Of a stretch of DNA of 64,000 bases, positions 1 to 64,000 are shown in pieces. The notes beneath the pieces were generated by a model. That model was not told the DNA's origin. It saw only the letters and a program-made list of their open reading frames with translations, and did no database searches. The stretch comes from Kineosporia sp. NBRC 101731 (GTDB taxonomy: Bacteria; Actinomycetota; Actinomycetes; Actinomycetales; Kineosporiaceae): contig NZ_BSTC01000002.1 of NCBI RefSeq assembly GCF_030269305.1, forward strand, positions 124,001 to 188,000, given 5' to 3'. The position numbers and the translations under genes are program-made. Positions within the stretch are counted from its first letter, which is position 1. Each line of letters begins with the position of its first letter.

Positions 1-1
1 C

Positions 2-1123
2 TCACCAGCATCTGCCCGGCCGACGCCCCTGAACGCCGTGCACGTGGCGCTGGGCGCACGGCTCACCGACTTCGCCGGCTGGAACATGCCGCTGAAGTAC
101 ACCAGTGAGCTCGCCGAGCACCAGGCCGTTCGCACCACCGTCGGCTTGTTCGACCTCAGCCACATGGGCGAGATCCGCGTGAGCGGCCCGCAGGCCGGGG
201 CCGCTCTCGACCACGCGCTGGTGGGCCGGCTCTCCGCGATCAAGCCCGGCCGCGCGAAGTACTCGCTGCTGTGCGACGCGAACGGCGGCATCCTCGACGA
301 CCTGGTGACCTACAAGATCACCGACGACGAGTTCCTGGTCATCGCCAACGCCTCGAACACCGGCGTCGTGCTCGCCGCCCTGACCGACCGCGTCCTCACT
401 TTTGACGCGAGCGTGACCGACGAGACCGAGCAGACCGCCCTGATCGCCGTGCAGGGCCCCGCCGCGCAGGCCGTGATCCAGTCGCTGGCCGACGACCCCG
501 ACAATCCCGATGCGCGGGACGCCGTCGCCGCCCTGCGCTACTACGCCTGCATGCCCGCCCGGATCGCCGGGCTGGACGTGCTGCTCGCCCGCACCGGCTA
601 CACCGGTGAGGACGGGTTCGAGGTGTACGTGGCCGCGGACGACGCCGTCACGCTCTGGAGCGCGCTGTCCACCGCGACCGAGGCCGCGGGGGGCCGGGCG
701 GCCGGTCTGGCCTGCCGCGACACCCTCCGCCTGGAAGCCGGGATGCCGCTCTACGGCAACGAACTCAGCCTCGAGACCGACCCCTACGCGGCCCGTCTGG
801 GCCGGGTCGTGCAGCTGGACAAGGCGTTCGTCGGGCAGGAGGCCCTGGCGCTGGCCGCGCAGGACCAGCCCGCCCGCCTGCTGACCGGACTGACCGGAGA
901 AGGCCGCCGGGCCGCGCGGGCCGGCAACGTCGTCCTCAATGCGGCGGGCGAACCGGTGGGTGTGATCACGTCGGGAGCCCTCTCCCCCACGCTCGGCCGC
1001 CCGATCGCCCTGGCCTACGTGGACCGCGACGAGGCCGTCGAGGGCGCCTCGCTGCAGGTGGATGTGCGCGGAACCCTGCTGCCCTTCACCGTCTCCCCGT
1101 ACCCGTTCTACAAGCGTTCCTGA
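2..1123 (+). CDS. gcvT: Aminomethyltransferase, glycine cleavage T protein (5' end cut by window)
   Basis: T protein of the glycine cleavage system. It takes the aminomethyl group from lipoyl-GcvH and passes the methylene to tetrahydrofolate, releasing ammonia. The frame is open from base 2, and residues before the GTG at 38 (TPLNAVHVALGARLTDFAGW) already match the family N-terminus, so the true start lies left of the window and GTG 38 is not the start. Visible family features include the N-terminal ARLTDFAGWNMP block, the LSHMGEIRVSG block, and a C-terminal barrel ending near YPFYKRS. gcvH follows after 26 bp, so the two are probably one operon. Identity is near certain; only the N-terminal few residues are missing. 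Confidence 0.95.
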   Translation, partial: SPASARPTPLNAVHVALGARLTDFAGWNMPLKYTSELAEHQAVRTTVGLFDLSHMGEIRVSGPQAGAALDHALVGRLSAIKPGRAKYSLLCDANGGILDDLVTYKITDDEFLVIANASNTGVVLAALTDRVLTFDASVTDETEQTALIAVQGPAAQAVIQSLADDPDNPDARDAVAALRYYACMPARIAGLDVLLARTGYTGEDGFEVYVAADDAVTLWSALSTATEAAGGRAAGLACRDTLRLEAGMPLYGNELSLETDPYAARLGRVVQLDKAFVGQEALALAAQDQPARLLTGLTGEGRRAARAGNVVLNAAGEPVGVITSGALSPTLGRPIALAYVDRDEAVEGASLQVDVRGTLLPFTVSPYPFYKRS

Positions 1124-1149
1124 CTTCTCAGGTCAGCAAGGAGTTTCCG

Positions 1150-1536
1150 ATGACCAATCCGTCACATCTTCTGTATACCGCCGAGCACGAGTGGATTCAG
1201 CTCACCCCCGGCGCCGATCTTCCCACCGAGCCCGTGCGGGTGGGCCTGACCACCTTCGCCCTCGACGCCCTGGGCGACGTGGTCTTCGTGGACCTTCCCG
1301 AGGTGGGCACCGAGGTCACGGCCGGGGACGCGTGCGGTGAGGTGGAGTCGACCAAGTCGGTCTCCGATCTGTACTCACCCGTCACCGGCACGGTCGGTGC
1401 CGTGAACCAGGCCATCATCGACGACCCGGCCCTGATCGCGGCCGACCCCTACGACGCCGGCTGGCTGTTCACGGTGACCCCCGAGGCGACGGCGAAACTG
1501 CTGACGTCGAACGAGTACGAGGCCCTGCTGGACTGA
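1150..1536 (+). CDS. gcvH: Glycine cleavage system H protein
   Basis: Lipoyl carrier protein that shuttles the aminomethyl intermediate between GcvP, GcvT and GcvL in the cytoplasm. The 128-residue length is normal. The lipoylation lysine is K69 within EVESTKSVSDLYSP, the hallmark of the family. The ATG has an AAGGAG ribosome site at 1138-1143. It directly follows gcvT. The stop codon lies in an 11-bp tandem duplication (1527-1548). A hairpin that may end the transcript follows at 1564-1621. Confidence 0.96.
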   Translation: MTNPSHLLYTAEHEWIQLTPGADLPTEPVRVGLTTFALDALGDVVFVDLPEVGTEVTAGDACGEVESTKSVSDLYSPVTGTVGAVNQAIIDDPALIAADPYDAGWLFTVTPEATAKLLTSNEYEALLD

Positions 1537-1548
1537 TGCTGGACTGAT
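1527..1548 (+). repeat. 11-bp tandem duplication over the gcvH stop
   Basis: The unit GCTGGACTGAT occurs twice head to tail (1527-1537 and 1538-1548). The first copy carries the gcvH stop codon TGA, so the protein is unaffected. It looks like a small slippage duplication. Confidence 0.8.
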
Positions 1549-1563
1549 GCTGTTCTGAGGCCA

Positions 1564-1621
1564 CCGGTCTGATCGCGGCATCCGTCCCGGATGAGGAAGG
1601 GCGGCGTCGCGACCAGACCGG
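1564..1621 (+). terminator. Stem-loop between gcvH and the convergent 915-residue gene
   Basis: Arms 1564-1577 and 1608-1621 are 14 bp each with one mismatch, around a 30-base loop. There is no clear T-run, as is common in high-GC actinobacteria. It sits between convergent genes and could stop both transcripts. Function is inferred from position and structure only. Confidence 0.5.
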
Positions 1622-1724
1622 CTTGACGGGGTAAGGATGGTTTAGCGCATCGGCCCGGGCCGATGCCTCCGGACCCTTCGGTAATCGGCGGAACACACGG
1701 AACTTCCCGGGCGTTCGGCGCGCG

Positions 1725-4472
1725 TCAATCAGGTTGCCGGGCCGGTTGCCCCGTCGTGGGAAGCTGTATCACGCGGGCGGCCGGGGGTACGGGCAGCCGC
1801 CGCACCGCCTCGACGAACGCCGTGTCGGCGCGCCGGGCCGGGGTGGTGGCCCGTTGCCGCAGGGCCGCCCAGACCGCTGCCCAGGCCCGGCAGAGGTTCC
1901 CGAGTTCTTCCTGGGACAGGGGAAACTCGGTGCCGGGCACGCCGCGGCTGCAGTTCTCGGCGTGCCAGATCCAGGCCCGGGTACTGGGGATCACCGGCGC
2001 CGCGAATTCCGTGCCCTGCCGTCGCAGGTCGGTCAGTGGATCACCCTGCGCCGGCATCGGCGTCTCGGTCTCGACGAAGTCCATCGGCTCGTCCGGGTCG
2101 GACTGCTCCGGGTCGAGGGCCGCAGCCGGGCCGAGTTCCCGGCCGAGGAAGGTGAACAGCTCTTCCATTCCGTCGATGCGCCGCTGCGAGTACTCCGGGG
2201 TGTTGACCCCGACGCTGTAGTAGTCACGGGCCATCTCCGGGAAGGGCACGGGACGCGCGTCGGTGCCGAGATAGCGGGCCAGACCACGCAGGCCCTCCAG
2301 GGCTGCGCTGCGGGTCTGCCACTGCTGATGGAACCGGCTCAGGCGCACCACCATCTCCCAGGCACGGCGCTCCATCCGGAACCAGCGCTCGAGGTTTCGA
2401 GGGCTGAGCGTGGCCGGGTCGCGGTTGACCCGTTGCAGCCACAGGCTCTCCATGATCTCCGAGCTCTGCGCCAGGCCCAGGCGCATGTAGTGGAACAGCT
2501 CGTACCGCGCCGGATTGACGGCCGGCGGCTGCGGATGCCGGTACACCCGGGCCTCGAACGCGCGAAAGCAGTCGTACTGTCGCAGCCCGGCCAGGTCGGG
2601 GTCACCCGCGAGCAGCCAGTACCGCTTGGACGTCACGAAATCCACCTCGTCCCCGCACTCCTGGGCCCGTTCCAGGGCCGCTACGGCGGCCTCGGCGAAA
2701 CGCACGTGCTGATCGATCTGGGCCGTGTCGCCCTCCAGCGGGAGCGCGAGGAAACAGGCCGCCACGTAATGCTCCAGCCAGCGCTGGGAATCGGCGCGGT
2801 AGCCGGCCCGGTCGCGCAGGTCGGCGGTCATCTCCTCCAGCCGGGGCGGCCATGTGATGCTGCCCCCGAACAGTCCGGCCGGCCGGAAACGCCGCTTGCG
2901 GTAGACGATCAGCAGATCCATCAGGCCGAGCACCACCATGGTGAGGCTCGAGCGAGGACCGTGGGTGCGACGGCTCGGCGGGTGCATCTCGAAGTCTTTA
3001 CGCAGCGACTCCATCTCCAGCCCGGCGACGTGGAGGAAGTACTCCTCGACCGCGAGCACCCGGGCGTCGCGCGGGGCCAGGTCCTGCCAGGGCGGTGCCG
3101 TCCAGAAGCCCGGATCCGTGTCCAGCCGGGGGTCTTCCACCAGAACGGCGGCGAGCCCCTGGCCGTACAGGGCGGCGTTCTCCGGCAGCGAGCCCTTCCA
3201 GGCCTCGTCGAACAGCCCCGCGAGCCGCGTGCGGATGTCGGCCAGTTCGGTGGAGCGCCAGGGCCGGAAGTGCCGCCCCTCCCGCACCCGGCCCTGCGTG
3301 CGCTCCTCGAAGTCGTACTGCAGCCAGTCGCGCAGCACCTTCCAGTCGGGCATCAGCAGTTCCCGGGCCAGCCGGGAGCCGGTGGTCAGGCCCCCGACAT
3401 ACCGGTAGCGCACCATGAACGGGTCGTCGTGCAGGGTGGGCCGGGTGAAAGCCATGGATCGGCCTTGCGTTCCGTCGTGTGGGTCGGTCAGCGGGAACAG
3501 CCGGTTGGTCAGCAGGGCGTACAGCCGCACGGCATCCGGGTACAGGTGCAGGCGCTCGAAGATCTGGCCCACGTCGAACTGCAGGTACACGTTGTCGGCG
3601 TCGAACAGCAAGGCATCGTGGTACAGGCTGAGGGCCTCGTCGTAACGGCGTTCGGCCACCATCCGCTTGGCCCGCTGGTAGTGCCGCATCAGCTCCATCG
3701 GCATCGGCCGGTCGCGGGACTTGTTGCGCCACTGCCCCCACGGCGGCCGGTCGCAGGCGCGGGTCTGCGGCAGGATGTGCGCGGTCACGGCGAAGGCCGC
3801 GCGTTGCAGGGCCCGGTCGAAATCACCCGACCAGTAGGTGTCCAGCTCCACCCCGGGCCGGGGCAGGCGCCGCACCGTGACGCTCACGCCGAACTTCGGT
3901 TCTTCCGGGCGGTTGCGCAGGGTCGCGGTCACCACGAAGGAGCGGGCCGGCCAGAGAAAGGTCCAAACCGCGCCGAGAACGGCCACCCGACCTCCGGCCT
4001 GGGCGTCGCGGAACACCTCGATGATCCGCTCGGTCTCGAGATCACCCGGGACGCTGGTGGTCTCGTAGAGCTGCGAACCGGCCAGGGCCTCGCGCAGCTC
4101 CACGTTGTAGCGCCGCAGCCGGTCGTCGTCGAGGTTCAGCTGCGAGGCGTCCTCCACCGGCCGCACCTCCACCGGCCCGGGACGGATCGTCAGCCAGTCC
4201 AGCCGGGCCCGGCGCACCAGGAACAGCAGCAAGACCCCGAGCACGGCCAGATCGATGCGGTTCACCGTGATGCTGCCGCCGGTGAGGTGTTCCAGCCCGG
4301 CCTGCCCGACCTTCTCGATCGCCACCCCGTCGGGCCCTTCGAGCACCCCGAACACGAGCACCACGACGGAGAGGACCAGCATCGCGCCGAGCATCAGGAA
4401 GGATGGGCGCCAGTAGATCGTGCGCGCAGCCCGCAATCCGATGCGCCGATTCCGCGGAACCCATCTGGCCAT
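1725..4472 (-). CDS. Large uncharacterised membrane-anchored protein with TPR-like region
   Basis: 915 residues; I do not recognise a named family. Two hydrophobic segments lie near the N-terminus (about residues 24-44 and 76-88), followed by a predicted soluble body. Around residues 255-310 a helical stretch (YQRAKRMVAERRYDEALSLY, then DADNVYLQFDVGQIFERLHL) reads like one or two tetratricopeptide repeats. The rest is helical and rich in Trp, Arg and Glu, with another short hydrophobic patch near SSLTMVVLGLMDLLIVY. The ATG has a GGGAGGT ribosome site. It is 78 bp downstream of the YtrA-type ABC operon on the same strand, so it may be co-transcribed, but no functional link is visible. Probably a membrane-associated scaffold; function unknown. 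Confidence 0.8.
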   Translation of the reverse strand: MARWVPRNRRIGLRAARTIYWRPSFLMLGAMLVLSVVVLVFGVLEGPDGVAIEKVGQAGLEHLTGGSITVNRIDLAVLGVLLLFLVRRARLDWLTIRPGPVEVRPVEDASQLNLDDDRLRRYNVELREALAGSQLYETTSVPGDLETERIIEVFRDAQAGGRVAVLGAVWTFLWPARSFVVTATLRNRPEEPKFGVSVTVRRLPRPGVELDTYWSGDFDRALQRAAFAVTAHILPQTRACDRPPWGQWRNKSRDRPMPMELMRHYQRAKRMVAERRYDEALSLYHDALLFDADNVYLQFDVGQIFERLHLYPDAVRLYALLTNRLFPLTDPHDGTQGRSMAFTRPTLHDDPFMVRYRYVGGLTTGSRLARELLMPDWKVLRDWLQYDFEERTQGRVREGRHFRPWRSTELADIRTRLAGLFDEAWKGSLPENAALYGQGLAAVLVEDPRLDTDPGFWTAPPWQDLAPRDARVLAVEEYFLHVAGLEMESLRKDFEMHPPSRRTHGPRSSLTMVVLGLMDLLIVYRKRRFRPAGLFGGSITWPPRLEEMTADLRDRAGYRADSQRWLEHYVAACFLALPLEGDTAQIDQHVRFAEAAVAALERAQECGDEVDFVTSKRYWLLAGDPDLAGLRQYDCFRAFEARVYRHPQPPAVNPARYELFHYMRLGLAQSSEIMESLWLQRVNRDPATLSPRNLERWFRMERRAWEMVVRLSRFHQQWQTRSAALEGLRGLARYLGTDARPVPFPEMARDYYSVGVNTPEYSQRRIDGMEELFTFLGRELGPAAALDPEQSDPDEPMDFVETETPMPAQGDPLTDLRRQGTEFAAPVIPSTRAWIWHAENCSRGVPGTEFPLSQEELGNLCRAWAAVWAALRQRATTPARRADTAFVEAVRRLPVPPAARVIQLPTTGQPARQPD

Positions 4473-4550
4473 TCACGCCACCTCCCCCGAAGAGGCCATT
4501 CTGCGTCAAGTGGCCCGGCTTTTCCCCGGAATCGGGCATCAATGTGACCG

Positions 4551-5249
4551 TCAGGCCGCGACCCGCCGGACCACGGCGTAGGCGCCGGCCCCGGCCACCG
4601 CCGTGACGATCCACGGGTACCCGGCGAACAGGGCCGCGCTCGGCTGATCGGCGATCCAGTGGCCCAGTGACGTCCAGGCGTGCGCGTAGAACATGATCAC
4701 GGCGAACACCCCGCCGGCGATCAGGGTCACGATCGCCGCGGTGTAGACCCCGATCAGGCCCCAGCGGGCGTTGATACCGCCGGTCAGCGCCCCCAGCGCG
4801 GTCAGCGCCGTCATCGGGGCCGCGTAGCCCAGCACGGCCACGACCGGATTGCCCTCGCCCAGACCGACGACGCCGAAGAAGGAGAGATCCATCCACCACC
4901 CGCCGGTGGCCTGCTCGAGGCCGTACAGCGCGTACAGCACCACGGCCGAGCCGAACGACAGGGCCAGGGCGAAGAGAGCGGTACCGAACAGGTAGGTGCG
5001 ACGGGTCAGCCCGAATCCCAGGGCGAACGACAGCGGCTTGTTCATGGCCTGGATGAAGACCACCATGGTCACGGCGTAGAGCGCCAGCAGACCGCCGGTG
5101 GTGGGATCCTCGTCGATGCCGTCGCCGGCCTGGATCGTGCCGAAGATCAGGAAGTTGATGGCCAGGGCACTGACCAGCACCGACCACGGAACGCTGATGC
5201 TCTGGCCGCCGATCGTGTGCAGCCTGGCCGCGCTCACCACCCGGTTCAT
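4551..5249 (-). CDS. ABC-2-type transporter permease
   Basis: 232-residue integral membrane protein with about six hydrophobic segments (for example VLVSALAINFLIFGTI near the start and PWIVTAVAGAGAYAVVRRVA at the end). It starts inside the last codons of the preceding ATPase gene (ATGA overlap), the typical arrangement for a two-component ABC exporter. It is the third gene of a GntR-ATPase-permease operon. Substrate cannot be told; YtrABC-like systems are often linked to antibiotic or cell-envelope stress. Confidence 0.82.
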   Translation of the reverse strand: MNRVVSAARLHTIGGQSISVPWSVLVSALAINFLIFGTIQAGDGIDEDPTTGGLLALYAVTMVVFIQAMNKPLSFALGFGLTRRTYLFGTALFALALSFGSAVVLYALYGLEQATGGWWMDLSFFGVVGLGEGNPVVAVLGYAAPMTALTALGALTGGINARWGLIGVYTAAIVTLIAGGVFAVIMFYAHAWTSLGHWIADQPSAALFAGYPWIVTAVAGAGAYAVVRRVAA

Positions 5250-6151
5250 CGCTTCTCTCCCGTCATCGCGCTCTTCACCACGAGGTCTTGCAGCGAAACG
5301 GTTTCCACGTCGAGACCGAGGGCCCGGGCGTGCTGGGGATCGTCCGCGTCGCCCAGCACCGTGATCCGGCTGCGTCCCATCAGACGCTCCTCGTGCAGCT
5401 GGGTCATGGCGTAGGTGAACTTCTCCACCGTGTCGGTCGGCCCGCTCACGCTGATGGCCCGCCCACGCAGAGCCTCGGCCTCCTCGTCGATCACCAGCCG
5501 CCCCCGGTCGATCACCAGGACGTGCTCGAGCAGGTCACTCACCTCGTCGATCAGGTGGGTGGAAAGCACGATCGTGCGCGGATTCTCGGCGTAGTCAGCG
5601 ATCAACTGGGCGTAGAACAGCTGCCGCGAGGTGGCATCCAGCCCGAGGTAGGGCTCGTCGAACATGGTCAGCGCAGCCCGCGAGGCCAGTCCGGTCACAA
5701 TGCCCACCGCCGAGCGCATGCCCCGCGAGAGCTTCCCGATACGGCGCCTGGCCGGAAGGTCGAAGAGCTCCACGAGCTCGTCGGCGTAGGCCTGGTCCCA
5801 GTCCGGGTACAGCAGACGGGCCGCCACCATCGCGTCCTTGACCCGGAAAGCATCGGGATAGACCTGGTTCTCGGCGGCGAAACAGATGCGCCGGGTGATC
5901 TGGTCGTTCTCGAAAGGGTTCTCGCCGTGCACGGTCACGCTACCTGCCGTCGGCAGCGCATGACCGGCGAGCATCCGCATCAGCGTGCTCTTACCGGCCC
6001 CGTTACGCCCGAGCAGACCGTAAATGGTGTTGGCGCGCACCGAGAAACTGACCTCGTCGACGGCCGTGAACTTTCCGTACCGCTTGCCCACCCCGCGCAC
6101 TGCACCGACCTCGGCCGCCTGCAGCGACGGCCGGTTCTCCAGGGCATTCAT
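5246..6151 (-). CDS. ABC transporter ATP-binding protein
   Basis: 301-residue nucleotide-binding subunit that should pair with the downstream permease at the inner face of the membrane. Walker A is GRNGAGKST (residues 48-56). The signature is the variant LSRGMRSAVGI rather than LSGGQ. Walker B is LTMFDEP, followed by a switch histidine in LSTHLIDEV. The C-terminal part (about residues 225-300) is an extra regulatory-like extension. It overlaps the regulator upstream and the permease downstream by four bases each, indicating translational coupling. Confidence 0.93.
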   Translation of the reverse strand: MNALENRPSLQAAEVGAVRGVGKRYGKFTAVDEVSFSVRANTIYGLLGRNGAGKSTLMRMLAGHALPTAGSVTVHGENPFENDQITRRICFAAENQVYPDAFRVKDAMVAARLLYPDWDQAYADELVELFDLPARRRIGKLSRGMRSAVGIVTGLASRAALTMFDEPYLGLDATSRQLFYAQLIADYAENPRTIVLSTHLIDEVSDLLEHVLVIDRGRLVIDEEAEALRGRAISVSGPTDTVEKFTYAMTQLHEERLMGRSRITVLGDADDPQHARALGLDVETVSLQDLVVKSAMTGEKR

Positions 6152-6525
6152 CTCTTCCCCTCCTGAGTGACGCCTTGCCCCGACTTGTCGATCATGTTCT
6201 TCAGTTCTTCGGCGTCGAACCCCAGCTTGCGGGCCTCCGTCACCAGCGGAACCACGAACTGCTCGGCGAACGCCTGACGCCGCCGTTCCGTCAGAACCCC
6301 CCGGGCCCCTTCGGCCACGAACATCCCGATCCCCCGCCTCTTGTGCAGAATCCCGTCGGAGACAAGCTGATTGACACCCTTGCCGGCCGTGGCCGGATTG
6401 ATGCGATGGAAGGCCGCCAACTCGGTGGTCGACGGCGCCTGCGCCCCTTCGGCCAGCGAACCGTCGACAATCGCGTTCTCCAGCTGCTCGGCGATCTGCA
6501 GAAAGATCGGCCGCCCCTCATCCAT
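6148..6525 (-). CDS. GntR-family regulator, YtrA subfamily
   Basis: Short GntR repressor with an N-terminal winged helix (PIFLQIAEQLENAIVDGSL, then STTELAAFHRINPATAGKGV) and the short helical tail typical of YtrA proteins. I prefer the ATG at 6525, which has a CAGGG ribosome site and gives about 125 residues, over the in-frame ATG at 6552, which lies inside the likely operator. It heads the regulator-ATPase-permease operon and probably represses it until an effector binds. The effector is unknown. Confidence 0.88.
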   Translation of the reverse strand: MDEGRPIFLQIAEQLENAIVDGSLAEGAQAPSTTELAAFHRINPATAGKGVNQLVSDGILHKRRGIGMFVAEGARGVLTERRRQAFAEQFVVPLVTEARKLGFDAEELKNMIDKSGQGVTQEGKR

Positions 6526-6545
6526 CGGGGACCCTGCGCTTAGCT

Positions 6546-6569
6546 GGTTCATTACTCATGTAACTAACC
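6546..6569 (-). promoter_or_regulatory. Candidate operator of the YtrA-type repressor
   Basis: On the minus strand GGTTAGTTAC-ATGA-GTAATGAACC forms two 10-base half-sites matching at 8 of 10 positions around a 4-base centre. It lies just upstream of the preferred start (6525), and a TTGACA box is at 6590-6595. Autoregulation is usual for this family; the site itself is my inference. Confidence 0.55.
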
Positions 6570-6619
6570 ATGCAACCGGGGCGAGGAACTGTCAACCGCC
6601 CATTAAGGACGCGGGTGAG

Positions 6620-6644
6620 CCCCCCCCAACCCCCCCCCCAGCCC
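6620..6644 (-). other. G-rich tract able to form a G-quadruplex on the minus strand
   Basis: The plus strand has runs of 8, 10 and 3 cytosines separated by two bases each. On the minus strand this is enough for four G-tracts. It sits between the GntR promoter and the large palindrome, so transcripts leaving marR would carry it. Role unknown. Confidence 0.5.
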
Positions 6645-6647
6645 TCT

Positions 6648-6732
6648 CCGTGATCATGCAAAACCTCCCCGGAGTTCTAGAACTGTCGCGCGGAGAGTTC
6701 TAGAACACCGGGGAGGTTTTGCATGATCACGG
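6648..6732. repeat. Large near-perfect palindrome (37-bp arms)
   Basis: Arms 6648-6684 and 6696-6732 are complementary except for one position, with an 11-base loop. The inner ends contain AGTTCTAGAAC and the outer ends CCGTGATCATGC. The right arm contains the marR stop codon. As RNA this would be a very stable hairpin and could terminate marR transcription. Its size and near-perfection also suggest a dispersed palindromic or MITE-like element; only one copy is seen in the window. Confidence 0.85.
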
Positions 6733-7263
6733 AAGGATTTTGGGAGAGCTACGCGGTGGGGGAGGGGGCTCGTCGGCGGCTACGGCCAGCTTGCGGAGCA
6801 GGCGGTTCAAGGTGGTGAGCTCTTTGGCCGAGAGGGCGCTCATCAGGTGCTTCTCGGCTTCGCCGCGTTGCCGCATCGCCCGGCGCCAGATGGCCACCCC
6901 CGCAGTGGTGGCCTCGATGATCACGCTGCGACGGTCGGTGGCACTGGGAGTGCGCTTGATCAGGCCGGCCTTCTCCAGGCTGTCGAGGCGGCCGGTCATG
7001 CCGGCCGGAGAGACGTCGGCGGCCTCGGCCAGTTCGCGGGGAGAGGCAATGCCCGGAGTATCGCGGATCATCAGGGTGTGCAGGGTCTGGTACTCGAACA
7101 CCGCGAGCCCGACCGCGGCCGCCGCATTCTTCACGGACTCCTTCTGGTACTTGGTGAGCCGGGACAGGCGGACGGTGGCCAGCTCGATCTCGTCGTCGAA
7201 CTCCACATCGATCCAGTGATCCCGCCAGCGGGCGATGTGCCGCTCCGCGAAGTCCTCAGCCAC
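6727..7263 (-). CDS. MarR-family transcriptional regulator
   Basis: 178 residues with a central winged helix: TLMIRDTPGIASPRELAEAA, then SPAGMTGRLDSLEKAGLI and the wing around RTPSATDRRSVIIEAT, all typical of MarR. MarR proteins bind palindromes as dimers and respond to small ligands. It is divergent from an MFS efflux-type gene 106 bp away, so it most likely represses that transporter and itself. The stop codon lies within the right arm of the large palindrome. Confidence 0.92.
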   Translation of the reverse strand: MAEDFAERHIARWRDHWIDVEFDDEIELATVRLSRLTKYQKESVKNAAAAVGLAVFEYQTLHTLMIRDTPGIASPRELAEAADVSPAGMTGRLDSLEKAGLIKRTPSATDRRSVIIEATTAGVAIWRRAMRQRGEAEKHLMSALSAKELTTLNRLLRKLAVAADEPPPPPRSSPKILP

Positions 7264-7302
7264 CCGGCCAGCCTATCCAACCGTCCTTCTCCGGCAAGAA
7301 GT

Positions 7303-7335
7303 TAGTTGACGAATATTTCGCTGGCGAACTACTTT
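7303..7335 (+). promoter_or_regulatory. Promoter of the MFS gene with a likely MarR operator
   Basis: TTGACG (7306-7311) and TACTTT (7330-7335) are spaced by 18 bp in an AT-rich island. The spacer holds the symmetric CGAA-TAT-TTCG (7310-7320), and TAGTT...AACTA flank it. A repressor bound here would block RNA polymerase. Inferred from sequence alone. Confidence 0.5.
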
Positions 7336-7369
7336 GTCTGCGAACACACGGATGACGGGGGTGGATGTC

Positions 7370-8602
7370 ATGGCGGAGGCTCCGGCCTGGGGGTCGGTGA
7401 CGTTCCGGTGGTTGATGGCCGGGCGTACCGTGACGAGCCTGGGGTCGGCGATCGCACCGGTCGCGCTGGCCCTGGCGGTGCTGCACCTGGGTGGGTCCGC
7501 CACCGAACTGGGTTTCGTGGTGGCGGCCTACGCCCTGGTCGAGGTGCTGACCACGCTGGTCGCCGGGGTGGTCGGGGATCGGTTCTCGCGCACGTTGCTC
7601 ATGCGCGGCACCGCCGCCGCATCGGCTCTGGCCCAGGGGTTCGTGGCCCTCGCGCTGATCACCGGCCACGCGAGCGTGCCGCTCCTGGCCGTGATGGGCG
7701 GGGTGAACGGGGCCCTGGCGGCGCTGGCCAGTCCGGCGTCACGGGCCGTGGTGCCGCAGACCGTGCCGGCCTCGGCCCTGCCCAACGCCGTCTCGGCTCT
7801 GCGCCTGGGCCAGAACACCGCAATGGTCTTGGGTTTCAGTCTGGCCGGGGTGCTCGTCGGGTTGTTCGGACCGGGCTGGGCCATCGCCGTCGATGCTGCC
7901 ACCTTCGCGGTGGCCGGACTCTGCTACACCTTCATGCGGGTGGAACCGGTGACCGGCGTCCCCTCGCAGTCGATGATCGGCGACCTGGGGGCAGGTGCCC
8001 GGGAAGTGTTCCGGCACACCTGGTTGTGGGTGCTCATCGGGCAGGCCCTGATGTACCACCTGGTCTACGGCGGGGTGCAGGGCGTGGTCGGGCCGGTGGT
8101 CATCACCCGCGAATTCGGCGAGCAGGCCTGGGGTCTGTCGCTGGCCGCGCTGATGGTGGGATTCATGGCCGGCGGGCTCGTCACCCTGAGGTACCGTCCT
8201 CGGCGCCTGCTGTTCGCGGGCACGGCGTTCCTGGCCCTCACCGCCTGTTTCCCGCTGGCGATGGCTCTGGACGTAGCGCTGCCGGCGATCCTGGCCGGCG
8301 CCTTCCTGCACGGCCTCGGGCTGGAGATCTTCAGTGTCAACTGGGATCTCGCCATCCAGCAGGAGATCCCGCCGGACAAGCTGGCCCGGGTGTTCGCCTT
8401 CGACCACCTCGGCTCGTTCGTCATGCGCCCCCTCGGTCTGGCCGTGGCCGGGCCGATCGCGGGGGCGTTCGGTGAGAACACCTGGCTCTACGTCGCCGCC
8501 GCGGTGATGGCCGGCACCAGTTTTCTCGCCCTGATGCCGGCCTCGGTCCGCGCCCTGCGCCGGGAAAGTCGGCAGGATCACGAACGGGTTCAGGCGGGGT
8601 AG
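7370..8602 (+). CDS. MFS transporter
   Basis: About 410 residues with roughly twelve membrane segments. The first pair is around TVTSLGSAIAPVALALAVL and TELGFVVAAYALVEVLTTLV. The cytoplasmic loop GDRFSRTLLMRG between helices 2 and 3 is the MFS signature (motif A). I chose the ATG at 7370 because GGGGGTGG precedes it; in-frame starts at 7334 and 7352 lack a ribosome site. It is divergent from marR and so likely a ligand-induced efflux pump. Its end overlaps the end of cobIJ by 13 bp on the other strand. Substrate unknown. Confidence 0.88.
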   Translation: MAEAPAWGSVTFRWLMAGRTVTSLGSAIAPVALALAVLHLGGSATELGFVVAAYALVEVLTTLVAGVVGDRFSRTLLMRGTAAASALAQGFVALALITGHASVPLLAVMGGVNGALAALASPASRAVVPQTVPASALPNAVSALRLGQNTAMVLGFSLAGVLVGLFGPGWAIAVDAATFAVAGLCYTFMRVEPVTGVPSQSMIGDLGAGAREVFRHTWLWVLIGQALMYHLVYGGVQGVVGPVVITREFGEQAWGLSLAALMVGFMAGGLVTLRYRPRRLLFAGTAFLALTACFPLAMALDVALPAILAGAFLHGLGLEIFSVNWDLAIQQEIPPDKLARVFAFDHLGSFVMRPLGLAVAGPIAGAFGENTWLYVAAAVMAGTSFLALMPASVRALRRESRQDHERVQAG

Positions 8603-10107
8603 CGGCGCGGGGTCCAGACCACCTTCGAACCGTCTGGTTTCACCGAGAGACGGGTCTGCGACGAGCCGATGATCAGCAGGGTACGCATGTCGACGGTCTC
8701 CGGGTCGAGCTCGCCGAGCGGTACCACCGTCACGGTCTCGGCGTCCGATCCCACCGCCCGGCCGACGATCACCGGGGTGGACGGGTCCCGGTGGCGCAGC
8801 ACCACGTCGCGGGCCAGGCCGACCTGGGCCCGGCGCTCCTTCGAGGCCGGGTTGTAGATCGCGATCACCAGGTCGGCGGCGGCCACGGCGTCGAGCCGGC
8901 TCTCCACCACCTTCCAGGGCTTCAGCCGGTCGGACAGCGAGATCGTGCAGAAGTCATGGCCCAGAGGAGCACCCGCGCGGGCCGCCACGGCCTGGGCCGC
9001 GCTCACGCCCGGCAGTACCCGCACCGGGACGTCGCGGTAGGCGGGTTCGTCGGCCACCTCGAGCACGGCCGAGGCCATCGCGAAGACACCCGGGTCACCG
9101 GAGCTCACCACCACCACGCGACGGCCCCGCAGCGCCAGGTCGAGAGCGAACGCGGCGCGCTCCGACTCCACCTTGTTGTCCGAGGAGTGGCGTTCCTGGC
9201 GGGGATCGACCGGCACCCGGTTCAGGTAGGTGACGTAGCCGACCAGGTCGTCGGCGACGGAAAGGGCCTGCTGCACCTCGGGTGTGGTCCACTCGCGCGG
9301 ACCCGGCCCGAGACCGACGACCACGACCTCGCCAACCTCGCCGGCCTGCCCGTCGGCGTCCTCCAGGCCCCGGACCACCGGCAAACCGTCGTTCAGGGGC
9401 CCGGGCATGAGCGCGATCGACATGTACGGCACCGCCTCGGGATCCACGTCGGCCAGGGCCGAGGTGCGCTGCCGGTCGCTGCTCGCCCGCTCCACGTACC
9501 AGGCGCGGTCGAGCTTGCCCGCGGCCTCGAAGCCCTCGCGCACCCCCTCGAAGGTGCGGCCGAGCTTCATCACCACGGCAGCGTCGGTGTCACGCAGGCG
9601 CCGGGCCAGCTCCTCGTCCGGCAGCGTTCCCGGCAGCACGGTCAGCACCTCGTCGCGCTCCACCAGCGGACGGCCCAGGGCGGCGGCAGCCGCGCTGAAA
9701 GATGTGATGCCGGGCACCACCTCGGCCGGGAAACGGTGAGCCAGCCGCTTGTGCATGTGCATGTACGACCCGTAGAACAGCGGGTCGCCCTCGGCCAGCA
9801 CCACCACGTCGCGCCCGGCCTCGAGGTGGGCAGCGAGGCGTTCGGCCGCGGCGGCGTAGAACTCGTCCATCGCCCCCTGGTAACCGCCCGGGTGATCGGT
9901 GGTACCAGTGGTGACGGGGTAGACCAGCGGTTCTTCGATCTGGCCCGCGCGCAGGTACGGCTCGGCGATGCCACGAGCGATGCTGCGGCCGTGACGCGCA
10001 CTGTGGTAGGCGATCACATCGGCCGCGCCGATCAGCCGAACCGCCTTGACACTGACCAGTTCCGGGTCGCCCGGGCCGAGCCCGACGCCGTAGAGGGTGC
10101 CGCTCAT
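8590..10107 (-). CDS. cobIJ: Fused precorrin-2 C20-methyltransferase / precorrin-3B C17-methyltransferase
   Basis: Two SAM-dependent tetrapyrrole methylases in one 505-residue chain. The N-terminal half (CobI) begins with the [20 protein letters not shown] loop and has [13 protein letters not shown]. The C-terminal half (CobJ) begins near residue 255 with [18 protein letters not shown] and includes [14 protein letters not shown]. CobI methylates C20 of precorrin-2. CobJ methylates C17 and contracts the ring after CobG. The fusion is known in actinobacteria such as mycobacteria. It starts four bases before the cobH stop (ATGA) and is the last gene of cobG-cobH-cobIJ. Confidence 0.95.
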
Positions 10108-10751
10108 TCCTTCTCACTCGCGATCGCGTTGACGGCGCCGACGGTCATGGCGCTGCCCCCGCGCCGACCGTGCACCACGACGTACTCCAGCCCGAGGGGG
10201 TTCGTACTCAGAGCCCGTTTCGACTCCGCGGCGCCGATGAAGCCGACGGGGAGACCGAGGATCACGGCCGGGCGCGGGGCACCGTCGCGGATCAGCTCCA
10301 GGAGGCGGAACAGCGCCGTCGGGGCGTTGCCGATCGCCACCACGCTGCCCTCCAGCTTGTCCGCCCAGAGGTCGATCGCGGCGGCGCTGCGCGTGGTGCT
10401 CAGCTGCGCGGCCAGCTCGGGCACGCCGGGAACGTTCAGCGTGCAGACGATCTCGTTGTCGGCGGGCAGCCGGGAGCGGGTGATGCCGCTGGCCACCATC
10501 TGCGCGTCACACAGCACCGGAGCCCCGCCGAGCAGGGCCTGCCGGGCCGCCGGGACGGCGTTCGGGCTGTAGGCGAAGTCCTTCGTCAGATCGGTCATCC
10601 CGGACGAATGGATCATGCGCACCGCCACCCGGGCCACGTCGTCCGGCATCCCCGCGAGATCGGCCTCGGACCGGATGGTCGCGAACGACTCCCGGTAGAT
10701 CTGCGCGCCGTCCGCCTCGTAAGAACCTGGCCAGGAGGTGGTTTCCGTCAC
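10104..10751 (-). CDS. cobH: Precorrin-8X methylmutase
   Basis: Moves the C11 methyl group to C12, giving hydrogenobyrinic acid. The catalytic histidine is in [12 protein letters not shown], and [13 protein letters not shown] and [13 protein letters not shown] are family blocks. The open frame continues upstream to 10838 through the end of cobG, but homology begins near [13 protein letters not shown]. The GTG at 10751, 19 bp after the cobG stop, gives the usual length of about 215 residues. Coupled to cobIJ by an ATGA overlap. Confidence 0.94.
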
Positions 10752-10770
10752 GCGTTTCCCGTCTCGTCTC

Positions 10771-12042
10771 TCAGTCAGATGCCTGCAACCCGATGCTCGA
10801 GAGCGCTGCCGGGCCGCGATCCGCGTCACCCAGCTCACCGATCACCCGGTAGCCGCCCTCGGCGGCCAACAATGCCACACCGCCGTGCGAGGCACCGCAG
10901 GCCCGTTCGCACCCGGCCCAGTGCACCGCAGCACCCTCCGGCGCGCAGGCCGCGGCGAACGCCCGGGCGTCGGCCTGCACGTCGGTGAGCGACTTGGCAC
11001 AGCCCGGCCGCCCGGCGCAGGCCGTGACCCGCGACCAGGCCGCGTGCGGCTCGACGACCAGACCGACCGCGGCGAGCAGTTCCCGGGCCGCCAGCGCCGC
11101 CGGTTCCTCCAGGTCGCGCACCACCACGCGACGCCAGGGGGTGATGCGCAGGGGCGTTCCGCCGTCCAGCTCGGACCCGCTGAGCACCGGACCTGACGTC
11201 GCCAGATCGCAGCAGGCCGCGACGGCCTCGAGTTGTTCCCCGTTCAGGATGCCCAGGGGCACCACCGCGCAGAGGGCGTACCCCCCGTCAATCTGCTCGG
11301 ACAGACCTGCCGCCGGGATCGTCCCCGTCTCCGGCACCCACGAGGCGGCAACCGTCTCGTACCCGTCCGCGGCCAGCGCGTTCATGATCGCCGCGGCTCC
11401 GCCGGGCAGTTCCTTCACCCGCCAGGCCTTGCTCTCCTGCCGCTGCCGTTCCACCAGGAACGCCGTCGCCACCGCCAGCACGGCCTCGACGACCTGGTCC
11501 CGCGCGACCTCGATCCCGGCCGGGGCGCCGAACGGCACCACCTCGAAGCGCCCGCCGGGCCCGGCGACGGCCAGCACGTCGGGCTCCTCACCGGCGATGT
11601 CACCGGTGCCGTCGTCCAGGCCCATCAAGAACCGGCCGGGCAGCGCGACCAGGTCGGGCCGCGCGCACAGAGCCGTGTCGAGCGCGAAGGCGAGCTGATC
11701 GACGTCCACTATTGATGCCTGCGTACGCCCCGACAGAGGTGAGGCGACGATGTTCCGGACCCGCTCGTGGGTGGGGTGCGGCAGCATCCCGAGCGCCGCC
11801 AGGCGCATCTCCAACGCCGCCACATTCTCCGGAGCAACGCCTCTGACCTGCGTGTTACCGCGCGAGGTGAGCCCGAGCGAGCCGTCGGCAAGCTCCGCCG
11901 ACACCGCTCGCAACCCCCTCAGCGTCGCCACCGGCAGAGCTCCGCCCGGTGTGCGCAGACGGGCCAGGGCGCCGTCGGCCGCCAGATGCGGCCGCAACAC
12001 CCCCGGGCAGGAGTCCGCCACGACTCGCTCCACCTGTTCCAC
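10771..12042 (-). CDS. cobG: Precorrin-3B synthase
   Basis: Iron-sulfur sirohaem-reductase-like monooxygenase that makes precorrin-3B, the oxygen-dependent step before ring contraction. Homology begins at [20 protein letters not shown]. The [12 protein letters not shown] block is typical of the nitrite/sulfite reductase fold. The 4Fe-4S ligands are in [10 protein letters not shown] and GCERACG near the C-terminus. The frame stays open to 12177, but that extension is two 12-bp tandem arrays and I treat it as non-coding. GTG 12042 is my best start, without a strong ribosome site. It is the first gene of cobG-cobH-cobIJ, and its presence shows the aerobic (late cobalt) pathway. Confidence 0.9.
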
Positions 12043-12049
12043 GATCCCG

Positions 12050-12085
12050 CGTCCAGCTATCCGTCCAGCTACCCGTCCAGCCACG
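12050..12085. repeat. 12-bp tandem array, three copies
   Basis: Unit CGTCCAGCTAYC, starting at 12050, 12062 and 12074, with small changes in the last copy. It lies just upstream of the chosen cobG start. Confidence 0.8.
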
Positions 12086-12124
12086 CCTGCGATCCTACGA
12101 CCGCCGCGCCCAGTCCGGTCAGGG

Positions 12125-12180
12125 CACAACGGACCGCACAACGGACCGCACAACGGACCGCACAACGGACCGCACAACGG
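12125..12180. repeat. 12-bp tandem array, about 4.7 copies
   Basis: Unit CACAACGGACCG, perfect in four copies (12125-12172) plus eight bases of a fifth. It lies between cobG and the TasA-like gene. Read in the cobG frame it would give an implausible CGPL repeat, one reason for rejecting that extension. Confidence 0.9.
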
Positions 12181-12192
12181 GCAACGGCGGGC

Positions 12193-12756
12193 TCAGGTGT
12201 TACGCGCCTCCCAGCTGAGCCGCACCTGCGACGACCGTCCGGCAGCGGCACTGCCCGCCGTCAGGGTGTAGACGACGCGGTACACCCGGACCTGCCCATT
12301 CGCGGTCGGGGTGAAACTCCCGACACCGCTCGCCCAGCCGGTCGCCGTCGACGCGAGGTGGTCCAGCGTGCCGGTCCAGGCGGTGGAGGCGGCCGAGAAA
12401 CCGGAGCACGAGCCGAAGCCGCCACCGGCCCCTTCGGTGACGGTGAGCGTCAGGTACGGGGCCAGGGTGCCGGTCAGGTCGCCGGCCGAGACGTACATCC
12501 GGACCTGCGCCGGGAGCGAACCCGTGTACGTCACCGCGATACACCGGCTGCCGGTGCTGCCCGGCTGCAGGGAGTTCACGGTGAACATCGCGGCCCCGGC
12601 GTCGTCGTCACCGAGACTCACCGAGCCGGCGTTGAACGTGCTGTTCCCGTTGTCCGTCCCGGAGGAGAACGCCGAGAAGGTGGCCGGGGCCAGGCAGAGG
12701 GCCAGCAGCAGCAGTCCGGCCGGCACCACCGCCAGCACCACGCGTCGCCGGGGCAC
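12193..12756 (-). CDS. Secreted protein with SipW/TasA-type signal region
   Basis: 187 residues. The basic start MPRRR and a long hydrophobic segment (LAVVPAGLLLLALCLAPATF) are followed by SAFSSGTDNGNSTFNAGSV. This resembles the SipW-dependent signal of TasA/camelysin-like proteins, where cleavage is followed by an N-x-F-x-AG motif. The rest is a small beta-rich domain with one Cys pair (SRCIAV and FGSCSG). Its start is 3 bp after the LamG gene stop, so they form an operon and are probably exported together. Role at the cell surface is unknown; a fibre or matrix component is possible but unproven. Confidence 0.72.
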   Translation of the reverse strand: MPRRRVVLAVVPAGLLLLALCLAPATFSAFSSGTDNGNSTFNAGSVSLGDDDAGAAMFTVNSLQPGSTGSRCIAVTYTGSLPAQVRMYVSAGDLTGTLAPYLTLTVTEGAGGGFGSCSGFSAASTAWTGTLDHLASTATGWASGVGSFTPTANGQVRVYRVVYTLTAGSAAAGRSSQVRLSWEARNT

Positions 12757-12759
12757 CGT

Positions 12760-14346
12760 CTAGTCCCTGCTCCAGTAGTGACGCGCCACTTGCGCAGCGG
12801 TCAGCCGGACCGGGTAGACGGCGACCTCGTCCAGATCCCCGAAAAAGAACTCACTGGCGGGAGGGGTCACCCACTTCTTCCCGCCGCCCCACCGCCAATA
12901 GCCCGAATAGTTCTGCGGTGAGCCGGGGCTGGGGTTGGTGGCCGCCACCGTCCCGTCGATGTAGAGCACCATGCCGTCGGCCGGGCTGAGCGTGAGAACG
13001 CCGTGGTGCCACGCCCCGTCGTTGTACGAGGCGGTGGAGGTGGCCGAGACGATGTTCCCACTCACGTAGATGCCGAAGGTCACCGTCCCGTCGTCCATCA
13101 TCTTCCAGATCCGGTCGTAGGTGGAACTGTCGCCGGTCATGGTGTTGCCGAAGCTGATCAGGTCACCGCCCGTGGTGCTGGAGGTGCGGAACCACAGCTC
13201 CAGCGAGAAGGTGGTGGGGTTGCTGATCTGCACCGGGTCGTAGCCGATGCCGGCACCGGTGAAGCGCATGGCGGTGCTGCTCGCCTCCGGCCCGCCGAGC
13301 GCACCCGGCACGCCGCCCTTCATCCCGATCGGACGCACGTAGTAGTACCAGCCCCGCCGGTTCCCGGTACCGGCGTCGAGCAGGCGGGTCGGGAAGTTGA
13401 TGCCCTTGTACGAGGCGTCCGGAGCGTCGTTCAGGTGGTAAACGGCCCAGGGGCTGTCGGTGGTGAGTGCCGAGGTCCAGGACGTCAGCGAGGTGGCCGC
13501 CGCGTGGTGCGCACTCATCCGGGCGGCGGTCAGCTGCTTCAGGTAGAGCACGCTCTCGTCCAGCGTGCCGACGAAATAGGCGCCGTCACCGCCCATCCGC
13601 AGATATCCGGTGAACGCCGTGCCCGTGGTCGTCGCGGCGTCGGCCGCCACCTCCACGCCGTCCGCGTACAGGCGCATGCCCGCTGCCCCCAGACTGGCAC
13701 CGAGCAGGTGCCAGGCGCCGTCGTTCAGTCCCGTGACGGTCGAGGTGACCGTGCTCGAGCCAACGGTCAGACTCAGGGCCCCACCGGTGGTCAGGCTCAC
13801 GTACCGGTCGACGGTGGCGCTGTAACCGGAACTCGCGCTGCCGAAACCGATGATCCGGCTGACGGCCGTCGAGGTGGTGCGGAACCAGATCTCGTAGGTG
13901 AAGGCGGTCGGCACGGTCAGGCTGGGCGACGCCGCCGTCGAGGAGTCGCCGCTGAACCGGACCGCGGTGTCGGCTCCCGACCCGCTGCCGCCCGCCGGTC
14001 CGCCCGGCACCTGGAAGCTCGGGACGACGCTGAGATACCCGCCGGTGGTGCCGTTCCCGCTGCTGTCGACCGCCGTCGCCGAACCGTCGGCCTCGTCGCC
14101 CCGGTAGTAGACGGACGGCCCGTCGGCCCGCACGACCTGGGGATAGGTCGGGAAGGACGACGCCGCGGCGAAGGAGTTGCCCGCGCTGGTCGTGGTGGAA
14201 CTGAAAGCAGCCGGCAGGTATCGCGAGGAAGGTCCCGGCGCGGTGAGAACGGTCAGGACACCACAGATGACGACGAACAGGACCATCGGCAGCCCGGAGG
14301 TACCCCGGTGCGGGCGTCGGTCCGGGCGTCGTTTCGGGGGCGGCAT
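12760..14346 (-). CDS. Secreted protein with two LamG-like jellyroll domains
   Basis: 528 residues. The N-terminus is basic, followed by a membrane segment (LPMVLFVVICGVLTVLTAP), then a Ser/Thr-rich AAFSSTTTSAGNSFAAASSF stretch like the SipW-type region of its partner. Two concanavalin-like LamG modules follow. Each has the YEIWFRT or LELWFRT strand, a GAWHLLG or GAWHHGV motif and an MRLYADG or MVLYIDG strand, ending in the FVGTLDESVLY or FFGDLDEVAVY signature. Such domains usually bind sugars or surface ligands. No catalytic domain is visible. Probably co-exported with the downstream TasA-like protein. Confidence 0.85.
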   Translation of the reverse strand: MPPPKRRPDRRPHRGTSGLPMVLFVVICGVLTVLTAPGPSSRYLPAAFSSTTTSAGNSFAAASSFPTYPQVVRADGPSVYYRGDEADGSATAVDSSGNGTTGGYLSVVPSFQVPGGPAGGSGSGADTAVRFSGDSSTAASPSLTVPTAFTYEIWFRTTSTAVSRIIGFGSASSGYSATVDRYVSLTTGGALSLTVGSSTVTSTVTGLNDGAWHLLGASLGAAGMRLYADGVEVAADAATTTGTAFTGYLRMGGDGAYFVGTLDESVLYLKQLTAARMSAHHAAATSLTSWTSALTTDSPWAVYHLNDAPDASYKGINFPTRLLDAGTGNRRGWYYYVRPIGMKGGVPGALGGPEASSTAMRFTGAGIGYDPVQISNPTTFSLELWFRTSSTTGGDLISFGNTMTGDSSTYDRIWKMMDDGTVTFGIYVSGNIVSATSTASYNDGAWHHGVLTLSPADGMVLYIDGTVAATNPSPGSPQNYSGYWRWGGGKKWVTPPASEFFFGDLDEVAVYPVRLTAAQVARHYWSRD

Positions 14347-14354
14347 TCTCGTGG

Positions 14355-17300
14355 TCAGGCCCAGCCGCGCTGGCGGGGGTCGGGTGGGAGACGGGGATTC
14401 AGGAGGTGGGCGACCAGAGCCGTCCAGCCGGTCTGGTGGGTGGCGCCCAGGCCCTCCCCGGTGTCACCGTCGAAGAACTCGCTGAACGTGGGGTGCTCGG
14501 CCCACAGCGGGTTGTCGCTCGCCTCGATGCGTTCGCCGTCGGAAGGACGCTTGCCGTCGACGGGCCGGAACAGGGCCACCAGACCGCGGTCGATCACGTC
14601 GGCGGCCTCGCTCAGGGTGCGGTGGTTGCCCGAACCGGTGGGGATCTCGATGGTGAAGGTGTCGCCGAAGTGCCGGCCGTAGGTGCGTAGCTTGTCGGCC
14701 AGCAGCACGTTCACCGGGAACCAGACCGGGCCCCGCCAGTTCGAGTTACCGCCGAACAGACCGGTGCGGGACTCTCCTGGTTCGTACTCGATCGAGGCGC
14801 TGCGGCCGTCGATGACCGTGGTGACGCCGGAGCGGACACCGGCCGACATCGACCGGATGCCGTACGGGGACAGGAACTGTCCCGGGTCGAACATCCGCTC
14901 CAGGATGCGGCGCAGGCGCTCGGGATCGAGCAGCGAGAGCAGCATCTTGCGCTCCCCCGGGCCCTTGGCGAACAGCAGCGGCCCGACCAGCTCCGGCCGG
15001 CGGCGCTGCAGCCAGCGCAGCCGGGCCGTGACGTCGGGGCACTCCTCGTTGATCCACGGCGGCACCTCGGTGGCGCCGAGAATGGGCAGCAGGCCGACCA
15101 TCGAGGGCACCCGCATCGGCTGGGCGCTGCCGTCCGGCCCGACCAGCACGTCGTAGAAGAAGCCGTCCTCCTCGTCCCAGAGCGAGACCTCGTGCGACCC
15201 GAAACTCGTCATCGACCGGGCGATCGCCAGGAAGTGCTCGAGGAACTTGGTGGCGGTGTCGTCCCAGGCCTTGTCGTAACGGCTGAGCTCCAGGGCGATC
15301 TTGAACATCTGCTGGCAGTAGAACGCCATCCAGCTGGTGGCGTCGGACTGCTCCAGCCGAAAACCCGGCGGCAGCGGGGCGGAACGGTCGAACAGGCCGA
15401 TGTTGTCCATCCCGAGGAAGCCACCCTCGAAGATGTTCGACCCGGTCGAGTCCTTCCGGTTGACCCACCAGGAGAAGTTCAGCAGCAGCTTGGTGAACAC
15501 CCGGATGAGGAACTCCCGGTCGCGGTACCCGTCGATGCGGTAGACGTGCCACGCGGCCCAGGCATGAACCGGCGGGTTCACGTCGCCGAAGGCCCATTCG
15601 TAGGCCGGGAGCTGGCCGTTGGGGTGCATCGCCCACTCGCGGCACATCAGCACGAGCTGTTCCTTGGCGAAGTCGGGATCGACGTGGGCCAGCGGAATCG
15701 CGTGAAAAGCCAGGTCCCAGGCTGCGAACCAGGGGTACTCCCACTCGTCCGGCATGGAGATGACGTCGGCCAGCGAGACCTGGCGCCAGGTGGTGTTACG
15801 GCCTCCCTTGGCCCGGCGCGACTCCGGGGCCGGGGTGGCGCTGCCCGGATCGCCCTCCAGCCACTGCTCCACGTCGTAGCGGTAGAGCTGCTTGCCCCAG
15901 AGCAGACCGGCGTAGGCGCGACGGGCCACGTGCCGGTCCTGAGCGCACAGATCCGGATGGATCACCCGGCCGTAGAACTCGTCCGCCTCCCGCCGCCGGG
16001 CCTTCATCACGGCCTCGTAGCTGGCCCCGAACGTGTTGCTCTCGGGCATCTGCCGGGTCAGGCGCAGCCGGACAGTGACGGACTGGCCGGGCTCGACGGC
16101 GTCGAACGAGTACCAGACGGCCGCCTTGGTGCCCTCGTCGAACGGGTTGACCAGCTGCGGGTCACCGTGCACGATGCGCTGGTTGATGCCGTCCTTCGGG
16201 TACGGGCTGATGTTGCGCCCCGCCCCGAACAGCGACACCGCGTTGGTCTCGTTGTCGCAGAACAGCAAGACCGGTGAGCCCTCGGCGGCCAGGTAGTAGG
16301 TGCCGAGCGAACCGTGCTTCACCTCCAGCGCCTCCATCCCGCCGACGGCGAGAGTGGGCGGCATCAGCTGGTGCATGTGGCCGCGGCGCGGATCCCGGCC
16401 CCAGGTCCAGGTGTTGCGCAGCCAGATCTGCGGCACCAGGTCGAGCGGTGCCGCCGCCGGGCCGTGATTGGTCGCGCGGATGTTGATGCAGATGTCCTCG
16501 GGCGAGGCCTTGGCGTAGGTCACCATGACGTCGAAGAACCGGTTCCCGTCGAGCACCCCGGTGTCGCCGAGTTCGTACTCCCGCTCGTCCCGCCCCCGCC
16601 GCGCGTTCTCGTCCTTCAGCTGCTGGTAGGGGTACTCGGCCTGCGGGTAGCGGTAGAGCCACTGCATCCAGCTGTGCGTGGGCGTACCGTCGACCGCCCA
16701 CCAGTACTCCTTGGCGTCCTCACCGTGGTTGCCCTGGCCGTTCGTCAGACCGAACAGACGTTCTTTGAGAATCGGGTCTTTGCGGTTCCACAGGCCCACC
16801 GAGAAGTTGAGGAAGCCGAAACGGTCGCTGATCCCGCCCAGCCCGTCCTCACCCCAGCGGTAGGCCCGGGCGTGCGCGTGCTCGAACGGGAACGCCGACC
16901 AGGCGTCGCCGTCGGCGGTGTAGTCCTCCCGCACGGTGCCCCACTGCCGGCCGGACAGGTACGGCCCCCACTGACGCCACGGGCTGCCCGGCCCCGGCGA
17001 CTCGGCCAGCCGGTCGTGCTCGGCCGTCGGCTCGGCGGGCAGCCCCCAGGACACGCCCCCGTCGCCCCACCCCGACCGGCGTCCACCGCGCTGGTCATCG
17101 TCGGAGGGCACCTCGTCGTCGCTGGGCGTGCCGTGCGACCAGTAGGCGGCCATCGCCTCGGCCACCTCACGCTCCTCGGCCTGCCGCTTCCGTTCCCGGC
17201 TCTCCTGATCGTCCTCTCCGGCTGCCCTCACCGCCTGGGTGGCAGACCGCGGAGCGGGAATATCCGTCGATCCCGACCCGTCCGGTTCCGCCGCCGCCGT

Positions 17301-17501
17301 TGCCATCCTCTTCTCCTCGGCAACCCCGGCGCGCTCCTGCACCTCCTCCGGCGCACCCTTCACATCAGTGTTCACATCAGCGTTCGCATCAGCCTTCACA
17401 TCGGGCTGAGAAGCCGCCTTCGGATCTGCCCGCCGCGACCCGGGACCATCGGCTCGTCGGCGCGCCGACTTCTGGCGTCTGGGCTTCTGCTCGGAGGTCA
17501 C
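14355..17501 (-). CDS. GH63-like (MGH1-type) glycoside hydrolase / glucosidase
   Basis: 1048 residues. The first ~150 are low-complexity, charged and Ala-rich, and include a 4-residue repeat of the [15 protein letters not shown] type encoded by a 12-bp array. The rest is an (alpha/alpha)6-barrel hydrolase of the GH63/mannosylglycerate-hydrolase group: [27 protein letters not shown]-like and [18 protein letters not shown] segments, and the C-terminal [16 protein letters not shown] block near the substrate pocket. No signal peptide is apparent, so it is likely cytoplasmic and acts on a small glucoside or glucosylglycerate-type solute. Exact substrate is unknown. It ends 9 bp before the LamG gene. 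Confidence 0.85.
17359..17406. repeat. 12-bp tandem array inside the GH63-like gene
   Basis: Four imperfect copies of TTCACATCAGYG at 17359, 17371, 17383 and 17395. In frame it encodes the repeated Asp-Val/Ala-Lys/Asn unit of the low-complexity N-terminal tail. Confidence 0.75.
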
Positions 17502-17601
17502 TGCCCAAGACTGCCTCGCCGGACCCGCGGAATCCCGCCTCGCACGCCCGTGCCGGGAGAGTATTCACCGTCGGAATTCGTTGTATCGCGGGCAAAAACG
17601 G

Positions 17602-18510
17602 TCAATCCCGGTCGGTCATCGCCTGGTAGAGACCGGCCAGGTCGTCCACCAGGGGGGCGCCACCGAGTGCGGAGCCCGGGACCGGCAACTGACGCAACAG
17701 TAGATCGACCGGCAGCTCCGGATGACTGGGCATCGGCAACAACTGACCCGCGGTCCAGAAGATCACCGCATCACCGCCCGGAGGGCCGGGTTTGGCCCGC
17801 TTGCGACCGGTAACCACCGGAGCGAGATCGCTTTCGGTCAACGCCAGGGCGGCTCCCAGAACGGGGGACGCGGTGGCGCGCGGCTCGTCGGTGACCTCAC
17901 CGACCGGTTCGGGCAGCTCCTCGTCACCCCGCAGCTCACGCAACTGGTCGAGCAGAACCTCCCGGTCCCGTCCGCGCCAGAGCAGCACCAGGAACGGGTC
18001 GTCGTCGAAACGCTCGGCCAGGAGGTAGAACACGGCGGCGATGTGCTTACACGGCACGGCCCCGTCAGGGCAGGTGCAGGCCAGGTCCAGGTCGGCCAGC
18101 CGCCCCGGGAACAGCGGCGCGCCGGCCTGGGCGAACACCGGCTCCAGCTCGCGCGGGAACTCCCCCGCCAGCAGCTGCGCGCTGAACAGCGCCTGCTCGG
18201 CCAGCACCACCTCGACCTTGGCCCAGACCAGCCGGGTGAACTTCTTCAGGCCGATGCGCACCCGGTAGGGCGTGACCCGCGAACCCTGCACCTGCGCCGT
18301 GACCACCCCGGGCCCGACCTCCAGCGAGACCACCTGCCCCTTACGGGCGTACGCGCGGCCCCGGGTCAGGCGGGTGCCCAGGGCGAAGGATTCGAGCACC
18401 CCGATGAACCGGCGCGACCACCACTGCTCGCCGATGTCGCCCCGGGCGCTGCGGGCGGTCAGGCCGTTCTCCACCTGGCGGGGCTTGCCGTACTGCTCGA
18501 AGCCGGCCAT
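17602..18510 (-). CDS. SWIM zinc-finger protein coupled to the SNF2 helicase
   Basis: About 302 residues. The SWIM motif is CTCPDGAVPCKH, giving C-x-C...C-x-H zinc ligands, near the middle of the chain. The N-terminal part includes WWSRRFIGVLESFALGTRLT and a small beta domain (ARKGQVVSLEVGPGVVTAQV). SWIM domains bind nucleic acid or proteins. The frame extends to 18750, but the ATG at 18510 shares its A with the stop of the SNF2 gene (TGATG), so translation is coupled. This SWIM-SNF2 pairing recurs in actinobacteria and suggests one DNA-remodelling or repair complex; its role is not established. Confidence 0.9.
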   Translation of the reverse strand: MAGFEQYGKPRQVENGLTARSARGDIGEQWWSRRFIGVLESFALGTRLTRGRAYARKGQVVSLEVGPGVVTAQVQGSRVTPYRVRIGLKKFTRLVWAKVEVVLAEQALFSAQLLAGEFPRELEPVFAQAGAPLFPGRLADLDLACTCPDGAVPCKHIAAVFYLLAERFDDDPFLVLLWRGRDREVLLDQLRELRGDEELPEPVGEVTDEPRATASPVLGAALALTESDLAPVVTGRKRAKPGPPGGDAVIFWTAGQLLPMPSHPELPVDLLLRQLPVPGSALGGAPLVDDLAGLYQAMTDRD

Positions 18511-21500
18511 CAGCCCACCGCCTCGGGATCCAGGGTCAGCAGTTCGCGCAGCTGGGCGGTGGACAGCTCGGTCAGCCAGTTCTCGCCGGTGCCGACGACC
18601 GAGGCCGCCAGCCCTCGCTTGTCGCGGATCATGGTGGCGATGCGTTCCTCGAGGGTGCCCGCGCAGACGAACTTGCGCACCTGCACGGTGCGGGACTGCC
18701 CGATCCGGAAGGCCCGGTCGGTGGCCTGGTCCTCGACGGCGGGGTTCCACCAGCGGTCCACATGGATGACGTGGTTGGCGGCGGTGAGGGTCAGTCCGGT
18801 GCCGCCGGCTTTCAGGGAGAGGATGAAGATCGGCGGGGTGTCCGGACGCTCTTCCTGGAACCGCGCGACCATCTCGTCGCGCTGGGTCTTTCGCACCCCG
18901 CCGTGCAGGAAGAGCACCTCGCGGCCGAATCTCGCGGTCAGGTGGGTGCGTAGCATCTCGCCGAACTCGGCGTACTGGGTGAAGATCAGCGCCTTCTCAC
19001 CCGAGGCGAGCACCTCGTCCAGCGTCTCCTCGAGGCGGGCCAGCTTGCCCGAACGGCCCGCGACCCGGCTGCCGTCGCGCTGGAACTGGGCCGGGTGGTT
19101 GCAGACCTGCTTGAGCTTGGTCATGGTGGCCAGCACCAGACCGCGCCGTTCCATGCCCTCGCTGTTCTCGATGCGGGCCAGCATGTCGGTGACCACGTTC
19201 TGGTAGAGCGCGGCCTGCTCCGACGTCAGGGTGCAGACCACCTCCATCTCCAGTTTCTCCGGCAGGTCACTGATGATGGTGCGGTCGGTCTTCACCCGGC
19301 GCAGGATGAACGGCTGGGTCACCGCCCGCAGCTTCTCCCGGGCCTCGTCCGACCCGACCCGCTCGATCGGCAGGGCGTAGCGCTTCTTGAAATCGGCCGG
19401 GTCGCCGAGCACCCGGGGATTGGCGAACTCCATCAGGCTCCACAGGTCGGCCAGCCGGTTCTCCACCGGCGTACCCGTGACCGCGATCCGCCGCCCGGCC
19501 GTGAGCGAACGGGCAGCCGTGGCCGCCAGGGTCGCGGCGTTCTTCACCGCCTGGGCCTCGTCGAGCACGATGCGCCGCCAGGCGTACTTGCGCAGGGTCA
19601 CCGCGTCGCGGGCGAGCAGCGAGTAGGTGGTGACGACCAGGTCGCAACCGCTCACCGCGTCGTGGAACTCCTCGCCCTGCGGACGGTCCGCGCCGTGCTG
19701 CACGTGAACCCGCAGCCCCGGCGTGAACTTCGCGGCCTCCCGCTGCCAGTTCCCGACCAGCGACATCGGGCAGACCAGCAGGGTCGGGCCGGGGATCAGG
19801 TCTGCCCCGGTGTCCCCCGTATCCTCGAGCGGCGCGTCTGCGGCCATCAGCGCGAGCAGCTGCACGGTCTTGCCCAGGCCCATGTCGTCGGCGAGAACCG
19901 CTCCCAGGCCCAGGTTCTCCAGGAATGACAGCCAGGCCACGCCGCGCTCCTGGTACGGGCGCAAATCGCCCACGAATCCCTCGGGAACCGTGAAGGGCTG
20001 CAACTGGCGATCTTCCGCGGAGGCGAGGAAGTCGGCCAGCCAGCCCGACGCGTCCACCCCGGTCACCTCGAGCCCGGCCGGGCCTTCCGAGCCGGCGCCG
20101 ATCACCGAGAGCACGTCGGCGATCGACATCGTCTCCGGACCGGTCTTGCGCCGCTTGCGCAGGAAGGCCCGGGCCTTGCGCAGTTTCTCGGGATCGACCT
20201 GCATCCACTCACCGCGCAGCCGCACCAGCGGGGCCTGCGACTCGATCAGCAGGGCCACCTCGTCGTCGGTCAGCTGCTGGTCGCCGATCGACAGCCGCCA
20301 GTCGTACTCGACGATGTCATTCTGCCGGAAGACCGGTGAGCCCTCGATCCTTCCGGGCTGGGGCGGGGTGCCCGCGCGCAGCCGGGCGCCGAGGCGCTGC
20401 GGTTTCGACCACCAGCCGGGCAGCTGCACACCGAACCCCGCACCGATCAGCAGACCCGCGGACTCGGTCAGGAACTGGTGCGCGGTGGCGGTCTCCATCA
20501 GCAGCTGCGCCGGGCGGGCCTGCAGCAGGGCGTCGCGCAGGGGCGGGAAGAGCCGCAGCGCCCGGCCCAGTTCGGCGAGCAGCGTCTCCTGCGGGCGGGG
20601 GGCGTTGCGGCGCAGCCGGGTCAGGGTCAGCTCGGCGTCCCAGATCTGCTGGGCCGGGATGAACAGGCCGGGCTGATCGGCGTCCTGCAGACCGAACTCG
20701 AGCCGCCACATCGCCGCCTCGTCGGCCGGTCGCAGCTCCTCGTCGCCCGGGCGCAGCACGCTGGTGATGTCGTCGTCGGTGGGCTCGACCAGCCGGAAAC
20801 CGGCCCGGACCAGACCGCCGGAGACCGCCTCGGCCTGCCACTGCTCCAGACCCGTGACCAGCTGGCCGATCTGGCGCCGGTTCGCGGGGAACGCCGGGTA
20901 GGGGCCGTGCAGGGCCTGCCGCCAGCCGGCCAGCCCGAGCCCGCCGGACGCCCGGGCCGGACGCAGCCGGGCCCGCACCCCGACGTCGACGAAGGCGTCC
21001 ACCGCCGCGGCCGCACACCGGCCCGGCGTGAACCCGGTCGCCCCGGTCGCCCCGGTCGCCCCGGAGGCCAGCGCCGCACCGAACGAGGGCGGCAGGGTCG
21101 CGACCGCGTGCCGGAACCACTCCCCGTCGTCACCGGTGAGAACCGGGCGCCACCGGGCCACCCCGTGACCGTCGGGAGCCTCCAGCGCGACCGGCAGCAC
21201 GCGTCCCCTGCTGATCAGATCTTCGGAGAAGGCGAGCAGAGCGAGAAGGTGACGGACGTCGGAACCGAGCGCCACCGCGTCCCCCATTGACCCTTTCAGG
21301 CCGTCGAGCACCGCGGGCGCCTGGGCGGCGGGCACCGAGACGGTGACCACCCGCCACCGGACCTCGGGAAACAGCCGGGCCGACTCGCCCTCGACGTGAC
21401 CGGAGGCGCCGGGCGCCCAGCCCGAGCGCAGGTCGAGCAGCTCGGGCGAACCGGCCGGGGCGTGCTGGAAAGAGGGCAGCACGAGGTCGGCGGTGCCCTC

Positions 21501-21716
21501 CTGCCAGCCCTCGGCGATCAGGCCGCAGACGTCGGTGAGGGTCTTCGTGAGCTCGTCGGCGGCAATGTCGAAGGGATGCTCGCGCACCTTGGGACGGCGC
21601 CCGGTGCGCTCGGCGGGCACCGCGCGGACCTGCGGATCTTCCGCCCAGAGAAGGAGAGAGCCGTCGTCTGCGGGATCACCGGGGCCGGGAGACCACCAGG
21701 CATGGACGACGAACAC
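18510..21716 (-). CDS. SNF2-family DEAD/DEAH-box helicase
   Basis: 1068 residues. The N-terminal half matches the bacterial SNF2-associated region (EWMQVDPEKLRKARAFL before the motor). The motor domain has Walker A DDMGLGKTVQ, motif Ia LLVCPMSLVGNWQRE, DEAQ box VLDEAQAVKN and SGTP-like VTGTPVENRLADLWSL. The helicase C domain has FILSLKAGGTGLTLTAA and DRAFRIGQSRTVQV. It is an ATP-driven translocase on double-stranded DNA, probably HepA-like or acting in repair. GTG start at 21716, with no strong ribosome site seen. It contains a 9-bp Gly-Ala-Thr repeat near 21030-21065. It is divergent from the cobN riboswitch region. Confidence 0.93.
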   Translation of the reverse strand: MFVVHAWWSPGPGDPADDGSLLLWAEDPQVRAVPAERTGRRPKVREHPFDIAADELTKTLTDVCGLIAEGWQEGTADLVLPSFQHAPAGSPELLDLRSGWAPGASGHVEGESARLFPEVRWRVVTVSVPAAQAPAVLDGLKGSMGDAVALGSDVRHLLALLAFSEDLISRGRVLPVALEAPDGHGVARWRPVLTGDDGEWFRHAVATLPPSFGAALASGATGATGATGFTPGRCAAAAVDAFVDVGVRARLRPARASGGLGLAGWRQALHGPYPAFPANRRQIGQLVTGLEQWQAEAVSGGLVRAGFRLVEPTDDDITSVLRPGDEELRPADEAAMWRLEFGLQDADQPGLFIPAQQIWDAELTLTRLRRNAPRPQETLLAELGRALRLFPPLRDALLQARPAQLLMETATAHQFLTESAGLLIGAGFGVQLPGWWSKPQRLGARLRAGTPPQPGRIEGSPVFRQNDIVEYDWRLSIGDQQLTDDEVALLIESQAPLVRLRGEWMQVDPEKLRKARAFLRKRRKTGPETMSIADVLSVIGAGSEGPAGLEVTGVDASGWLADFLASAEDRQLQPFTVPEGFVGDLRPYQERGVAWLSFLENLGLGAVLADDMGLGKTVQLLALMAADAPLEDTGDTGADLIPGPTLLVCPMSLVGNWQREAAKFTPGLRVHVQHGADRPQGEEFHDAVSGCDLVVTTYSLLARDAVTLRKYAWRRIVLDEAQAVKNAATLAATAARSLTAGRRIAVTGTPVENRLADLWSLMEFANPRVLGDPADFKKRYALPIERVGSDEAREKLRAVTQPFILRRVKTDRTIISDLPEKLEMEVVCTLTSEQAALYQNVVTDMLARIENSEGMERRGLVLATMTKLKQVCNHPAQFQRDGSRVAGRSGKLARLEETLDEVLASGEKALIFTQYAEFGEMLRTHLTARFGREVLFLHGGVRKTQRDEMVARFQEERPDTPPIFILSLKAGGTGLTLTAANHVIHVDRWWNPAVEDQATDRAFRIGQSRTVQVRKFVCAGTLEERIATMIRDKRGLAASVVGTGENWLTELSTAQLRELLTLDPEAVG

Positions 21717-21757
21717 CGCCCAAGGGTAGGCCAGGGGTTGGGTGCCGTGCGCCGGGC

Positions 21758-21942
21758 TGGCACAGTGGCACCGTCAGATACCCCCGAACAATCGAGCGGC
21801 GTGGTGGACAGGAAGCCGGTGAGATTCCGGCGCGGTCGCGCCACTGTGAGCGCTGAGTGACGTTTCTGGATCGATGGTCACGGCCCGTCAGGGCTGGAAG
21901 GCCTGAGACCTCACGAGGACGCCGAGCCAGGAGACTGTGCCA
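21758..21942 (+). promoter_or_regulatory. Cobalamin riboswitch upstream of cobN
   Basis: The AdoCbl-type aptamer is readable directly. The outer P1 stem pairs TGGCACAGT (21758-21766) with ACTGTGCCA (21934-21942). Inside is GGAAGCCGGTGAGATTCCGG, then GCGCCACTGTGAG (21838-21850), and the B12 box GAGCCAGGAGAC (21924-21935). It ends 44 bases before the cobN start, so it likely controls translation or early transcription of cobN in response to coenzyme B12. Confidence 0.95.
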
Positions 21943-21986
21943 CGCCGCAGCAACCCGCCGCGCGGACGGCGAGGAAGAGGACGTTC

Positions 21987-24900
21987 GTGACCGACGTGCC
22001 CATCGAACGGCAGCCCGTTCTGCTCATCTCCACCTCCGACACCGACCTGCTCAGCGCTCGCGCCAGCAACGTTCCGTACCGGCTGGCCAACCCGAACCGG
22101 GTGTCCGTGGACGACCTGGACGGCCTGCTCGACGGTGTGGCCGTCACCGTGGTGCGCCTGCTCGGCGGCACCCGGGCCTGGGAGGAGGGCCTGGCCGCCC
22201 TGCTGTCCAAGGGGGTGCCGGTGGTCGTGCTCTCCGGCGAGGCGCTGCCCGACGCCGATCTGATGAGCCGCTCCACCGTTCCCGTCGGGGTGGCCACCCA
22301 GGCCCACGGGTACCTGGTCGAGGGCGGTCCGGGCAACCTCGCCGAACTGCACGCGTTCCTGACCGACACCGTGCTCCTGACCGGATTCGGTTTCGAGCCG
22401 CCGGCCGGCACCCCGCTGTGGGGAATCCTGGAGCGACCCCCCGTGACAGGCGACCGTCCCACCGTCGCGGTGCTCTATTACCGCGCCCACCACGTGGCCG
22501 GGAACACCGCGTTCGTCGAGGCGCTCTGCACGGCCGTCGAGGACGCGGGCGGGCGGGCGCTGCCGATCTTCTGCGCCACCCTGCGCGGGGCGGACGACGA
22601 CCTGCTGGCCACGCTGGGCACCGCCGACGCCCTGCTGGTGACCGTGCTCGCGGCCGGAGGCAACCGGCCCGCCAACGCCTCGGCCGGGGGTGACGACTCC
22701 ACCTGGGACATCGGCGCCCTGGCCGCGCTGGATGTGCCGATCCTGCAGGCCATCAGCACGCTGACCTCGCGTCAGCGGTGGGTGGAGAGCTCCGAGGGGC
22801 TGATCCCACTGGACGCCGCCAACCAGGTGGCGATCCCGGAGTTCGACGGCCGGCTGATCACGGTGCCGTTCTCGTTCAAGGAGGTCGACGCGGACGGGCT
22901 CACGCAGTACGTCGCCGACCCAGAAAGATCAGCGCGGGCAGCCGGTATCGCAGTGGCCCACGCCCGTCTGCGGGCCGTTCCGCCGGCGGTCAAGCGGGTG
23001 GCCCTGATGCTCACCGCCTATCCGACCAAGCACGCGCGCATCGGTAACGCGGTGGGGCTCGACACCCCGGCCTCGGCACTGGCCCTGCTGGCGTCGATGA
23101 GGGACGCGGGGTACGACGTCGGCCCTTCCGAGGGCGAAGGTGCGTTCCCGGGTTTCGCGGCGATGGACGGCGACGCCCTGGTGCACGGGCTGATCGAGGC
23201 CGGCGGCCAGGACCTGGACTGGCTGACCGAGGACGACCTGGCGCGCAACCCGGTCCGGATCCCGGCCGCGGTGTACCGGCGCTGGTTCGCGACCCTGCCC
23301 GACGACCTGCGCGCGTCGGTCGAGGGGCACTGGGGCGCGGTACCGGGCGAGATGTTCGTCGACCCGCCGGGCGGGGCCCTGTCGAGCGGTGACCCGGACG
23401 GCGACATCGTGCTGGCCGCGATCATCGCGGGCAACGTGGTGATGCTGCTGCAACCGCCGCGGGGCTTCGGCGACAACCCGGTCGCGATCTACCACGACCC
23501 GGAGATGCCGCCCTCGCACCACTACCTGGCCGCCTACTACTGGCTGAACCTTCCTGCCTCCGAAGGCGGTTTCGGTGCGGATGCGGTGGTGCACCTGGGT
23601 AAGCACGGCACCCTGGAGTGGACGCCCGGCAAGACGCTCGCGCTGTCGGCGTCCTGCGCGCCCGACGCGGCACTGGGCAACCTGCCGCTGATCTACCCGT
23701 TCCTGGTGAACGACCCGGGCGAGGGCACGCAGGCCAAGCGCCGGGCCCACGCCACGCTGGTCGACCACCTGGTGCCGCCGATGGCCCGGGCCGACTCCTA
23801 CGGCGACATCGCCCGCCTGGAGCAGCTTCTCGACGAGTACGCCTCGGTCACGGCCCTCGACCCGGCCAAGGGCCCGGCGATCCAGTCGCAGATCTGGACG
23901 CTCATGCACGCGGCCAAGCTCGATCACGACCTGGGTCTGACGCAGCGGCCGCACGAGGCCGAGTTCGACGACATGATCCTGCACCTGGACGGCTGGCTCT
24001 GCCAGGTCAAGGACGCCCAGATCCGCGACGGGCTGCACATTCTCGGCCAGGCACCGACCGGTTCGGTGCTCGTGCACCTGGTCACGTCGATGCTGCGGGC
24101 CCGTCAGCTCTGGGCCGGTTCGCAGTCGCTACCCGGGCTGCGTGAGGCACTCGGTCTGGATGAGGCGTCGGTGGGTTCGGTCGGTGAGGACACCGACGGC
24201 CTGGAAGAGGTGGACGCGGCCCAGGCCACGGCCGAGGCCCTGGTGCAGGCGCTCTCGGACGCGTCCTGGTCGGCGGACGCGGTGCCGGCGGTGATCTCGT
24301 CGGTGTTCGCCTCGACCGAGGTGGATGTCTCGCAGGTCGACCACGAGGGGCTGGAGGCCATTCTCCGCTTCGCCGCGACCGAGGTGGTTCCCCGCCTGCT
24401 GCGCACGACGGACGAGCTCACGGCCGTACTGCACGCCCTTGAAGGCGGTTTCGTGCACCCGGGCCCGAGCGGCTCGCCGCTGCGCGGTCTGGTCAATGTG
24501 CTGCCGACCGGGCGTAACTTCTACTCGGTCGACCCGCGCGCGGTGCCGAGCCGGCTGGCCTGGGAGACGGGCCGGTCGATGGCCGAGTCGCTGCTCGAGC
24601 GGTACCGGGCGGACGAGGGTGACTGGCCGCGCTCGGTGGGCCTGTCGGTCTGGGGTACGTCGGCGATGCGGACCTCCGGTGACGACGTGGCCGAGGTACT
24701 GGCCCTGCTGGGTGTGCGGCCGGTCTGGGACGACGCCTCGCGCCGGATCACCGGGCTGGAAGCCATGTCGCTGACCGAGCTGGGGCACCCGCGCATCGAC
24801 GTCACGGTGCGCATCTCCGGTTTCTTCCGCGATGCGTTCCCGCACGTGGTGCAGATGATGGACGACGCGGTGCAGTTGGCGGCTTCCCTCGAGGAGTCTC

Positions 24901-25691
24901 CGGCGGAGAATTTTGTGCGGGCTCACGTGCAGGACGATCTTGCGGCCCACGGCGATGCGCGGCGGGCCACCACCCGGATCTTCGGATCCAAGCCCGGAAC
25001 GTACGGGGCGGGCGTCCTCCCGCTCATCGACACCCGCACCTGGCGGGACGACGCGGATCTGGCCGAGGTGTATGCGGTCTGGGGCGGTTACGCCTACGGA
25101 CGGGGGCTGGACGGCCGGCCGGCGCGTGACGACATGGAGAAGTCTTACTCTCGTATTGCCGTTGCCGCCAAGAACTACGACAGCGTCGAGCACGACATTG
25201 CCGACAGCGACGACTACTTCCAGTACCACGGCGGCATGGTGTCGATGGTGCGGGCGCTGACCGGTACGGCGCCGAAGGCCTACATCGGAGACAGCACCCA
25301 CCCCTCGGCCGTGCGCACCCGCACCCTGCACGAGGAGGTCTCCCGGGTGTTCCGCTCCCGGGTGGTCAACCCGCGCTGGGTGGCAGCGATGCAGAGGCAC
25401 GGTTACAAGGGCGCTTTCGAGATGGCCGCGACGGTGGACTACCTGTTCGGGTACGACGCCACGACCGGCGTGGTCGCGGACTGGATGTATGGCAAGCTCG
25501 CCGAGACCTACGTGCTCGACGAGGCCACGCAGAAGTTCATGACCGATTCCAACCCGTGGGCGCTGCACGGCATCACCGAGCGCCTGCTGGAGGCCGCCGA
25601 GCGAGGGCTGTGGGCCGAGCCCTCACCGGAGATGCTCGACGCGCTGCGTGAGGTCTTCCTGAAGACGGAAGGCGATCTCGAGGGCCGGTGA
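21987..25691 (+). CDS. cobN: Cobaltochelatase subunit CobN
   Basis: 1234-residue large subunit of the ATP-dependent aerobic cobalt chelatase, which binds hydrogenobyrinic acid a,c-diamide and inserts Co2+. Length is normal. Family blocks include HLGKHGTLEWTPGKTLALS, VNVLPTGRNFYSVDPRAVPS, GHPRIDVTVRISGFFRDAFP and SRVVNPRWVAAMQRHGYKGA. GTG start with GAGGA before it. Its partners would be the ChlI/ChlD-like fusion at 33694-35877, in place of CobS/CobT subunits. Transcription probably ends at the 16-bp stem-loop at 25695-25733. Confidence 0.97.
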   Translation: MTDVPIERQPVLLISTSDTDLLSARASNVPYRLANPNRVSVDDLDGLLDGVAVTVVRLLGGTRAWEEGLAALLSKGVPVVVLSGEALPDADLMSRSTVPVGVATQAHGYLVEGGPGNLAELHAFLTDTVLLTGFGFEPPAGTPLWGILERPPVTGDRPTVAVLYYRAHHVAGNTAFVEALCTAVEDAGGRALPIFCATLRGADDDLLATLGTADALLVTVLAAGGNRPANASAGGDDSTWDIGALAALDVPILQAISTLTSRQRWVESSEGLIPLDAANQVAIPEFDGRLITVPFSFKEVDADGLTQYVADPERSARAAGIAVAHARLRAVPPAVKRVALMLTAYPTKHARIGNAVGLDTPASALALLASMRDAGYDVGPSEGEGAFPGFAAMDGDALVHGLIEAGGQDLDWLTEDDLARNPVRIPAAVYRRWFATLPDDLRASVEGHWGAVPGEMFVDPPGGALSSGDPDGDIVLAAIIAGNVVMLLQPPRGFGDNPVAIYHDPEMPPSHHYLAAYYWLNLPASEGGFGADAVVHLGKHGTLEWTPGKTLALSASCAPDAALGNLPLIYPFLVNDPGEGTQAKRRAHATLVDHLVPPMARADSYGDIARLEQLLDEYASVTALDPAKGPAIQSQIWTLMHAAKLDHDLGLTQRPHEAEFDDMILHLDGWLCQVKDAQIRDGLHILGQAPTGSVLVHLVTSMLRARQLWAGSQSLPGLREALGLDEASVGSVGEDTDGLEEVDAAQATAEALVQALSDASWSADAVPAVISSVFASTEVDVSQVDHEGLEAILRFAATEVVPRLLRTTDELTAVLHALEGGFVHPGPSGSPLRGLVNVLPTGRNFYSVDPRAVPSRLAWETGRSMAESLLERYRADEGDWPRSVGLSVWGTSAMRTSGDDVAEVLALLGVRPVWDDASRRITGLEAMSLTELGHPRIDVTVRISGFFRDAFPHVVQMMDDAVQLAASLEESPAENFVRAHVQDDLAAHGDARRATTRIFGSKPGTYGAGVLPLIDTRTWRDDADLAEVYAVWGGYAYGRGLDGRPARDDMEKSYSRIAVAAKNYDSVEHDIADSDDYFQYHGGMVSMVRALTGTAPKAYIGDSTHPSAVRTRTLHEEVSRVFRSRVVNPRWVAAMQRHGYKGAFEMAATVDYLFGYDATTGVVADWMYGKLAETYVLDEATQKFMTDSNPWALHGITERLLEAAERGLWAEPSPEMLDALREVFLKTEGDLEGR

Positions 25692-25694
25692 CCT

Positions 25695-25733
25695 CTACGC
25701 CCGGTTCCTGCTCACGACAGGGACCGGGCGTAG
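25695..25733. terminator. Stem-loop shared by convergent cobN and araC-like genes
   Basis: CTACGCCCGGT (25695-25705) pairs perfectly with ACCGGGCGTAG (25723-25733), and the stem extends inward to about 16 bp with a 7-base loop. The stop codon of the AraC-family gene (25712-25714) falls in the loop. Position and stability indicate a bidirectional terminator. Confidence 0.75.
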
Positions 25734-26566
25734 GCGGCCGGGGTCGCGCCGATCGCGGCGCTGAAATCCCGCACCAGATGGGCTTGGTCGCTGTACCCGA
25801 GGTCGGCGGCGATCCGGGCCCACACCACCCGGTCACCGTGGCGCACCGCCTCGGCCGCCTCGAGCAGACGGTAGCGGCGCAGCACCCAGGTCGGCGAGAC
25901 CCCGGCGTACTCGGCGAACATTCTCTGGAGCGTACGGACGCCCGTCCCCGCCTTCTGCGCAAGATGTTCCACTTTGCGCAGGGTGCGGTCAGTCTCGGCG
26001 AGACGCGCGGTGGCAGCGACCTCTCTCGCCGCAGTGACCCTCTCGGGTCTCACGGCGTTCTCCAGGGCCGTGCGCAACACGTCGACCTTGGCCGGCTCGC
26101 CCTGGGCCCGTCCGATGTTTCGTACCAGGATGTCGTCGTCGCTGCGGACAGCCGTTCCCAGCCGGACGGTGCGGTCGTTGTACTGACCGGCCGGACCGGT
26201 CAGGAACGCGCCGAGGCCGCCGGGGGTCGTCATCGCGGCCACGCAGCTGCCTTCCCCCGCCATCCGGCGGCTCGAGCGGTTCAGCACGACGCCCTCGAGT
26301 TCGGCGACGGTGGGACCGAGGTCGTCGTCCACCGTGGTGGGCTCCTGAGGGCTGACGTAAAGATTCGCGCACGGGTGCGTCAGGAGTTCCTGGGTGTGGG
26401 TCTCCCCCGGCGGCAGGGACCACGAAACGACCCAGAACCAGCTGATCAGCCCTTCGAGGGCGGGCCCGGCCGGATAGCGGTTGAGCCGGTAGCGACGCCG
26501 GAACTCGCCCGGCTCGATGATGCCGCGGCTGTCCTGCTCGATGCTGTCGATGCTCCTGGGTTCCAT
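25712..26566 (-). CDS. AraC-family transcriptional regulator
   Basis: About 284 residues. The C-terminal AraC HTH pair is clear: TGVRTLQRMFAEYAGVSPTWVLRR and the second helix-turn-helix AARIAADLGYSDQAHLVRDF-like segment ending in TPAAYARSL. The N-terminal part resembles DUF6597-type sensors (PAGPALEGLISWFWVV). The start is placed at ATG 26566 because GAGGG precedes it; the frame upstream would overlap the divergent gene. It probably controls the divergent TIGR03086 gene 64 bp away and itself. Effector unknown. Confidence 0.88.
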   Translation of the reverse strand: MEPRSIDSIEQDSRGIIEPGEFRRRYRLNRYPAGPALEGLISWFWVVSWSLPPGETHTQELLTHPCANLYVSPQEPTTVDDDLGPTVAELEGVVLNRSSRRMAGEGSCVAAMTTPGGLGAFLTGPAGQYNDRTVRLGTAVRSDDDILVRNIGRAQGEPAKVDVLRTALENAVRPERVTAAREVAATARLAETDRTLRKVEHLAQKAGTGVRTLQRMFAEYAGVSPTWVLRRYRLLEAAEAVRHGDRVVWARIAADLGYSDQAHLVRDFSAAIGATPAAYARSLS

Positions 26567-26630
26567 CTCCGTGCCCTCGTGTCGCGGTTCTTCAATCTCG
26601 CGGTCGCACCCCGCACCTAGTTTGGTCCTC

Positions 26631-27227
26631 ATGACTCAGAGCCACGGGCAGTACCTCACCTCTGTTCTCGATCAGCTGGCCGATCTGGTGGCCGAGGTCG
26701 AGCCCTCGCAGTACGGCGCGCCGACCCCGTGCCCGGAGTTCGACGTGGCCGTACTGCGCAACCACATCCTGGCGTGGGCCCAGTTCTTCGCCGCCTCCTT
26801 CGAGCATCCCGACGGCAGCGGTGAGCGACCCGACGTGGACGGCTACGAGGCGCCCGCCTCACCGTCCGAGGCCGCCGACGTGCTACGGGACGCCTCCCGG
26901 CGGATCGCCGCATGTGTCGCGGCGGGGGTCGCCGACCAGCCGGTCACGATGTTCGGCGGGGCGATGCCCGGCTCGATGTCGCTGGGCATGTGCCTGAGCG
27001 AGTACGTCGTGCACGGGCACGACCTGGCCCGGTCCACCGGTCTTGACTGGGACCCGCCCGCCGAGGCCGTCACCGCCGCCCTGGATTTTCTCCCGAGCCT
27101 GCTCACCGACGACTACCGCGGGCCGGACAAGAGTTTCGGATACGCCGTCGAGGTGCCCGCCACCGCCCCCGCACTCGACCGGATCGTCGCTCTCAGCGGG
27201 CGTGACCCTTACTGGAAAGCCGCCTGA
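26631..27227 (+). CDS. TIGR03086-type metal-binding protein (DinB/mycothiol maleylpyruvate isomerase fold)
   Basis: 198 residues. The start is MTQSHGQYLTSVLDQL at 26631; the upstream frame overlaps the AraC gene and is not conserved. The segment TPCPEFDVAVLRNHILAWAQ matches the TIGR03086 family, which normally reads TPC-x-WDV-x-LxxH; His in RNHI and in YVVHGHDLA are the expected metal ligands. The family is actinobacterial and linked by fold to mycothiol-dependent enzymes; substrate unknown. Divergent from an AraC regulator. Its end overlaps the end of cobA by 19 bp on the other strand. Confidence 0.85.
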   Translation: MTQSHGQYLTSVLDQLADLVAEVEPSQYGAPTPCPEFDVAVLRNHILAWAQFFAASFEHPDGSGERPDVDGYEAPASPSEAADVLRDASRRIAACVAAGVADQPVTMFGGAMPGSMSLGMCLSEYVVHGHDLARSTGLDWDPPAEAVTAALDFLPSLLTDDYRGPDKSFGYAVEVPATAPALDRIVALSGRDPYWKAA

Positions 27228-28516
27228 GGGTCGGTCGGCCGGCGCTTCACCACGTCCCCGATGACGATGATCGCGGGCGGGCGGATGTTCTCCCGCTGTG
27301 CGACCTCCCCGATCTGCGCCAGGTCCGACACCGTGACGCGTTCGGCCGGCATCGAGCCGTCCTGGATCACGGCGACACCGGTCCGGGGGTCGCGGCCGTG
27401 TTCCATCAGCGTCTTCGCGATCGCGGGCAGGTTGGCCACACCCATCAGGACGACGATCGTGCCGTGCAGTTTCGCGAGCGCGGTCCAGTCGATGAGGGAG
27501 TCGGGGTTGTCGGGCGGCAGGTGGCCGGACACGATGACCGCCTCGTGGGCGACCCCGCGGTGGGTCAGAGGGATGCCGGCCAGGCCGGGCACCGAGATCG
27601 CGCTGCTGAGCCCGGGCACGACCTGGACCGGTACGCCGGCGGACAGGCAGGCCTCGAGTTCTTCGGAGCCGCGGCCGAACACGTAGGGGTCGCCGCCCTT
27701 GAGCCGCACGACGAACTTGCCGGCCAGGGCGTGCTCGACCAGGGCGGCGTTGATGGCTTCCTGCGACATCGACCGGCCCCGCGGCAGTTTCGTCGCGTCG
27801 ATCAGTTCGACGTCGGGGCTGAGCTCGGGCAGCAGGGAGCGTGGGCCGAGACGGTCGACCACCACGACATCAGCCTGGCCGAGCAGGCGGCGGCCACGCA
27901 CGGTGATCAGGTCCGGATCGCCCGGGCCGCCGCCGACCAGGGCCACGCCGGGCAGTTTCTGCGGGGCCGCGTCGGCGCGGGTCTGCTCGCCGCGGGCCTG
28001 CTTGCGGGCCGCCAGGATCTCGTCGCCCGCTCCTGAGCGCAGCCATTCGAGCAGGCTGTCCCGCACGACGGCGGCGCGGATCGGGTCGGCGCCGTGCTCG
28101 GAGCCCGGGCCGATCGACTCGCTGGCCACCGCGATGCGCAACCCGCGCCACTCGCCGCTGGCGGGTGTGGAGGCGCTGCCGCCGGCGCCGCGGTCGGCGC
28201 GGACGCAGAACACCCGTCGCTGCTCGGCCTCCTGCGCGACCGCGGCATTGGTCGCCGGGTCGTCGGTGACGGCCATGACGTACCAGGCGCCGGTCAGGTC
28301 GCCCGGCTCGTAGCGCTTGCGCTGCCAGGTGATCTCGTCGGCGCCGGCCATGCCCTCGATCGCGGGCGTGACCTCGGGCGCGATCAGCTCGACCTGCGCC
28401 CCGACGTCGAGCAGGGCCGGGAGACGACGCTGGGCGATGGTTCCGCCTCCGACCACGACGACCCGACGGCCCGTCAGGTCGAGGCCGGCAAGGTAGGGCC
28501 TGTCCACTTGCGGCAT
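27209..28516 (-). CDS. cobA: Uroporphyrinogen-III C-methyltransferase fused to precorrin-2 dehydrogenase domain
   Basis: 435-residue CysG-like fusion. The N-terminal ~200 residues are the NAD-binding precorrin-2 dehydrogenase/ferrochelatase domain (VVVVGGGTIAQRRLPALL). The C-terminal part is the SAM methyltransferase (ALVGGGPGDPDLITVRG, VVVDRLGP, LKGGDPYVFGRGSEE, VPGLSSAISVPGLAGIPLTH). It makes precorrin-2 for cobalamin and possibly sirohaem. It starts 4 bp after the cobT stop and is the last gene of the main cob run. Could equally be called cysG. Confidence 0.94.
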   Translation of the reverse strand: MPQVDRPYLAGLDLTGRRVVVVGGGTIAQRRLPALLDVGAQVELIAPEVTPAIEGMAGADEITWQRKRYEPGDLTGAWYVMAVTDDPATNAAVAQEAEQRRVFCVRADRGAGGSASTPASGEWRGLRIAVASESIGPGSEHGADPIRAAVVRDSLLEWLRSGAGDEILAARKQARGEQTRADAAPQKLPGVALVGGGPGDPDLITVRGRRLLGQADVVVVDRLGPRSLLPELSPDVELIDATKLPRGRSMSQEAINAALVEHALAGKFVVRLKGGDPYVFGRGSEELEACLSAGVPVQVVPGLSSAISVPGLAGIPLTHRGVAHEAVIVSGHLPPDNPDSLIDWTALAKLHGTIVVLMGVANLPAIAKTLMEHGRDPRTGVAVIQDGSMPAERVTVSDLAQIGEVAQRENIRPPAIIVIGDVVKRRPTDPQAAFQ

Positions 28517-28520
28517 TGTC

Positions 28521-29660
28521 TCAGGAACTCTTCTCGGTGACGCCCGCGGCGTCGAACGTGGCCATTTCCCGCAGCACGGCCACGGCCGACCGCACCAACG
28601 GCAGGGCCAGCACGGCTCCGCTGCCCTCGCCCAGACGCAGCTCCAGGTCGACGAGCGGGGTGAGGCCCAGGTGTTTCAGGGCGACCGCGTGCCCGGGTTC
28701 GGCCGAGCGGTGACCGGCCAGGCAGGCGTCCACCACGTCGGGGGCGAGCGTGGCCGCGACCAGGGCGGACGCGCCGGAGATGACGCCGTCCAGCACGATC
28801 GGCACACGGTGGGCGGCCGCACCGAGGATGAATCCGGCGATCTGCGCGTGTTCCAGGCCGCCGAGCGAGGCGAGCGCCGCGACCGGGTCGTCCCCGGTGC
28901 CGTCGCTCTCCGCCTCGGCCGTGCGGCGGGCCAGGGCGACCCGCACCACGCCGATCTTGTGCCGGTGGGCCGCGTCGTCGATGCCCGTGCCGAGGCCGGT
29001 GACCTCGGCCGGGTCGGTGCCGGTGAAGGCCGCGATCAGGGCCGCGGACGCGGTGGTGTTGGCGATCCCCATGTCGCCGGCCACCAGGCAGCGGTAGCCC
29101 GCCCCGACCAGTTCGCCGGCGATCGTGATGCCGTGCGTGAGCCCTTCGAGAGCCTGCTCGCGGGTCATCGCGGGGCGTACGGAGATGTCGTCACTACCCC
29201 GGCGCACCACGCGCTCGACCAGTCGAGGCTGCCCGCCCGGCTCGATGGTGGATGCGTCGGGCACCAGAGCACCCTCGGGCACCAGGCCGTCCAGCGGGGT
29301 GACCACGCCGGCGTCGACCACCACCACGGCCGCACCGTTCTGCCGGGCGAGCACGTTCACCGCGGCGCCGCCGGCCAGGAAGTTGGCGACCATCTGGGCC
29401 GTGACCTCCTGCGGCCAGGGGCTGACCCCCTGCGCGTGCACGCCGTGGTCGGCGGCGAAGACGGCCACCGCCGCGGGCGAGGGGTCGGGTGGCGGGCAGG
29501 TGCCGGCCAGTCCGGCCAGGCGGATCGAGACCTCTTCCAGCACGCCGAGGGCCCCGTGGGGCTTGGTCAGGCGGTTCTGCCGGTCTCGGGCCGCGGCCAG
29601 CGCCGTCGGGTCGGCGGGGCGGATCGCGGCGAGGGTCTGGGCGAGCTGGTCGTCGGTCAT
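28521..29660 (-). CDS. cobT: Nicotinate-nucleotide-dimethylbenzimidazole phosphoribosyltransferase
   Basis: 379 residues. It makes alpha-ribazole phosphate from DMB and nicotinate mononucleotide for the lower axial ligand. Family blocks are AVAVFAADHGVHAQGVSPWP, VTAQMVANFLAGGAAVNVLA, GDMGIANTTASAALIAA and the catalytic Glu in LELRLGEGSGAVLAL. The frame is open far upstream, but ATG 29660 has TGGAG and begins the conserved part. It is separated from the cobE/C gene by 329 bp with repeats; it may have its own promoter. Confidence 0.95.
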   Translation of the reverse strand: MTDDQLAQTLAAIRPADPTALAAARDRQNRLTKPHGALGVLEEVSIRLAGLAGTCPPPDPSPAAVAVFAADHGVHAQGVSPWPQEVTAQMVANFLAGGAAVNVLARQNGAAVVVVDAGVVTPLDGLVPEGALVPDASTIEPGGQPRLVERVVRRGSDDISVRPAMTREQALEGLTHGITIAGELVGAGYRCLVAGDMGIANTTASAALIAAFTGTDPAEVTGLGTGIDDAAHRHKIGVVRVALARRTAEAESDGTGDDPVAALASLGGLEHAQIAGFILGAAAHRVPIVLDGVISGASALVAATLAPDVVDACLAGHRSAEPGHAVALKHLGLTPLVDLELRLGEGSGAVLALPLVRSAVAVLREMATFDAAGVTEKSS

Positions 29661-29989
29661 CGGTGCTCCAGGAAATCTCGGGGTGGGCGCCCGGCCTCGC
29701 TGTCCGGGTCCCACCGGTGGTGCGCGTCCGGGCTGTGCTGGTGTCCGGGCGTGTTCTGTCCGCGTGCGTGTTCTGTCTACGTGCGTGTTCTGATCGCATG
29801 ACCACGAACGAAAGAGTGACGGGGTCAGCCGGTGAACGTTCGCGGCCACCGCATCAGGCACCACCCCAGATCTGGTGCCGCACGGGCACCCCGGCCGGTC
29901 GCGAGGCTCTCCCGCTACCGGCCGGACGCGCTCGATCCGAACGCCTGTCCTGCTGAGTGTGACTCTTGCCGAACGGGTTCCAGCTTCGG
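29661..29989 (-). other. 329-bp gap between cobE/C and cobT, with repeats and a hairpin
   Basis: No gene is supported here. It contains three copies of GCGTGTTCTG at 29749, 29766 and 29783 (17-bp period). It also contains an inverted repeat GGCACCA/TGGTGCC (29858-29864 and 29873-29879) overlapping the palindrome CCAGATCTGG (29866-29875). I see no cobalamin riboswitch. The hairpin could end the upstream transcript and the iterated decamers could be protein sites for cobT. Confidence 0.6.
29749..29792. repeat. Three direct GCGTGTTCTG decamers, 17-bp period
   Basis: Identical 10-mers at 29749-29758, 29766-29775 and 29783-29792, about 90-130 bp upstream of cobT (which reads leftward). Spacing near one and a half helical turns. 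May be regulator sites or slippage remnants. Confidence 0.75.
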
Positions 29990-31624
29990 CTACCCGGGGT
30001 GCACGGCCCGGCCCAGTGCTTCGGCGAACTGCTCGGAGATCGAGCGATCGCGCACGGTCACGCGCAGCCAGCCCGAGCCCAGCCCGGGGAAGGTGTCTGC
30101 CCGGCGCACGGCCCATCCGGCCGAGCGCAGGCGCTGGTGGACACCGGCCGGGTCCGGGCCACCGGCGCGCAGCAACACGAACGGAGCGGAGGGCGGCCCC
30201 TGCACCTCGATGTCGGGCACCCGGGCCAGGGCCGCGAGCAGTTGTTCCCGGTCGCCGGCCTGGGCCACCGCGTATCCCTCGGCCTCGGCGACGGCCTGCG
30301 GCGAGGTGACGGCCAGGGCCGCCTCCAGCGCCAGCGAGTTCACCGACCACAGGGCCTGGGTGGCCGCACAGGCCCGGAGCAGCTCGGGGGCACCGAGCAG
30401 GTAGCCGACGCGCAGACCCGCGAGCCCCCAGGTCTTGGTGAGACTGCGAACGACGACCAGGCCGGGAACGTCCGGCGCGGGCTGTTCCGGGCTACCGGCC
30501 AGCGACTGTGCTTCGCCGGGGACCGCGTCCATGAACGCCTCATCCACGACCAGTACCCGGCCGGGCCGGGACAGCGCGATCAGGGTCTGCGCCGGGTGCA
30601 GCACCGACGTGGGGTTGGTCGGGTTTCCGACCATCACCAGGTCGGCGTCATCGGGCACCAGGCCGGGGTCGATGCGGAACGGCGGAGCCAGGACCACTCG
30701 CTGCACGTCGTGGCCGGCCGCCAGCAGTGCGGCCTCCGGCTCGGTGAACTGCGGGTGGATCACCACGGCGCGGTGCGGGGCCAGGGCTCGGGCCAGCAGC
30801 ACGAACGCCTCGGCGCCACCGGCTGTCAGCAGCACCTGGTCGGCCGGGCGGCCGTGACGGGCGGCGACCGCCTCGGTGGCCGCTCGCGGATCCGGATAGG
30901 AGGACAGGTCGGAGACCGCGTCCCGCAGGCGGTGCTGCAGCCAGTCAGGGGCGGCACCGCGCACGTTGACGGCGAGGTCGACCAGGCCGGGGACGATCTC
31001 GGCATCACCGTGGTGGCCGAGGTCCTCGGCGATGTAGGCCTCGTCGTACTGGTCGTACACCCGGGCCTCGGTGGATGCCCCGAAACCGCCTGTCGGACCG
31101 GTCTGCTCCTGCGGTCTGGGCAGTTTCGCCACCGCGGACAGCCGCCCCACCGCCGCGGTCACCCCGCGGTAGGTGTGCTTGGCCCCGATCAGCCGGGCAT
31201 CGGAGGCGAGCACGGCGGCCTCGGCGACGGACGGCACCCCCACCAGACGCTCGGTGGTCGGTGAAGGGTTCGGAACCTGCTGGACGGCCAGGACGTCGGC
31301 CGGCAGCAGCTTCAGCGGCACACCCAGCACGTCGGCCAGCTCGAGCAGCGCTTCCTCGTTCTGCTTGGCGTCCACGGTGGCGATCGCCACGACGTCACGG
31401 GCGCGGACCCCGGCCACGGACAGGGCCTGGCCCATCGCCATCCGGACATCGCGGATACCGACACCGCGCCGGGAACCGATGCCGACCACGATCTGGTCGC
31501 CGGTGCCCTGCAGATCCAGATGCAGGCTGCCGGTGATGGGGCCGATCTCGGTGTATCGGTCGCGGATCTCCTCAGGGCTGCGACCGTCGGTCGAGCCGGT
31601 GTCAGAGGCTGCGGTGGTCGACAT
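29990..31624 (-). CDS. cobC: Fused CobE/CbiG-C-like domain and Rv2231c-type CobC aminotransferase
   Basis: 544 residues with two parts. Residues about 40-165 match CobE/CbiG-C (GIGSRRGVGIRDVRMAMGQA, TVDAKQNEEALLELAD, VGVPSVAEAAVL, GAKHTYRGVTAAVGRL). From about residue 190 on it is a fold-type I PLP enzyme of the histidinol-phosphate aminotransferase/CobC group: GNPTNPTSVL, VVDEAFMDAVPG and the PLP lysine in SLTKTWGLAGLRVGY. CobC makes aminopropanol phosphate for the nucleotide loop; CobE's role is not settled. The start shares a base with the cobB stop (TGATG). Confidence 0.88.
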   Translation of the reverse strand: MSTTAASDTGSTDGRSPEEIRDRYTEIGPITGSLHLDLQGTGDQIVVGIGSRRGVGIRDVRMAMGQALSVAGVRARDVVAIATVDAKQNEEALLELADVLGVPLKLLPADVLAVQQVPNPSPTTERLVGVPSVAEAAVLASDARLIGAKHTYRGVTAAVGRLSAVAKLPRPQEQTGPTGGFGASTEARVYDQYDEAYIAEDLGHHGDAEIVPGLVDLAVNVRGAAPDWLQHRLRDAVSDLSSYPDPRAATEAVAARHGRPADQVLLTAGGAEAFVLLARALAPHRAVVIHPQFTEPEAALLAAGHDVQRVVLAPPFRIDPGLVPDDADLVMVGNPTNPTSVLHPAQTLIALSRPGRVLVVDEAFMDAVPGEAQSLAGSPEQPAPDVPGLVVVRSLTKTWGLAGLRVGYLLGAPELLRACAATQALWSVNSLALEAALAVTSPQAVAEAEGYAVAQAGDREQLLAALARVPDIEVQGPPSAPFVLLRAGGPDPAGVHQRLRSAGWAVRRADTFPGLGSGWLRVTVRDRSISEQFAEALGRAVHPG

Positions 31625-33072
31625 CAGGCTTTCACCTCTCCTCGGGCTGCTGCGGGGTTCTCTCGGACGGCGCTCTTCCGGGCGGCGTCGGCCAGGCCGA
31701 CCGCTGCGCCCGGCATCGAGGCCCAGTGCAGGTGCAGGTAGGAGGCGTGGACACGACCTTGGACGAATCCCTCACGGTGCCGGGTTCCGTCCGGGGCGGC
31801 CCATTCCCACGCGGGCGGGGCGCCGGCGCCGGGGGTGCACGCGGTCCGGTGGAACTCGTGGCCGCGCACGGTCGTGCCCGCGGTGGCGAGAACCGAGTCA
31901 CTCATCGCAGTCGCCTCTCTGTATCCCAGGGTGAGCCGGCCGGTCATCCTTGCGTCCGCATCCAGCACACCGCACATCTGCCGATCATCGAGAGAGCGTG
32001 CCAGGTAGAGCAAACCTGCGCACTCCGCCACGATCGCCGCACCGGCCCGCGCCCGGCGCAGGACAGCCCGGCGCAGGGGTTCGTTGGCGGACAGTTCCTC
32101 GGCGTAGACCTCCGGGAACCCACCTCCGACGACCAGCCCGGTGGTTCCCGGAGGCAGCGACTCGTCCGTACGCGGGTCCACGGTCACCACGTCCGCCCCC
32201 GCGGCCGTGAGCAGCTCGGCCGTCTCGGCGTAGGAGAAGGTGAACGCGGCGCCACCGGCCATCGCGATGACCGGCCGGAATTTCCCGTCTGTCGCGGACT
32301 TCTCGGGAAGATGCAGTCCGGCCCGGGCCGCTGCGACCTCGTCGTCCGGGTTCCAGTCGGTCCCGGGCAACGCCGGGGCGGAGCGGGCGATGGCCAGCAC
32401 CGCATCCAGATCCACCGCATCGGCGACCACCGCGCCCAGGCCACGCACCACGTCCACGGCTTCGCCCGACCGCTCGGCCGCGGGCACGAGACCGAGGTGC
32501 CGGGAGGGGGTCGCCAGCGAGTCGTGACGACGGATCGCGCCGAGCACCGGGATGCCGAGCTCGTCCAGCGCCTGCCGCAGGATCATCTCGTGCCGGTCCG
32601 AGCCGACCCGGTTGAGGATCACCCCGCCCACCCGGATCCGCGGGTCGAACCCGGCGAAGCCCTTGACCAGCGCCGCGACCGAACGACCCATCGCCGTACT
32701 GTCGACGACCAGGACGACGGGGGCCTCCAGCACCCGGGCGACGTGCGCGGTGGAGGCGAACTCACCGCGTCCCGCGGCGCCGTCATAGAGCCCCATGACC
32801 CCCTCGATGACCGCCAGGTCGGCGGGAACCGGCGTGGCCACCGCGTGCCGGAACAGCGGCACGAGCCGTTCCTCACCCACCAGCCAAGGATCCAGTGTGC
32901 GACCGGGACGCCCGGCCGCGAGCGCGTGGTAACCGGGGTCGATGTAGTCGGGGCCGACCTTGTGCGGGCTCACCACCAGACCACGCGCGGCGAAGGCCGC
33001 GAGCAGTCCGGTGGCCACGCTGGTCTTGCCGTGGCCGCTCGCCGGGGCGGCAACCACGATCCGGGCGGTCAT
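31624..33072 (-). CDS. cobB: Hydrogenobyrinic (cobyrinic) acid a,c-diamide synthase
   Basis: 482 residues. ATP- and glutamine-dependent amidase of side chains a and c. The N-terminal P-loop-like AAPASGHGKTSVATGLLAAF and AVIEGVMGLYDG match the synthetase part. The C-terminal class I amidotransferase has the nucleophile in AIVAECAGLLYLA, with GGGFPEVYAEELSANEPLRR before it and a late His in GHEFHRTACTPG. It follows cobO by 7 bp and overlaps cobC. In the aerobic route this precedes CobN action. Confidence 0.95.
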   Translation of the reverse strand: MTARIVVAAPASGHGKTSVATGLLAAFAARGLVVSPHKVGPDYIDPGYHALAAGRPGRTLDPWLVGEERLVPLFRHAVATPVPADLAVIEGVMGLYDGAAGRGEFASTAHVARVLEAPVVLVVDSTAMGRSVAALVKGFAGFDPRIRVGGVILNRVGSDRHEMILRQALDELGIPVLGAIRRHDSLATPSRHLGLVPAAERSGEAVDVVRGLGAVVADAVDLDAVLAIARSAPALPGTDWNPDDEVAAARAGLHLPEKSATDGKFRPVIAMAGGAAFTFSYAETAELLTAAGADVVTVDPRTDESLPPGTTGLVVGGGFPEVYAEELSANEPLRRAVLRRARAGAAIVAECAGLLYLARSLDDRQMCGVLDADARMTGRLTLGYREATAMSDSVLATAGTTVRGHEFHRTACTPGAGAPPAWEWAAPDGTRHREGFVQGRVHASYLHLHWASMPGAAVGLADAARKSAVRENPAAARGEVKA

Positions 33073-33079
33073 CGGGTGC

Positions 33080-33694
33080 TCACCATTCGATACCCCGCTG
33101 ACCCTTCTGACCCGCGTCCATCGGGTGCTTGATCTTCGTGGTCTCCATGACCAGGTCCGCCGCGTCGATCAGGTCGGGATGCGCGTCCCGGCCGGTGATG
33201 ATCACGTGCTGCTGCCCGGGCCGGTCCCGCAGCGTCTCCACCACCTCGGAGACGTCGACCCAGCCCCACTTCATCGGGTAGGTGAACTCGTCCAGCACGT
33301 AGAGGCCGTGTTCCTCGGCCGTGAGCCGGCGCTGGATCTCCCGCCAGCCTTCCAGCGCGGCGACGGCGTGCTCCTCGTCCGAGCCGGGCTTACGCGACCA
33401 GGACCAGCCCTCACCCATCTTCTGCCAGCTGACCGCGCCACCCTCGCCGGTCTCCTCGTGCAACCGACCGAGCGCGCGAAAGGCGTTCTCCTCGCCGACC
33501 TTCCACTTCGCCGACTTGACGAACTGAAACACCCCGATCGACCATCCCTGCGTCCAGCCCCGCAGAGCGAGACCGAAGGCAGCGGTGGACTTCCCCTTCA
33601 TCGTGCCGGTGTGGACGATGGTCAGCGGGCGGTTCCGACGCTGCCGAGTGGTCAGGCCGTCCTGCGGCACCGTGACCGGTTTTCCCTGCGGCAT
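33080..33694 (-). CDS. cobO: Cob(I)yrinic acid a,c-diamide adenosyltransferase
   Basis: 204 residues, CobO/BtuR type. It transfers the adenosyl group of ATP to Co(I) corrinoids. The P-loop is HTGTMKGKSTAAFG (usually GKGKT, here KGKS). Other blocks are LYVLDEFTYPMKWGWVD and HVIITGRDAHPDLIDAADLV. The ATG shares its base with the chelatase stop (TGATG at 33694), so it is coupled to it. Confidence 0.96.
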   Translation of the reverse strand: MPQGKPVTVPQDGLTTRQRRNRPLTIVHTGTMKGKSTAAFGLALRGWTQGWSIGVFQFVKSAKWKVGEENAFRALGRLHEETGEGGAVSWQKMGEGWSWSRKPGSDEEHAVAALEGWREIQRRLTAEEHGLYVLDEFTYPMKWGWVDVSEVVETLRDRPGQQHVIITGRDAHPDLIDAADLVMETTKIKHPMDAGQKGQRGIEW

Positions 33695-35877
33695 CAGGCA
33701 ATTCTCCGTTCGGTGCGGTCGCTCATCTGACTGCGGACCATCCCGGCGAGGGACTCCGCGCGCAGATCGTCGAGGGTGATCAGCTCACCGCCGAGACCGG
33801 CCGCCAGTTTTCCGGCCATTCCGAGCTTCACGGGCCCACGCTCGCAGTCGACCACCACGCTCCGCACGCCCTGCCGGGCGAACTCGACGGCGATACGCGC
33901 CGGGTCCTCCCCGGAGGTGTGACGGCCGTCGGTCACCAGCACGAGCAGGGGACGCCGGTGCGGGTCGCGCAGCCTCTCGTTCCCGATCACGGCCCACGCG
34001 CGGCGCAGCCCGGCCGAGAGCGGCGTACGGCCGCCCGTCGGCAGCCGGTCCAGGCGCATGCGGGCGGCTTCCACGGCGCCCGTGGGAGGCAGGGCCAGCT
34101 CGGCGTCCGCACCGCGGAACGTGATCAGGCCGACCCGGTCACGACGCTGGTAGGCGTCGAGCAGCAGCGAGAGAACAGCACCCTTGACCGCGGCCATCCG
34201 CTTCTTCGCCGCCATCGAACCGGAGGCGTCGACGCAGAACAGGATCAGGTTTCCCTCGCGACCCTCGCGGACCCCCATCCGGATGTCGTCGCGGCGCAGC
34301 ATCACCGGACCCCCCGGCTCACGGCCACGCGCGTGCTGCTGGGCTGCTGCCGCCGTCAGGGTCGCCGGCAGGTGCACCCGGCCGGACCCGTCCTGGCGGC
34401 TCGCGCTCCCGGAGTCCAGTGGCCGCGTGGCGACCGTCCGCCCGGACGTCGTCAGAGCCCGGGAACGCCTTCCGGCCGCCCCTTTTCCGAGACCGGGAAG
34501 CTTGAACGACCGCACCTTGAAGGGGGCCGTGGCCGACACCGGATCCTGCGCCGGGGCGGGCGCTCGGGGGGTGTCGGGATTCGGGTCCTGGTCGTCCTGG
34601 GCGTCCTGGTCGTCGTGGGATTCCTCGCCCGGGCGGCTCCGCCTCTGGTTCGAGGGTCCCGACGGGGCCTGTCCTTCGGCGGCCGCGTCCGGTCCGGGAT
34701 CCGGCTGCGCGGCAACGGATCCGGCGTCGTCCGCCGTCCCCCCAGCACCGTCCTGGCCGTCTTTGGGGGTACGGCCACCCGGACCGCCGTCCGGGCCGCC
34801 CTCCGGACCACCCTCGGGCCCACCGTCCGGATCGGTCTCCGGTGGTTCGGGGTCGTCCGGCAGGTTGTCCCGCAGCGCCTCGTCGAGCAGGTTCTCGTCC
34901 ATGCCCGGGGCGTCGAACGGGTCACGGCGACGCCGGTGCGGCAACGCGAACATCGCCGCCACGCGTACGTCGTCGCTGGTCACCCGAGTACGGCCGGACC
35001 ACGCCGCGTGGGCCCGGGCGGTGCGGGCCACGACCAGGTCGGCGCGCATACCGTCCACGTCGAAGGCGGCGCAGACCGCAGCGATCTGGCGCAGCACACC
35101 GTCGGGAAGTTCAACGGACGGCAGGTGGGCGCGGGCGGAGGTGATGCGAGCAGCCAGTTCTCGCTCGGCCTTTTGCCAGTCCCTGACGAAACGCTCCGGG
35201 TCGGCGTCGAACGCCAACCGGCGGCGCACCACCTCGGCGCGGGTGTCGGGGTCCCGGCTCGCCCGCACCTCCACGGTCAGACCGAACCGGTCGAGCAGCT
35301 GCGGGCGCAGCTCGCCCTCCTCCGGGTTCATCGTGCCGACGAGCACGAACCGCGAGGCGTGAGTGATCGAGATGCTCTCCCTCTCGATGTGGACCCGGCC
35401 CATCGCGGCAGCGTCGAGGAGCACGTCCACCAAGTGGTCGTGCAGCAGGTTGACCTCGTCGACGTAGAGGATGCCCCGGTGCGCGGCTGCCAGCAGACCC
35501 GGCTCGTAGGCCCGCACCCCGGCGGACAGCGCCCGGTCCAGGTCGAGGGATCCGAGCAGACGGTCCTCGGTCGCACCGACCGGCAGTTCTACGAGCCGGG
35601 CCGGCCGAGGATGGTGCTCGTGGCCGTGCGGCTGGTCGGGGCAGCCCGGGTCGGGCGAGTGCGGGTCACAACCGAAACGGCATCCGGAGATCACGTCGAC
35701 CGAGGGCAGCAGTCTCGCGAGGGCACGCACGGCAGTCGACTTCGCCGTGCCCTTCTCCCCCCGGACCAGGACACCACCGATGTCCGGTGCCACCGAGGAA
35801 AGTAGGAGCGACAGGATCAGATCGTCCATGCCGACGACGGCGGTCAACGGGTACGGGGGCACCGGTGTTTCCTCCAC
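33694..35877 (-). CDS. Putative cobaltochelatase, fused ChlI-AAA+ and ChlD-VWA subunits
   Basis: About 727 residues in three parts. The N-terminal AAA+ ATPase (GVLVRGEKGTAKSTAVRAL P-loop, GILYVDEVNLLHDHLVDVLL Walker B and sensor region) is ChlI-like. An acidic, Gly/Pro-rich linker with a GGPEGGPEGGPD repeat follows. The C-terminal von Willebrand factor A domain has the MIDAS motif (ILFCVDASGSMAAKKRM, GRTPLSAGL-type, VTDGRHTSGE). It should energise CobN, replacing CobS/CobT. The frame continues to 36033, but that stretch is a cobalamin riboswitch, so I place the start at GTG 35877 (VEETPVPPYPLTAVVGMDDL). The cluster then runs cobO, cobB, cobC. Confidence 0.93.
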   Translation of the reverse strand: MEETPVPPYPLTAVVGMDDLILSLLLSSVAPDIGGVLVRGEKGTAKSTAVRALARLLPSVDVISGCRFGCDPHSPDPGCPDQPHGHEHHPRPARLVELPVGATEDRLLGSLDLDRALSAGVRAYEPGLLAAAHRGILYVDEVNLLHDHLVDVLLDAAAMGRVHIERESISITHASRFVLVGTMNPEEGELRPQLLDRFGLTVEVRASRDPDTRAEVVRRRLAFDADPERFVRDWQKAERELAARITSARAHLPSVELPDGVLRQIAAVCAAFDVDGMRADLVVARTARAHAAWSGRTRVTSDDVRVAAMFALPHRRRRDPFDAPGMDENLLDEALRDNLPDDPEPPETDPDGGPEGGPEGGPDGGPGGRTPKDGQDGAGGTADDAGSVAAQPDPGPDAAAEGQAPSGPSNQRRSRPGEESHDDQDAQDDQDPNPDTPRAPAPAQDPVSATAPFKVRSFKLPGLGKGAAGRRSRALTTSGRTVATRPLDSGSASRQDGSGRVHLPATLTAAAAQQHARGREPGGPVMLRRDDIRMGVREGREGNLILFCVDASGSMAAKKRMAAVKGAVLSLLLDAYQRRDRVGLITFRGADAELALPPTGAVEAARMRLDRLPTGGRTPLSAGLRRAWAVIGNERLRDPHRRPLLVLVTDGRHTSGEDPARIAVEFARQGVRSVVVDCERGPVKLGMAGKLAAGLGGELITLDDLRAESLAGMVRSQMSDRTERRIA
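34775..34835. repeat. 12-bp-period Gly/Pro linker repeat in the chelatase gene
   Basis: The linker encodes a four-residue unit GGPE/GGPD repeated about four times, imperfect at DNA level with 12-bp period. It lies between the ChlI and ChlD domains. Coordinates are approximate. Confidence 0.6.
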
Positions 35878-35925
35878 TCCCGGCGGGTCTCCACGCCCAC
35901 CGCTAGCGCACACCGCGCCCAGACG

Positions 35926-36108
35926 GGCACGGGGACCTGGTCGAAGTACCTGGCTTCCGGATCCGATCCGGTCACAGTGGCGGGACCGCCCCGGACTCCG
36001 AACCCGGGCCGATGAGGGCCCGACCTCGTGCACCGGTGTTCCTCCGCGCAGGTCGCCTCGGATACTGCCACATTCGGGTGACGGGCCGGTCCCCCACTCG
36101 GAGGTGCC
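35926..36108 (-). promoter_or_regulatory. Cobalamin riboswitch upstream of the chelatase-cobO-cobB operon
   Basis: On the minus strand the core reads GGGCGGTCCCGCCACTGTGA-like (CCGCCACTGTGA at 35972-35983), after GGAACACCGGTG, and the B12 box is GAAGCCAGGTAC at 35946-35957. An outer stem is possible between GGCAC...GGGGAC (36108-36089) and GTCCCC-GTGCC (35936-35926). It lies between cobQ and the chelatase, so this part of the cluster is regulated separately. The B12 box departs from the usual CAGGAGAC in its last bases. Confidence 0.85.
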
Positions 36109-36127
36109 TCGGGGACCGCCCCCGTGA

Positions 36128-37672
36128 TCATGGACGTCCTGGTGGGACGAACGGCAGTCCGGCCGGGACCCCCTCGTTGATCAGGCGTTCCACCGCCTTG
36201 ACGTCCAGGTGGTCGGCCACCATGTCAGCCAGCGAGTCCAGCCGGGCCTCACGCAGTGCCTCGAACGACGTATCCGGGGCCACCACGAAGCCGTCACGCC
36301 CGGACAGGTCCGCGACCTCGGTCAGGTAGGCCCGCCGGAACCCGTCGTTCTCCAGCGCCCCGTGCCACGTCGTGCCCCGGACCGGGCCCGATCGCCAGCC
36401 GTCCAGGAACGCTTCGGCCCCGTTCCGGGCGCTTTCCGGGGCCTGCGGATCGAGGGTGACGACACCGTGGTGGATCTCATATCCGTGCACGGGCTGCCCG
36501 AGGGCCTCTCCGACCGGCCGGGCCAGCACCTTCTGCGCGCCGAACTCGGTGCGGGTCGGCAGTAGTCCCAGCCCGGCGACCGTTCCCTGCCGCGACTCGA
36601 CCTCATCACGGACCAGTCGCCCGAGCATCTGGTGCCCGCCACAGATCCCGAGCACCGGCAGCCCCGCGGCGGCGTGCGCCACGATCGCGTCGGCCAGGCC
36701 CGTCGACCGCAGCCAGGCCAGGTCGTTCACGGTGGCACGGGTACCGGGCAGCACCACCAGGTCGGACCCGGCGATCTCGGCCCCGTGGTGCACCAGGCGC
36801 ACCACGACCCCGGGTTCGGCCGCGAGTGCGTCGATGTCCGTGATGTTGGACAGACGGGGCAGGCGGGGCACGGCCACCCGGATCACGTCGCTGCCCAACG
36901 GCGGACGCATCGGGCCCCGGTCCTTCTCCAGGTCGAGGGAGTCCTCCACGTCGAGCCAGAGACCGGTCAGGTAGGGCAGTACCCCCAGCACCGGTCGCCC
37001 GGTGATCTCCCGGATCATGCCGAGCCCGGAGTCCAGCAGCGCCGGGTCACCCCGGAACTTGTTGATCACGAACCCGCTGATGTGTTTCTGGTCGTTCTTG
37101 TCGAGCAGCGCCAGGGTGCCGTGCAGCGCTGCGAACACGCCGCCCCGGTCGATGTCGCCGACGACCAGGACCGGAAGCCCAGCTGGCCGGGCCAGCCCGA
37201 GATTGGTGATGTCCCGGTGCCGCAGGTTGATCTCGGCAGGGCTGCCCGCGCCCTCACAGATCACCACATCGAACCGGGACCGCAGATCGGCCAGGGCCTC
37301 CAGCACCACCGGCAGCAGCCGGGGCGTCAGGTCGCCGTAGTCCATCGCCCCGGCCTCGGCGAACGGCCGGCCCATCAGCACGACCTGCGACGTGCGATCC
37401 GTACCCGGCTTCAGCAGCACCGGGTTCATCGCGGCCTCGGGTTCGACCCGGGCCGCTCGTGCCTGCATCGCCTGGGCCCGGCCGATCTCCGCGCCGTCCC
37501 GGGTGACGAACGAGTTCAGCGACATGTTCTGGGCCTTGAAGGGCGCGACACTCACCCCCTGCCGTGACAGCCACCGGCAGAGCCCGGCCACCAGGACACT
37601 CTTACCGGCATCCGACGTGGTGCCGGCCACCATCAGGGCTCCGCGCAGGGAACCGTTCGACTCCACCGTCAC
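36128..37672 (-). CDS. cobQ: Cobyric acid synthase
   Basis: 514 residues, GTG start. It amidates side chains b, d, e and g of adenosylcobyrinic acid a,c-diamide using glutamine and ATP. N-terminal [19 protein letters not shown] and [14 protein letters not shown] are the synthetase signature. The amidotransferase nucleophile is in [11 protein letters not shown], with a late His in [10 protein letters not shown]. It overlaps the cbiB stop by four bases, so the two form a unit. The stop (TCA at 36128) is just before the riboswitch of the next operon. Confidence 0.96.
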
Positions 37673-38667
37673 GCTGCTCCACCCTTCTGATCTCTACCCC
37701 CGACGACCGACGCGACGACGACCGTTCCTGCGCACACCACCGCGGCCAGCGCACTGACACACCGCCCCAGTCTCACTGCCCGCCGGACATCGGCGATACC
37801 CGGCGGCCGTTCCCCCCTACCCATCACCGGCCGCGATTCCACTTCTCCCCCATACACATTCGTTCCCCCGAGCTGCACTCCCAGAGCCCCGGCGGCCGAG
37901 GCTTCACACTGACCGGCGTTCGGACTGGGGTGCCGGTTCCGGTCCCTCCGCCACACCGACCAGGCCTGGGCCCACGAACCACGCACCACCGGCGCGGCCA
38001 CCACCGTCAGAACGGCCGTGAGACGGGACGGCAGCAGGTTGACCACGTCGTCCACCCGGGCCGCCGCCCACCCGAACTGCTCGTACCGTGCCGAGCGGTA
38101 CCCCACCATCGCGTCCAGCGTGTTCACCGCCCGGTACCCGATCACACCGGCCGGGCCGGCCACGGCGGCCCAGAACAGCGGCGCCACGACCGCGTCCGAG
38201 GTGTTCTCCGCCAGCGACTCCACCGTGGCGCGGGCCAGTTCGGGCGGTTCCAGCCGGGAGGGATCCCGGGCACACAGGTGGGTCAGTAGTTCCCGGGCCT
38301 GCGGGGTCTGCCCGTTCTCCAGCGCGGTGGCCATCCGCGCACCCTCCCGGGCCAGACTCGTTCCCCCCAGCGCGGTCCAGGTCGCCAGTGCCGTCAGCCC
38401 CGCCCGGGCGACCGGGCGACCGGTGCAGCACCGGTCCAGCCCGGCCGCACCGAGCGCGGGCAGACCCGCCGCGACCGCTGCGTACAGCGTTCCCCGGGCC
38501 CGCGTCGGACGGTAGAGCCGCTGTTCCAACCGCCCGGCCCACGCACCGAAGACCGCTACCGGGTGTCCACGCCGGGGGTCGCCGAACACGGCGTCGGCCA
38601 GGACCCCGATCGCGATGCCCACGGCCCGGGCCCCGAGGTCACGGCTCGTCGTCTGCACGGAACTCAT
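37669..38667 (-). CDS. cbiB: Adenosylcobinamide-phosphate synthase (membrane)
   Basis: 332 residues with several hydrophobic segments. CbiB (CobD in Pseudomonas naming) attaches aminopropanol phosphate, made with CobC, to adenosylcobyric acid. Diagnostic blocks are [17 protein letters not shown] and [21 protein letters not shown]-type with [15 protein letters not shown]. It follows ssb by 56 bp on the same strand, and its stop overlaps the cobQ start (ATGA-like). No riboswitch was seen before it. Confidence 0.94.
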
Positions 38668-38723
38668 GGCCAGAATCCTGCCTCAACGACTCCGGGCCAC
38701 AAGCGCCACCTCACCGACTCCGC

Positions 38724-39320
38724 TCACTGGGCCCGCCCCGCCGGAACCTTGCCGCTGCCTGCGGTCTGGGTCTTGGTCCGGGGCTTGGTCCCGTCCGCAC
38801 CCGCCGTGGTGTCGTCGTCGAGCACCGTCAGACCGGAGACGTCCTTGACCGGCTCACCGATCTCCCGCACCGCGCCGTAGACCGCCGCCGCGTCCGGGTC
38901 CCGCTCGTCGGCGCCCCGCACCTCACGGGGAGTGCCCACCGGTTCTCCGGCGTGCCGTTCCCGGGTGAACCGGGTGAACGCGGAGACGCCGAACGTCAGG
39001 TCGTGGCCGACGGTCTCGGCCTCCACCTCGAGGGTGCGTCCCGACCGGTCGTCCTTCGTCCATGCGCGCTCCCAGAGCCGGCCGGTGATCACCACGGGAT
39101 GCCCCTTGTGGAGACTCTGCTCGGCACTGGTGGCCAGGGCCCGCCGGCAGTTCACACTGACGTAGGTGGTGCGCCGGTCGACCCAGGTGTTGCGTTCCCG
39201 GTCGAACCACGACGAGGTGGAGGCGAGCCGGAAGCTGGTCACGCAGTTGCCGTCGTCGAACCGCACGAACCGCGGGTCGCTGGCGATGTTCCCTCGCAGA
39301 ACCACCTGGATGTCGTTCAC
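38724..39320 (-). CDS. ssb: Single-stranded DNA-binding protein
   Basis: 198 residues. The OB fold starts at NDIQVVLRGNIASDPRFVRF, then VTSFRLASTSSWFDRERNTW, followed by the WERAWTKDDRSGRTLEVEAE strand, as in SSB. The C-terminus is a disordered, Thr/Lys-rich tail and lacks the acidic DDDIPF-type tip that recruits partners, so it may be the paralogue rather than the essential SSB. GTG at 39320 with AGGGG before it. The upstream gap carries three DnaA-box-like sites. Downstream of two dynamin-like GTPase genes on the same strand. Confidence 0.9.
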   Translation of the reverse strand: MNDIQVVLRGNIASDPRFVRFDDGNCVTSFRLASTSSWFDRERNTWVDRRTTYVSVNCRRALATSAEQSLHKGHPVVITGRLWERAWTKDDRSGRTLEVEAETVGHDLTFGVSAFTRFTRERHAGEPVGTPREVRGADERDPDAAAVYGAVREIGEPVKDVSGLTVLDDDTTAGADGTKPRTKTQTAGSGKVPAGRAQ

Positions 39321-39432
39321 TGAAGACCCCTTTCGCCCACCGGCCGGAGTGGCCGGAGCTCGCCGGGCCGAATGCCCGATCAGGGATCCAGACTCGGTGG
39401 AGCGCCGTCCCGCCGGAAGCTGCGAACGTTCT

Positions 39433-39495
39433 TCTGTGGACAAACCCCGGGTCGTGCGGGCCTGTGGAATCCACGAACGGGACGTTGTCCACAGA
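39433..39495. promoter_or_regulatory. Cluster of DnaA-box-like sites upstream of ssb
   Basis: TCTGTGGACAA (39433-39443) and TTGTCCACAGA (39485-39495) are a perfect 11-bp inverted pair, each holding the 9-mer TTGTCCACA that is the high-GC actinobacterial DnaA box. Between them GTGGAATCCAC (39464-39474) is a third, imperfect palindrome of half-boxes. They sit about 115-175 bp before the ssb start. DnaA control of ssb or DnaA titration is an inference. Confidence 0.6.
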
Positions 39496-39570
39496 CCCGC
39501 CCCACGGCTGGATCCGCCGGGGCGAGCGCTCCACCATCGAGGCATGAGCGCACGCACCCTGAGAGGTATT

Positions 39571-41463
39571 TCAGTTGGAGAGGGCCGCCACCGGCTCGGT
39601 GTTGTTCTCCGCCGCAGTGGCCTCACGCTGCCCGGCGGGCGGGACCTGATCTCCCTGGGCAGCCGGGTCACCGGCCGAAGGGGACTGTTCACCGAGCAGT
39701 ACCTGCCGGGTCTCGCGGTGCCGGGCGAGAACCGACCGCACCGGTGCTACCACCCGTACGGCAGCGACCTCGGCGACAGCTTCGTGAAGTCTGCCCTGCA
39801 GTTCCTCGCGGCGGCGGCCGGCCCCGTTGGTGAGCCACCAGCGGGAGAACAGCCGCAGCAACACCCCGGCCACGAGCGCACCGACACCCACCGTGATGGC
39901 GAGCGGAAGGGACCCGAGGGCCCCGGGCAGGTCCTGCCCGAACAACTGGAGAAGGCCGTACAGGGCCAACCAGAGCAGTCCGATCACCGTGACGCCACCG
40001 AGCACGTGTTGCCCGATCTGGACGACGTGCCACCAGAAGGGCGGGGTGAAACGCAGATCGACAGCGGCGAGCCGGCTGTCCAGGACCCGGGCGAGGCCCT
40101 CCGGGTCGGGCTTGGCGGCGTACGAGGGACGGCCGTTGACCACGGGCAGGCCGAAGGCCGGGGTATGCCGTCCCGGTCCCGGGGAGGCCGCTGCGCGCAG
40201 TTCCCTTCCGGCGATGACACCCGTCGAGCCGGCCGGTGTGGCTGTGGTGGCAGCACCGGAGGGAAGGACCGCGTCTTCCGGGGGAAGGCCGGGGTCACCG
40301 GCCAGGGCGACGAGAGTCCTCATCTCGGTGGCCCAGCGCTCAGGCAAGGAGTCGGCGTTGTCGGCGAGCATGGCGTCGACGGCGATCCGGACGGCCGGAC
40401 GCTGAGCCGGCGATGCGAGTGCCTTCAGAGAAGCTGTCTCGGCACGCAGCTGGGTCTCCGCCGCTCCGGTACTGCTGCGCCGGGAAGCCGCGATCCGGGA
40501 GGCCCACACGGCCGGGGCCCAGGCGAGCTTCTCCTTGCCCCGGCGGCGGTAGTCGGCGCCGAGCACGTCGAGCAGAGCCGGGACACCGGCGGCCGCCGCC
40601 AGGTCGACGGTCAGCTTGTCCTGCGAGACCGGCTTGCCCCCGCCGGGTTCCGAGGCCGCCAGACCGCCGGCGATCTCCTCGGCGGCAATGTCCAGGTCGC
40701 TCTCGATCCGTTCGATGACCGCGAACCGGTCCTGCACGACATCAGCCAGCAGGATGCGCAGCTCGTCGATCCCGTCGCCCCGGGTCGCGGAGACCGGCAC
40801 AATGCCGACGCGGGCCAGCCCGTCGCCGTCCAGGAGGCGGCGCAGGTCGGTCACGCAGGTGTCGACCTCTTCGGCGCTGAGCTTGTCCACCTGGTTCAGC
40901 ACCACGAGCATCACACCGTCGTGGCTGGTGAGCTTCTGCAGGTAACCCGAGTGCAGCGAGTCGTCGGCGTACTTCTGCGGATCGACCACCCAGATCATCA
41001 GGTCGACCATCCTGACCAGACGGTCCACCTCGACCCGGTGCACGGCCTCGGTCGAGTCGTGGTCCGGCAGATCGAGCAGCACGAGACCGTGGAGCGCGGC
41101 CTGGTCATCGGCATCGAGCACCGACTCCCGGCTCATCCGGCGCTCGTCCGGTACCTGCAGCCAGTCGAGCAGCGTCTGCGAGCCCAGATCGCCCCAGACA
41201 CAGGCCATCGGCGAGGTGGTCAGCGGCCTGCGCGCGCCGACCGCTGCGATGTCCATCCGGGCGATCGCATTGAAGAGACTGGACTTGCCGCCACCGGTGG
41301 CGCCGACGAGCGCGACCACGGTGTGTTCGGTGCCAAGATCGAGCCGGTGGCGCACATGCTCCATCCGGTCACGCGTCTTCTTCACGGATTCCGGCGGAAG
41401 CCAGGGCGATCCGTAGTCGAGAGCCGCGGACAGTGCGGCAACCCGACCCATCACGTCGGTCAC
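39571..41463 (-). CDS. Membrane-associated dynamin-like GTPase
   Basis: About 630 residues. N-terminal G domain: P-loop VGATGGGKSSLFNAI, switch-type LTTSPMACVWG, G3-like LLDLPDHDS, and G4 VLNQVDKLS (NQVD in place of NKxD). The C-terminal third has two hydrophobic helices (VLGGVTVIGLLWLALYGLLQ and LAITVGVGALVAGVLLRLF), then a charged tail, suggesting membrane anchoring. I favour GTG 41463 (GAGG 5 bp upstream) over ATG 41544. With the larger gene upstream it forms a GTPase pair; dynamin-like pairs in bacteria are linked to membrane remodelling or cell division. Confidence 0.82.
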   Translation of the reverse strand: MTDVMGRVAALSAALDYGSPWLPPESVKKTRDRMEHVRHRLDLGTEHTVVALVGATGGGKSSLFNAIARMDIAAVGARRPLTTSPMACVWGDLGSQTLLDWLQVPDERRMSRESVLDADDQAALHGLVLLDLPDHDSTEAVHRVEVDRLVRMVDLMIWVVDPQKYADDSLHSGYLQKLTSHDGVMLVVLNQVDKLSAEEVDTCVTDLRRLLDGDGLARVGIVPVSATRGDGIDELRILLADVVQDRFAVIERIESDLDIAAEEIAGGLAASEPGGGKPVSQDKLTVDLAAAAGVPALLDVLGADYRRRGKEKLAWAPAVWASRIAASRRSSTGAAETQLRAETASLKALASPAQRPAVRIAVDAMLADNADSLPERWATEMRTLVALAGDPGLPPEDAVLPSGAATTATPAGSTGVIAGRELRAAASPGPGRHTPAFGLPVVNGRPSYAAKPDPEGLARVLDSRLAAVDLRFTPPFWWHVVQIGQHVLGGVTVIGLLWLALYGLLQLFGQDLPGALGSLPLAITVGVGALVAGVLLRLFSRWWLTNGAGRRREELQGRLHEAVAEVAAVRVVAPVRSVLARHRETRQVLLGEQSPSAGDPAAQGDQVPPAGQREATAAENNTEPVAALSN

Positions 41464-41576
41464 CTGGCCTCGCCGTCCTTTCGAGTCATCGGTCCTGACG
41501 TTCTCGGGGGTGTCCCGGCAAGTGCTGCCGCCCGGGAACGGCATACGTCAGTCATCATGTGGGTTCAGGGTAGAGC

Positions 41577-44417
41577 TCATTCGGCGATGTTCACCGCGGA
41601 TGCCGCATCCAGGAGGGCGCCGACCCGCAGGCCGAGGTCCTCAGGATTCTCGAGCACCCGCTCCAGGCGCAGTCGCTCGTCGTCGATCACGGTGGCCGAC
41701 CTCATCACCAGATCGGTGCGGGCCGCCTCGAGAATCGACCTCAGGGCGTCCTCCCCCAGCAGCTCCTCGACCGCCAGGCGAGCACCCACCGTCGATCCCG
41801 GAGTGACGGCCGTACCTTCCGCCTCGGCGGAATCGGCGGTCTCCGACACGCCGGCCCTCTGCCCGGCCCGCACCCGGACCTTCTTGGCCACGGTCTTGCC
41901 GGAGGCATCGTGACCCGCGTCCGGCGTGACCGCGAGAGCGAAGACCACGTCGGTCACGGCCTGTTCGTCGACCTTCAGGTCCGGTCGATCCTTACGCGCC
42001 TTGGCCAGTGCCTCGGTCACTCGCTGCGTGACCTTCTCACGCCACTCACCGACCGGCTTGGCCAGCAGCTTCTCCGGATCCGCGGGCGCCACCTGGTGCC
42101 CGCGGGCCGTGAGCAGGCTCGCTCCGTAGGTGTGTCCACGCCAGGTGGTGAGCACCTGTTCCATGGCCGTACGCACCGAATGCTGCACGGACGCGGTGAC
42201 GGCCTCACAGATCGTGGTGGCCAGCGATGCCTCGTCCTGGTCCGGCTGGGTGAGCGCGGCCCCCAGACGCTGAGCCCGGTTCGTGGTCGTCCCTCCCAGG
42301 CGGGAAGCCAGGTCACCCCGGGCAATGAACTCCTGCCAGTGCGAGAGCACCTGCCCACTCATCAGCGACCCGTCGGCCAGTCCGTCCAGCATCGCGAAGC
42401 GCGCCGGGATCATCACGCCGTCGATCTCCTCGTACAGCTGCGACCAGCCGTCCGCCTGAGCCGCAGCGGCTTTCGCCAGGGTGCGGGCGCGGGCCGGGAG
42501 ACTGCGCAGAGCACCTTTCAGCGTGCGTTCCACGACGACCGAGCGCGAGCGGTCGTCGCCGGCGATCCGGCGCAGCCAGTCGCGCAGGGGCTTCACGGCG
42601 TCGGTCGGCAGGAAGCCGTTCTCCAGGGCGGCCTCCGGCACGGTGAACAGCGCCGCACCGCCGAGTCCCCGGTCACGCAGCTTGGTGGCCAGGTGAATAC
42701 GAAGTTCCTGCAGCGCCTCCGGTGGTACCCGGTCGAGCACGACCGCGATCGCGGCACCCCGGTCGGCAGCCTGCTTGAGCATCTCCCACGGCATGGCGTC
42801 GGCGTACCGGGCCGCCGTGGTCACGAAGATCCACAGATCGGCGGCCTGGAGCAGCTGCACCGCGAGGTCGCGGTTGGTCTCCACCAGGCTGTCGATGTCC
42901 GGGGCGTCGAGCAATGCGAGGCCAGGGGCCAGGCCTTCATACGGAACGAGCCGGAGACCGGTGATGCGCGGGGCGTTCGGATCGATCGGCTGGAGCGGCT
43001 CGGCGGCCTCCGAGGTGACGCGGGTCAGCCGCGGCAGGATGCGCTGCGAGAGGAACGCGCCCGAGTCGATGGGGTGGTGCACGAGGACGGGCGAGCGCGT
43101 CGTCGGACGCAGTACCCCGGAACGGGTGACCTCACGGCCCACGATCGAGTTGGTCAGGGTGGACTTCCCCGCGCCGGTCGAACCGCCGATGACGGCCAGG
43201 GCCGGGGCGTCCGGGCGCTGCAGTCGCGGCAAGATGTAGTCGTCGAGTTGGCTGAGGAGGTCTTCGCGTTCCTTCCGGACCGCTGCGGCGCCCTCCACCT
43301 CGAGTGTCAGCGACAGCGTGGCCACCTGGGTGCGGAGCCGCTCGACGGCGGCCAGCCGCTTGGGCAGCGGGGAGTTACCGGCGCCCGGGCCGTTTCCCTT
43401 GTCGCCGCCCGAGCCACGACCGGCCGCACCCCGGCCGGCTCCCCCGGGACCCTTACCGGATCCGCCGCCGGCGGCTCCCACGCGCACACTTCCCGCCGGC
43501 GCACCGGCAGCTCTCGGCGCCCGGCCGGAGTCGGACGGGACCACCGCAGCAGAAGCCGGTCCGTCCACCCGGGAATCGGTGGAACGCTCCGCCGCAGAAT
43601 AAGAGCCGGCGGCCGGCACGACCGGTGCAGAGGCTGCCTGGGTCAGCACAGCGGCACCGACCCCCGGAGCATCCCCGCGGGACCCTTCGGGAGCGAGCGT
43701 CCCCGGACCACCGGCGCCAGGCGCTCCGGGTCCGGCGAACGCTTCCGGTATCCCGGCGGTGTCGCTCCCGGGTTCGGCCGGGTCACCGTGGCGGCGGCCG
43801 ATGGCCGGGGCGAACCAGACGCCCGTCACCGGCTCGGTCTCGGCATCAGCGACGGGCGGGGCGGGGGCGGCCGGGGCAGCGGTGCCGGTGACCGGAGCGG
43901 CAGCCACGGGAGCAGCTCCGGTGCGGGTTTCCGTGGACGAGTTCACGGGCGCGACCGCCGCCGGAACCCGGGACATGACCGGAGGCAGGGCCGGCGGAGC
44001 GGGTGGCATCTCCTCGGACCGGCCACCTCGGCCGGTGGACGTGAGGGGCCCCATCGGTACCGGAGGTGCTGCGACACGAGCCGGTGGGCCGACCGGGGAA
44101 TCCGCCGAACTCTCGACGGGGACACCTTCCGGGGCCGGAACGGTCGATCCGGAATCGGTCACGACACCATCCTGGTCAGGAACGCCTGCTTCAGAAACAC
44201 GAGGCCACACAGCGCCACCCGGATATCCAGTGGGAGCGAAAGTTCTTGTGCCACGAGGCAACGACCCTTCCTCGCCGGGCATCCCGGTGGGGACGACCGG
44301 AATCGACCCGGTAGCGACGGGCGGTCCGCCGACACCGTCGGCACCGTTGTCCTTCGTGCGGCGGCTATCTCCTGCCGGGCTCACAGCGCCGTCCACCTCC
44401 CTGTCATCCTCCGCCAC
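41577..44417 (-). CDS. Large dynamin-like GTPase with disordered N-terminus
   Basis: 946 residues, GTG start. About the first 350 residues are Pro/Ala/Gly/Thr-rich and low complexity. The G domain follows: P-loop AVIGGSTGAGKSTLTNSIVG, then LRPTTRSPVLVHHPIDS, and LLDAPDIDSLVETNRD, with no transmembrane helix obvious. The tail is helical with many Arg and Glu. Together with the adjacent membrane GTPase it suggests a two-component machine at the membrane. Upstream 44418-44850 is AT-rich and probably holds its promoter. Confidence 0.82.
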   Translation of the reverse strand: MAEDDREVDGAVSPAGDSRRTKDNGADGVGGPPVATGSIPVVPTGMPGEEGSLPRGTRTFAPTGYPGGAVWPRVSEAGVPDQDGVVTDSGSTVPAPEGVPVESSADSPVGPPARVAAPPVPMGPLTSTGRGGRSEEMPPAPPALPPVMSRVPAAVAPVNSSTETRTGAAPVAAAPVTGTAAPAAPAPPVADAETEPVTGVWFAPAIGRRHGDPAEPGSDTAGIPEAFAGPGAPGAGGPGTLAPEGSRGDAPGVGAAVLTQAASAPVVPAAGSYSAAERSTDSRVDGPASAAVVPSDSGRAPRAAGAPAGSVRVGAAGGGSGKGPGGAGRGAAGRGSGGDKGNGPGAGNSPLPKRLAAVERLRTQVATLSLTLEVEGAAAVRKEREDLLSQLDDYILPRLQRPDAPALAVIGGSTGAGKSTLTNSIVGREVTRSGVLRPTTRSPVLVHHPIDSGAFLSQRILPRLTRVTSEAAEPLQPIDPNAPRITGLRLVPYEGLAPGLALLDAPDIDSLVETNRDLAVQLLQAADLWIFVTTAARYADAMPWEMLKQAADRGAAIAVVLDRVPPEALQELRIHLATKLRDRGLGGAALFTVPEAALENGFLPTDAVKPLRDWLRRIAGDDRSRSVVVERTLKGALRSLPARARTLAKAAAAQADGWSQLYEEIDGVMIPARFAMLDGLADGSLMSGQVLSHWQEFIARGDLASRLGGTTTNRAQRLGAALTQPDQDEASLATTICEAVTASVQHSVRTAMEQVLTTWRGHTYGASLLTARGHQVAPADPEKLLAKPVGEWREKVTQRVTEALAKARKDRPDLKVDEQAVTDVVFALAVTPDAGHDASGKTVAKKVRVRAGQRAGVSETADSAEAEGTAVTPGSTVGARLAVEELLGEDALRSILEAARTDLVMRSATVIDDERLRLERVLENPEDLGLRVGALLDAASAVNIAE

Positions 44418-44850
44418 GTCGCCGTACGGACGAGCGAATTCAATACGTTCCGTCGACCAAAGATTACTAATTGTTCAATGCGCGAGGAAGGGCCGCAACG
44501 ACCCGGTCTCCGCACCTATGTTTACTGCTTCACCGCCCTGAACACCGCCAACCCACGCCGATACCTTCGAATGGCCGTACGGCGAGATGCAGGTCACGGT
44601 GATTCAACGAGAATGAACGCATAGATAAACTCTTTGCATTCATCCACACACTCTTCGTCACCACTTCGTGAATATGCAGGTCAATCTCCCACAACGCATC
44701 GACCAGCCAAAAGTACGGTTCGCACCTTTTACCCGTTGCACGTCGACGCGGACATTCCATATTCCCTTCATCAGACCCGACGCGCCGGTATCATCGCGTT
44801 CGGGGGTCAGCGAACGAGGCGTTGCAGCCATCGGTAGCGAGCCCCTACAC
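44418..44850. other. AT-rich intergenic region between the GTPase operon and tRNA-Arg
   Basis: 433 bp with clearly lower GC than its surroundings. I see no supported gene; a 76-codon frame here has no recognisable features and lacks a ribosome site. It should contain the GTPase operon promoter (leftward) and the tRNA-Arg promoter: TTCATC (44767-44772) and TATCAT (44789-44794) spaced by 16 bp, about 55 bp before the tRNA, are a reasonable match. Confidence 0.5.
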
Positions 44851-44926
44851 GCGCTCGTAGCTCAGCGGATAGAGCAACAGACTTCTAATCTGTCGGTCGC
44901 AGGTTCAAATCCTGCCGGGCGCACCA
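44851..44926 (+). tRNA. tRNA-Arg (anticodon UCU)
   Basis: Full cloverleaf. Acceptor arms GCGCTCG and CGGGCGC (one G-T pair). D-arm GTAGCTCAGCGGATAGAGC-like. Anticodon stem ACAGA/TCTGT with loop CTTCTAA, anticodon TCT (reads AGA/AGG). T-loop GGTTCAAATCC. A CCA end is encoded at 44924-44926. A hairpin CCCGGGAG/CTCCCGGG follows at 44938-44969. Confidence 0.97.
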
Positions 44927-44937
44927 GCACCACCCGC

Positions 44938-44969
44938 CCCGGGAGTGTGGCTCCAAGTCAGCTCCCGGG
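44938..44969 (+). terminator. Stem-loop downstream of tRNA-Arg
   Basis: Perfect 8-bp inverted repeat CCCGGGAG / CTCCCGGG around a 16-base loop, 11 bp after the tRNA. No T-run follows. Likely terminator. The remainder to 45178 is empty apart from the presumed promoter of the GGDEF gene. Confidence 0.55.
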
Positions 44970-45178
44970 CCACTCCATACCCTCCAGCCCCCTGGACGGG
45001 GCGCGTAGCGAATCCAGCCGATCAGGCACGTTCCGCGATCGTTCGTGCGCATTTTGCAACGCCCTGACCTTGCCGGGCGTCATCGGGCAGTGCGACAACT
45101 CCCGACGTGCGGCATTGTGCCCGACTTCGAGCAATCCGGGTTACTGATCGGCGACTCAAGGTCAACGGCCACCGAACG

Positions 45179-46396
45179 ATGACATCATCTCCTCCTGTGC
45201 TGAACTCGGGGCGAAACACCCCGACCGACCCCCGACGGACAACCGTGCCATCACGATCCGACGAAGCAACTGCCAGGTCCGACGAGGCGGCGACAGCGAG
45301 GATCCAAAGCCTCGCCACGGTCGCGCGCGCCCTGGGTCTGTCCATCCGCCTGGAGCAGATGCTGGAACTGGCCAGCGAGTCGGCCCTCGCCGCCCTCGGC
45401 GCCAGCAGCATCTCGATCAGCCGCCTGCAGCCGGGTACCAGCACGCTGCAGACCCTGATCAACGTGGGTGACCTGGCCCCTGACGAGGAACGCTGGCCGG
45501 CCGAGGAGACCTACCACTTCGACGACTACCCCCAGGCCCGCGCGGTGCTGTCCGACCTCAAGGTCTGGATCACCGACGTGGACAACCCGCTGAGCGACCC
45601 GATGGAGGTGGCTCTGCTGCAGCGGCTGGGTAAGCGCACCGCACTGGCCGCGCCGCTCATCGTCGACGGCCAACTGTGGGGCGAGTTCTACGCCACGCGG
45701 GGTGCGCCGCTCACCCACTTCTCGGCACTCGACCTGGCCTACACCGAGGCCCTCTGCGCGATCCTCGCGGGAGCCCTGTCCCGCGCGATCCATTTCGAGG
45801 CCCTCGAACAACTCGCCTTCCGCGACCCCCTGACCGGCCTGGCCAACCGCCGCGCCCTCGACGACGCCGCCGAGGTGGCCCTCCAGCACCGGCGGGCCCT
45901 GCGCAACGAGGGCCCCGGCCACCTGACCGATCTGGGCCAGTTGCCCGACCCCCGCGGACGCAACCGATCAAGTGCCGACGCCTCGGCCCGCCGGGTCTCG
46001 GCGGTCGCGGTCGATGTGAACGGTCTCAAGAGGGTCAACGACACCGCCGGCCACGCGGCCGGCGACCAGTTGCTGATCTCGGTGGCCCGTCTTCTGATGC
46101 AGCATTTCTCCCCACTGATCGGCAGCATGACCGCCCGGGTCGGAGGGGACGAGTTCGTTGTGCTGGTGCCTAATCACTCGGTCGAGGCGGTGCTGTCGTG
46201 CGCCGACGCGCTCTGCGCCTCAGCCGCGAACCTGCTGGCGGGAGCCGGAGTGTCCTGCGGCATCGCCAGCACCACTCGGGCCTGGCCGCACCTGACCGCG
46301 ACCGACCTGTTCCGCGCCGCCGATCAGGCCCAGTACGAGGCGAAGCGCAGGGCGAGCCGGACCGCCGTGTTGTCGACGTCCCTCGTCGACAACTAG
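45179..46396 (+). CDS. GAF-GGDEF diguanylate cyclase
   Basis: About 405 residues from ATG 45179. Residues about 35-195 are a GAF-like sensor (LATVARALGLSIRLEQMLEL, then TALAAPLIVDGQLWGEFYAT). The GGDEF domain starts at FRDPLTGLANRRALD, has the DVNGLKRVNDTAGHAAGDQLL half-site and the intact active motif RVGGDEFVVLVP. It makes cyclic di-GMP from two GTP. I see no RxxD inhibitory site before the motif. A disordered ~40-residue insert (DLGQLPDPRGRNRSSADASARR) interrupts the domain. No membrane segment is present. Convergent with an EAL gene. A five-copy 12-bp array begins in its stop codon. Confidence 0.9.
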   Translation: MTSSPPVLNSGRNTPTDPRRTTVPSRSDEATARSDEAATARIQSLATVARALGLSIRLEQMLELASESALAALGASSISISRLQPGTSTLQTLINVGDLAPDEERWPAEETYHFDDYPQARAVLSDLKVWITDVDNPLSDPMEVALLQRLGKRTALAAPLIVDGQLWGEFYATRGAPLTHFSALDLAYTEALCAILAGALSRAIHFEALEQLAFRDPLTGLANRRALDDAAEVALQHRRALRNEGPGHLTDLGQLPDPRGRNRSSADASARRVSAVAVDVNGLKRVNDTAGHAAGDQLLISVARLLMQHFSPLIGSMTARVGGDEFVVLVPNHSVEAVLSCADALCASAANLLAGAGVSCGIASTTRAWPHLTATDLFRAADQAQYEAKRRASRTAVLSTSLVDN

Positions 46397-46455
46397 ACCG
46401 GCAACTCGACCGGCAACTCGACCGGCAACTCGACCGGCAACTCGACCGGCAACTG
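46396..46455. repeat. 12-bp tandem array, five copies, at the GGDEF stop
   Basis: Unit GACCGGCAACTC at 46396, 46408, 46420, 46432 and 46444, perfect except for the last base of the fifth. The first G is the last base of the TAG stop. It lies between convergent GGDEF and EAL genes. Confidence 0.9.
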
Positions 46456-46490
46456 AGGCGACCCGAGGGCGACGGCCGGTGCCGGCGTCC

Positions 46491-47666
46491 TCAGGCAGCC
46501 GGAAGATCTGCCGGTCGCCCGACGATGAAGCCCTGGCCGAACCCGACGCCCAGATCACGCAATGTCTGCAACTCACCGTCGGTCTCGATGCCCTCTGCCA
46601 CCAGCGACACCTTCGCCTCCTCGGCGAAACCGACCAGACTGCGAGTGAGGGCGAGCCGCATCGGGTCCAGGTCGACGCCACGGACAATCTCGATGTCGAG
46701 CTTGATCACCGAGGGCCGCAGCTTCAGCAGATGGACGAAGTTGGCGAAGCCTGCGCCGGCGTCGTCGACGACGATCTCCACCCCGGCCTTCCGCAGCACT
46801 CCGAGAGGCTGGGCGAGCAGGGCGTAGTCACGCACCTGGGTGTGCTCGGTGATCTCCACGCTGAGCGGGTAATGGGCGTGACGCAGTAGGAGGTCGACAA
46901 CACTCGGCGTCATCAGGGCCTCGGCGGACAGATTGACGTTCAGGCGGCCCCCGCCGGGAACCGCGGGCAGTTGCCGCAACGCCGACCGCATGGTCAGCAG
47001 TTCCAGCTGCACCCCCACCCCGGCCCGCATCGCCGCCTCGAAAGCATGTGCAGGAGTAGGAAATCCAGGATCGTCAAAGCGGGCGAGCGCCTCGTAGCCG
47101 ACGACGCCACCGTTCATCAGATCGACGATCGGCTGGTACACCATGCGGAACCGGCTGCCGTCGAGCGCCTCGTGAATGAGCCCGGACTCGCCGATCTGGG
47201 CGCGGCGCAACTGCTCGCTCATCACCTCGGCAAGCAGGCCGAGGAACTGCGTGGCGCGCTCGTCCAGCCCCGGTGTACTCACACCGCTGGCACACACCAG
47301 CAGCGCCCGGCTGCCGATGGGGATGGCCGCGTAGGACCCGACCCCGTGGATGCGCGTGGTGGGCAGGTCGCGGCTGACCGGGTGCCAGTGCGTGTCGGCC
47401 AGATGGGTCGGCAGTGTGCCCGCGAGGATGTGCTGGGTGTACGTGCCCTCGATGGGCGTTCGATGGTCGAGCAGAAAATTCAGTGTCGTCTGACCACAAT
47501 CGGCGGCCCGCAGAGCCACGTGGTCACCGAGGACCTCGACCACGGCGGCGAACTCCATGCCCAGGTGCACACGAGCCAACCGGAGCAGCCGCCGGATCTC
47601 CAGATCCTCACCAGAAACACGTGGTCGCGGAAAGGACGGCGCAGATGCCGTCTCAGTGCTTTCCAC
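46491..47666 (-). CDS. GAF-EAL cyclic di-GMP phosphodiesterase
   Basis: About 391 residues. An N-terminal GAF-like sensor (LLRLARVHLGMEFAAVVEV, GVGSYAAIPIGSRALLVC) precedes a complete EAL domain: QPIVDLMNGGVVGYEALARF (EAL glutamate), NVNLSAEAL, SVEITEHTQV, VVDDAGAGFANFVHL (metal Asp pair), IKLDIEIV and VAEGIETDGE. It should hydrolyse cyclic di-GMP. I use GTG 47666, which has GGGG before it, rather than the TTG at 47750 with no ribosome site. Convergent with the GGDEF gene, so the two may set opposite sides of the same signal. Confidence 0.9.
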   Translation of the reverse strand: MESTETASAPSFPRPRVSGEDLEIRRLLRLARVHLGMEFAAVVEVLGDHVALRAADCGQTTLNFLLDHRTPIEGTYTQHILAGTLPTHLADTHWHPVSRDLPTTRIHGVGSYAAIPIGSRALLVCASGVSTPGLDERATQFLGLLAEVMSEQLRRAQIGESGLIHEALDGSRFRMVYQPIVDLMNGGVVGYEALARFDDPGFPTPAHAFEAAMRAGVGVQLELLTMRSALRQLPAVPGGGRLNVNLSAEALMTPSVVDLLLRHAHYPLSVEITEHTQVRDYALLAQPLGVLRKAGVEIVVDDAGAGFANFVHLLKLRPSVIKLDIEIVRGVDLDPMRLALTRSLVGFAEEAKVSLVAEGIETDGELQTLRDLGVGFGQGFIVGRPADLPAA

Positions 47667-47794
47667 AGATTTGCCCCATCCCGGCACTTCGGCGCGCTGA
47701 TCGTCGACCCAGCTTGATTTTACGGGAGCAAACGTGACCGACCGAGGCAAAGCTTTTCAGCAGTCCCCGGTCCATCGGATTGCGCGCCGGACCC

Positions 47795-47841
47795 GTGACA
47801 GGATTTCCTGCTGAATCCTGTCACATGGGGCTTTTTGCCCC
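47795..47841. terminator. Two adjacent perfect stem-loops between PPOX and EAL genes
   Basis: GTGACAGGATT (47795-47805) pairs with AATCCTGTCAC (47814-47824), 8-base loop. Right beside it GGGGC-TTTTT-GCCCC (47827-47841). They lie downstream of the PPOX gene and upstream of the EAL gene, both minus strand, so they may end the first transcript. The 11-bp symmetric arms could also be a regulator site. Confidence 0.55.
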
Positions 47842-47894
47842 ACCGGCAACAAGTGTGATTTATACCACTTGCCACACGGTGGGACCAACTGGGA

Positions 47895-48557
47895 TCACTC
47901 CTGGTTGACCGGGTACAGCCCCTGCGCGTAGTTCGAGGACGAGTAGTAGGCCTCGACCTCCGCCAGCGTCTGGTCCGGCCGCTCCATCTGATGGGCGATC
48001 TTCGCCCGCGACGGCAGGTGCTCGGGGTTCCAGGTCTCCTGATTCCACAGCTCCGAGCGCATGAACGCCTTGCCGCAGTGGAAGAACACCTCTTCGACGG
48101 ACAGCACCAAGGCCAGCACCGGGCGGTGGCCCTTGACCACCATCCGGTCGAAGAAGGGCGCGTCACTGACGATGCGCGCCCGCCCGTTGATCCGGAGCGT
48201 GTCCGTCCGGCCGGGGATCATGAACAGCAGCCCGGCCCGAGGATTGCTCAGGATGTTCAGGTAGCCGTCGACGCGGCGGTTACCCGCCCGTTCGGGCATG
48301 ACGACCGTGGTGTCGTCGATGACCTGGACGAAGCCGGCGGGGTCGCCCTTCGGCGAGACGTCGCACGACCCGTCGGCCGCGGACGTGGCCAGCAGGAGGA
48401 ACGGGGACGCGGCCAGCCACTCCCGGTGTGGCTGCTCCAAACGGGTCATCACCTTGTCCGCCACCCGCTGGATCGGTGTGCCGACCACCTCACGCAGCGC
48501 GTCGACGCTGGTCACCTCGGTCATACCCGCCAGCTCGGCCGGTGGCTCGATCTGCAT
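47895..48557 (-). CDS. PPOX-class FMN-dependent flavoprotein (MSMEG_1061 type)
   Basis: 220 residues from ATG 48557 (GGGAGGT 6 bp before). Matches the pyridoxamine 5'-phosphate oxidase-like split barrel: FLLLATSAADGSCDVSPKGD, VMPERAGNRRVDGYLNILSN, GLLFMIPGRTDTLRINGRAR and a C-terminal CGKAFMRSELWNQETWN. Substrate unknown; F420 or FMN redox roles are found in the family. It is divergent from an ECF sigma gene with 270 bp between, so co-regulation is possible. Confidence 0.88.
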   Translation of the reverse strand: MQIEPPAELAGMTEVTSVDALREVVGTPIQRVADKVMTRLEQPHREWLAASPFLLLATSAADGSCDVSPKGDPAGFVQVIDDTTVVMPERAGNRRVDGYLNILSNPRAGLLFMIPGRTDTLRINGRARIVSDAPFFDRMVVKGHRPVLALVLSVEEVFFHCGKAFMRSELWNQETWNPEHLPSRAKIAHQMERPDQTLAEVEAYYSSSNYAQGLYPVNQE

Positions 48558-48827
48558 GTGATACCTCCCGTGGTCCCGGGAACGGACCGCCGGGCCGGTT
48601 GGGCACCTGCGCCCCTCCCGGAAACCCTGCCCGGTAAGGAACGCGACTGGCAATGGGGTTTCGTCTGCGGGGCAGTGTCCGTCGGGTAGGTGGTTCCCCC
48701 AGAATGATGGACGAGGAGACGCGCGGCTTCCCATGGTCGGGGCGAAGACCGGAAGTTTGTCGGTGGCCGCCCCTACGCTTGCGGGCAGATCGACGAAGTG
48801 GCCGTTGTCTGGGAGGGGAACGCCGGC

Positions 48828-49892
48828 ATGAGCGAGGTCAGGACCGTCAAGGACGCTCTCGAGATCGATGATCGGGTCGGCGAGGAGCACCAGGCAGACG
48901 AACTGGAGCAGTTCCGCACCGAGCTCACGGCCTACGCCTACCGCATGCTCGGATCGGGCTTCGAGTCCGAAGATGCCGTGCAGGAGGCCATGATCCGGGG
49001 CTGGCGCGGGCTCGATCGGTTCGAGGGCCGTTCGGCTCTGCGTTCGTGGATGTACCGCATCACCACCAACGTCTGCCTCGACATGCTGAAGAGCCGCGAG
49101 CGCCGTGCTCTCCCGATGGATCTGGGCCCCTCGCAGAAGACGGCGGAGGTGGTGATCGGCGAGCCGCTCGGCGAAGCCACCTGGATCCAGCCGATCCCGG
49201 ACGGCCGGGTGCTCACCGGCACAGCCGACCCGGCCGAGGCCGCGGTGCAACGCGAGACCGTGCAGCTGGCCTTCATCGCCCTCCTGCAGAACCTGCCGCC
49301 GCGCCAGCGGGTGGTGCTGATCCTGCGCGAGGTGCTGCAGTGGAGAGCCGCCGAGGTGGCCGAGTTGCTCGACACGTCCGTTGCTTCGGTGAACAGCGCC
49401 CTGCAACGGGCCCGGGCCACGCTCGCCACCGACGGCACCACGCCGGACGAGGCGATCGCGAAGGCGACGGCCGGAGCCAGGGCGGGTTCTCTTTCCACCA
49501 GCTCGGCCGGCACCACCGACGGTGAGGCCGCCGATCTGCTGCAGCGTTATCTCCAGGTCTTCGAGAACTACGACATGGAGGGCCTGGTGGCCCTGCTGCA
49601 CGAAGACGCGACCATGTCGATGCCGCCGCTGAACCTTTGGCTGAGCGGCACGCAGGAGATCACCGCCTGGATGACCGGGCCCGGTTACGAGTGCCGGGGC
49701 TCCCGGCTCGTGGCCACCTCGGCCAACGGGATGCCGGCGTTCGCCCAGTACCGGGTCGCGCCCGATGGCGGCTGGAAACCATGGAGCCTGCAGGTGCTGC
49801 AGGTCGTCGACGGCCGCATCACCGACATGACCTTCTTCCTGGACACGCCTACCTTGTTCCCCTATTTCGGCCTGCCGGACCGTCTGGGGTGA
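48828..49892 (+). CDS. ECF sigma factor with SnoaL-like C-terminal domain
   Basis: About 354 residues. Sigma region 2 is YAYRMLGSGFESEDAVQEAM with FEGRSALRSWMYRITTNVCL. Region 4 is LQNLPPRQRVVLILREVLQW with AAEVAELLDTSVASVNSALQ. The C-terminal ~130 residues form an NTF2/SnoaL-like domain (LQRYLQVFENYDMEGLVALL, QYRVAPDGGWKPWSLQVLQV). This is the TIGR02960/SigG-like group, where the C-terminal domain replaces an anti-sigma factor. ATG 48828 has GGGAGGGG before it. The next gene starts at the stop (GTGA overlap). Confidence 0.93.
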   Translation: MSEVRTVKDALEIDDRVGEEHQADELEQFRTELTAYAYRMLGSGFESEDAVQEAMIRGWRGLDRFEGRSALRSWMYRITTNVCLDMLKSRERRALPMDLGPSQKTAEVVIGEPLGEATWIQPIPDGRVLTGTADPAEAAVQRETVQLAFIALLQNLPPRQRVVLILREVLQWRAAEVAELLDTSVASVNSALQRARATLATDGTTPDEAIAKATAGARAGSLSTSSAGTTDGEAADLLQRYLQVFENYDMEGLVALLHEDATMSMPPLNLWLSGTQEITAWMTGPGYECRGSRLVATSANGMPAFAQYRVAPDGGWKPWSLQVLQVVDGRITDMTFFLDTPTLFPYFGLPDRLG

Positions 49893-50926
49893 GTCTCTCG
49901 CCCGAGGAGGCCACGCACCAGCTCTACGCGGTCGAGCCGGGCCTGTTCACCGCCGAGCGCACGCGTCTGGCTGCCGCTGCCCGCACGAACGGTGACACCG
50001 TCGCCGCGAAGTCGATCGGTGGGCTCCGCCGGCCCACCACCTCGGCCTGGCTGGTCAATCAGCTGGCTCGGGGTGAACAGGGCTCCGGTGACGACATGGA
50101 GCGTCTCGACCACCTGGGCCGGGAACTCCGTGCGGCCCAGGCCGCCCTCGACGCGCCTCGCATGCGTGAGCTCACGAAGGAACGACACCAGCTCATCGCC
50201 GCGCTGGTCCGTCACGCCGAACACGTGGCCGGCGGGGCCGGGCAGAAGGTCAGCGTGGCCGTTCGCCGAGAACTGGAAGACACCCTCGGTGCCGCGGTGG
50301 CCGATGAGCAGGCCGCAAGGGCCGTGATGTCCGGCCGACTCACCCGCGCGCTCACATACGCAGGTTTCGGCGAGGTCGACATCACCGAGGCCACGGCCAC
50401 TCCACTCAGCGTGGTACTGCCGTACCGGGCGCGAGACAGTGACACCGGAGGCACGAAGGAGGCGGCCGGTCGACCCGGCGGCATGAGACGCAGTGACACG
50501 AAACTGCGCGATCCAGAACATGATTCTGGCGGAGGTGACCGGAAGAGCACCTCCCCGGACCAGCGCCCAGCCGCTCGGAAAGAACCTCGAGGCCACGTCG
50601 AGCAACGGGTCGAGCAACAGACCGCCCGTCGCGCCCGGGCCGAGGGACTGGTCGCGACCACCCGGGCCGAGGTCGCCGAGGCCGAGGCGGAGATGCAGCA
50701 GAAGGAACAGGAGCTCGCCGAGCTCACGTCGGAACAGGCCGACCTGCAGGCCAGGCTCGACGAGCTACAGGCCGAAGTGGTGGCGGTGCGTCGCCGGCTC
50801 GACGCCGGTGATCGCCGCACGTCCCAGGTCGGGCGCGAGGTGAAACGTCAGGAGCGCCGGCTCAAAGACGCCGGCAAAGCGCTGGAGCGGGCGCAGGCGG
50901 CACTCGATCGTCATGAACCGTCCTGA
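49889..50926 (+). CDS. Coiled-coil protein coupled to the ECF sigma gene
   Basis: About 345 residues; no named family recognised. The GTG at 49889 overlaps the sigma stop, so it is translationally coupled. N-terminal ~190 residues are helical (RTRLAAAARTNGDTVAAKSI, SAWLVNQLARGEQGSGDDM). Then comes a disordered Gly/Ser/Asp stretch. The last ~120 residues are a long coiled coil (EVAEAEAEMQQKEQELAELT, LQARLDELQAEVVAVRRRLD). A role as a partner or target of the sigma factor is inference from coupling only. Confidence 0.75.
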   Translation: MSLSPEEATHQLYAVEPGLFTAERTRLAAAARTNGDTVAAKSIGGLRRPTTSAWLVNQLARGEQGSGDDMERLDHLGRELRAAQAALDAPRMRELTKERHQLIAALVRHAEHVAGGAGQKVSVAVRRELEDTLGAAVADEQAARAVMSGRLTRALTYAGFGEVDITEATATPLSVVLPYRARDSDTGGTKEAAGRPGGMRRSDTKLRDPEHDSGGGDRKSTSPDQRPAARKEPRGHVEQRVEQQTARRARAEGLVATTRAEVAEAEAEMQQKEQELAELTSEQADLQARLDELQAEVVAVRRRLDAGDRRTSQVGREVKRQERRLKDAGKALERAQAALDRHEPS

Positions 50927-50936
50927 ATGAGCGAAC

Positions 50937-50970
50937 CAGGTCTTTCGATGGGATCAAACGATCGAACCTC
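50937..50970. terminator. Imperfect stem-loop between convergent genes
   Basis: GGT-CT-TTCGAT (50939-50949) can pair with ATCGAACC (50961-50968) around GGGATCAAACG. Weak, but placed between two convergent stops. Confidence 0.35.
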
Positions 50971-52800
50971 TCAGGGCTCATAGTCGTCGTGCAGTACGAC
51001 CCGGGAGAACTCGATCTCCTCCGCCCACTTCCAGAAGTGCAGTCTGCGGGCCTGCGGGGTGTTCCGCTGCAGGGACACCCGGAAACAGGTAGCACCGTCA
51101 TCGCGCCGCACCGGCTGGTCGTTGCCTCCGAGCCCGGTGCGTAGAGCGTGCATCTGCCGGCCGGCCGACGTCCCGGCCAGCCCGGTGAGCACCTCCACCG
51201 TCACATCCACGACCTTGTCGCGGTCGACACCGGGAGTCCCCTCGATCGAGGCCAGGAATCGCGAGCCGAGACGATAGGCCGACAACGGACGCCCCGTCTT
51301 CTCCCCCGCCGGGATCCGCCGCGCCCAGCACACCGTCACGTCGAACCGGAAACGGTCTTCAGGATCGGTGAAAAGGTCTTCCGACGAGAGCATCTCGCGG
51401 TGATCGCGCTGGGCTCCCCTGCGGTTGCGGCGCCGTAGGCGTTCCAGCTCACGGTCCCGGGCCTCCAGCAGCCCGATCCGCCGGGCCAGTTCGGCCTCCA
51501 GATGCTGCATCTCCAGGGTTGACGAGCGCAGTTCCTCCTCCAGCCGGGCCTTCTCGACCAGAGCCAGACGTTTGGCGGAACGTTCCTCCTCCACCGCCAG
51601 CAGCGCACTCCGCAGAGCGGTCTTCTTCGCCGGGCGTTCCAGCACCTGCGCGGCCCGGCCGGCCAGCATCGAGGGGGTCGGCCGGGGAAGTTCCCTGACT
51701 GTTGAGCCCTCGTGCAGTTGCTCGACGTCGTCCCGGGTTCCGGCATCGCCCTTCTCGAGATAGCTGAGACCGGGCACCCGCACGTTCGGAACGGGGGCGG
51801 GCAACGGCACCACGACCGGCCCTGACGGATCAGGACCCTCCGGACGACCGGAGACAGCCGGCGATTCCATCGGCGCGAGCCACCCAGGCCCGCCCGGCAG
51901 TACCGCGAGGGACCGCACCGGAACGTCATCATCGACGTCCACCATGCTCAGTGCGGTGCCACCGGCGCAGACCCGCACCGGCACCACCTCCCCCACCGAC
52001 ATCAGGTCCCGCAGATCGTCGGTCAGGTCGCCCGTCACCCGGGCCCGGGACAGGAAGCTCGGGAAACCGGGCAGCAGAGCGATCTCGCACACCGACTCAC
52101 CCACCGACTCGACCCGTCCGAGAAGTACTTCCCCGTCGACGACCTCGGCCATCCGCTCGCCCGGGGGCATCCGCATCCCGGAGACGTCCAGCCGCCGGGA
52201 CCGGTCGTCGTAGATCCCGTGCACCTGCATGCCCCGCTCGAACAACCGGTCCGACGCCACCCCGGCGCACAGCAGGCCGACCTGGATCGTCGCGTATCCG
52301 CCGCCCTCCAGCATGACCATCGCCTGGGACGGATTCGGGCAACCGCTGACGGTTCCCTTCACCTCCGGTGCCGGACCCCGACCCGGGGCCGCCGTACGGG
52401 CCCTCAGCAGGCCGGCCGCATCAGCGGCCCTCAGCCCGTCGTCCAGCAGACGCTCGGTGGTGGCTGTCCCCTCCGCCTCCGAGTAGGCGAACCGCAACCG
52501 TGACCGGCGCAGGTCCCGCACCCACTCCAGCCCGGTCGGATAGACCCGCCCGGCACCGCCGTACACCTGGGTCATCTCGGGCATGCCGCGGGAGAACGCC
52601 CAGGACGCCGCCGGGTCGCAGATCAGGTAGACGTCGGCCAGCCCGTCCAGTTCACGGGCCAGCCGTCCGGCGTCGATGTAGGGCCGCTCCGCCCCCCGCG
52701 CCATCGTGACCACGACCGTGGGTCGCAGCCGTCCGGGCCGGTTGAGCTCCTCGGCCAGTTCCTCGGCCCGCCTGGGACCGGTGATCGTCTGAACTCCCAC
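50971..52800 (-). CDS. Uncharacterised S1/OB-fold and coiled-coil protein
   Basis: 609 residues from GTG 52800 (GGGGGA 6 bp before). I do not recognise a named family. Part 1 (about 1-140): alpha/beta domain with RPTVVVTMARGAERPYIDA, GLADVYLICDPAASWAFS and the striking VYGGAGRVYP block. Part 2 (about 145-320): one or two S1-like OB folds (EVLLGRVESVGESVCEIALL, then VGEVVPVRVCAGGTALSMVD). Part 3 (about 375-460): a coiled coil (SAKRLALVEKARLEEELRSS). Part 4: a C-terminal domain with RPLSAYRLGSRFLAS and TPQARRLHFWKWAEEIEFSR. RNA binding is possible by the S1 fold. It is next to a UbiA gene, 51 bp apart. Confidence 0.72.
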   Translation of the reverse strand: MGVQTITGPRRAEELAEELNRPGRLRPTVVVTMARGAERPYIDAGRLARELDGLADVYLICDPAASWAFSRGMPEMTQVYGGAGRVYPTGLEWVRDLRRSRLRFAYSEAEGTATTERLLDDGLRAADAAGLLRARTAAPGRGPAPEVKGTVSGCPNPSQAMVMLEGGGYATIQVGLLCAGVASDRLFERGMQVHGIYDDRSRRLDVSGMRMPPGERMAEVVDGEVLLGRVESVGESVCEIALLPGFPSFLSRARVTGDLTDDLRDLMSVGEVVPVRVCAGGTALSMVDVDDDVPVRSLAVLPGGPGWLAPMESPAVSGRPEGPDPSGPVVVPLPAPVPNVRVPGLSYLEKGDAGTRDDVEQLHEGSTVRELPRPTPSMLAGRAAQVLERPAKKTALRSALLAVEEERSAKRLALVEKARLEEELRSSTLEMQHLEAELARRIGLLEARDRELERLRRRNRRGAQRDHREMLSSEDLFTDPEDRFRFDVTVCWARRIPAGEKTGRPLSAYRLGSRFLASIEGTPGVDRDKVVDVTVEVLTGLAGTSAGRQMHALRTGLGGNDQPVRRDDGATCFRVSLQRNTPQARRLHFWKWAEEIEFSRVVLHDDYEP

Positions 52801-52850
52801 GCTGCATCCCCCTTTCTCACCGATCGGCAGAACCGGGGACCGTCTGAAGA

Positions 52851-53708
52851 TCAGGCCGTCACGAGGAACCCGGCCACCACGAGTGCCACGGCGATCAGCG
52901 TCAGCCGGAACGCCGCTCGTCCGCCGCTCGCCCCGACGCGCCCGATCGCCCCGGTGATCCCGAGAGTCACCCCCGCCGCCAGCAACAGGACCGCGAAAAC
53001 CTTCCGCAGCACCCCGATACCGTCCGATCCGAGCACCCCGAACAACAGACACGCCGCCGCCAGCGCGATCAGCACCGCCATCACGCTCAGCGAGCGGTCG
53101 GGCCCGATGCGCTGGGGCAGCCCTCTCACCCCGGTGATCGCGTCCGCTGCGCTGTCGCCCACCGTGTTCGCGAAGTGCGCGCCGGCTCCGAGCAGAGCGG
53201 CAGCACCCATGGTGGACGCCGGTGGCCACTGCCCGAGTACGGCCAGCGAGGCGATGGCCGGGAGAAGACCGAACGAGACCAGATAGGGAAGCGGGCTGAT
53301 CGGTGCACTTTTCAGCCCGGCGTTGTAGCCGACCGCGCTGAGGACAGCGACGAGATGACAGAGAGCGGCGTCGTTCCCGAGCCGCCAGGACAGCAGAACC
53401 GCGGCTGCGGCGGCGCAACAGGCACTCGCAGCAACCACTCTCGCGTCGATCAGCCCGGCGCTGATCGGCTTGTCGGTGCGCTGCGCGACCTCGTCCCGTG
53501 AGGCGTCGAACGCGTCGTTGGACCAGCCCACGCACAGCTGCCCGGCCAGGATCGCCACCCCGACCGACACCGCCCGCCCGAAACCGTCCACCGAAAGACC
53601 GTTCTGAACGGCGATCGCATACGCCGTAGCGAATACGGTGACGGCCGCGGACGGCAACGGATGGCACGCCGCGAGCAGTCCTCGCGCCGCGCGTCCCCAC
53701 GTTCGCAT
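52851..53708 (-). CDS. UbiA-family prenyltransferase
   Basis: 285-residue membrane protein with about eight to nine hydrophobic segments. First Asp-rich motif is SNDAFDASRDEVAQRTDKPI (NDxxDxxxD type); second is VGDSAADAITGVRG. These bind Mg-diphosphate of the prenyl donor. The ATG at 53708 follows GGAGGAACG. The aromatic acceptor is unknown; actinobacterial members serve menaquinone-like or other lipid pathways. It lies upstream of the S1/coiled-coil gene on the same strand and may be co-transcribed with it. Confidence 0.9.
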   Translation of the reverse strand: MRTWGRAARGLLAACHPLPSAAVTVFATAYAIAVQNGLSVDGFGRAVSVGVAILAGQLCVGWSNDAFDASRDEVAQRTDKPISAGLIDARVVAASACCAAAAAVLLSWRLGNDAALCHLVAVLSAVGYNAGLKSAPISPLPYLVSFGLLPAIASLAVLGQWPPASTMGAAALLGAGAHFANTVGDSAADAITGVRGLPQRIGPDRSLSVMAVLIALAAACLLFGVLGSDGIGVLRKVFAVLLLAAGVTLGITGAIGRVGASGGRAAFRLTLIAVALVVAGFLVTA

Positions 53709-53804
53709 CGTTCCTCCAGCCGTTCGGACCACCACCCGCGTCCACCCGCGTCTATCCTGACGTCCGATTCAATCCGATCCAGGCGCCTGCCGTACTGTCG
53801 AGAT

Positions 53805-54302
53805 GTGCCCGTGAAGCTGCTGATCATGTCCGACACCCACCTACCCAAACGTGGGCAGGACCTGCCCGCGCAGGTCTGGGACGGCGTGGCGGAGGCCGAT
53901 GTGGTGTTCCACGCCGGTGACTGGGTGCTGGAGTCATTGCTGGACAAGCTGGAGCGCCGCGCGAAACGCGTGGTCGGGGTGTGGGGCAACAACGACGGGC
54001 CGGGTCTGCGCCGGCGCCTGCCGGAGGTGGCCCGGCTGGAGCTGGAAGGCCTCCGGATCGCGATGACGCACGAGACGGGGGCCTCCGACGGTCGGGAGAA
54101 GCGCTGCGACAAGGCCTACCCCGACACCGACCTGCTGATCTTCGGGCACAGCCATATCCCCTGGGACACCCTCACTCCGGGCGGCCTGCGCCTGCTGAAC
54201 CCCGGCTCCCCCACCGACCGCCGCAAGCAGCCCGACCACACCTACCTCACGGCAGTGGCCGAGAACGGCGCCCTTCACGACGTGGTGCTGCACCGGATCT
54301 AG
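53805..54302 (+). CDS. YfcE-type calcineurin-like phosphodiesterase
   Basis: About 165 residues. Metal ligands and catalytic motifs: MSDTHLPK (D-x-H), DVVFHAGDWV (GD), GVWGNNDGPG (GNND), MTHE (H) and IFGHSHIP (GHSH). This is a small metallophosphoesterase of the YfcE/MJ0936 type with broad phosphodiesterase activity. GTG 53805 and GTG 53811 are both possible starts and neither has a good ribosome site. It ends before the terminator shared with tRNA-Lys. Confidence 0.92.
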   Translation: MPVKLLIMSDTHLPKRGQDLPAQVWDGVAEADVVFHAGDWVLESLLDKLERRAKRVVGVWGNNDGPGLRRRLPEVARLELEGLRIAMTHETGASDGREKRCDKAYPDTDLLIFGHSHIPWDTLTPGGLRLLNPGSPTDRRKQPDHTYLTAVAENGALHDVVLHRI

Positions 54303-54369
54303 GGCCCAGCGCCTGAGCCCTGCCCTCACCGCGGCAACCGCCCAGCATCTGCTGGCTCCAAACACACGA

Positions 54370-54395
54370 AAGGCCAGGTCCGTAGACCTGGCCTT
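54370..54395. terminator. Bidirectional terminator between phosphodiesterase and tRNA-Lys
   Basis: AAGGCCAGGTC (54370-54380) pairs perfectly with GACCTGGCCTT (54385-54395) around CGTA, an 11-bp stem. On the minus strand it is followed by TTTCGTGTGTTT. It can end both convergent transcripts. Confidence 0.85.
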
Positions 54396-54404
54396 CGCCG
54401 AGGG

Positions 54405-54477
<73 letters not shown>

Positions 54478-54639
54478 TCGCTGCTCGGCGCCTTGCGGCC
54501 CCTCGCTGCGTTGAAAACATTACCAGTTCCCCGGCCCAACTACGAAATTGGTATCCGCTCCCCACCGCGTGACGGGCGGCACAGACGCGTCCAGGCCTGC
54601 TCAGAGCACCGGAACCGTCACGCGGGCGGGTGAAGGGGG

Positions 54640-55296
54640 TCAGGAGGGCGGGAGAACGTACTTCTTCGCGGCGGCCCGGGCCGTCTCACTGTCAGGGCCG
54701 GGCTGGGGCACGAAGAGCACCTCGCGGTAGTACTTCAGCTCCTCGATGCTCTCCCGGATGTCGGCGAGGGCGCGGTGGCCACCGTTCTTGGACGGGGAGG
54801 CGAAGTACACCCGGGGGTACCAACGGCGGGCGAGCTCCTTGATCGAGGAGACGTCCACGATGCGGTAGTGCAGGTGCGCGTCGATCTCCGGCATGTCGCG
54901 CAGCAGGAAGGCGCGGTCGGTGCCGACCGAGTTCCCGGCCAGGGGCGCCTTGCGCGGATCCGGCACCCACGCCTTGATGTAATCCAGTACGAGCTTCTGG
55001 GCCTCCTGAAGCGTCACACCACCGTCCAGCTCGGTGAGCAGGCCCGAGGTGGTGTGCATGGTGCGGACCACGTCCACCATGGTGTCCACCACGCCGTCGG
55101 GCGGCCTGATGACGACGTCAACACCCTCGCCGAGCACGTTGAGCTGGGAATCGGTGACTAGCGCAGCCACCTCGATGAGGGCGTCCTTCCCCAGATCGAG
55201 GCCGGTCATCTCGCAGTCGATCCACACGATGCGGTCCTGCGAACGTTCGCTGTTCTCCGATGTCACGGCCGGTACTCTACGCTCCGAGACGTTCAT
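54640..55296 (-). CDS. orn: Oligoribonuclease
   Basis: 218 residues. The 3'-5' exonuclease clears 2-5 nt RNA and pGpG, the product of cyclic di-GMP breakdown. DEDDh residues are in [12 protein letters not shown] (D, E), [11 protein letters not shown] (D), [16 protein letters not shown] and [14 protein letters not shown] (H, D). The ATG at 55296 has AGGAG 5 bp before. It is divergent from a PrsW-like gene 48 bp away. In this genome it would act downstream of the EAL phosphodiesterase. Confidence 0.96.
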
Positions 55297-55344
55297 CGGC
55301 TCCTGTTGAACCGCCGGGTACCCCGCGCCGCTAATCTCGACCGG

Positions 55345-56502
55345 GTGAGCACGCCCTTCCCCACCGGCACCCCCGCGCTGCACCAGCGGCGTCCGAGCAT
55401 CTTCACGACGCTTCTCTGGGTCGCCGTGATCGTGGTGCTGATCTCCACCGGCTTGCTCAGCCTCCTGGCCATCACGCAGGAGATCGGCATACTCGGCGCC
55501 GTCACCGGATCGGTGCTGGCAGCCGTGCCGGTGTTCCCGGTCATCGCCACCTTCCTCTGGCTGGACCGTTACGAGGCCGAACCCCCGTCCCTGCTGGCCC
55601 TGGCGTTCGCCTGGGGCGCGGGCGTGTCGACCTTCGGCGCCCTGGTGATCAACACCGCCTCGCTGGTCGCCATCCGCAACGCCGGCGGCGACATGACACA
55701 CGCCGCTGTGTTCGTGGCACCCTTCGTCGAGGAGGCGTTCAAGGGCCTGGCCGTGGTGCTCATCCTGCTGATGCGCCGCCGGGAGTTCGACGGGGTGGTG
55801 GACGGGATCGTCTACGCGGGCATGTCAGGCATCGGGTTCGCCTACGTGGAGAACGTGCTCTATCTGGGACGCACGCTGGCCGACGACGGAACCGGCGGCG
55901 GCACCCTCTTCGTGTTCCTGCTGCGCTGCGTGGTCTCCCCGTTCGCGCATCCGCTCTTCACCGCCGCTATCGGGGTGGGCGTCGGGGTCGCCGTGCGCGC
56001 GAAGAATCCGCTGGTGAAGGTCTTCGCCCCGATCGCCGGGTACCTGGTCGCCGTCCTGTTGCACGGGGTCTGGAACTGGTCCGCCTCGTCCGGCCTGGCC
56101 GGGTTCGCCGCGGCCTACGCGGTCCTGCAGCTACCCGTGTTCATCGCCTTCATCTCGCTGGCCCTGCTGGCCCGCCGCCGGGAGGGCAAGCTGGTCGCCC
56201 AGCACCTCGACATCTACGGTCAGACGGGCTGGCTGACCCAGGCCGAGGTGGCCATGCTGGCGTCCCTGCCGGCCCGCCGCGAGGCCCGCGACTGGGCCAT
56301 GCGTACCGGCGGGACCAGCGCCCGCCGCGCCATGCGCGACTTTCAGGAGATGGGCAGCGAACTGGCCTTCCTGCGTGAGCGGATGGCCCGGGGAACAGCC
56401 GCGCCGGACGCCGCGAACACGGAGTACGCCGTCCTCGCCACGCTGTCGGCACTGCGGGACCGCTTCCTGCCGCGGCCCCACCCCGGACCGCCCGCCCCCT
56501 GA
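55345..56502 (+). CDS. PrsW-type intramembrane metalloprotease-like protein
   Basis: About 385 residues with at least seven hydrophobic segments. Family motifs are [11 protein letters not shown] (the EE glutamates), [20 protein letters not shown] with [27 protein letters not shown] and LLHGVWNWS. PrsW proteins cleave membrane anti-sigma factors; the target here is not known. The start is GTG 55345, giving a shorter and more plausible N-terminus than the open frame. A soluble helical tail of about 100 residues follows the membrane part. Confidence 0.9.
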
Positions 56503-56525
56503 GTCACTTCTGGATCACCCCTGCA

Positions 56526-56759
56526 TCACCCCAGGAGATGGTCGAAGTCGCCGTCCTTGGCGCCCAGGATCAGCGCCTCGATCTCCGCGTGCGTGTAGAC
56601 CAGGGCAGGCCCCTGCGGGAACCGTGAGTTGCGCACGGCCACCTGCCCATCCTGCAGCGCCGCCATTTCGACGCAGTTGCCCTGAGAACCGCTGCGGGCT
56701 GACTTCTTCCACTCCGCGCTGATCAAGTCAGCCGGCATCCCGTTGTGAAAGTGCGACAT
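56526..56759 (-). CDS. DUF397 small protein
   Basis: 77 residues from ATG 56759 (GGAGGTCGAG before). The DUF397 core is WKKSARSGSQGNCVEMA and the tail FPQGPALVYTHAEIEALILG. DUF397 proteins are small partners of HTH-DUF5753 regulators in streptomycete whiJ/abaA-type groups and may be their ligands or toxin-like effectors. It lies downstream of the HTH gene on the same strand, with an operator-like region between. Confidence 0.93.
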   Translation of the reverse strand: MSHFHNGMPADLISAEWKKSARSGSQGNCVEMAALQDGQVAVRNSRFPQGPALVYTHAEIEALILGAKDGDFDHLLG

Positions 56760-56816
56760 CTCGACCTCCAAGTGCTGGGCAGACGACGGTGCTCAGGCTC
56801 GGACGCTGGCATGTCC

Positions 56817-56842
56817 TTCTGCACGTTCATTCTGCACGTGCA
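56817..56842. promoter_or_regulatory. Operator-like repeat upstream of the DUF397 gene
   Basis: TTCTGCACGT occurs twice with a 13-bp period (56817 and 56830). The second is part of the palindrome TGCACGTGCA (56833-56842). The same palindrome occurs twice before the ATPase gene, so the three sites likely bind one regulator, probably the HTH-DUF5753 protein. Confidence 0.65.
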
Positions 56843-56985
56843 TTTGCGCGAGCAGCCGGGCAGTTCAGGACTATACGGGCAGGTCGGGCCACTGGCCAGC
56901 CCGTTTTGCACACTGTGTGGCCAGTCAGCAACGCCCAGTTATCGATGGTTGTGCACGCAAGGGTGTTATCACCCCAAAGGCGCCC

Positions 56986-57843
56986 TCAGGCGTCGGCGAG
57001 CAGCTTCTGCAGCGTCCGGCGGGTCATGTCCGGCGGGAGACTGTCCACGGTGAGCCGGTCCATGTTCTGCGTGTACCGCTCCACATGGTCCGGCTTGTCG
57101 AGGTAATGAGCACTGGTCAGGTGCTCGACATAAACCGTGTCGGGCAGTTCCGGCTCGGGGAACCGCAGGATGGTGAAGGCACCGCCGTCCACCACATGCC
57201 CGCCGTAACGGAACGGCATGACCTGCAACGTCACGTTCGGCAACGTCATCATGTCGAGGAGGTGCTCCACCTGCTCGCGCATCACCTTCGCCCCACCCAC
57301 CGGACGGTGCAGGGCGGCCTCGTCGACCACGGTCCAGAAGTGTGACGGGCTGTTGCGGTGCAGGATCGCCTGGCGTTTCACGCGGAAGTTCACCCGGCGC
57401 TCGACCTCTGCCACCGTGGCATTGGGCGCGCCGGAACTGACCATCGCCCGGGCATAGGCCTCGGTCTGGAGAAGGCCCGGCAGAAACTGAATCTCGTAGC
57501 TACGGATCATGCTGGCGGCCTCTTCGAGGCCGACGAACGTCTCGAACCAGTTGGGCAGGACGTCGTCGTAGCTGTGCCACCAGCCCGGGGCATTCGCCTC
57601 ACGGGCGAGAGCCACCAGCATCTCGCGCTGGACCTCGTCCTCGACCCCGTAGAACTCCAGCAGGTCGACGATGTCGCGGTCCTTGAATCCGACGCGGCCG
57701 AGCTCAAGGCGGCTAATCTTGGATTCGGACGCGCGAATGCGATAGGCCGCGGCCTCACGGGTCAGATCTTTCGACTCTCGCAGACGTCGTAGCTGGGCGC
57801 CCACCAGAATGCGCCGGACCGTCGGTCCACCCGGCGTCGTCAC
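56986..57843 (-). CDS. HTH-DUF5753 regulator (whiJ-like)
   Basis: 285 residues. N-terminal XRE-type HTH (GAQLRRLRESKDLTREAAAY, ASESKISRLELG). C-terminal DUF5753 (GWWHSYDDVLPNWFETFVGL, IQFLPGLLQTEAYARAM, RVKRQAILHRNSPSHFWTVV). This is the regulator of the whiJ/abaA-type group that controls development in Streptomyces. It is flanked by a DUF397 gene and a divergent ATPase gene, and palindromes occur on both sides. Ligand is unknown. Confidence 0.95.
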   Translation of the reverse strand: MTTPGGPTVRRILVGAQLRRLRESKDLTREAAAYRIRASESKISRLELGRVGFKDRDIVDLLEFYGVEDEVQREMLVALAREANAPGWWHSYDDVLPNWFETFVGLEEAASMIRSYEIQFLPGLLQTEAYARAMVSSGAPNATVAEVERRVNFRVKRQAILHRNSPSHFWTVVDEAALHRPVGGAKVMREQVEHLLDMMTLPNVTLQVMPFRYGGHVVDGGAFTILRFPEPELPDTVYVEHLTSAHYLDKPDHVERYTQNMDRLTVDSLPPDMTRRTLQKLLADA

Positions 57844-58158
57844 AGTGTGTGCACCTCACCTGAAGTCAAAGAGGATCCGATCGCCCATGAGCGTGGCTCT
57901 TCGTGTTCAACCCGCCGCAGTGCCGCGACCTCGTGCCAGTGTGCCATCTCGGCGACCTCAAGTCCTAGCGGAAGCCGCTTTCAGTCAATTTCGGACTGCG
58001 CACACATTTACCCCTGATGCACGTGCATCCGCACGAACCAATCAGATACTCTCGAGATGCACGTGCATTTGGCGGTAGCGTTTGCACCGGCACAACGCGT
58101 GGCCCAGGGAGAACCGGTCCGGCGAAAGACCGAGGATCCCCGGGGTCGGGAACGAGGT
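57844..58158. promoter_or_regulatory. Divergent control region with two ATGCACGTGCAT palindromes
   Basis: Perfect 12-mers ATGCACGTGCAT at 58017-58028 and 58057-58068, 40 bp apart (about four helical turns). Between them GATACT (58045-58050) may be a -10 element, so the first site would cover the -35 area and the second the start point. No gene is supported inside. Upstream starts for the ATPase gene at 58057 would begin in a palindrome and are not preferred. Confidence 0.8.
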
Positions 58159-58767
58159 ATGGGGCCTGTCGTGGTGATTGCACAGCCGCAGTCCGCGGAC
58201 GTCGCGCCGTCCGCGAAGCAGAGCACTGCCAAGAACATCAAGCAGGGTGCTGCCGAGATCGACCTCGTCCTCGAGGCCGGGTCTGCCACCTGCATCCTTC
58301 CTGTGACCCTTCACGCCGTTCCCCAGGGCCGGGCCATGGTCCGGCGCGGCCTGACCCACCTGGGCGCCGAGTCCGTCGCTGACGACATCGCGCTGGCCGC
58401 CACCGAACTCGTCGCCAACGCCATCGAGCACGGCGTGCGCGACGCGGTCGGCCGGGTCGGCGACCCCGACGAACTCCAGCGCCGCCGCGCGGACGCCGTC
58501 CGGATCAGCCTGGTGAGCAGCGGCACCCACCTCGTGCTCTCGGTGACCGACCCGAGCCCCACGCCGCCCGTACGCCGCCCTCGCGACCCGTTCGCCGGTG
58601 GAGGCCGGGGCCTGCAGCTCATCGAGTCCCTGAGCCTCTGCTGGGGCTGGACCCTGCTCGACGAACAGGACGGGCAGCGGGCCCCCGGGAAATCGGTGTG
58701 GGCCATGTTCCCGAAGGTCGCCGTCGAGAAGCCCATCCCTCAGATCCGGATCCAGGGCGCGGCCTGA
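58159..58767 (+). CDS. GHKL ATPase, anti-sigma (RsbW)-like
   Basis: About 202 residues from ATG 58159. HATPase fold: N box ELVANAIEHGVRDAVG, G1-like VTDPSPTPPVRRP, G2 GGGRGLQLIESL and the late GKSVWAMFP. It lacks a kinase dimerisation domain, so it is the RsbW-like type found beside HTH-DUF5753 and DUF397 in streptomycetes. The start was placed after the operator region (GGGAACGAGG before the ATG); the upstream in-frame ATG at 58057 lies in the palindrome. A target sigma factor is not identified in the window. Confidence 0.86.
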   Translation: MGPVVVIAQPQSADVAPSAKQSTAKNIKQGAAEIDLVLEAGSATCILPVTLHAVPQGRAMVRRGLTHLGAESVADDIALAATELVANAIEHGVRDAVGRVGDPDELQRRRADAVRISLVSSGTHLVLSVTDPSPTPPVRRPRDPFAGGGRGLQLIESLSLCWGWTLLDEQDGQRAPGKSVWAMFPKVAVEKPIPQIRIQGAA

Positions 58768-58788
58768 GCAGTCAGGCCGGCGGCACCG

Positions 58789-59637
58789 TCAGACGATCTT
58801 GCCGACCCCGCTGAGGATACGGATGGGAAGGAAGTTCCCGTCGTTTCTCCATTGCGTGACGTCGACCAGCCCGGGCTCGATCAGCTCGGTGCCGTCGAAG
58901 AGCTGTTCCACCTGAGACCGTGACCGCACGACGAGCGGCGTGGGTGAGCTGTCGTAGACCTTCTCCAGCAGTTCGACCGAAGCCGGCTCCATGCCCTCGG
59001 AGCAGATCGCGGAGATCGCCAGGTAACTACCGGCCGGCAGCAGACGGCGGTACTGCTCGACCACCTTGATGGCCATCTCGCGCCGCACGAAGTGCAGCAC
59101 GGCGATGAACAGCAGCCCGACGGGCCGATCCTGGTCGAGATGGGCCTTCAGACGCGGGTCGTCGAGGATCCCGTGAGGCTGGCGCAGGTCATGGTCGAGC
59201 GCGAGAACACCGGGGCGGGGTGCGCGCAGAGCGCGGTTGTACGTCATGACGATCGGGTCGTTGTCGACGTACACCACCTTCGCGCCGGGCCGCATCTGCT
59301 GAGCCACCTCGTGCACATTCGGAGAGGTGGGGATGCCCGAGCCCAGATCGATGAACTGCTCGACCCCGAGCTCGGCCAGCGCGTTGACGGCACGGATCAG
59401 GAAGCCGCGGTTGGCCTGGGCGCAGGCCTGCAGATCGGGGATGACCCGGCCGACCTCGTGCACGGCCTGCCGGTCGATCGCGAAGTTGTCCTTGCCACCG
59501 AGCGCGTAGTCGTACATCCGCGCGGCGCTGGGCTTGGCGATGTCGATCTCCGGCGGGATCCACTCCTGCTCGGACGCGGTCCACGACCAGTCGACAGCGA
59601 TCTGCTCGGCCGGTGGCTCGTGCGGCTGGGTCGTCAT
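58789..59637 (-). CDS. SAM-dependent methyltransferase (DUF574)
   Basis: About 282 residues. The family signature is AKPSAARMYDYALGGKDNFA near the start, then QFIDLGSGIPTSPNVHEVAQ (SAM loop), VVYVDNDPIVMTYNRAL and LLFIAVLHFV. Substrate unknown; the family is expanded in actinobacteria. ATG 59637 with GGAG 10 bp upstream is preferred to GTG 59664. It is convergent with the ATPase gene. Confidence 0.92.
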   Translation of the reverse strand: MTTQPHEPPAEQIAVDWSWTASEQEWIPPEIDIAKPSAARMYDYALGGKDNFAIDRQAVHEVGRVIPDLQACAQANRGFLIRAVNALAELGVEQFIDLGSGIPTSPNVHEVAQQMRPGAKVVYVDNDPIVMTYNRALRAPRPGVLALDHDLRQPHGILDDPRLKAHLDQDRPVGLLFIAVLHFVRREMAIKVVEQYRRLLPAGSYLAISAICSEGMEPASVELLEKVYDSSPTPLVVRSRSQVEQLFDGTELIEPGLVDVTQWRNDGNFLPIRILSGVGKIV

Positions 59638-59800
59638 CGTCGGCGTACTCCAGACTCGATGCACCAGGTCCCGTTCACCCTATGCGTGGGAACACTTCGG
59701 TCTGAATGGTGGAAACCCCCGTCTATGGCATCTAAAGCCTCACTTCGACCGGGAGGAAGGCCGGTGAGCACAGGGAGTGCCCCGGTACTACCCTGGGCAG

Positions 59801-60082
59801 GTGATCACCGCGTTCGTGATGTTGCAGGCCAGGCCCGACCGGATTCCCGAGGTCGCGACGGAGGTCGCGGGTATCGAGGGGGTGCGGGAGGTGTACTCGG
59901 TGACCGGTGACGTCGACCTGGTCGCCGTCGTGCGCGTCGAGCAGCAGGACGACCTCGCCGACGTCATCGCCGATCACCTGGGAAAGGTGGAGGGTGTGAC
60001 GTCGACGCGTACCTACCTGGCGTTCCGCACCTACTCCCCCGATGCCGTGGACGACGCTCTCACCTCGGGTTTCGACCACTAG
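59801..60082 (+). CDS. Stand-alone Lrp/AsnC ligand-binding (RAM) protein
   Basis: About 93 residues. Only the RAM domain is present: ITAFVMLQARPDRIPEVATE, VREVYSVTGDVDLVAVVRVE, ADHLGKVEGVTSTRTYLAF. There is no HTH, so it probably binds an amino acid or pairs with another Lrp protein. GTG 59801 is chosen because it begins the family core; the frame extends to 59777. Confidence 0.88.
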   Translation: MITAFVMLQARPDRIPEVATEVAGIEGVREVYSVTGDVDLVAVVRVEQQDDLADVIADHLGKVEGVTSTRTYLAFRTYSPDAVDDALTSGFDH

Positions 60083-60106
60083 ATCGGTCATTGGGGACGA
60101 GGCCCC

Positions 60107-60690
60107 TCACCGGGCGCTACCGGCCAGCAAACCGTTGACGATGTAGCGGTTGAACGTCAGGGCCGGCGTGACCGGGACGATGATGGCCAGCACCCCGGCC
60201 TCGTCGACCAGGGTCACCGGCACGGTGTGCCGCCCCTGCAGGCCGGCGATCACGACGGTGAGTGGTTGCGTGGACAGATCGCTGGACAGCACCAGTGGCA
60301 AGAGGAACTGGGCCCAGGCGACAGGAACGTGATCAGCGCGGTGGAGATGATGCCGGGCCGGGCCATCGGCAGCACGATGTGCCGGACCACCTGCAGTCGG
60401 CTCGCCCCGTCCACGGTCGCGGCCTCCTCCAGGCTCACCGGCATGCCGGTGAAGTAGTTGTGCAGCACCCAGGTGGCCAGCGGCAGAAACCCCGAGACGT
60501 ACACGAACACGATGCCCGTGTAGGTGTTCACCAGCGAGAACTGGCTCATGATCCGGTAGATCGGGATCAGAGTGGCGTAGGAGGGCAACGCCATCGTGGC
60601 CAGGACCGTATAGAACAACAGGTTCCGGCCGGGAAACGTCATGCGGGCGAAGGCGTACGCGGCCAGGGTGGCCAGCACGACGGTCAGCGT
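60107..60690 (-). pseudogene. Broken carbohydrate ABC transporter permease (MalG-like)
   Basis: Remnant of an inner-membrane sugar permease. The 5' part is missing; the first recognisable residues (LTVVLATLAAYAFARMTFPG) lie right after 60690 on the minus strand and have no start. The EAA loop is present (YFTGMPVSLEEAATVDGASR). Near 60320 one base is lost, so the frame changes from ITFLS to AWAQFLLPLVLSSD, and the end FNRYIVNGLLAG is in another frame. No companion permease, ATPase or binding protein is nearby. Dead by two lesions. Confidence 0.85.
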
Positions 60691-61444
60691 GCGACGAGCG
60701 GACCGACTGAGCGCGATTCTCGACCGGGTGCGGGCCGACGGGAACGTCGATGTCACCGAACTGACCGCGAGCCTCGGGGTCTCCGGCGCCACCGTGCGCC
60801 GTGATCTGCAGTCACTGGCCGAGAACCGGATGCTGGTACGCACCCGCGGTGGAGCCATGTCGAACGACGTCGGCGACGAACTGCCCTCGCGCATCAAGGC
60901 TTCCCGCTTCCAGGCGGAGAAACGGCGGATCGGTGAGGCCGCGGCCGGGCTGGTCCACGACGGGGCTGTGGTCGGGCTGACCGGCGGATCGACCGCCCTC
61001 GAGGTCGCCCGCCACCTGGCCCGGCGACGCGGGGTCACGATCGTCACCAATGCCATCGACATCGCCGGCAAGCTGGCCGGTAACTCCGGGCTCCGCGTCG
61101 TCGTGATCGGCGGAATCCTGCGTTCCTCGCAGGAACTCGTTGGGCCGGCCGCCGAGACGATGCTGTCCGACTACCACCTCGACATCGCTTTCATCGGCGT
61201 CGACGGCCTCACACCCGACGAGGGCTGCACCACCTACGACGAGATGGAGGCCCAGACCGATCTGGCCTTCCTGCGCCGCTCCCGGCGCAGTGTCGTGATC
61301 GCCGACTCCTCCCAACTGGGCAAGGTCACCTTCGCCCGCATCAGCCCGCTGTCCGACGTCAGCGATGTGGTGACCGATACCGGCGCGGACGCCGAGCAGC
61401 TGGCCACGCCGGCGGCGACCGGGGCGAGGATCATCGCCGTCTGA
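60689..61444 (+). CDS. DeoR-family transcriptional regulator
   Basis: About 251 residues. HTH: RADRLSAILDRVRADGNVDV, TELTASLGVSGATVRRDLQS. Then the DeoR sugar-phosphate-binding domain (LTGGSTALEVARHL, NAIDIAGKLAGNSGLRVVVI, GGILRSSQELVGPAAETM, IADSSQLGKVTF). Such regulators sense sugar phosphates and often lie beside sugar transport genes. GTG 60689 is where the permease remnant ends on the other strand, so its original promoter was probably lost or rearranged. May be functional, but expression is uncertain. Confidence 0.85.
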   Translation: MRRADRLSAILDRVRADGNVDVTELTASLGVSGATVRRDLQSLAENRMLVRTRGGAMSNDVGDELPSRIKASRFQAEKRRIGEAAAGLVHDGAVVGLTGGSTALEVARHLARRRGVTIVTNAIDIAGKLAGNSGLRVVVIGGILRSSQELVGPAAETMLSDYHLDIAFIGVDGLTPDEGCTTYDEMEAQTDLAFLRRSRRSVVIADSSQLGKVTFARISPLSDVSDVVTDTGADAEQLATPAATGARIIAV

Positions 61445-61618
61445 GGGCACCGGAACAGCCGGACACCGACTTCGCAGCGGACCGTTCATCGTCCGTCGCT
61501 CTCCGTGGACAACGATGGTCCAGGGGTCTGTAACGCTTCGATCTCACTGGGCGACAACCGGGTCCGGAAGGGGCATTCGGGATCGAAGTACCCCTCCGGG
61601 GCTGCGATGATCTGATCG

Positions 61619-62317
61619 ATGAGCACCGTCCAGCCTCCACTGAGCGGGTACTACCGCGCCCTTCTGCGGTCGTACCTGACAACGGCGAGCCCTGACCTGG
61701 CCGGGACGGTGCACGCCTTCGCCACCCCGGTCGAGAAGGGCGCCGACTCACAGGACCGGCTCTGGACGGCGTGGGGCGAGGTGATCCGTCAGGCGTCCCT
61801 GCGAGCGCCCGAAGACCAGACGCGCCTGGTCGATCTCGTCGTCGCCCTGCGCGACCGCGGGGTCAGGCCGGACCCGGCCAAGCCCCAGGTGATCTGGGGG
61901 CAGACCCTGTGGACCGATCTGCCGCTGCTGAACTCCCAGATGCGGGAGGCCTGGAACTGGGCCGCCCCGCCGGAGACATCGGACTACACCTGGCGCAACG
62001 TCAACGGTTTCGCCGCCCGGCTGACCGTGGCGGGCATCGACTTCGGCCTGCTCGGGCTGTGGACCATCCGTTCCAGCCTCGAGGAGACCACCCAGGTCTC
62101 CACGATCGAGCTGATGGCGGCCGCGGAGTGGTTCAAGTACCTCACCGCACAGCTCAAACAGTGGTCCGAGGCCGACCGGCAGTTCGACGGATCGGACGAC
62201 CCGGCCTCGGCACCGGGAAAGCTGCTGCTGAAAGAGGGCTTCAGCCAGTCCGGGTTCAGCGCCACGCGGCTCAGCTACTGGCAGCGGCGTATCCGTGAGG
62301 GCAGTACCCAGAGGTAG
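61619..62317 (+). CDS. Uncharacterised protein (tentatively DUF3632-like)
   Basis: 232 residues; no named bacterial family recognised. Segments such as YYRALLRSYLTTASPDLAGT, WTAWGEVIRQASLRAPEDQT and WTDLPLLNSQMREAWNWAAP have the layout of DUF3632, a group I know mainly from fungi. Helical, soluble, no signal peptide. ATG 61619; ribosome site weak. The 174 bp before it after deoR hold no clear gene. Codon use is like its neighbours, so recent transfer is not evident. Confidence 0.62.
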   Translation: MSTVQPPLSGYYRALLRSYLTTASPDLAGTVHAFATPVEKGADSQDRLWTAWGEVIRQASLRAPEDQTRLVDLVVALRDRGVRPDPAKPQVIWGQTLWTDLPLLNSQMREAWNWAAPPETSDYTWRNVNGFAARLTVAGIDFGLLGLWTIRSSLEETTQVSTIELMAAAEWFKYLTAQLKQWSEADRQFDGSDDPASAPGKLLLKEGFSQSGFSATRLSYWQRRIREGSTQR

Positions 62318-62346
62318 ACCGGCGCGTCGTCGTCGATACTGGTCAC

Positions 62347-62880
62347 ATGCCAGTTCCGGAACAGTCCGCCCTGATCGTGCCCGTCCCCGAGGTGGAGCCG
62401 GTGGTGGGCCCGTTCCGCGCGAAGCTGGACGTGAACGCGGCCAAGGGCGTTCCCGCCCATGTGACCGTGCTCTTCCCGTTCCTGCCGCCGTCGGCCATCG
62501 ACGACGAGGCGCGCACCACGTTGCGTGACCTGTTCGCCGGGCACTCTCCTTTCGAGGTCACCTTTACCGAGGTGCGCTGGTTCGGGGACGCGGTGACCTG
62601 GCTGGCTCCGTACCCGGACATCGCCTTCCGGCAGCTCACGGCGGCGGCGTGGGGTCACTTCCCGCAGACGCCTCCCTACGGCGGTGAGCACGACGGCGAC
62701 CATCCCCACCTGACGCTGGGCCATGGTCACCCGGTCGACGTGCTCCAGGAAGCAGCCGTCGAGGTGACGAGCCGGCTCCCGTTGACCGCCTCGGTCTCGG
62801 CTGTGCACCTGATCGCCGGGTCGGACGCTCCGAACTCGTGGCGCACCCTCGACGTGTTCACTCTGGGCAACCACAACTGA
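62347..62880 (+). CDS. 2'-5' RNA ligase / 2H phosphoesterase family protein
   Basis: 177 residues with two HxTx motifs: AHVTVLFPF near residue 38 and HPHLTLGHG near residue 120. This is the 2H phosphoesterase fold (LigT/CpdB-like), which acts on cyclic phosphates or tRNA fragments. Substrate unknown. ATG 62347 fits the family N-terminus (SALIVPVPEVEPVVGPFR). Confidence 0.85.
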   Translation: MPVPEQSALIVPVPEVEPVVGPFRAKLDVNAAKGVPAHVTVLFPFLPPSAIDDEARTTLRDLFAGHSPFEVTFTEVRWFGDAVTWLAPYPDIAFRQLTAAAWGHFPQTPPYGGEHDGDHPHLTLGHGHPVDVLQEAAVEVTSRLPLTASVSAVHLIAGSDAPNSWRTLDVFTLGNHN

Positions 62881-62943
62881 CCCGTCCGGGCAGTCTGCCC
62901 GCCAGCTGTTGAGAACGGGCACCGCAGGCACGATGAGTCAGAC

Positions 62944-63741
62944 GTGGATCACTCGCGAGTTCGGCACTCACGCATTCAGAGGAGCCGGCGGGGGCCTGCT
63001 CTCAAGCTCGTGCTGGCCCTGATGTTGCTGTCCCTCGTCATGATCACGCCGATGCTCGCCTGGAATCTCACCGGCGAGAAGGCGGCGCTCGGCCTCAACT
63101 ACACGCTACGCAGCGCCGAGCTGGCCAGCGGAGGCACGACGACCGCGCGCTGGAACCCGTGTCAGAAGGCGATCGTCTGGCGGGCGAACCTGTCGGGCTG
63201 GTCGGCGGGGCAGCGTCCCGCGATGCTCAAGCAGATCCAGACCGCAGTGGCCCGGGTGACGAAGGTGACCGGGATGAAGTACCGCTACGCCGGCACCACC
63301 ACGTTCATCCCGCGCCAGGAGAACCTGGCCTCGGCTCCGGCCGACATCGTTGTGGCCGTCATCAACCCGAAGACCACGAACTTCTCCTTCAGCGAGAACT
63401 CCCTGGGGTACGGCGGCGTGCTGTGGGCGACCTGGTACGGCGGGGACGGTGAAGGAGCGGCTGTGGTGCGGGGTTACGCCATTCTCATTCCCAGCGGGAT
63501 GAAGAAGCTGAAGCCGGGCTTCGGGCCGGGCAACCGGCAGGGGAACGTGATCCTGCACGAGATGGGTCACGCCACCGGGCTGGACCACGTGCGCAGCAAG
63601 GCCCAGCAGATGTACCCCGATCTGACCGCCAAGTCACCCAACGGCTTTGCGCCGGGCGACGTGCAGGGCCTGACGAAGATCGGGACGAAGGCCGGCTGCA
63701 TCAGCGTGCCGTCGCGCGTCAACATCACCGACTACAACTGA
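62944..63741 (+). CDS. Matrixin-like zinc metalloprotease, membrane-anchored or secreted
   Basis: 265 residues, GTG start. Basic N-terminus (SRVRHSRIQRSRRG), then a hydrophobic segment (KLVLALMLLSLVMITPMLAW) acting as signal or anchor. Zinc motif HEMGHATGLDHV (HExxHxxGxxH) with a Met turn expected after it. Upstream is a beta-rich domain with WNPCQKAIVWRANLSGW. It is likely extracellular and may process wall or surface proteins. No inhibitory cysteine switch of the usual matrixin form is seen. Confidence 0.85.
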   Translation: MDHSRVRHSRIQRSRRGPALKLVLALMLLSLVMITPMLAWNLTGEKAALGLNYTLRSAELASGGTTTARWNPCQKAIVWRANLSGWSAGQRPAMLKQIQTAVARVTKVTGMKYRYAGTTTFIPRQENLASAPADIVVAVINPKTTNFSFSENSLGYGGVLWATWYGGDGEGAAVVRGYAILIPSGMKKLKPGFGPGNRQGNVILHEMGHATGLDHVRSKAQQMYPDLTAKSPNGFAPGDVQGLTKIGTKAGCISVPSRVNITDYN

Positions 63742-63808
63742 GACGTCATCCGACAGGATCAGGCGACCGGGATCAGTCCATGGGCTTCAGTCGATTGGCG
63801 CAGTGCCG

Positions 63809-64000
63809 ATGAGCTTTTCCATGGGGGCAATGTCGCAGCGGGTACGGCAGTGGTGGAGTCTGCACGCGGGGGCGCGATTCTTCGTGACCCTGGCCGTGAT
63901 CAGCCTCGTTCCGGTGCTGGCACTGGGCACGGTGATGGCTACGCAGTACCGGACCGAGCTGCGTGACCGCGGGGTGGCACAGGGCCGCCTGCAGGCGGCG
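63809..64000 (+). CDS. N-terminus of a membrane sensor protein (cut by window end)
   Basis: 64 codons visible from ATG 63809, frame open to the end. A basic start (SQRVRQWWSLHAGARFF) is followed by a membrane segment (VTLAVISLVPVLALGTVMA) and a charged, helical start of an extracytoplasmic part (QYRTELRDRGVAQGRLQAA). This resembles the N-termini of GGDEF/EAL or histidine-kinase sensors. Start codon is uncertain; other ATGs at 63821 and 63830 are in frame. Confidence 0.6.
   Translation, partial: MSFSMGAMSQRVRQWWSLHAGARFFVTLAVISLVPVLALGTVMATQYRTELRDRGVAQGRLQAA

Follow-up and report, generated by a model that had tools for sequence, protein, structure and literature searches.

The window, that is, the whole 64,000-nucleotide stretch of Kineosporia sp. 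NBRC 101731 DNA analyzed here, contains a group of three genes. The middle one (56986..57843, minus strand, with its start at about 57843) codes for a WhiJ-like regulator of 285 amino acids, in which Pfam places an N-terminal Xre-type HTH (HTH_31, PF13560, 1.1e-14, residues 15-73) and a C-terminal DUF5753 domain (PF19054, 8.3e-63). On the same strand, the gene at 56526..56771 encodes a DUF397 (BldB-like) protein (PF04149, 7.7e-19) that likely starts at the ATG at 56759. The approximately 215 bp between these two genes hold a candidate promoter and a predicted operator before DUF397. On the plus strand, and divergent from the regulator, the gene at 58171..58767 encodes a HATPase_c_2 protein of the AbaA/anti-sigma-like type (PF13581, 1.1e-10, scored on a longer ORF), with its start at about 58171/58174. 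Given the Xre-type HTH, the DUF5753 domain, and the adjacent DUF397 and HATPase_c genes, the three genes belong with the known WhiJ/BldB/AbaA groups.

The control regions of the group carry copies of a palindrome, described here without strand. The perfect 12-mer ATGCACGTGCAT is found at 58017..58028 and 58057..58068 (predicted operator sites 1 and 2), with a start-to-start distance of 40 bp, in agreement with the original observation of two perfect sites before the ATPase gene. The pair does lie upstream of the ATPase gene; it lies equally in the control region of the HTH gene and, given its position between two divergent genes, belongs to both. The predicted site 3 (56832..56843), upstream of the DUF397 gene, is CTGCACGTGCAT, which has one mismatch (11 of 12 positions) and in this genome a perfect 10-bp core, TGCACGTGCA. 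The palindrome had been counted three times within 1.3 kb at its full 12 bp; the perfect 12-mer occurs only twice, the third copy being the core. The direct repeat said to accompany site 3 is indeed present as a degenerate tandem copy, CTGCACGTTCAT, at 56819..56830, with two mismatches and at 13 bp from site 3. Within the window there are six matches to the 12-mer with up to two mismatches (shuffle mean 1.77; 2 of 100 shuffles have as many) and eleven to the core with up to one mismatch (shuffle mean 2.78; none of 100). At the genome's own core density, three cores within 1262 bp have a Poisson expectation of 0.0037 (P ~8e-9), for a stretch that was picked because the cores are there.

The consensus promoter scan of 56700-58300 gave a sole promoter-like match (versus a shuffle mean of 0.1), TGGCCA-17-TATAGT at 56870..56898 on the minus strand, which is a candidate promoter for the DUF397 gene. 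The TATAGT upstream of site 3 is present in all six Kineosporia genomes, and site 3 and its tandem copy would fall at about +20 to +44 of the candidate start. Between sites 1 and 2, TACTCT (58047..58052, plus strand) is a candidate -10 box of a promoter directed toward the ATPase gene; the same scan did not pick it up. In an alignment read by eye, which also includes G008, G006, and G010, a TAnnnT (TACTCT, TAGCAT, TAACCT, or TATTGT) stands three or four bases before site 2. The longest ATPase ORF begins at the ATG of site 2 (58057). This start was rejected, given that the frame from 58057 is broken in four Kineosporia genomes (G001, G003, G004, and G005); since a GTG start 112-115 bases beyond that ATG is, in addition, common to all six, the palindrome is taken as upstream, noncoding DNA. 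The first codons from the site-2 ATG (MHVHLAVAFAPA, window 58057-58110) are alike in the six genomes, and a short leader peptide is possible.

Across the 8,264,356 bases (8.26 Mb) of the genome, the perfect ATGCACGTGCAT occurs in exactly two places, both at the locus. With up to one mismatch there are 11 places, three of them at the locus, versus 10 for the reversed control, and the core alone is not rare, with 24 places per genome versus 31 for the reversed pattern. The claim that the palindrome occurs only in this group therefore holds for the perfect 12-mer and not for the core. Likewise, the proposal was to be abandoned if the palindrome proved common at random sites across the genome; the perfect 12-mer is not, although the core taken alone would be. 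Among the 21 cores elsewhere in the genome, 13 were inspected (L001-L006, L010-L015, and L022), of which 11 lie inside a long GC3-rich ORF, one (L001) in a shorter one, and one (L015) in none; none of the three cores of the locus is covered by a long GC3-rich ORF. Five 12-mers with one mismatch (L018, L019, L024, L025, and L026) have no long GC3-rich ORF over them and are possible weak secondary sites, L025 lying approximately 1.1 kb beyond a further DUF5753-DUF397 pair.

The nearest named relatives of the regulator belong to Kineosporia mesophila (96% identical), K. babensis (89%), and K. rhizophila (87%). The perfect 12-mer is confined to the locus in all six Kineosporia genomes, with two copies in each. 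It is found once in G006 and twice in G010, always at the locus, and twice in G008, one copy being off-locus. In G007, G009, G011, and G012 it is absent, and TGCATATGCA or TGCACATGCA is found near the regulator instead. When nine genomes of one family were aligned (the present one, G001-G006, G008, and G010, from four genera), the 10-bp cores of sites 1 and 2 were intact in all nine, while outside Kineosporia the flanks have diverged and the outermost bases of the 12-mer also vary. The spacing of the cores is 40 in the six Kineosporia genomes, 39 in G008 and G010, and 38 in G006. Before DUF397, the six Kineosporia genomes keep CTGCACGYT followed by CTGCRCGTGCA. Site 3 has a perfect core only in the present genome and G002, the other four having CTGCGCGTGCA, and a perfect core also precedes DUF397 in G006, G008, and G010. 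Single-base breaks interrupt the frame of the regulator gene in G004 (L086/L095) and, at a different place, in G005 (L073/L091/L094), and reflect either real loss or an assembly error; sites 1 and 2 are intact in both. The off-locus copy of ATGCACGTGCAT in G008 (C10:16434-16445, L096:1501-1512) lies approximately 170 bp upstream of a gene that we take to encode an M1 aminopeptidase.

The comparison was extended with a class-wide search for the regulator in 394 genomes, which gave matches in 130 of them at E 1e-85. For the 89 loci taken (29 supplied and 60 chosen among the matches listed; 73 genomes, 25 genera, and 7 families), TGCACGTGCA was found within 1.5 kb of the regulator start, as far as the sequence of each locus extended, in 73, covering 24 of the 25 genera and six of the seven families. 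The runner-up among all 1024 palindromic 10-mers was found in 18. All these loci share descent and are not independent. At the other DUF5753 loci of the Kineosporia genome, TGCACGTGCA is absent in 17 of 17, scanned over approximately 1.2 kb upstream and at least 1.3 kb downstream. The suggested check against the other whiJ-like groups supports the proposal to this extent: the site tracks the relatives of this regulator across families and is absent from the stretches scanned around its paralogues in the same genome. In a set of 99 loci (the 89 plus nine of Kineosporiaceae and Planotetraspora), the core lies no more than 300 bp upstream of the HTH gene in 48, with one locus of less than 300 bases upstream scored as a miss. 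Where a DUF397 gene was detected (59 loci), the core lies within 300 bp upstream of that gene in 36 and of either gene in 53.

No TGCACGTGCA was found in the scanned stretch of 16 of the 89 loci. In four of these (L117, L129, L152, and L162) the sequence ends early on one side; at -1466, L162 carries a core containing an N, the core of L142 lies at -1541, and L156 has variants. Ten loci seem truly without the site: L118, L121, L123, L133, L135, L139, L140, and L193 of f36, and L171 and L194 of G420. Nine of the ten nonetheless have the SKISR helix discussed below, and eight are additional copies, the site being present at another copy in the same genome. The f36 loci have intervening DNA between the DUF397 and HTH genes. 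A rule by which every DUF5753 group of the Kineosporia genome has repeated sites of its own was not supported by a scan for 9-mer repeats in 330 bp upstream: the 17 paralogues are mostly within the shuffles, and only L039 is clearly above them (1 of 200), with an inverted repeat of GC-rich sequence. The same scan on the locus of the window gave 9 of 200 shuffles with as many repeats.

The loci of f37/g59, presumably Streptomyces, carry the core before both DUF397 and the regulator in 12 of 12 cases. Most f37 loci have before DUF397, as judged by eye, a three-unit tandem array of the kind TGCACGTGCATC, TGCCCATGCATC, TGCnnnTGAAC, with a 12-bp pitch. TGCACGTGCATCTGC, an extended 15-base pattern, is matched perfectly at 21 places in the 12 f37 genomes, all of them inside the locus. 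One mismatch adds 14 places, three at the locus and 11 elsewhere, and the resulting total of 35 equals in effect the 32 of the reversed control, so only the perfect extended form is specific. An open ATPase frame with a TTA codon is found in all 12 f37 loci, within the matched part in 11 and only upstream of it in L173, the start codons not being fixed. This fits the review of whiJ-like clusters, passages of which record TTA in 12 of 14 and describe the SCO3421/SCO3423 cluster (PMC4255298). We infer that the f37/g59 group is the SCO3421-SCO3423 cluster of S. coelicolor, a likeness drawn from the description in those passages and from the TTA. The same passages give no operator for that cluster.

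In the AF2 model of the regulator the HTH helices span residues 29-35 and 40-47, with block pLDDT values of 80-91, while the model is poor outside the HTH (mean pLDDT of 68). Helix 40-47, within SESKISRLE, is taken by us to be the recognition helix, by analogy with Xre proteins. No PDB relative was found by profile at E 0.01. The helix was compared with the site in 104 clade rows that carry the helix pattern; L071 and L073, which repeat other rows, and L070, the only row of G002, were left out. Residue 43 is isoleucine in 97 rows, of which 83 have the CG core, none has a variant only, and 14 have no site. It is methionine in six rows, none with the CG core, five with TGCATATGCA or TGCACATGCA, and one without a site, and valine in one row, which has no site. 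The shift of the centre from CG to TA or CA thus accompanies the change of Ile43 to Met in two lineages: four of the five Met43 variant rows are of one Kineosporiaceae clade (three being almost identical) and the fifth, L156, is from another family. On the tree the variant centre needs two changes, also when starred branches alone are used. An Ile43 paralogue in the genome of L156 carries the CG core at -123. Some Ile43 loci have a variant site beside the CG core, and for this reason the rule for residue 43 concerns the main site only. In the Kineosporia genome, the helices of the 16 paralogues out of 17 that could be read are quite different from that of the clade. Further Met43 loci were not found: a Met43 query against the 394 genomes of the class gave, at E 1e-105, one match, an Ile43 locus already in the set, and a family search around G063 gave one genome together with its Ile43 paralogue, which has a CG site.

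More distant relatives follow this rule in part. In Nonomuraea gerenzanensis (SESKISR), a named locus inspected afterwards, the CG core lies at -149. Relatives on Streptomyces plasmids with SHAKICR and SEAKISR have TGCAATTGCA at -498 and -509. In these loci, L205 (Streptomyces sp. KN37) and L206 (Streptomyces sp. NBC_00564), TGCAATTGCA stands approximately 100 bp upstream of DUF397 in the place of TGCACGTGCA, and the neighbors are DUF397 and a SAM-dependent methyltransferase. Another plasmid relative, L204 (SHAKISR, approximately 58% identical), has overlapping TGCAAGTGCA and TGCATCTGCA without a CG core, and no TGCAnnTGCA was found in L208 (plasmid, SKISR, approximately 43% identical), L207, or L209. 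Given that L204 and L208 have SKISR without the CG core, the presence of the CG core in more distant relatives cannot be predicted from Ile43 alone. The L208 locus (L208:836-3633) comprises a DUF5753-type regulator with ATP-binding and DUF397 neighbors, near an annotated FxLD lanthipeptide and lantibiotic dehydratase.

Taken together, the palindromes are most probably operators of the HTH-DUF5753 (WhiJ-like) regulator encoded between them, which would control its own three-gene group. The original prediction that this regulator targets the sites is supported by the restriction of the 12-mer, the persistence of the site in the clade, and its covariation with the helix. A dimer of the regulator would contact TGCA-CG-TGCA (TGCACGTGCA) through the recognition helix, and, with sites in both control regions, a single regulator would govern the gene that encodes it, the ATPase gene divergent from that gene, and the DUF397 gene, which is probably transcribed separately. 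In Kineosporia its direct, high-affinity targets seem to be limited to the locus. Repression by occlusion or roadblock at the promoters of the group may be proposed, to which the location of sites 1 and 2 on either side of the candidate -10 box, and of site 3 downstream of the candidate DUF397 promoter, would be suited. Binding, dimer state, promoter positions, and regulatory sign are in all this what we infer from the arrangement. The sign could differ between promoters, since WhiJ9 of S. venezuelae activates iosA yet seems to repress itself: in the parts of PMC10294661 used here, it acts on iosA as an activator from 113 bp upstream, and its own transcript rose twofold when it was lost. By precedent, the ATPase is likely the output of the group and the DUF397 protein likely a modulator, the latter because in S. 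coelicolor loss of whiJ suppresses the loss of its DUF397-type neighbor (passages of PMC4255298) and because BldB does not bind DNA.

The arrangement resembles WhiJ9-bldB9-iosA, as far as that locus is described in the sections of PMC10294661 consulted, in having a WhiJ-like HTH gene beside a DUF397 gene with a divergent target gene, and a repeated site between the divergent genes, from where it could act on both. WhiJ9 binds three direct repeats beside its own gene, with the consensus CGXXCTCAAC, whereas here the 10-bp palindrome TGCACGTGCA is found twice, with a further copy, accompanied by a tandem repeat, before DUF397; an AbaA-like HATPase gene takes the divergent position of iosA; and binding by WhiJ9 was demonstrated experimentally, while that at the Kineosporia sites is predicted. 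The WhiJ9 repeat has no perfect match in 56700-58170, and with one mismatch the control regions 56772-56985 and 57844-58170 contain three single matches (56948 minus, 57902 plus, and 57953 plus) and no array; the whole window has 103 such matches versus a shuffle mean of 76.

Other readers of the sites have to be considered. A different trans-acting regulator of development or stress might bind them, the HTH protein binding something else. SCO3424 and SCO3423, which are possible orthologues and possibly of the same group, appear in two lists of S. coelicolor sigma-E targets (PMC10771440 and PMC6767563, as far as these were available), hinting at a cell-envelope stress input to the group and indicating that inputs other than the regulator exist. 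Such a regulator would be expected to have further targets, yet the perfect 12-mer has none in the six Kineosporia genomes and the perfect 15-base form has none in the 12 f37 genomes; moreover, the site is absent from the paralogous groups of the same genome and its centre covaries with the helix of the HTH protein. This makes it unlikely that the sites serve another regulator. It is less likely still that DNA is read by the DUF397 protein, acting either by itself or together with the HTH protein. Proteins of the SCO4542 type were termed very small DNA-binding proteins by Chandra and Chater (in passages of PMC4255298), and the frequent position of the site upstream of DUF397 (36 of 59 loci) agrees with this; however, BldB of S. 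venezuelae bound no DNA in SPR or ChIP-seq, according to the sections of PMC10294661 consulted, and the covariation was found with the HTH helix, a comparison made for the HTH protein only.

The palindromes could also be a matter of coincidence or bias, site 2 being kept because a reading frame (ATGCACGTGCAT, Met-His-Val-His), either the ATPase's or that of a short leader peptide, starts in it. The longest ATPase ORF does open there, and Met-His-Val-His-Leu is encoded in all six Kineosporia genomes, but the frame fails to reach the ATPase in the four genomes named above, the ATG is replaced by GTG, CTG, or TTG in G008, G006, and G010, and site 1, site 3, and the cores of other families are left unexplained. 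As a full explanation it fails, and we give it very little credence. No more credible is a type II toxin-antitoxin pair with ordinary autoregulation of an operon by the antitoxin. XRE-DUF397 pairs were once proposed to be such systems, yet none of the 14 pairs of S. coelicolor behaved as one (both from the portion of PMC10364602 consulted), and DUF397 seems to have here a separate control region of approximately 215 bp with its own predicted site.

Control by the WhiJ-like regulator itself, therefore, is the reading retained, and it bears on the question of what is bound by WhiJ-like proteins and of how cross-talk is avoided in a cell that has dozens of them. The 2013 review stated, in the passages used, that there was then no information on WhiJ targets (PMC4255298), and in the later, mostly open-access literature the only mapped WhiJ-like site that was found is that of WhiJ9 (PMC10294661, consulted in part). 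The XRE-DUF397 architecture is shared with Scr1/Scr2 (SCO4441/4442; PMC6262351) and with the fourteen pairs of PMC10364602; the main texts of both papers, as far as they were available, make no mention of a palindrome, direct repeat, or binding site, nor does that of PMC6262351 mention an inverted repeat, EMSA, or consensus. In the same mostly open-access literature, none of the titles listed for papers containing TGCACGTGCA is on an actinomycete regulator, and no such operator was found described in work on WhiJ, DUF397, or DUF5753. An operator of 10-12 bp for a clade of many families makes the question of targets testable, points to a residue predicted to set specificity, and identifies the predicted target promoters. 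We regard the operator as a site of an expected type for which the comparative evidence is unusually strong, which has persisted widely, and which comes with a specificity hypothesis. A broader proposal, which we hold tentatively and with rather more doubt than trust, is that the clade keeps constant TGCA halves and that residue 43 and its neighbors read the centre (Ile for CG, Met for TA or CA, SHAKICR/SEAKISR for AT); each WhiJ-like clade would then have a nearly private operator at its own locus, making the paralogues insulated parallel switches under a code older than the split of the sampled actinomycete families.

Downstream of the group, a Methyltransf_19 gene (58789-59664, minus strand) is convergent with the ATPase gene, lies approximately 20 bp from its end, and has no site. 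It was treated as a neighbor, and a relative was detected in 22 of the 99 loci. Farther along, minus-strand ORFs at 60100-60700, which overlap the start of a DeoR-like regulator ORF, resemble what we presume to be the broken end of a sugar ABC-transporter permease.
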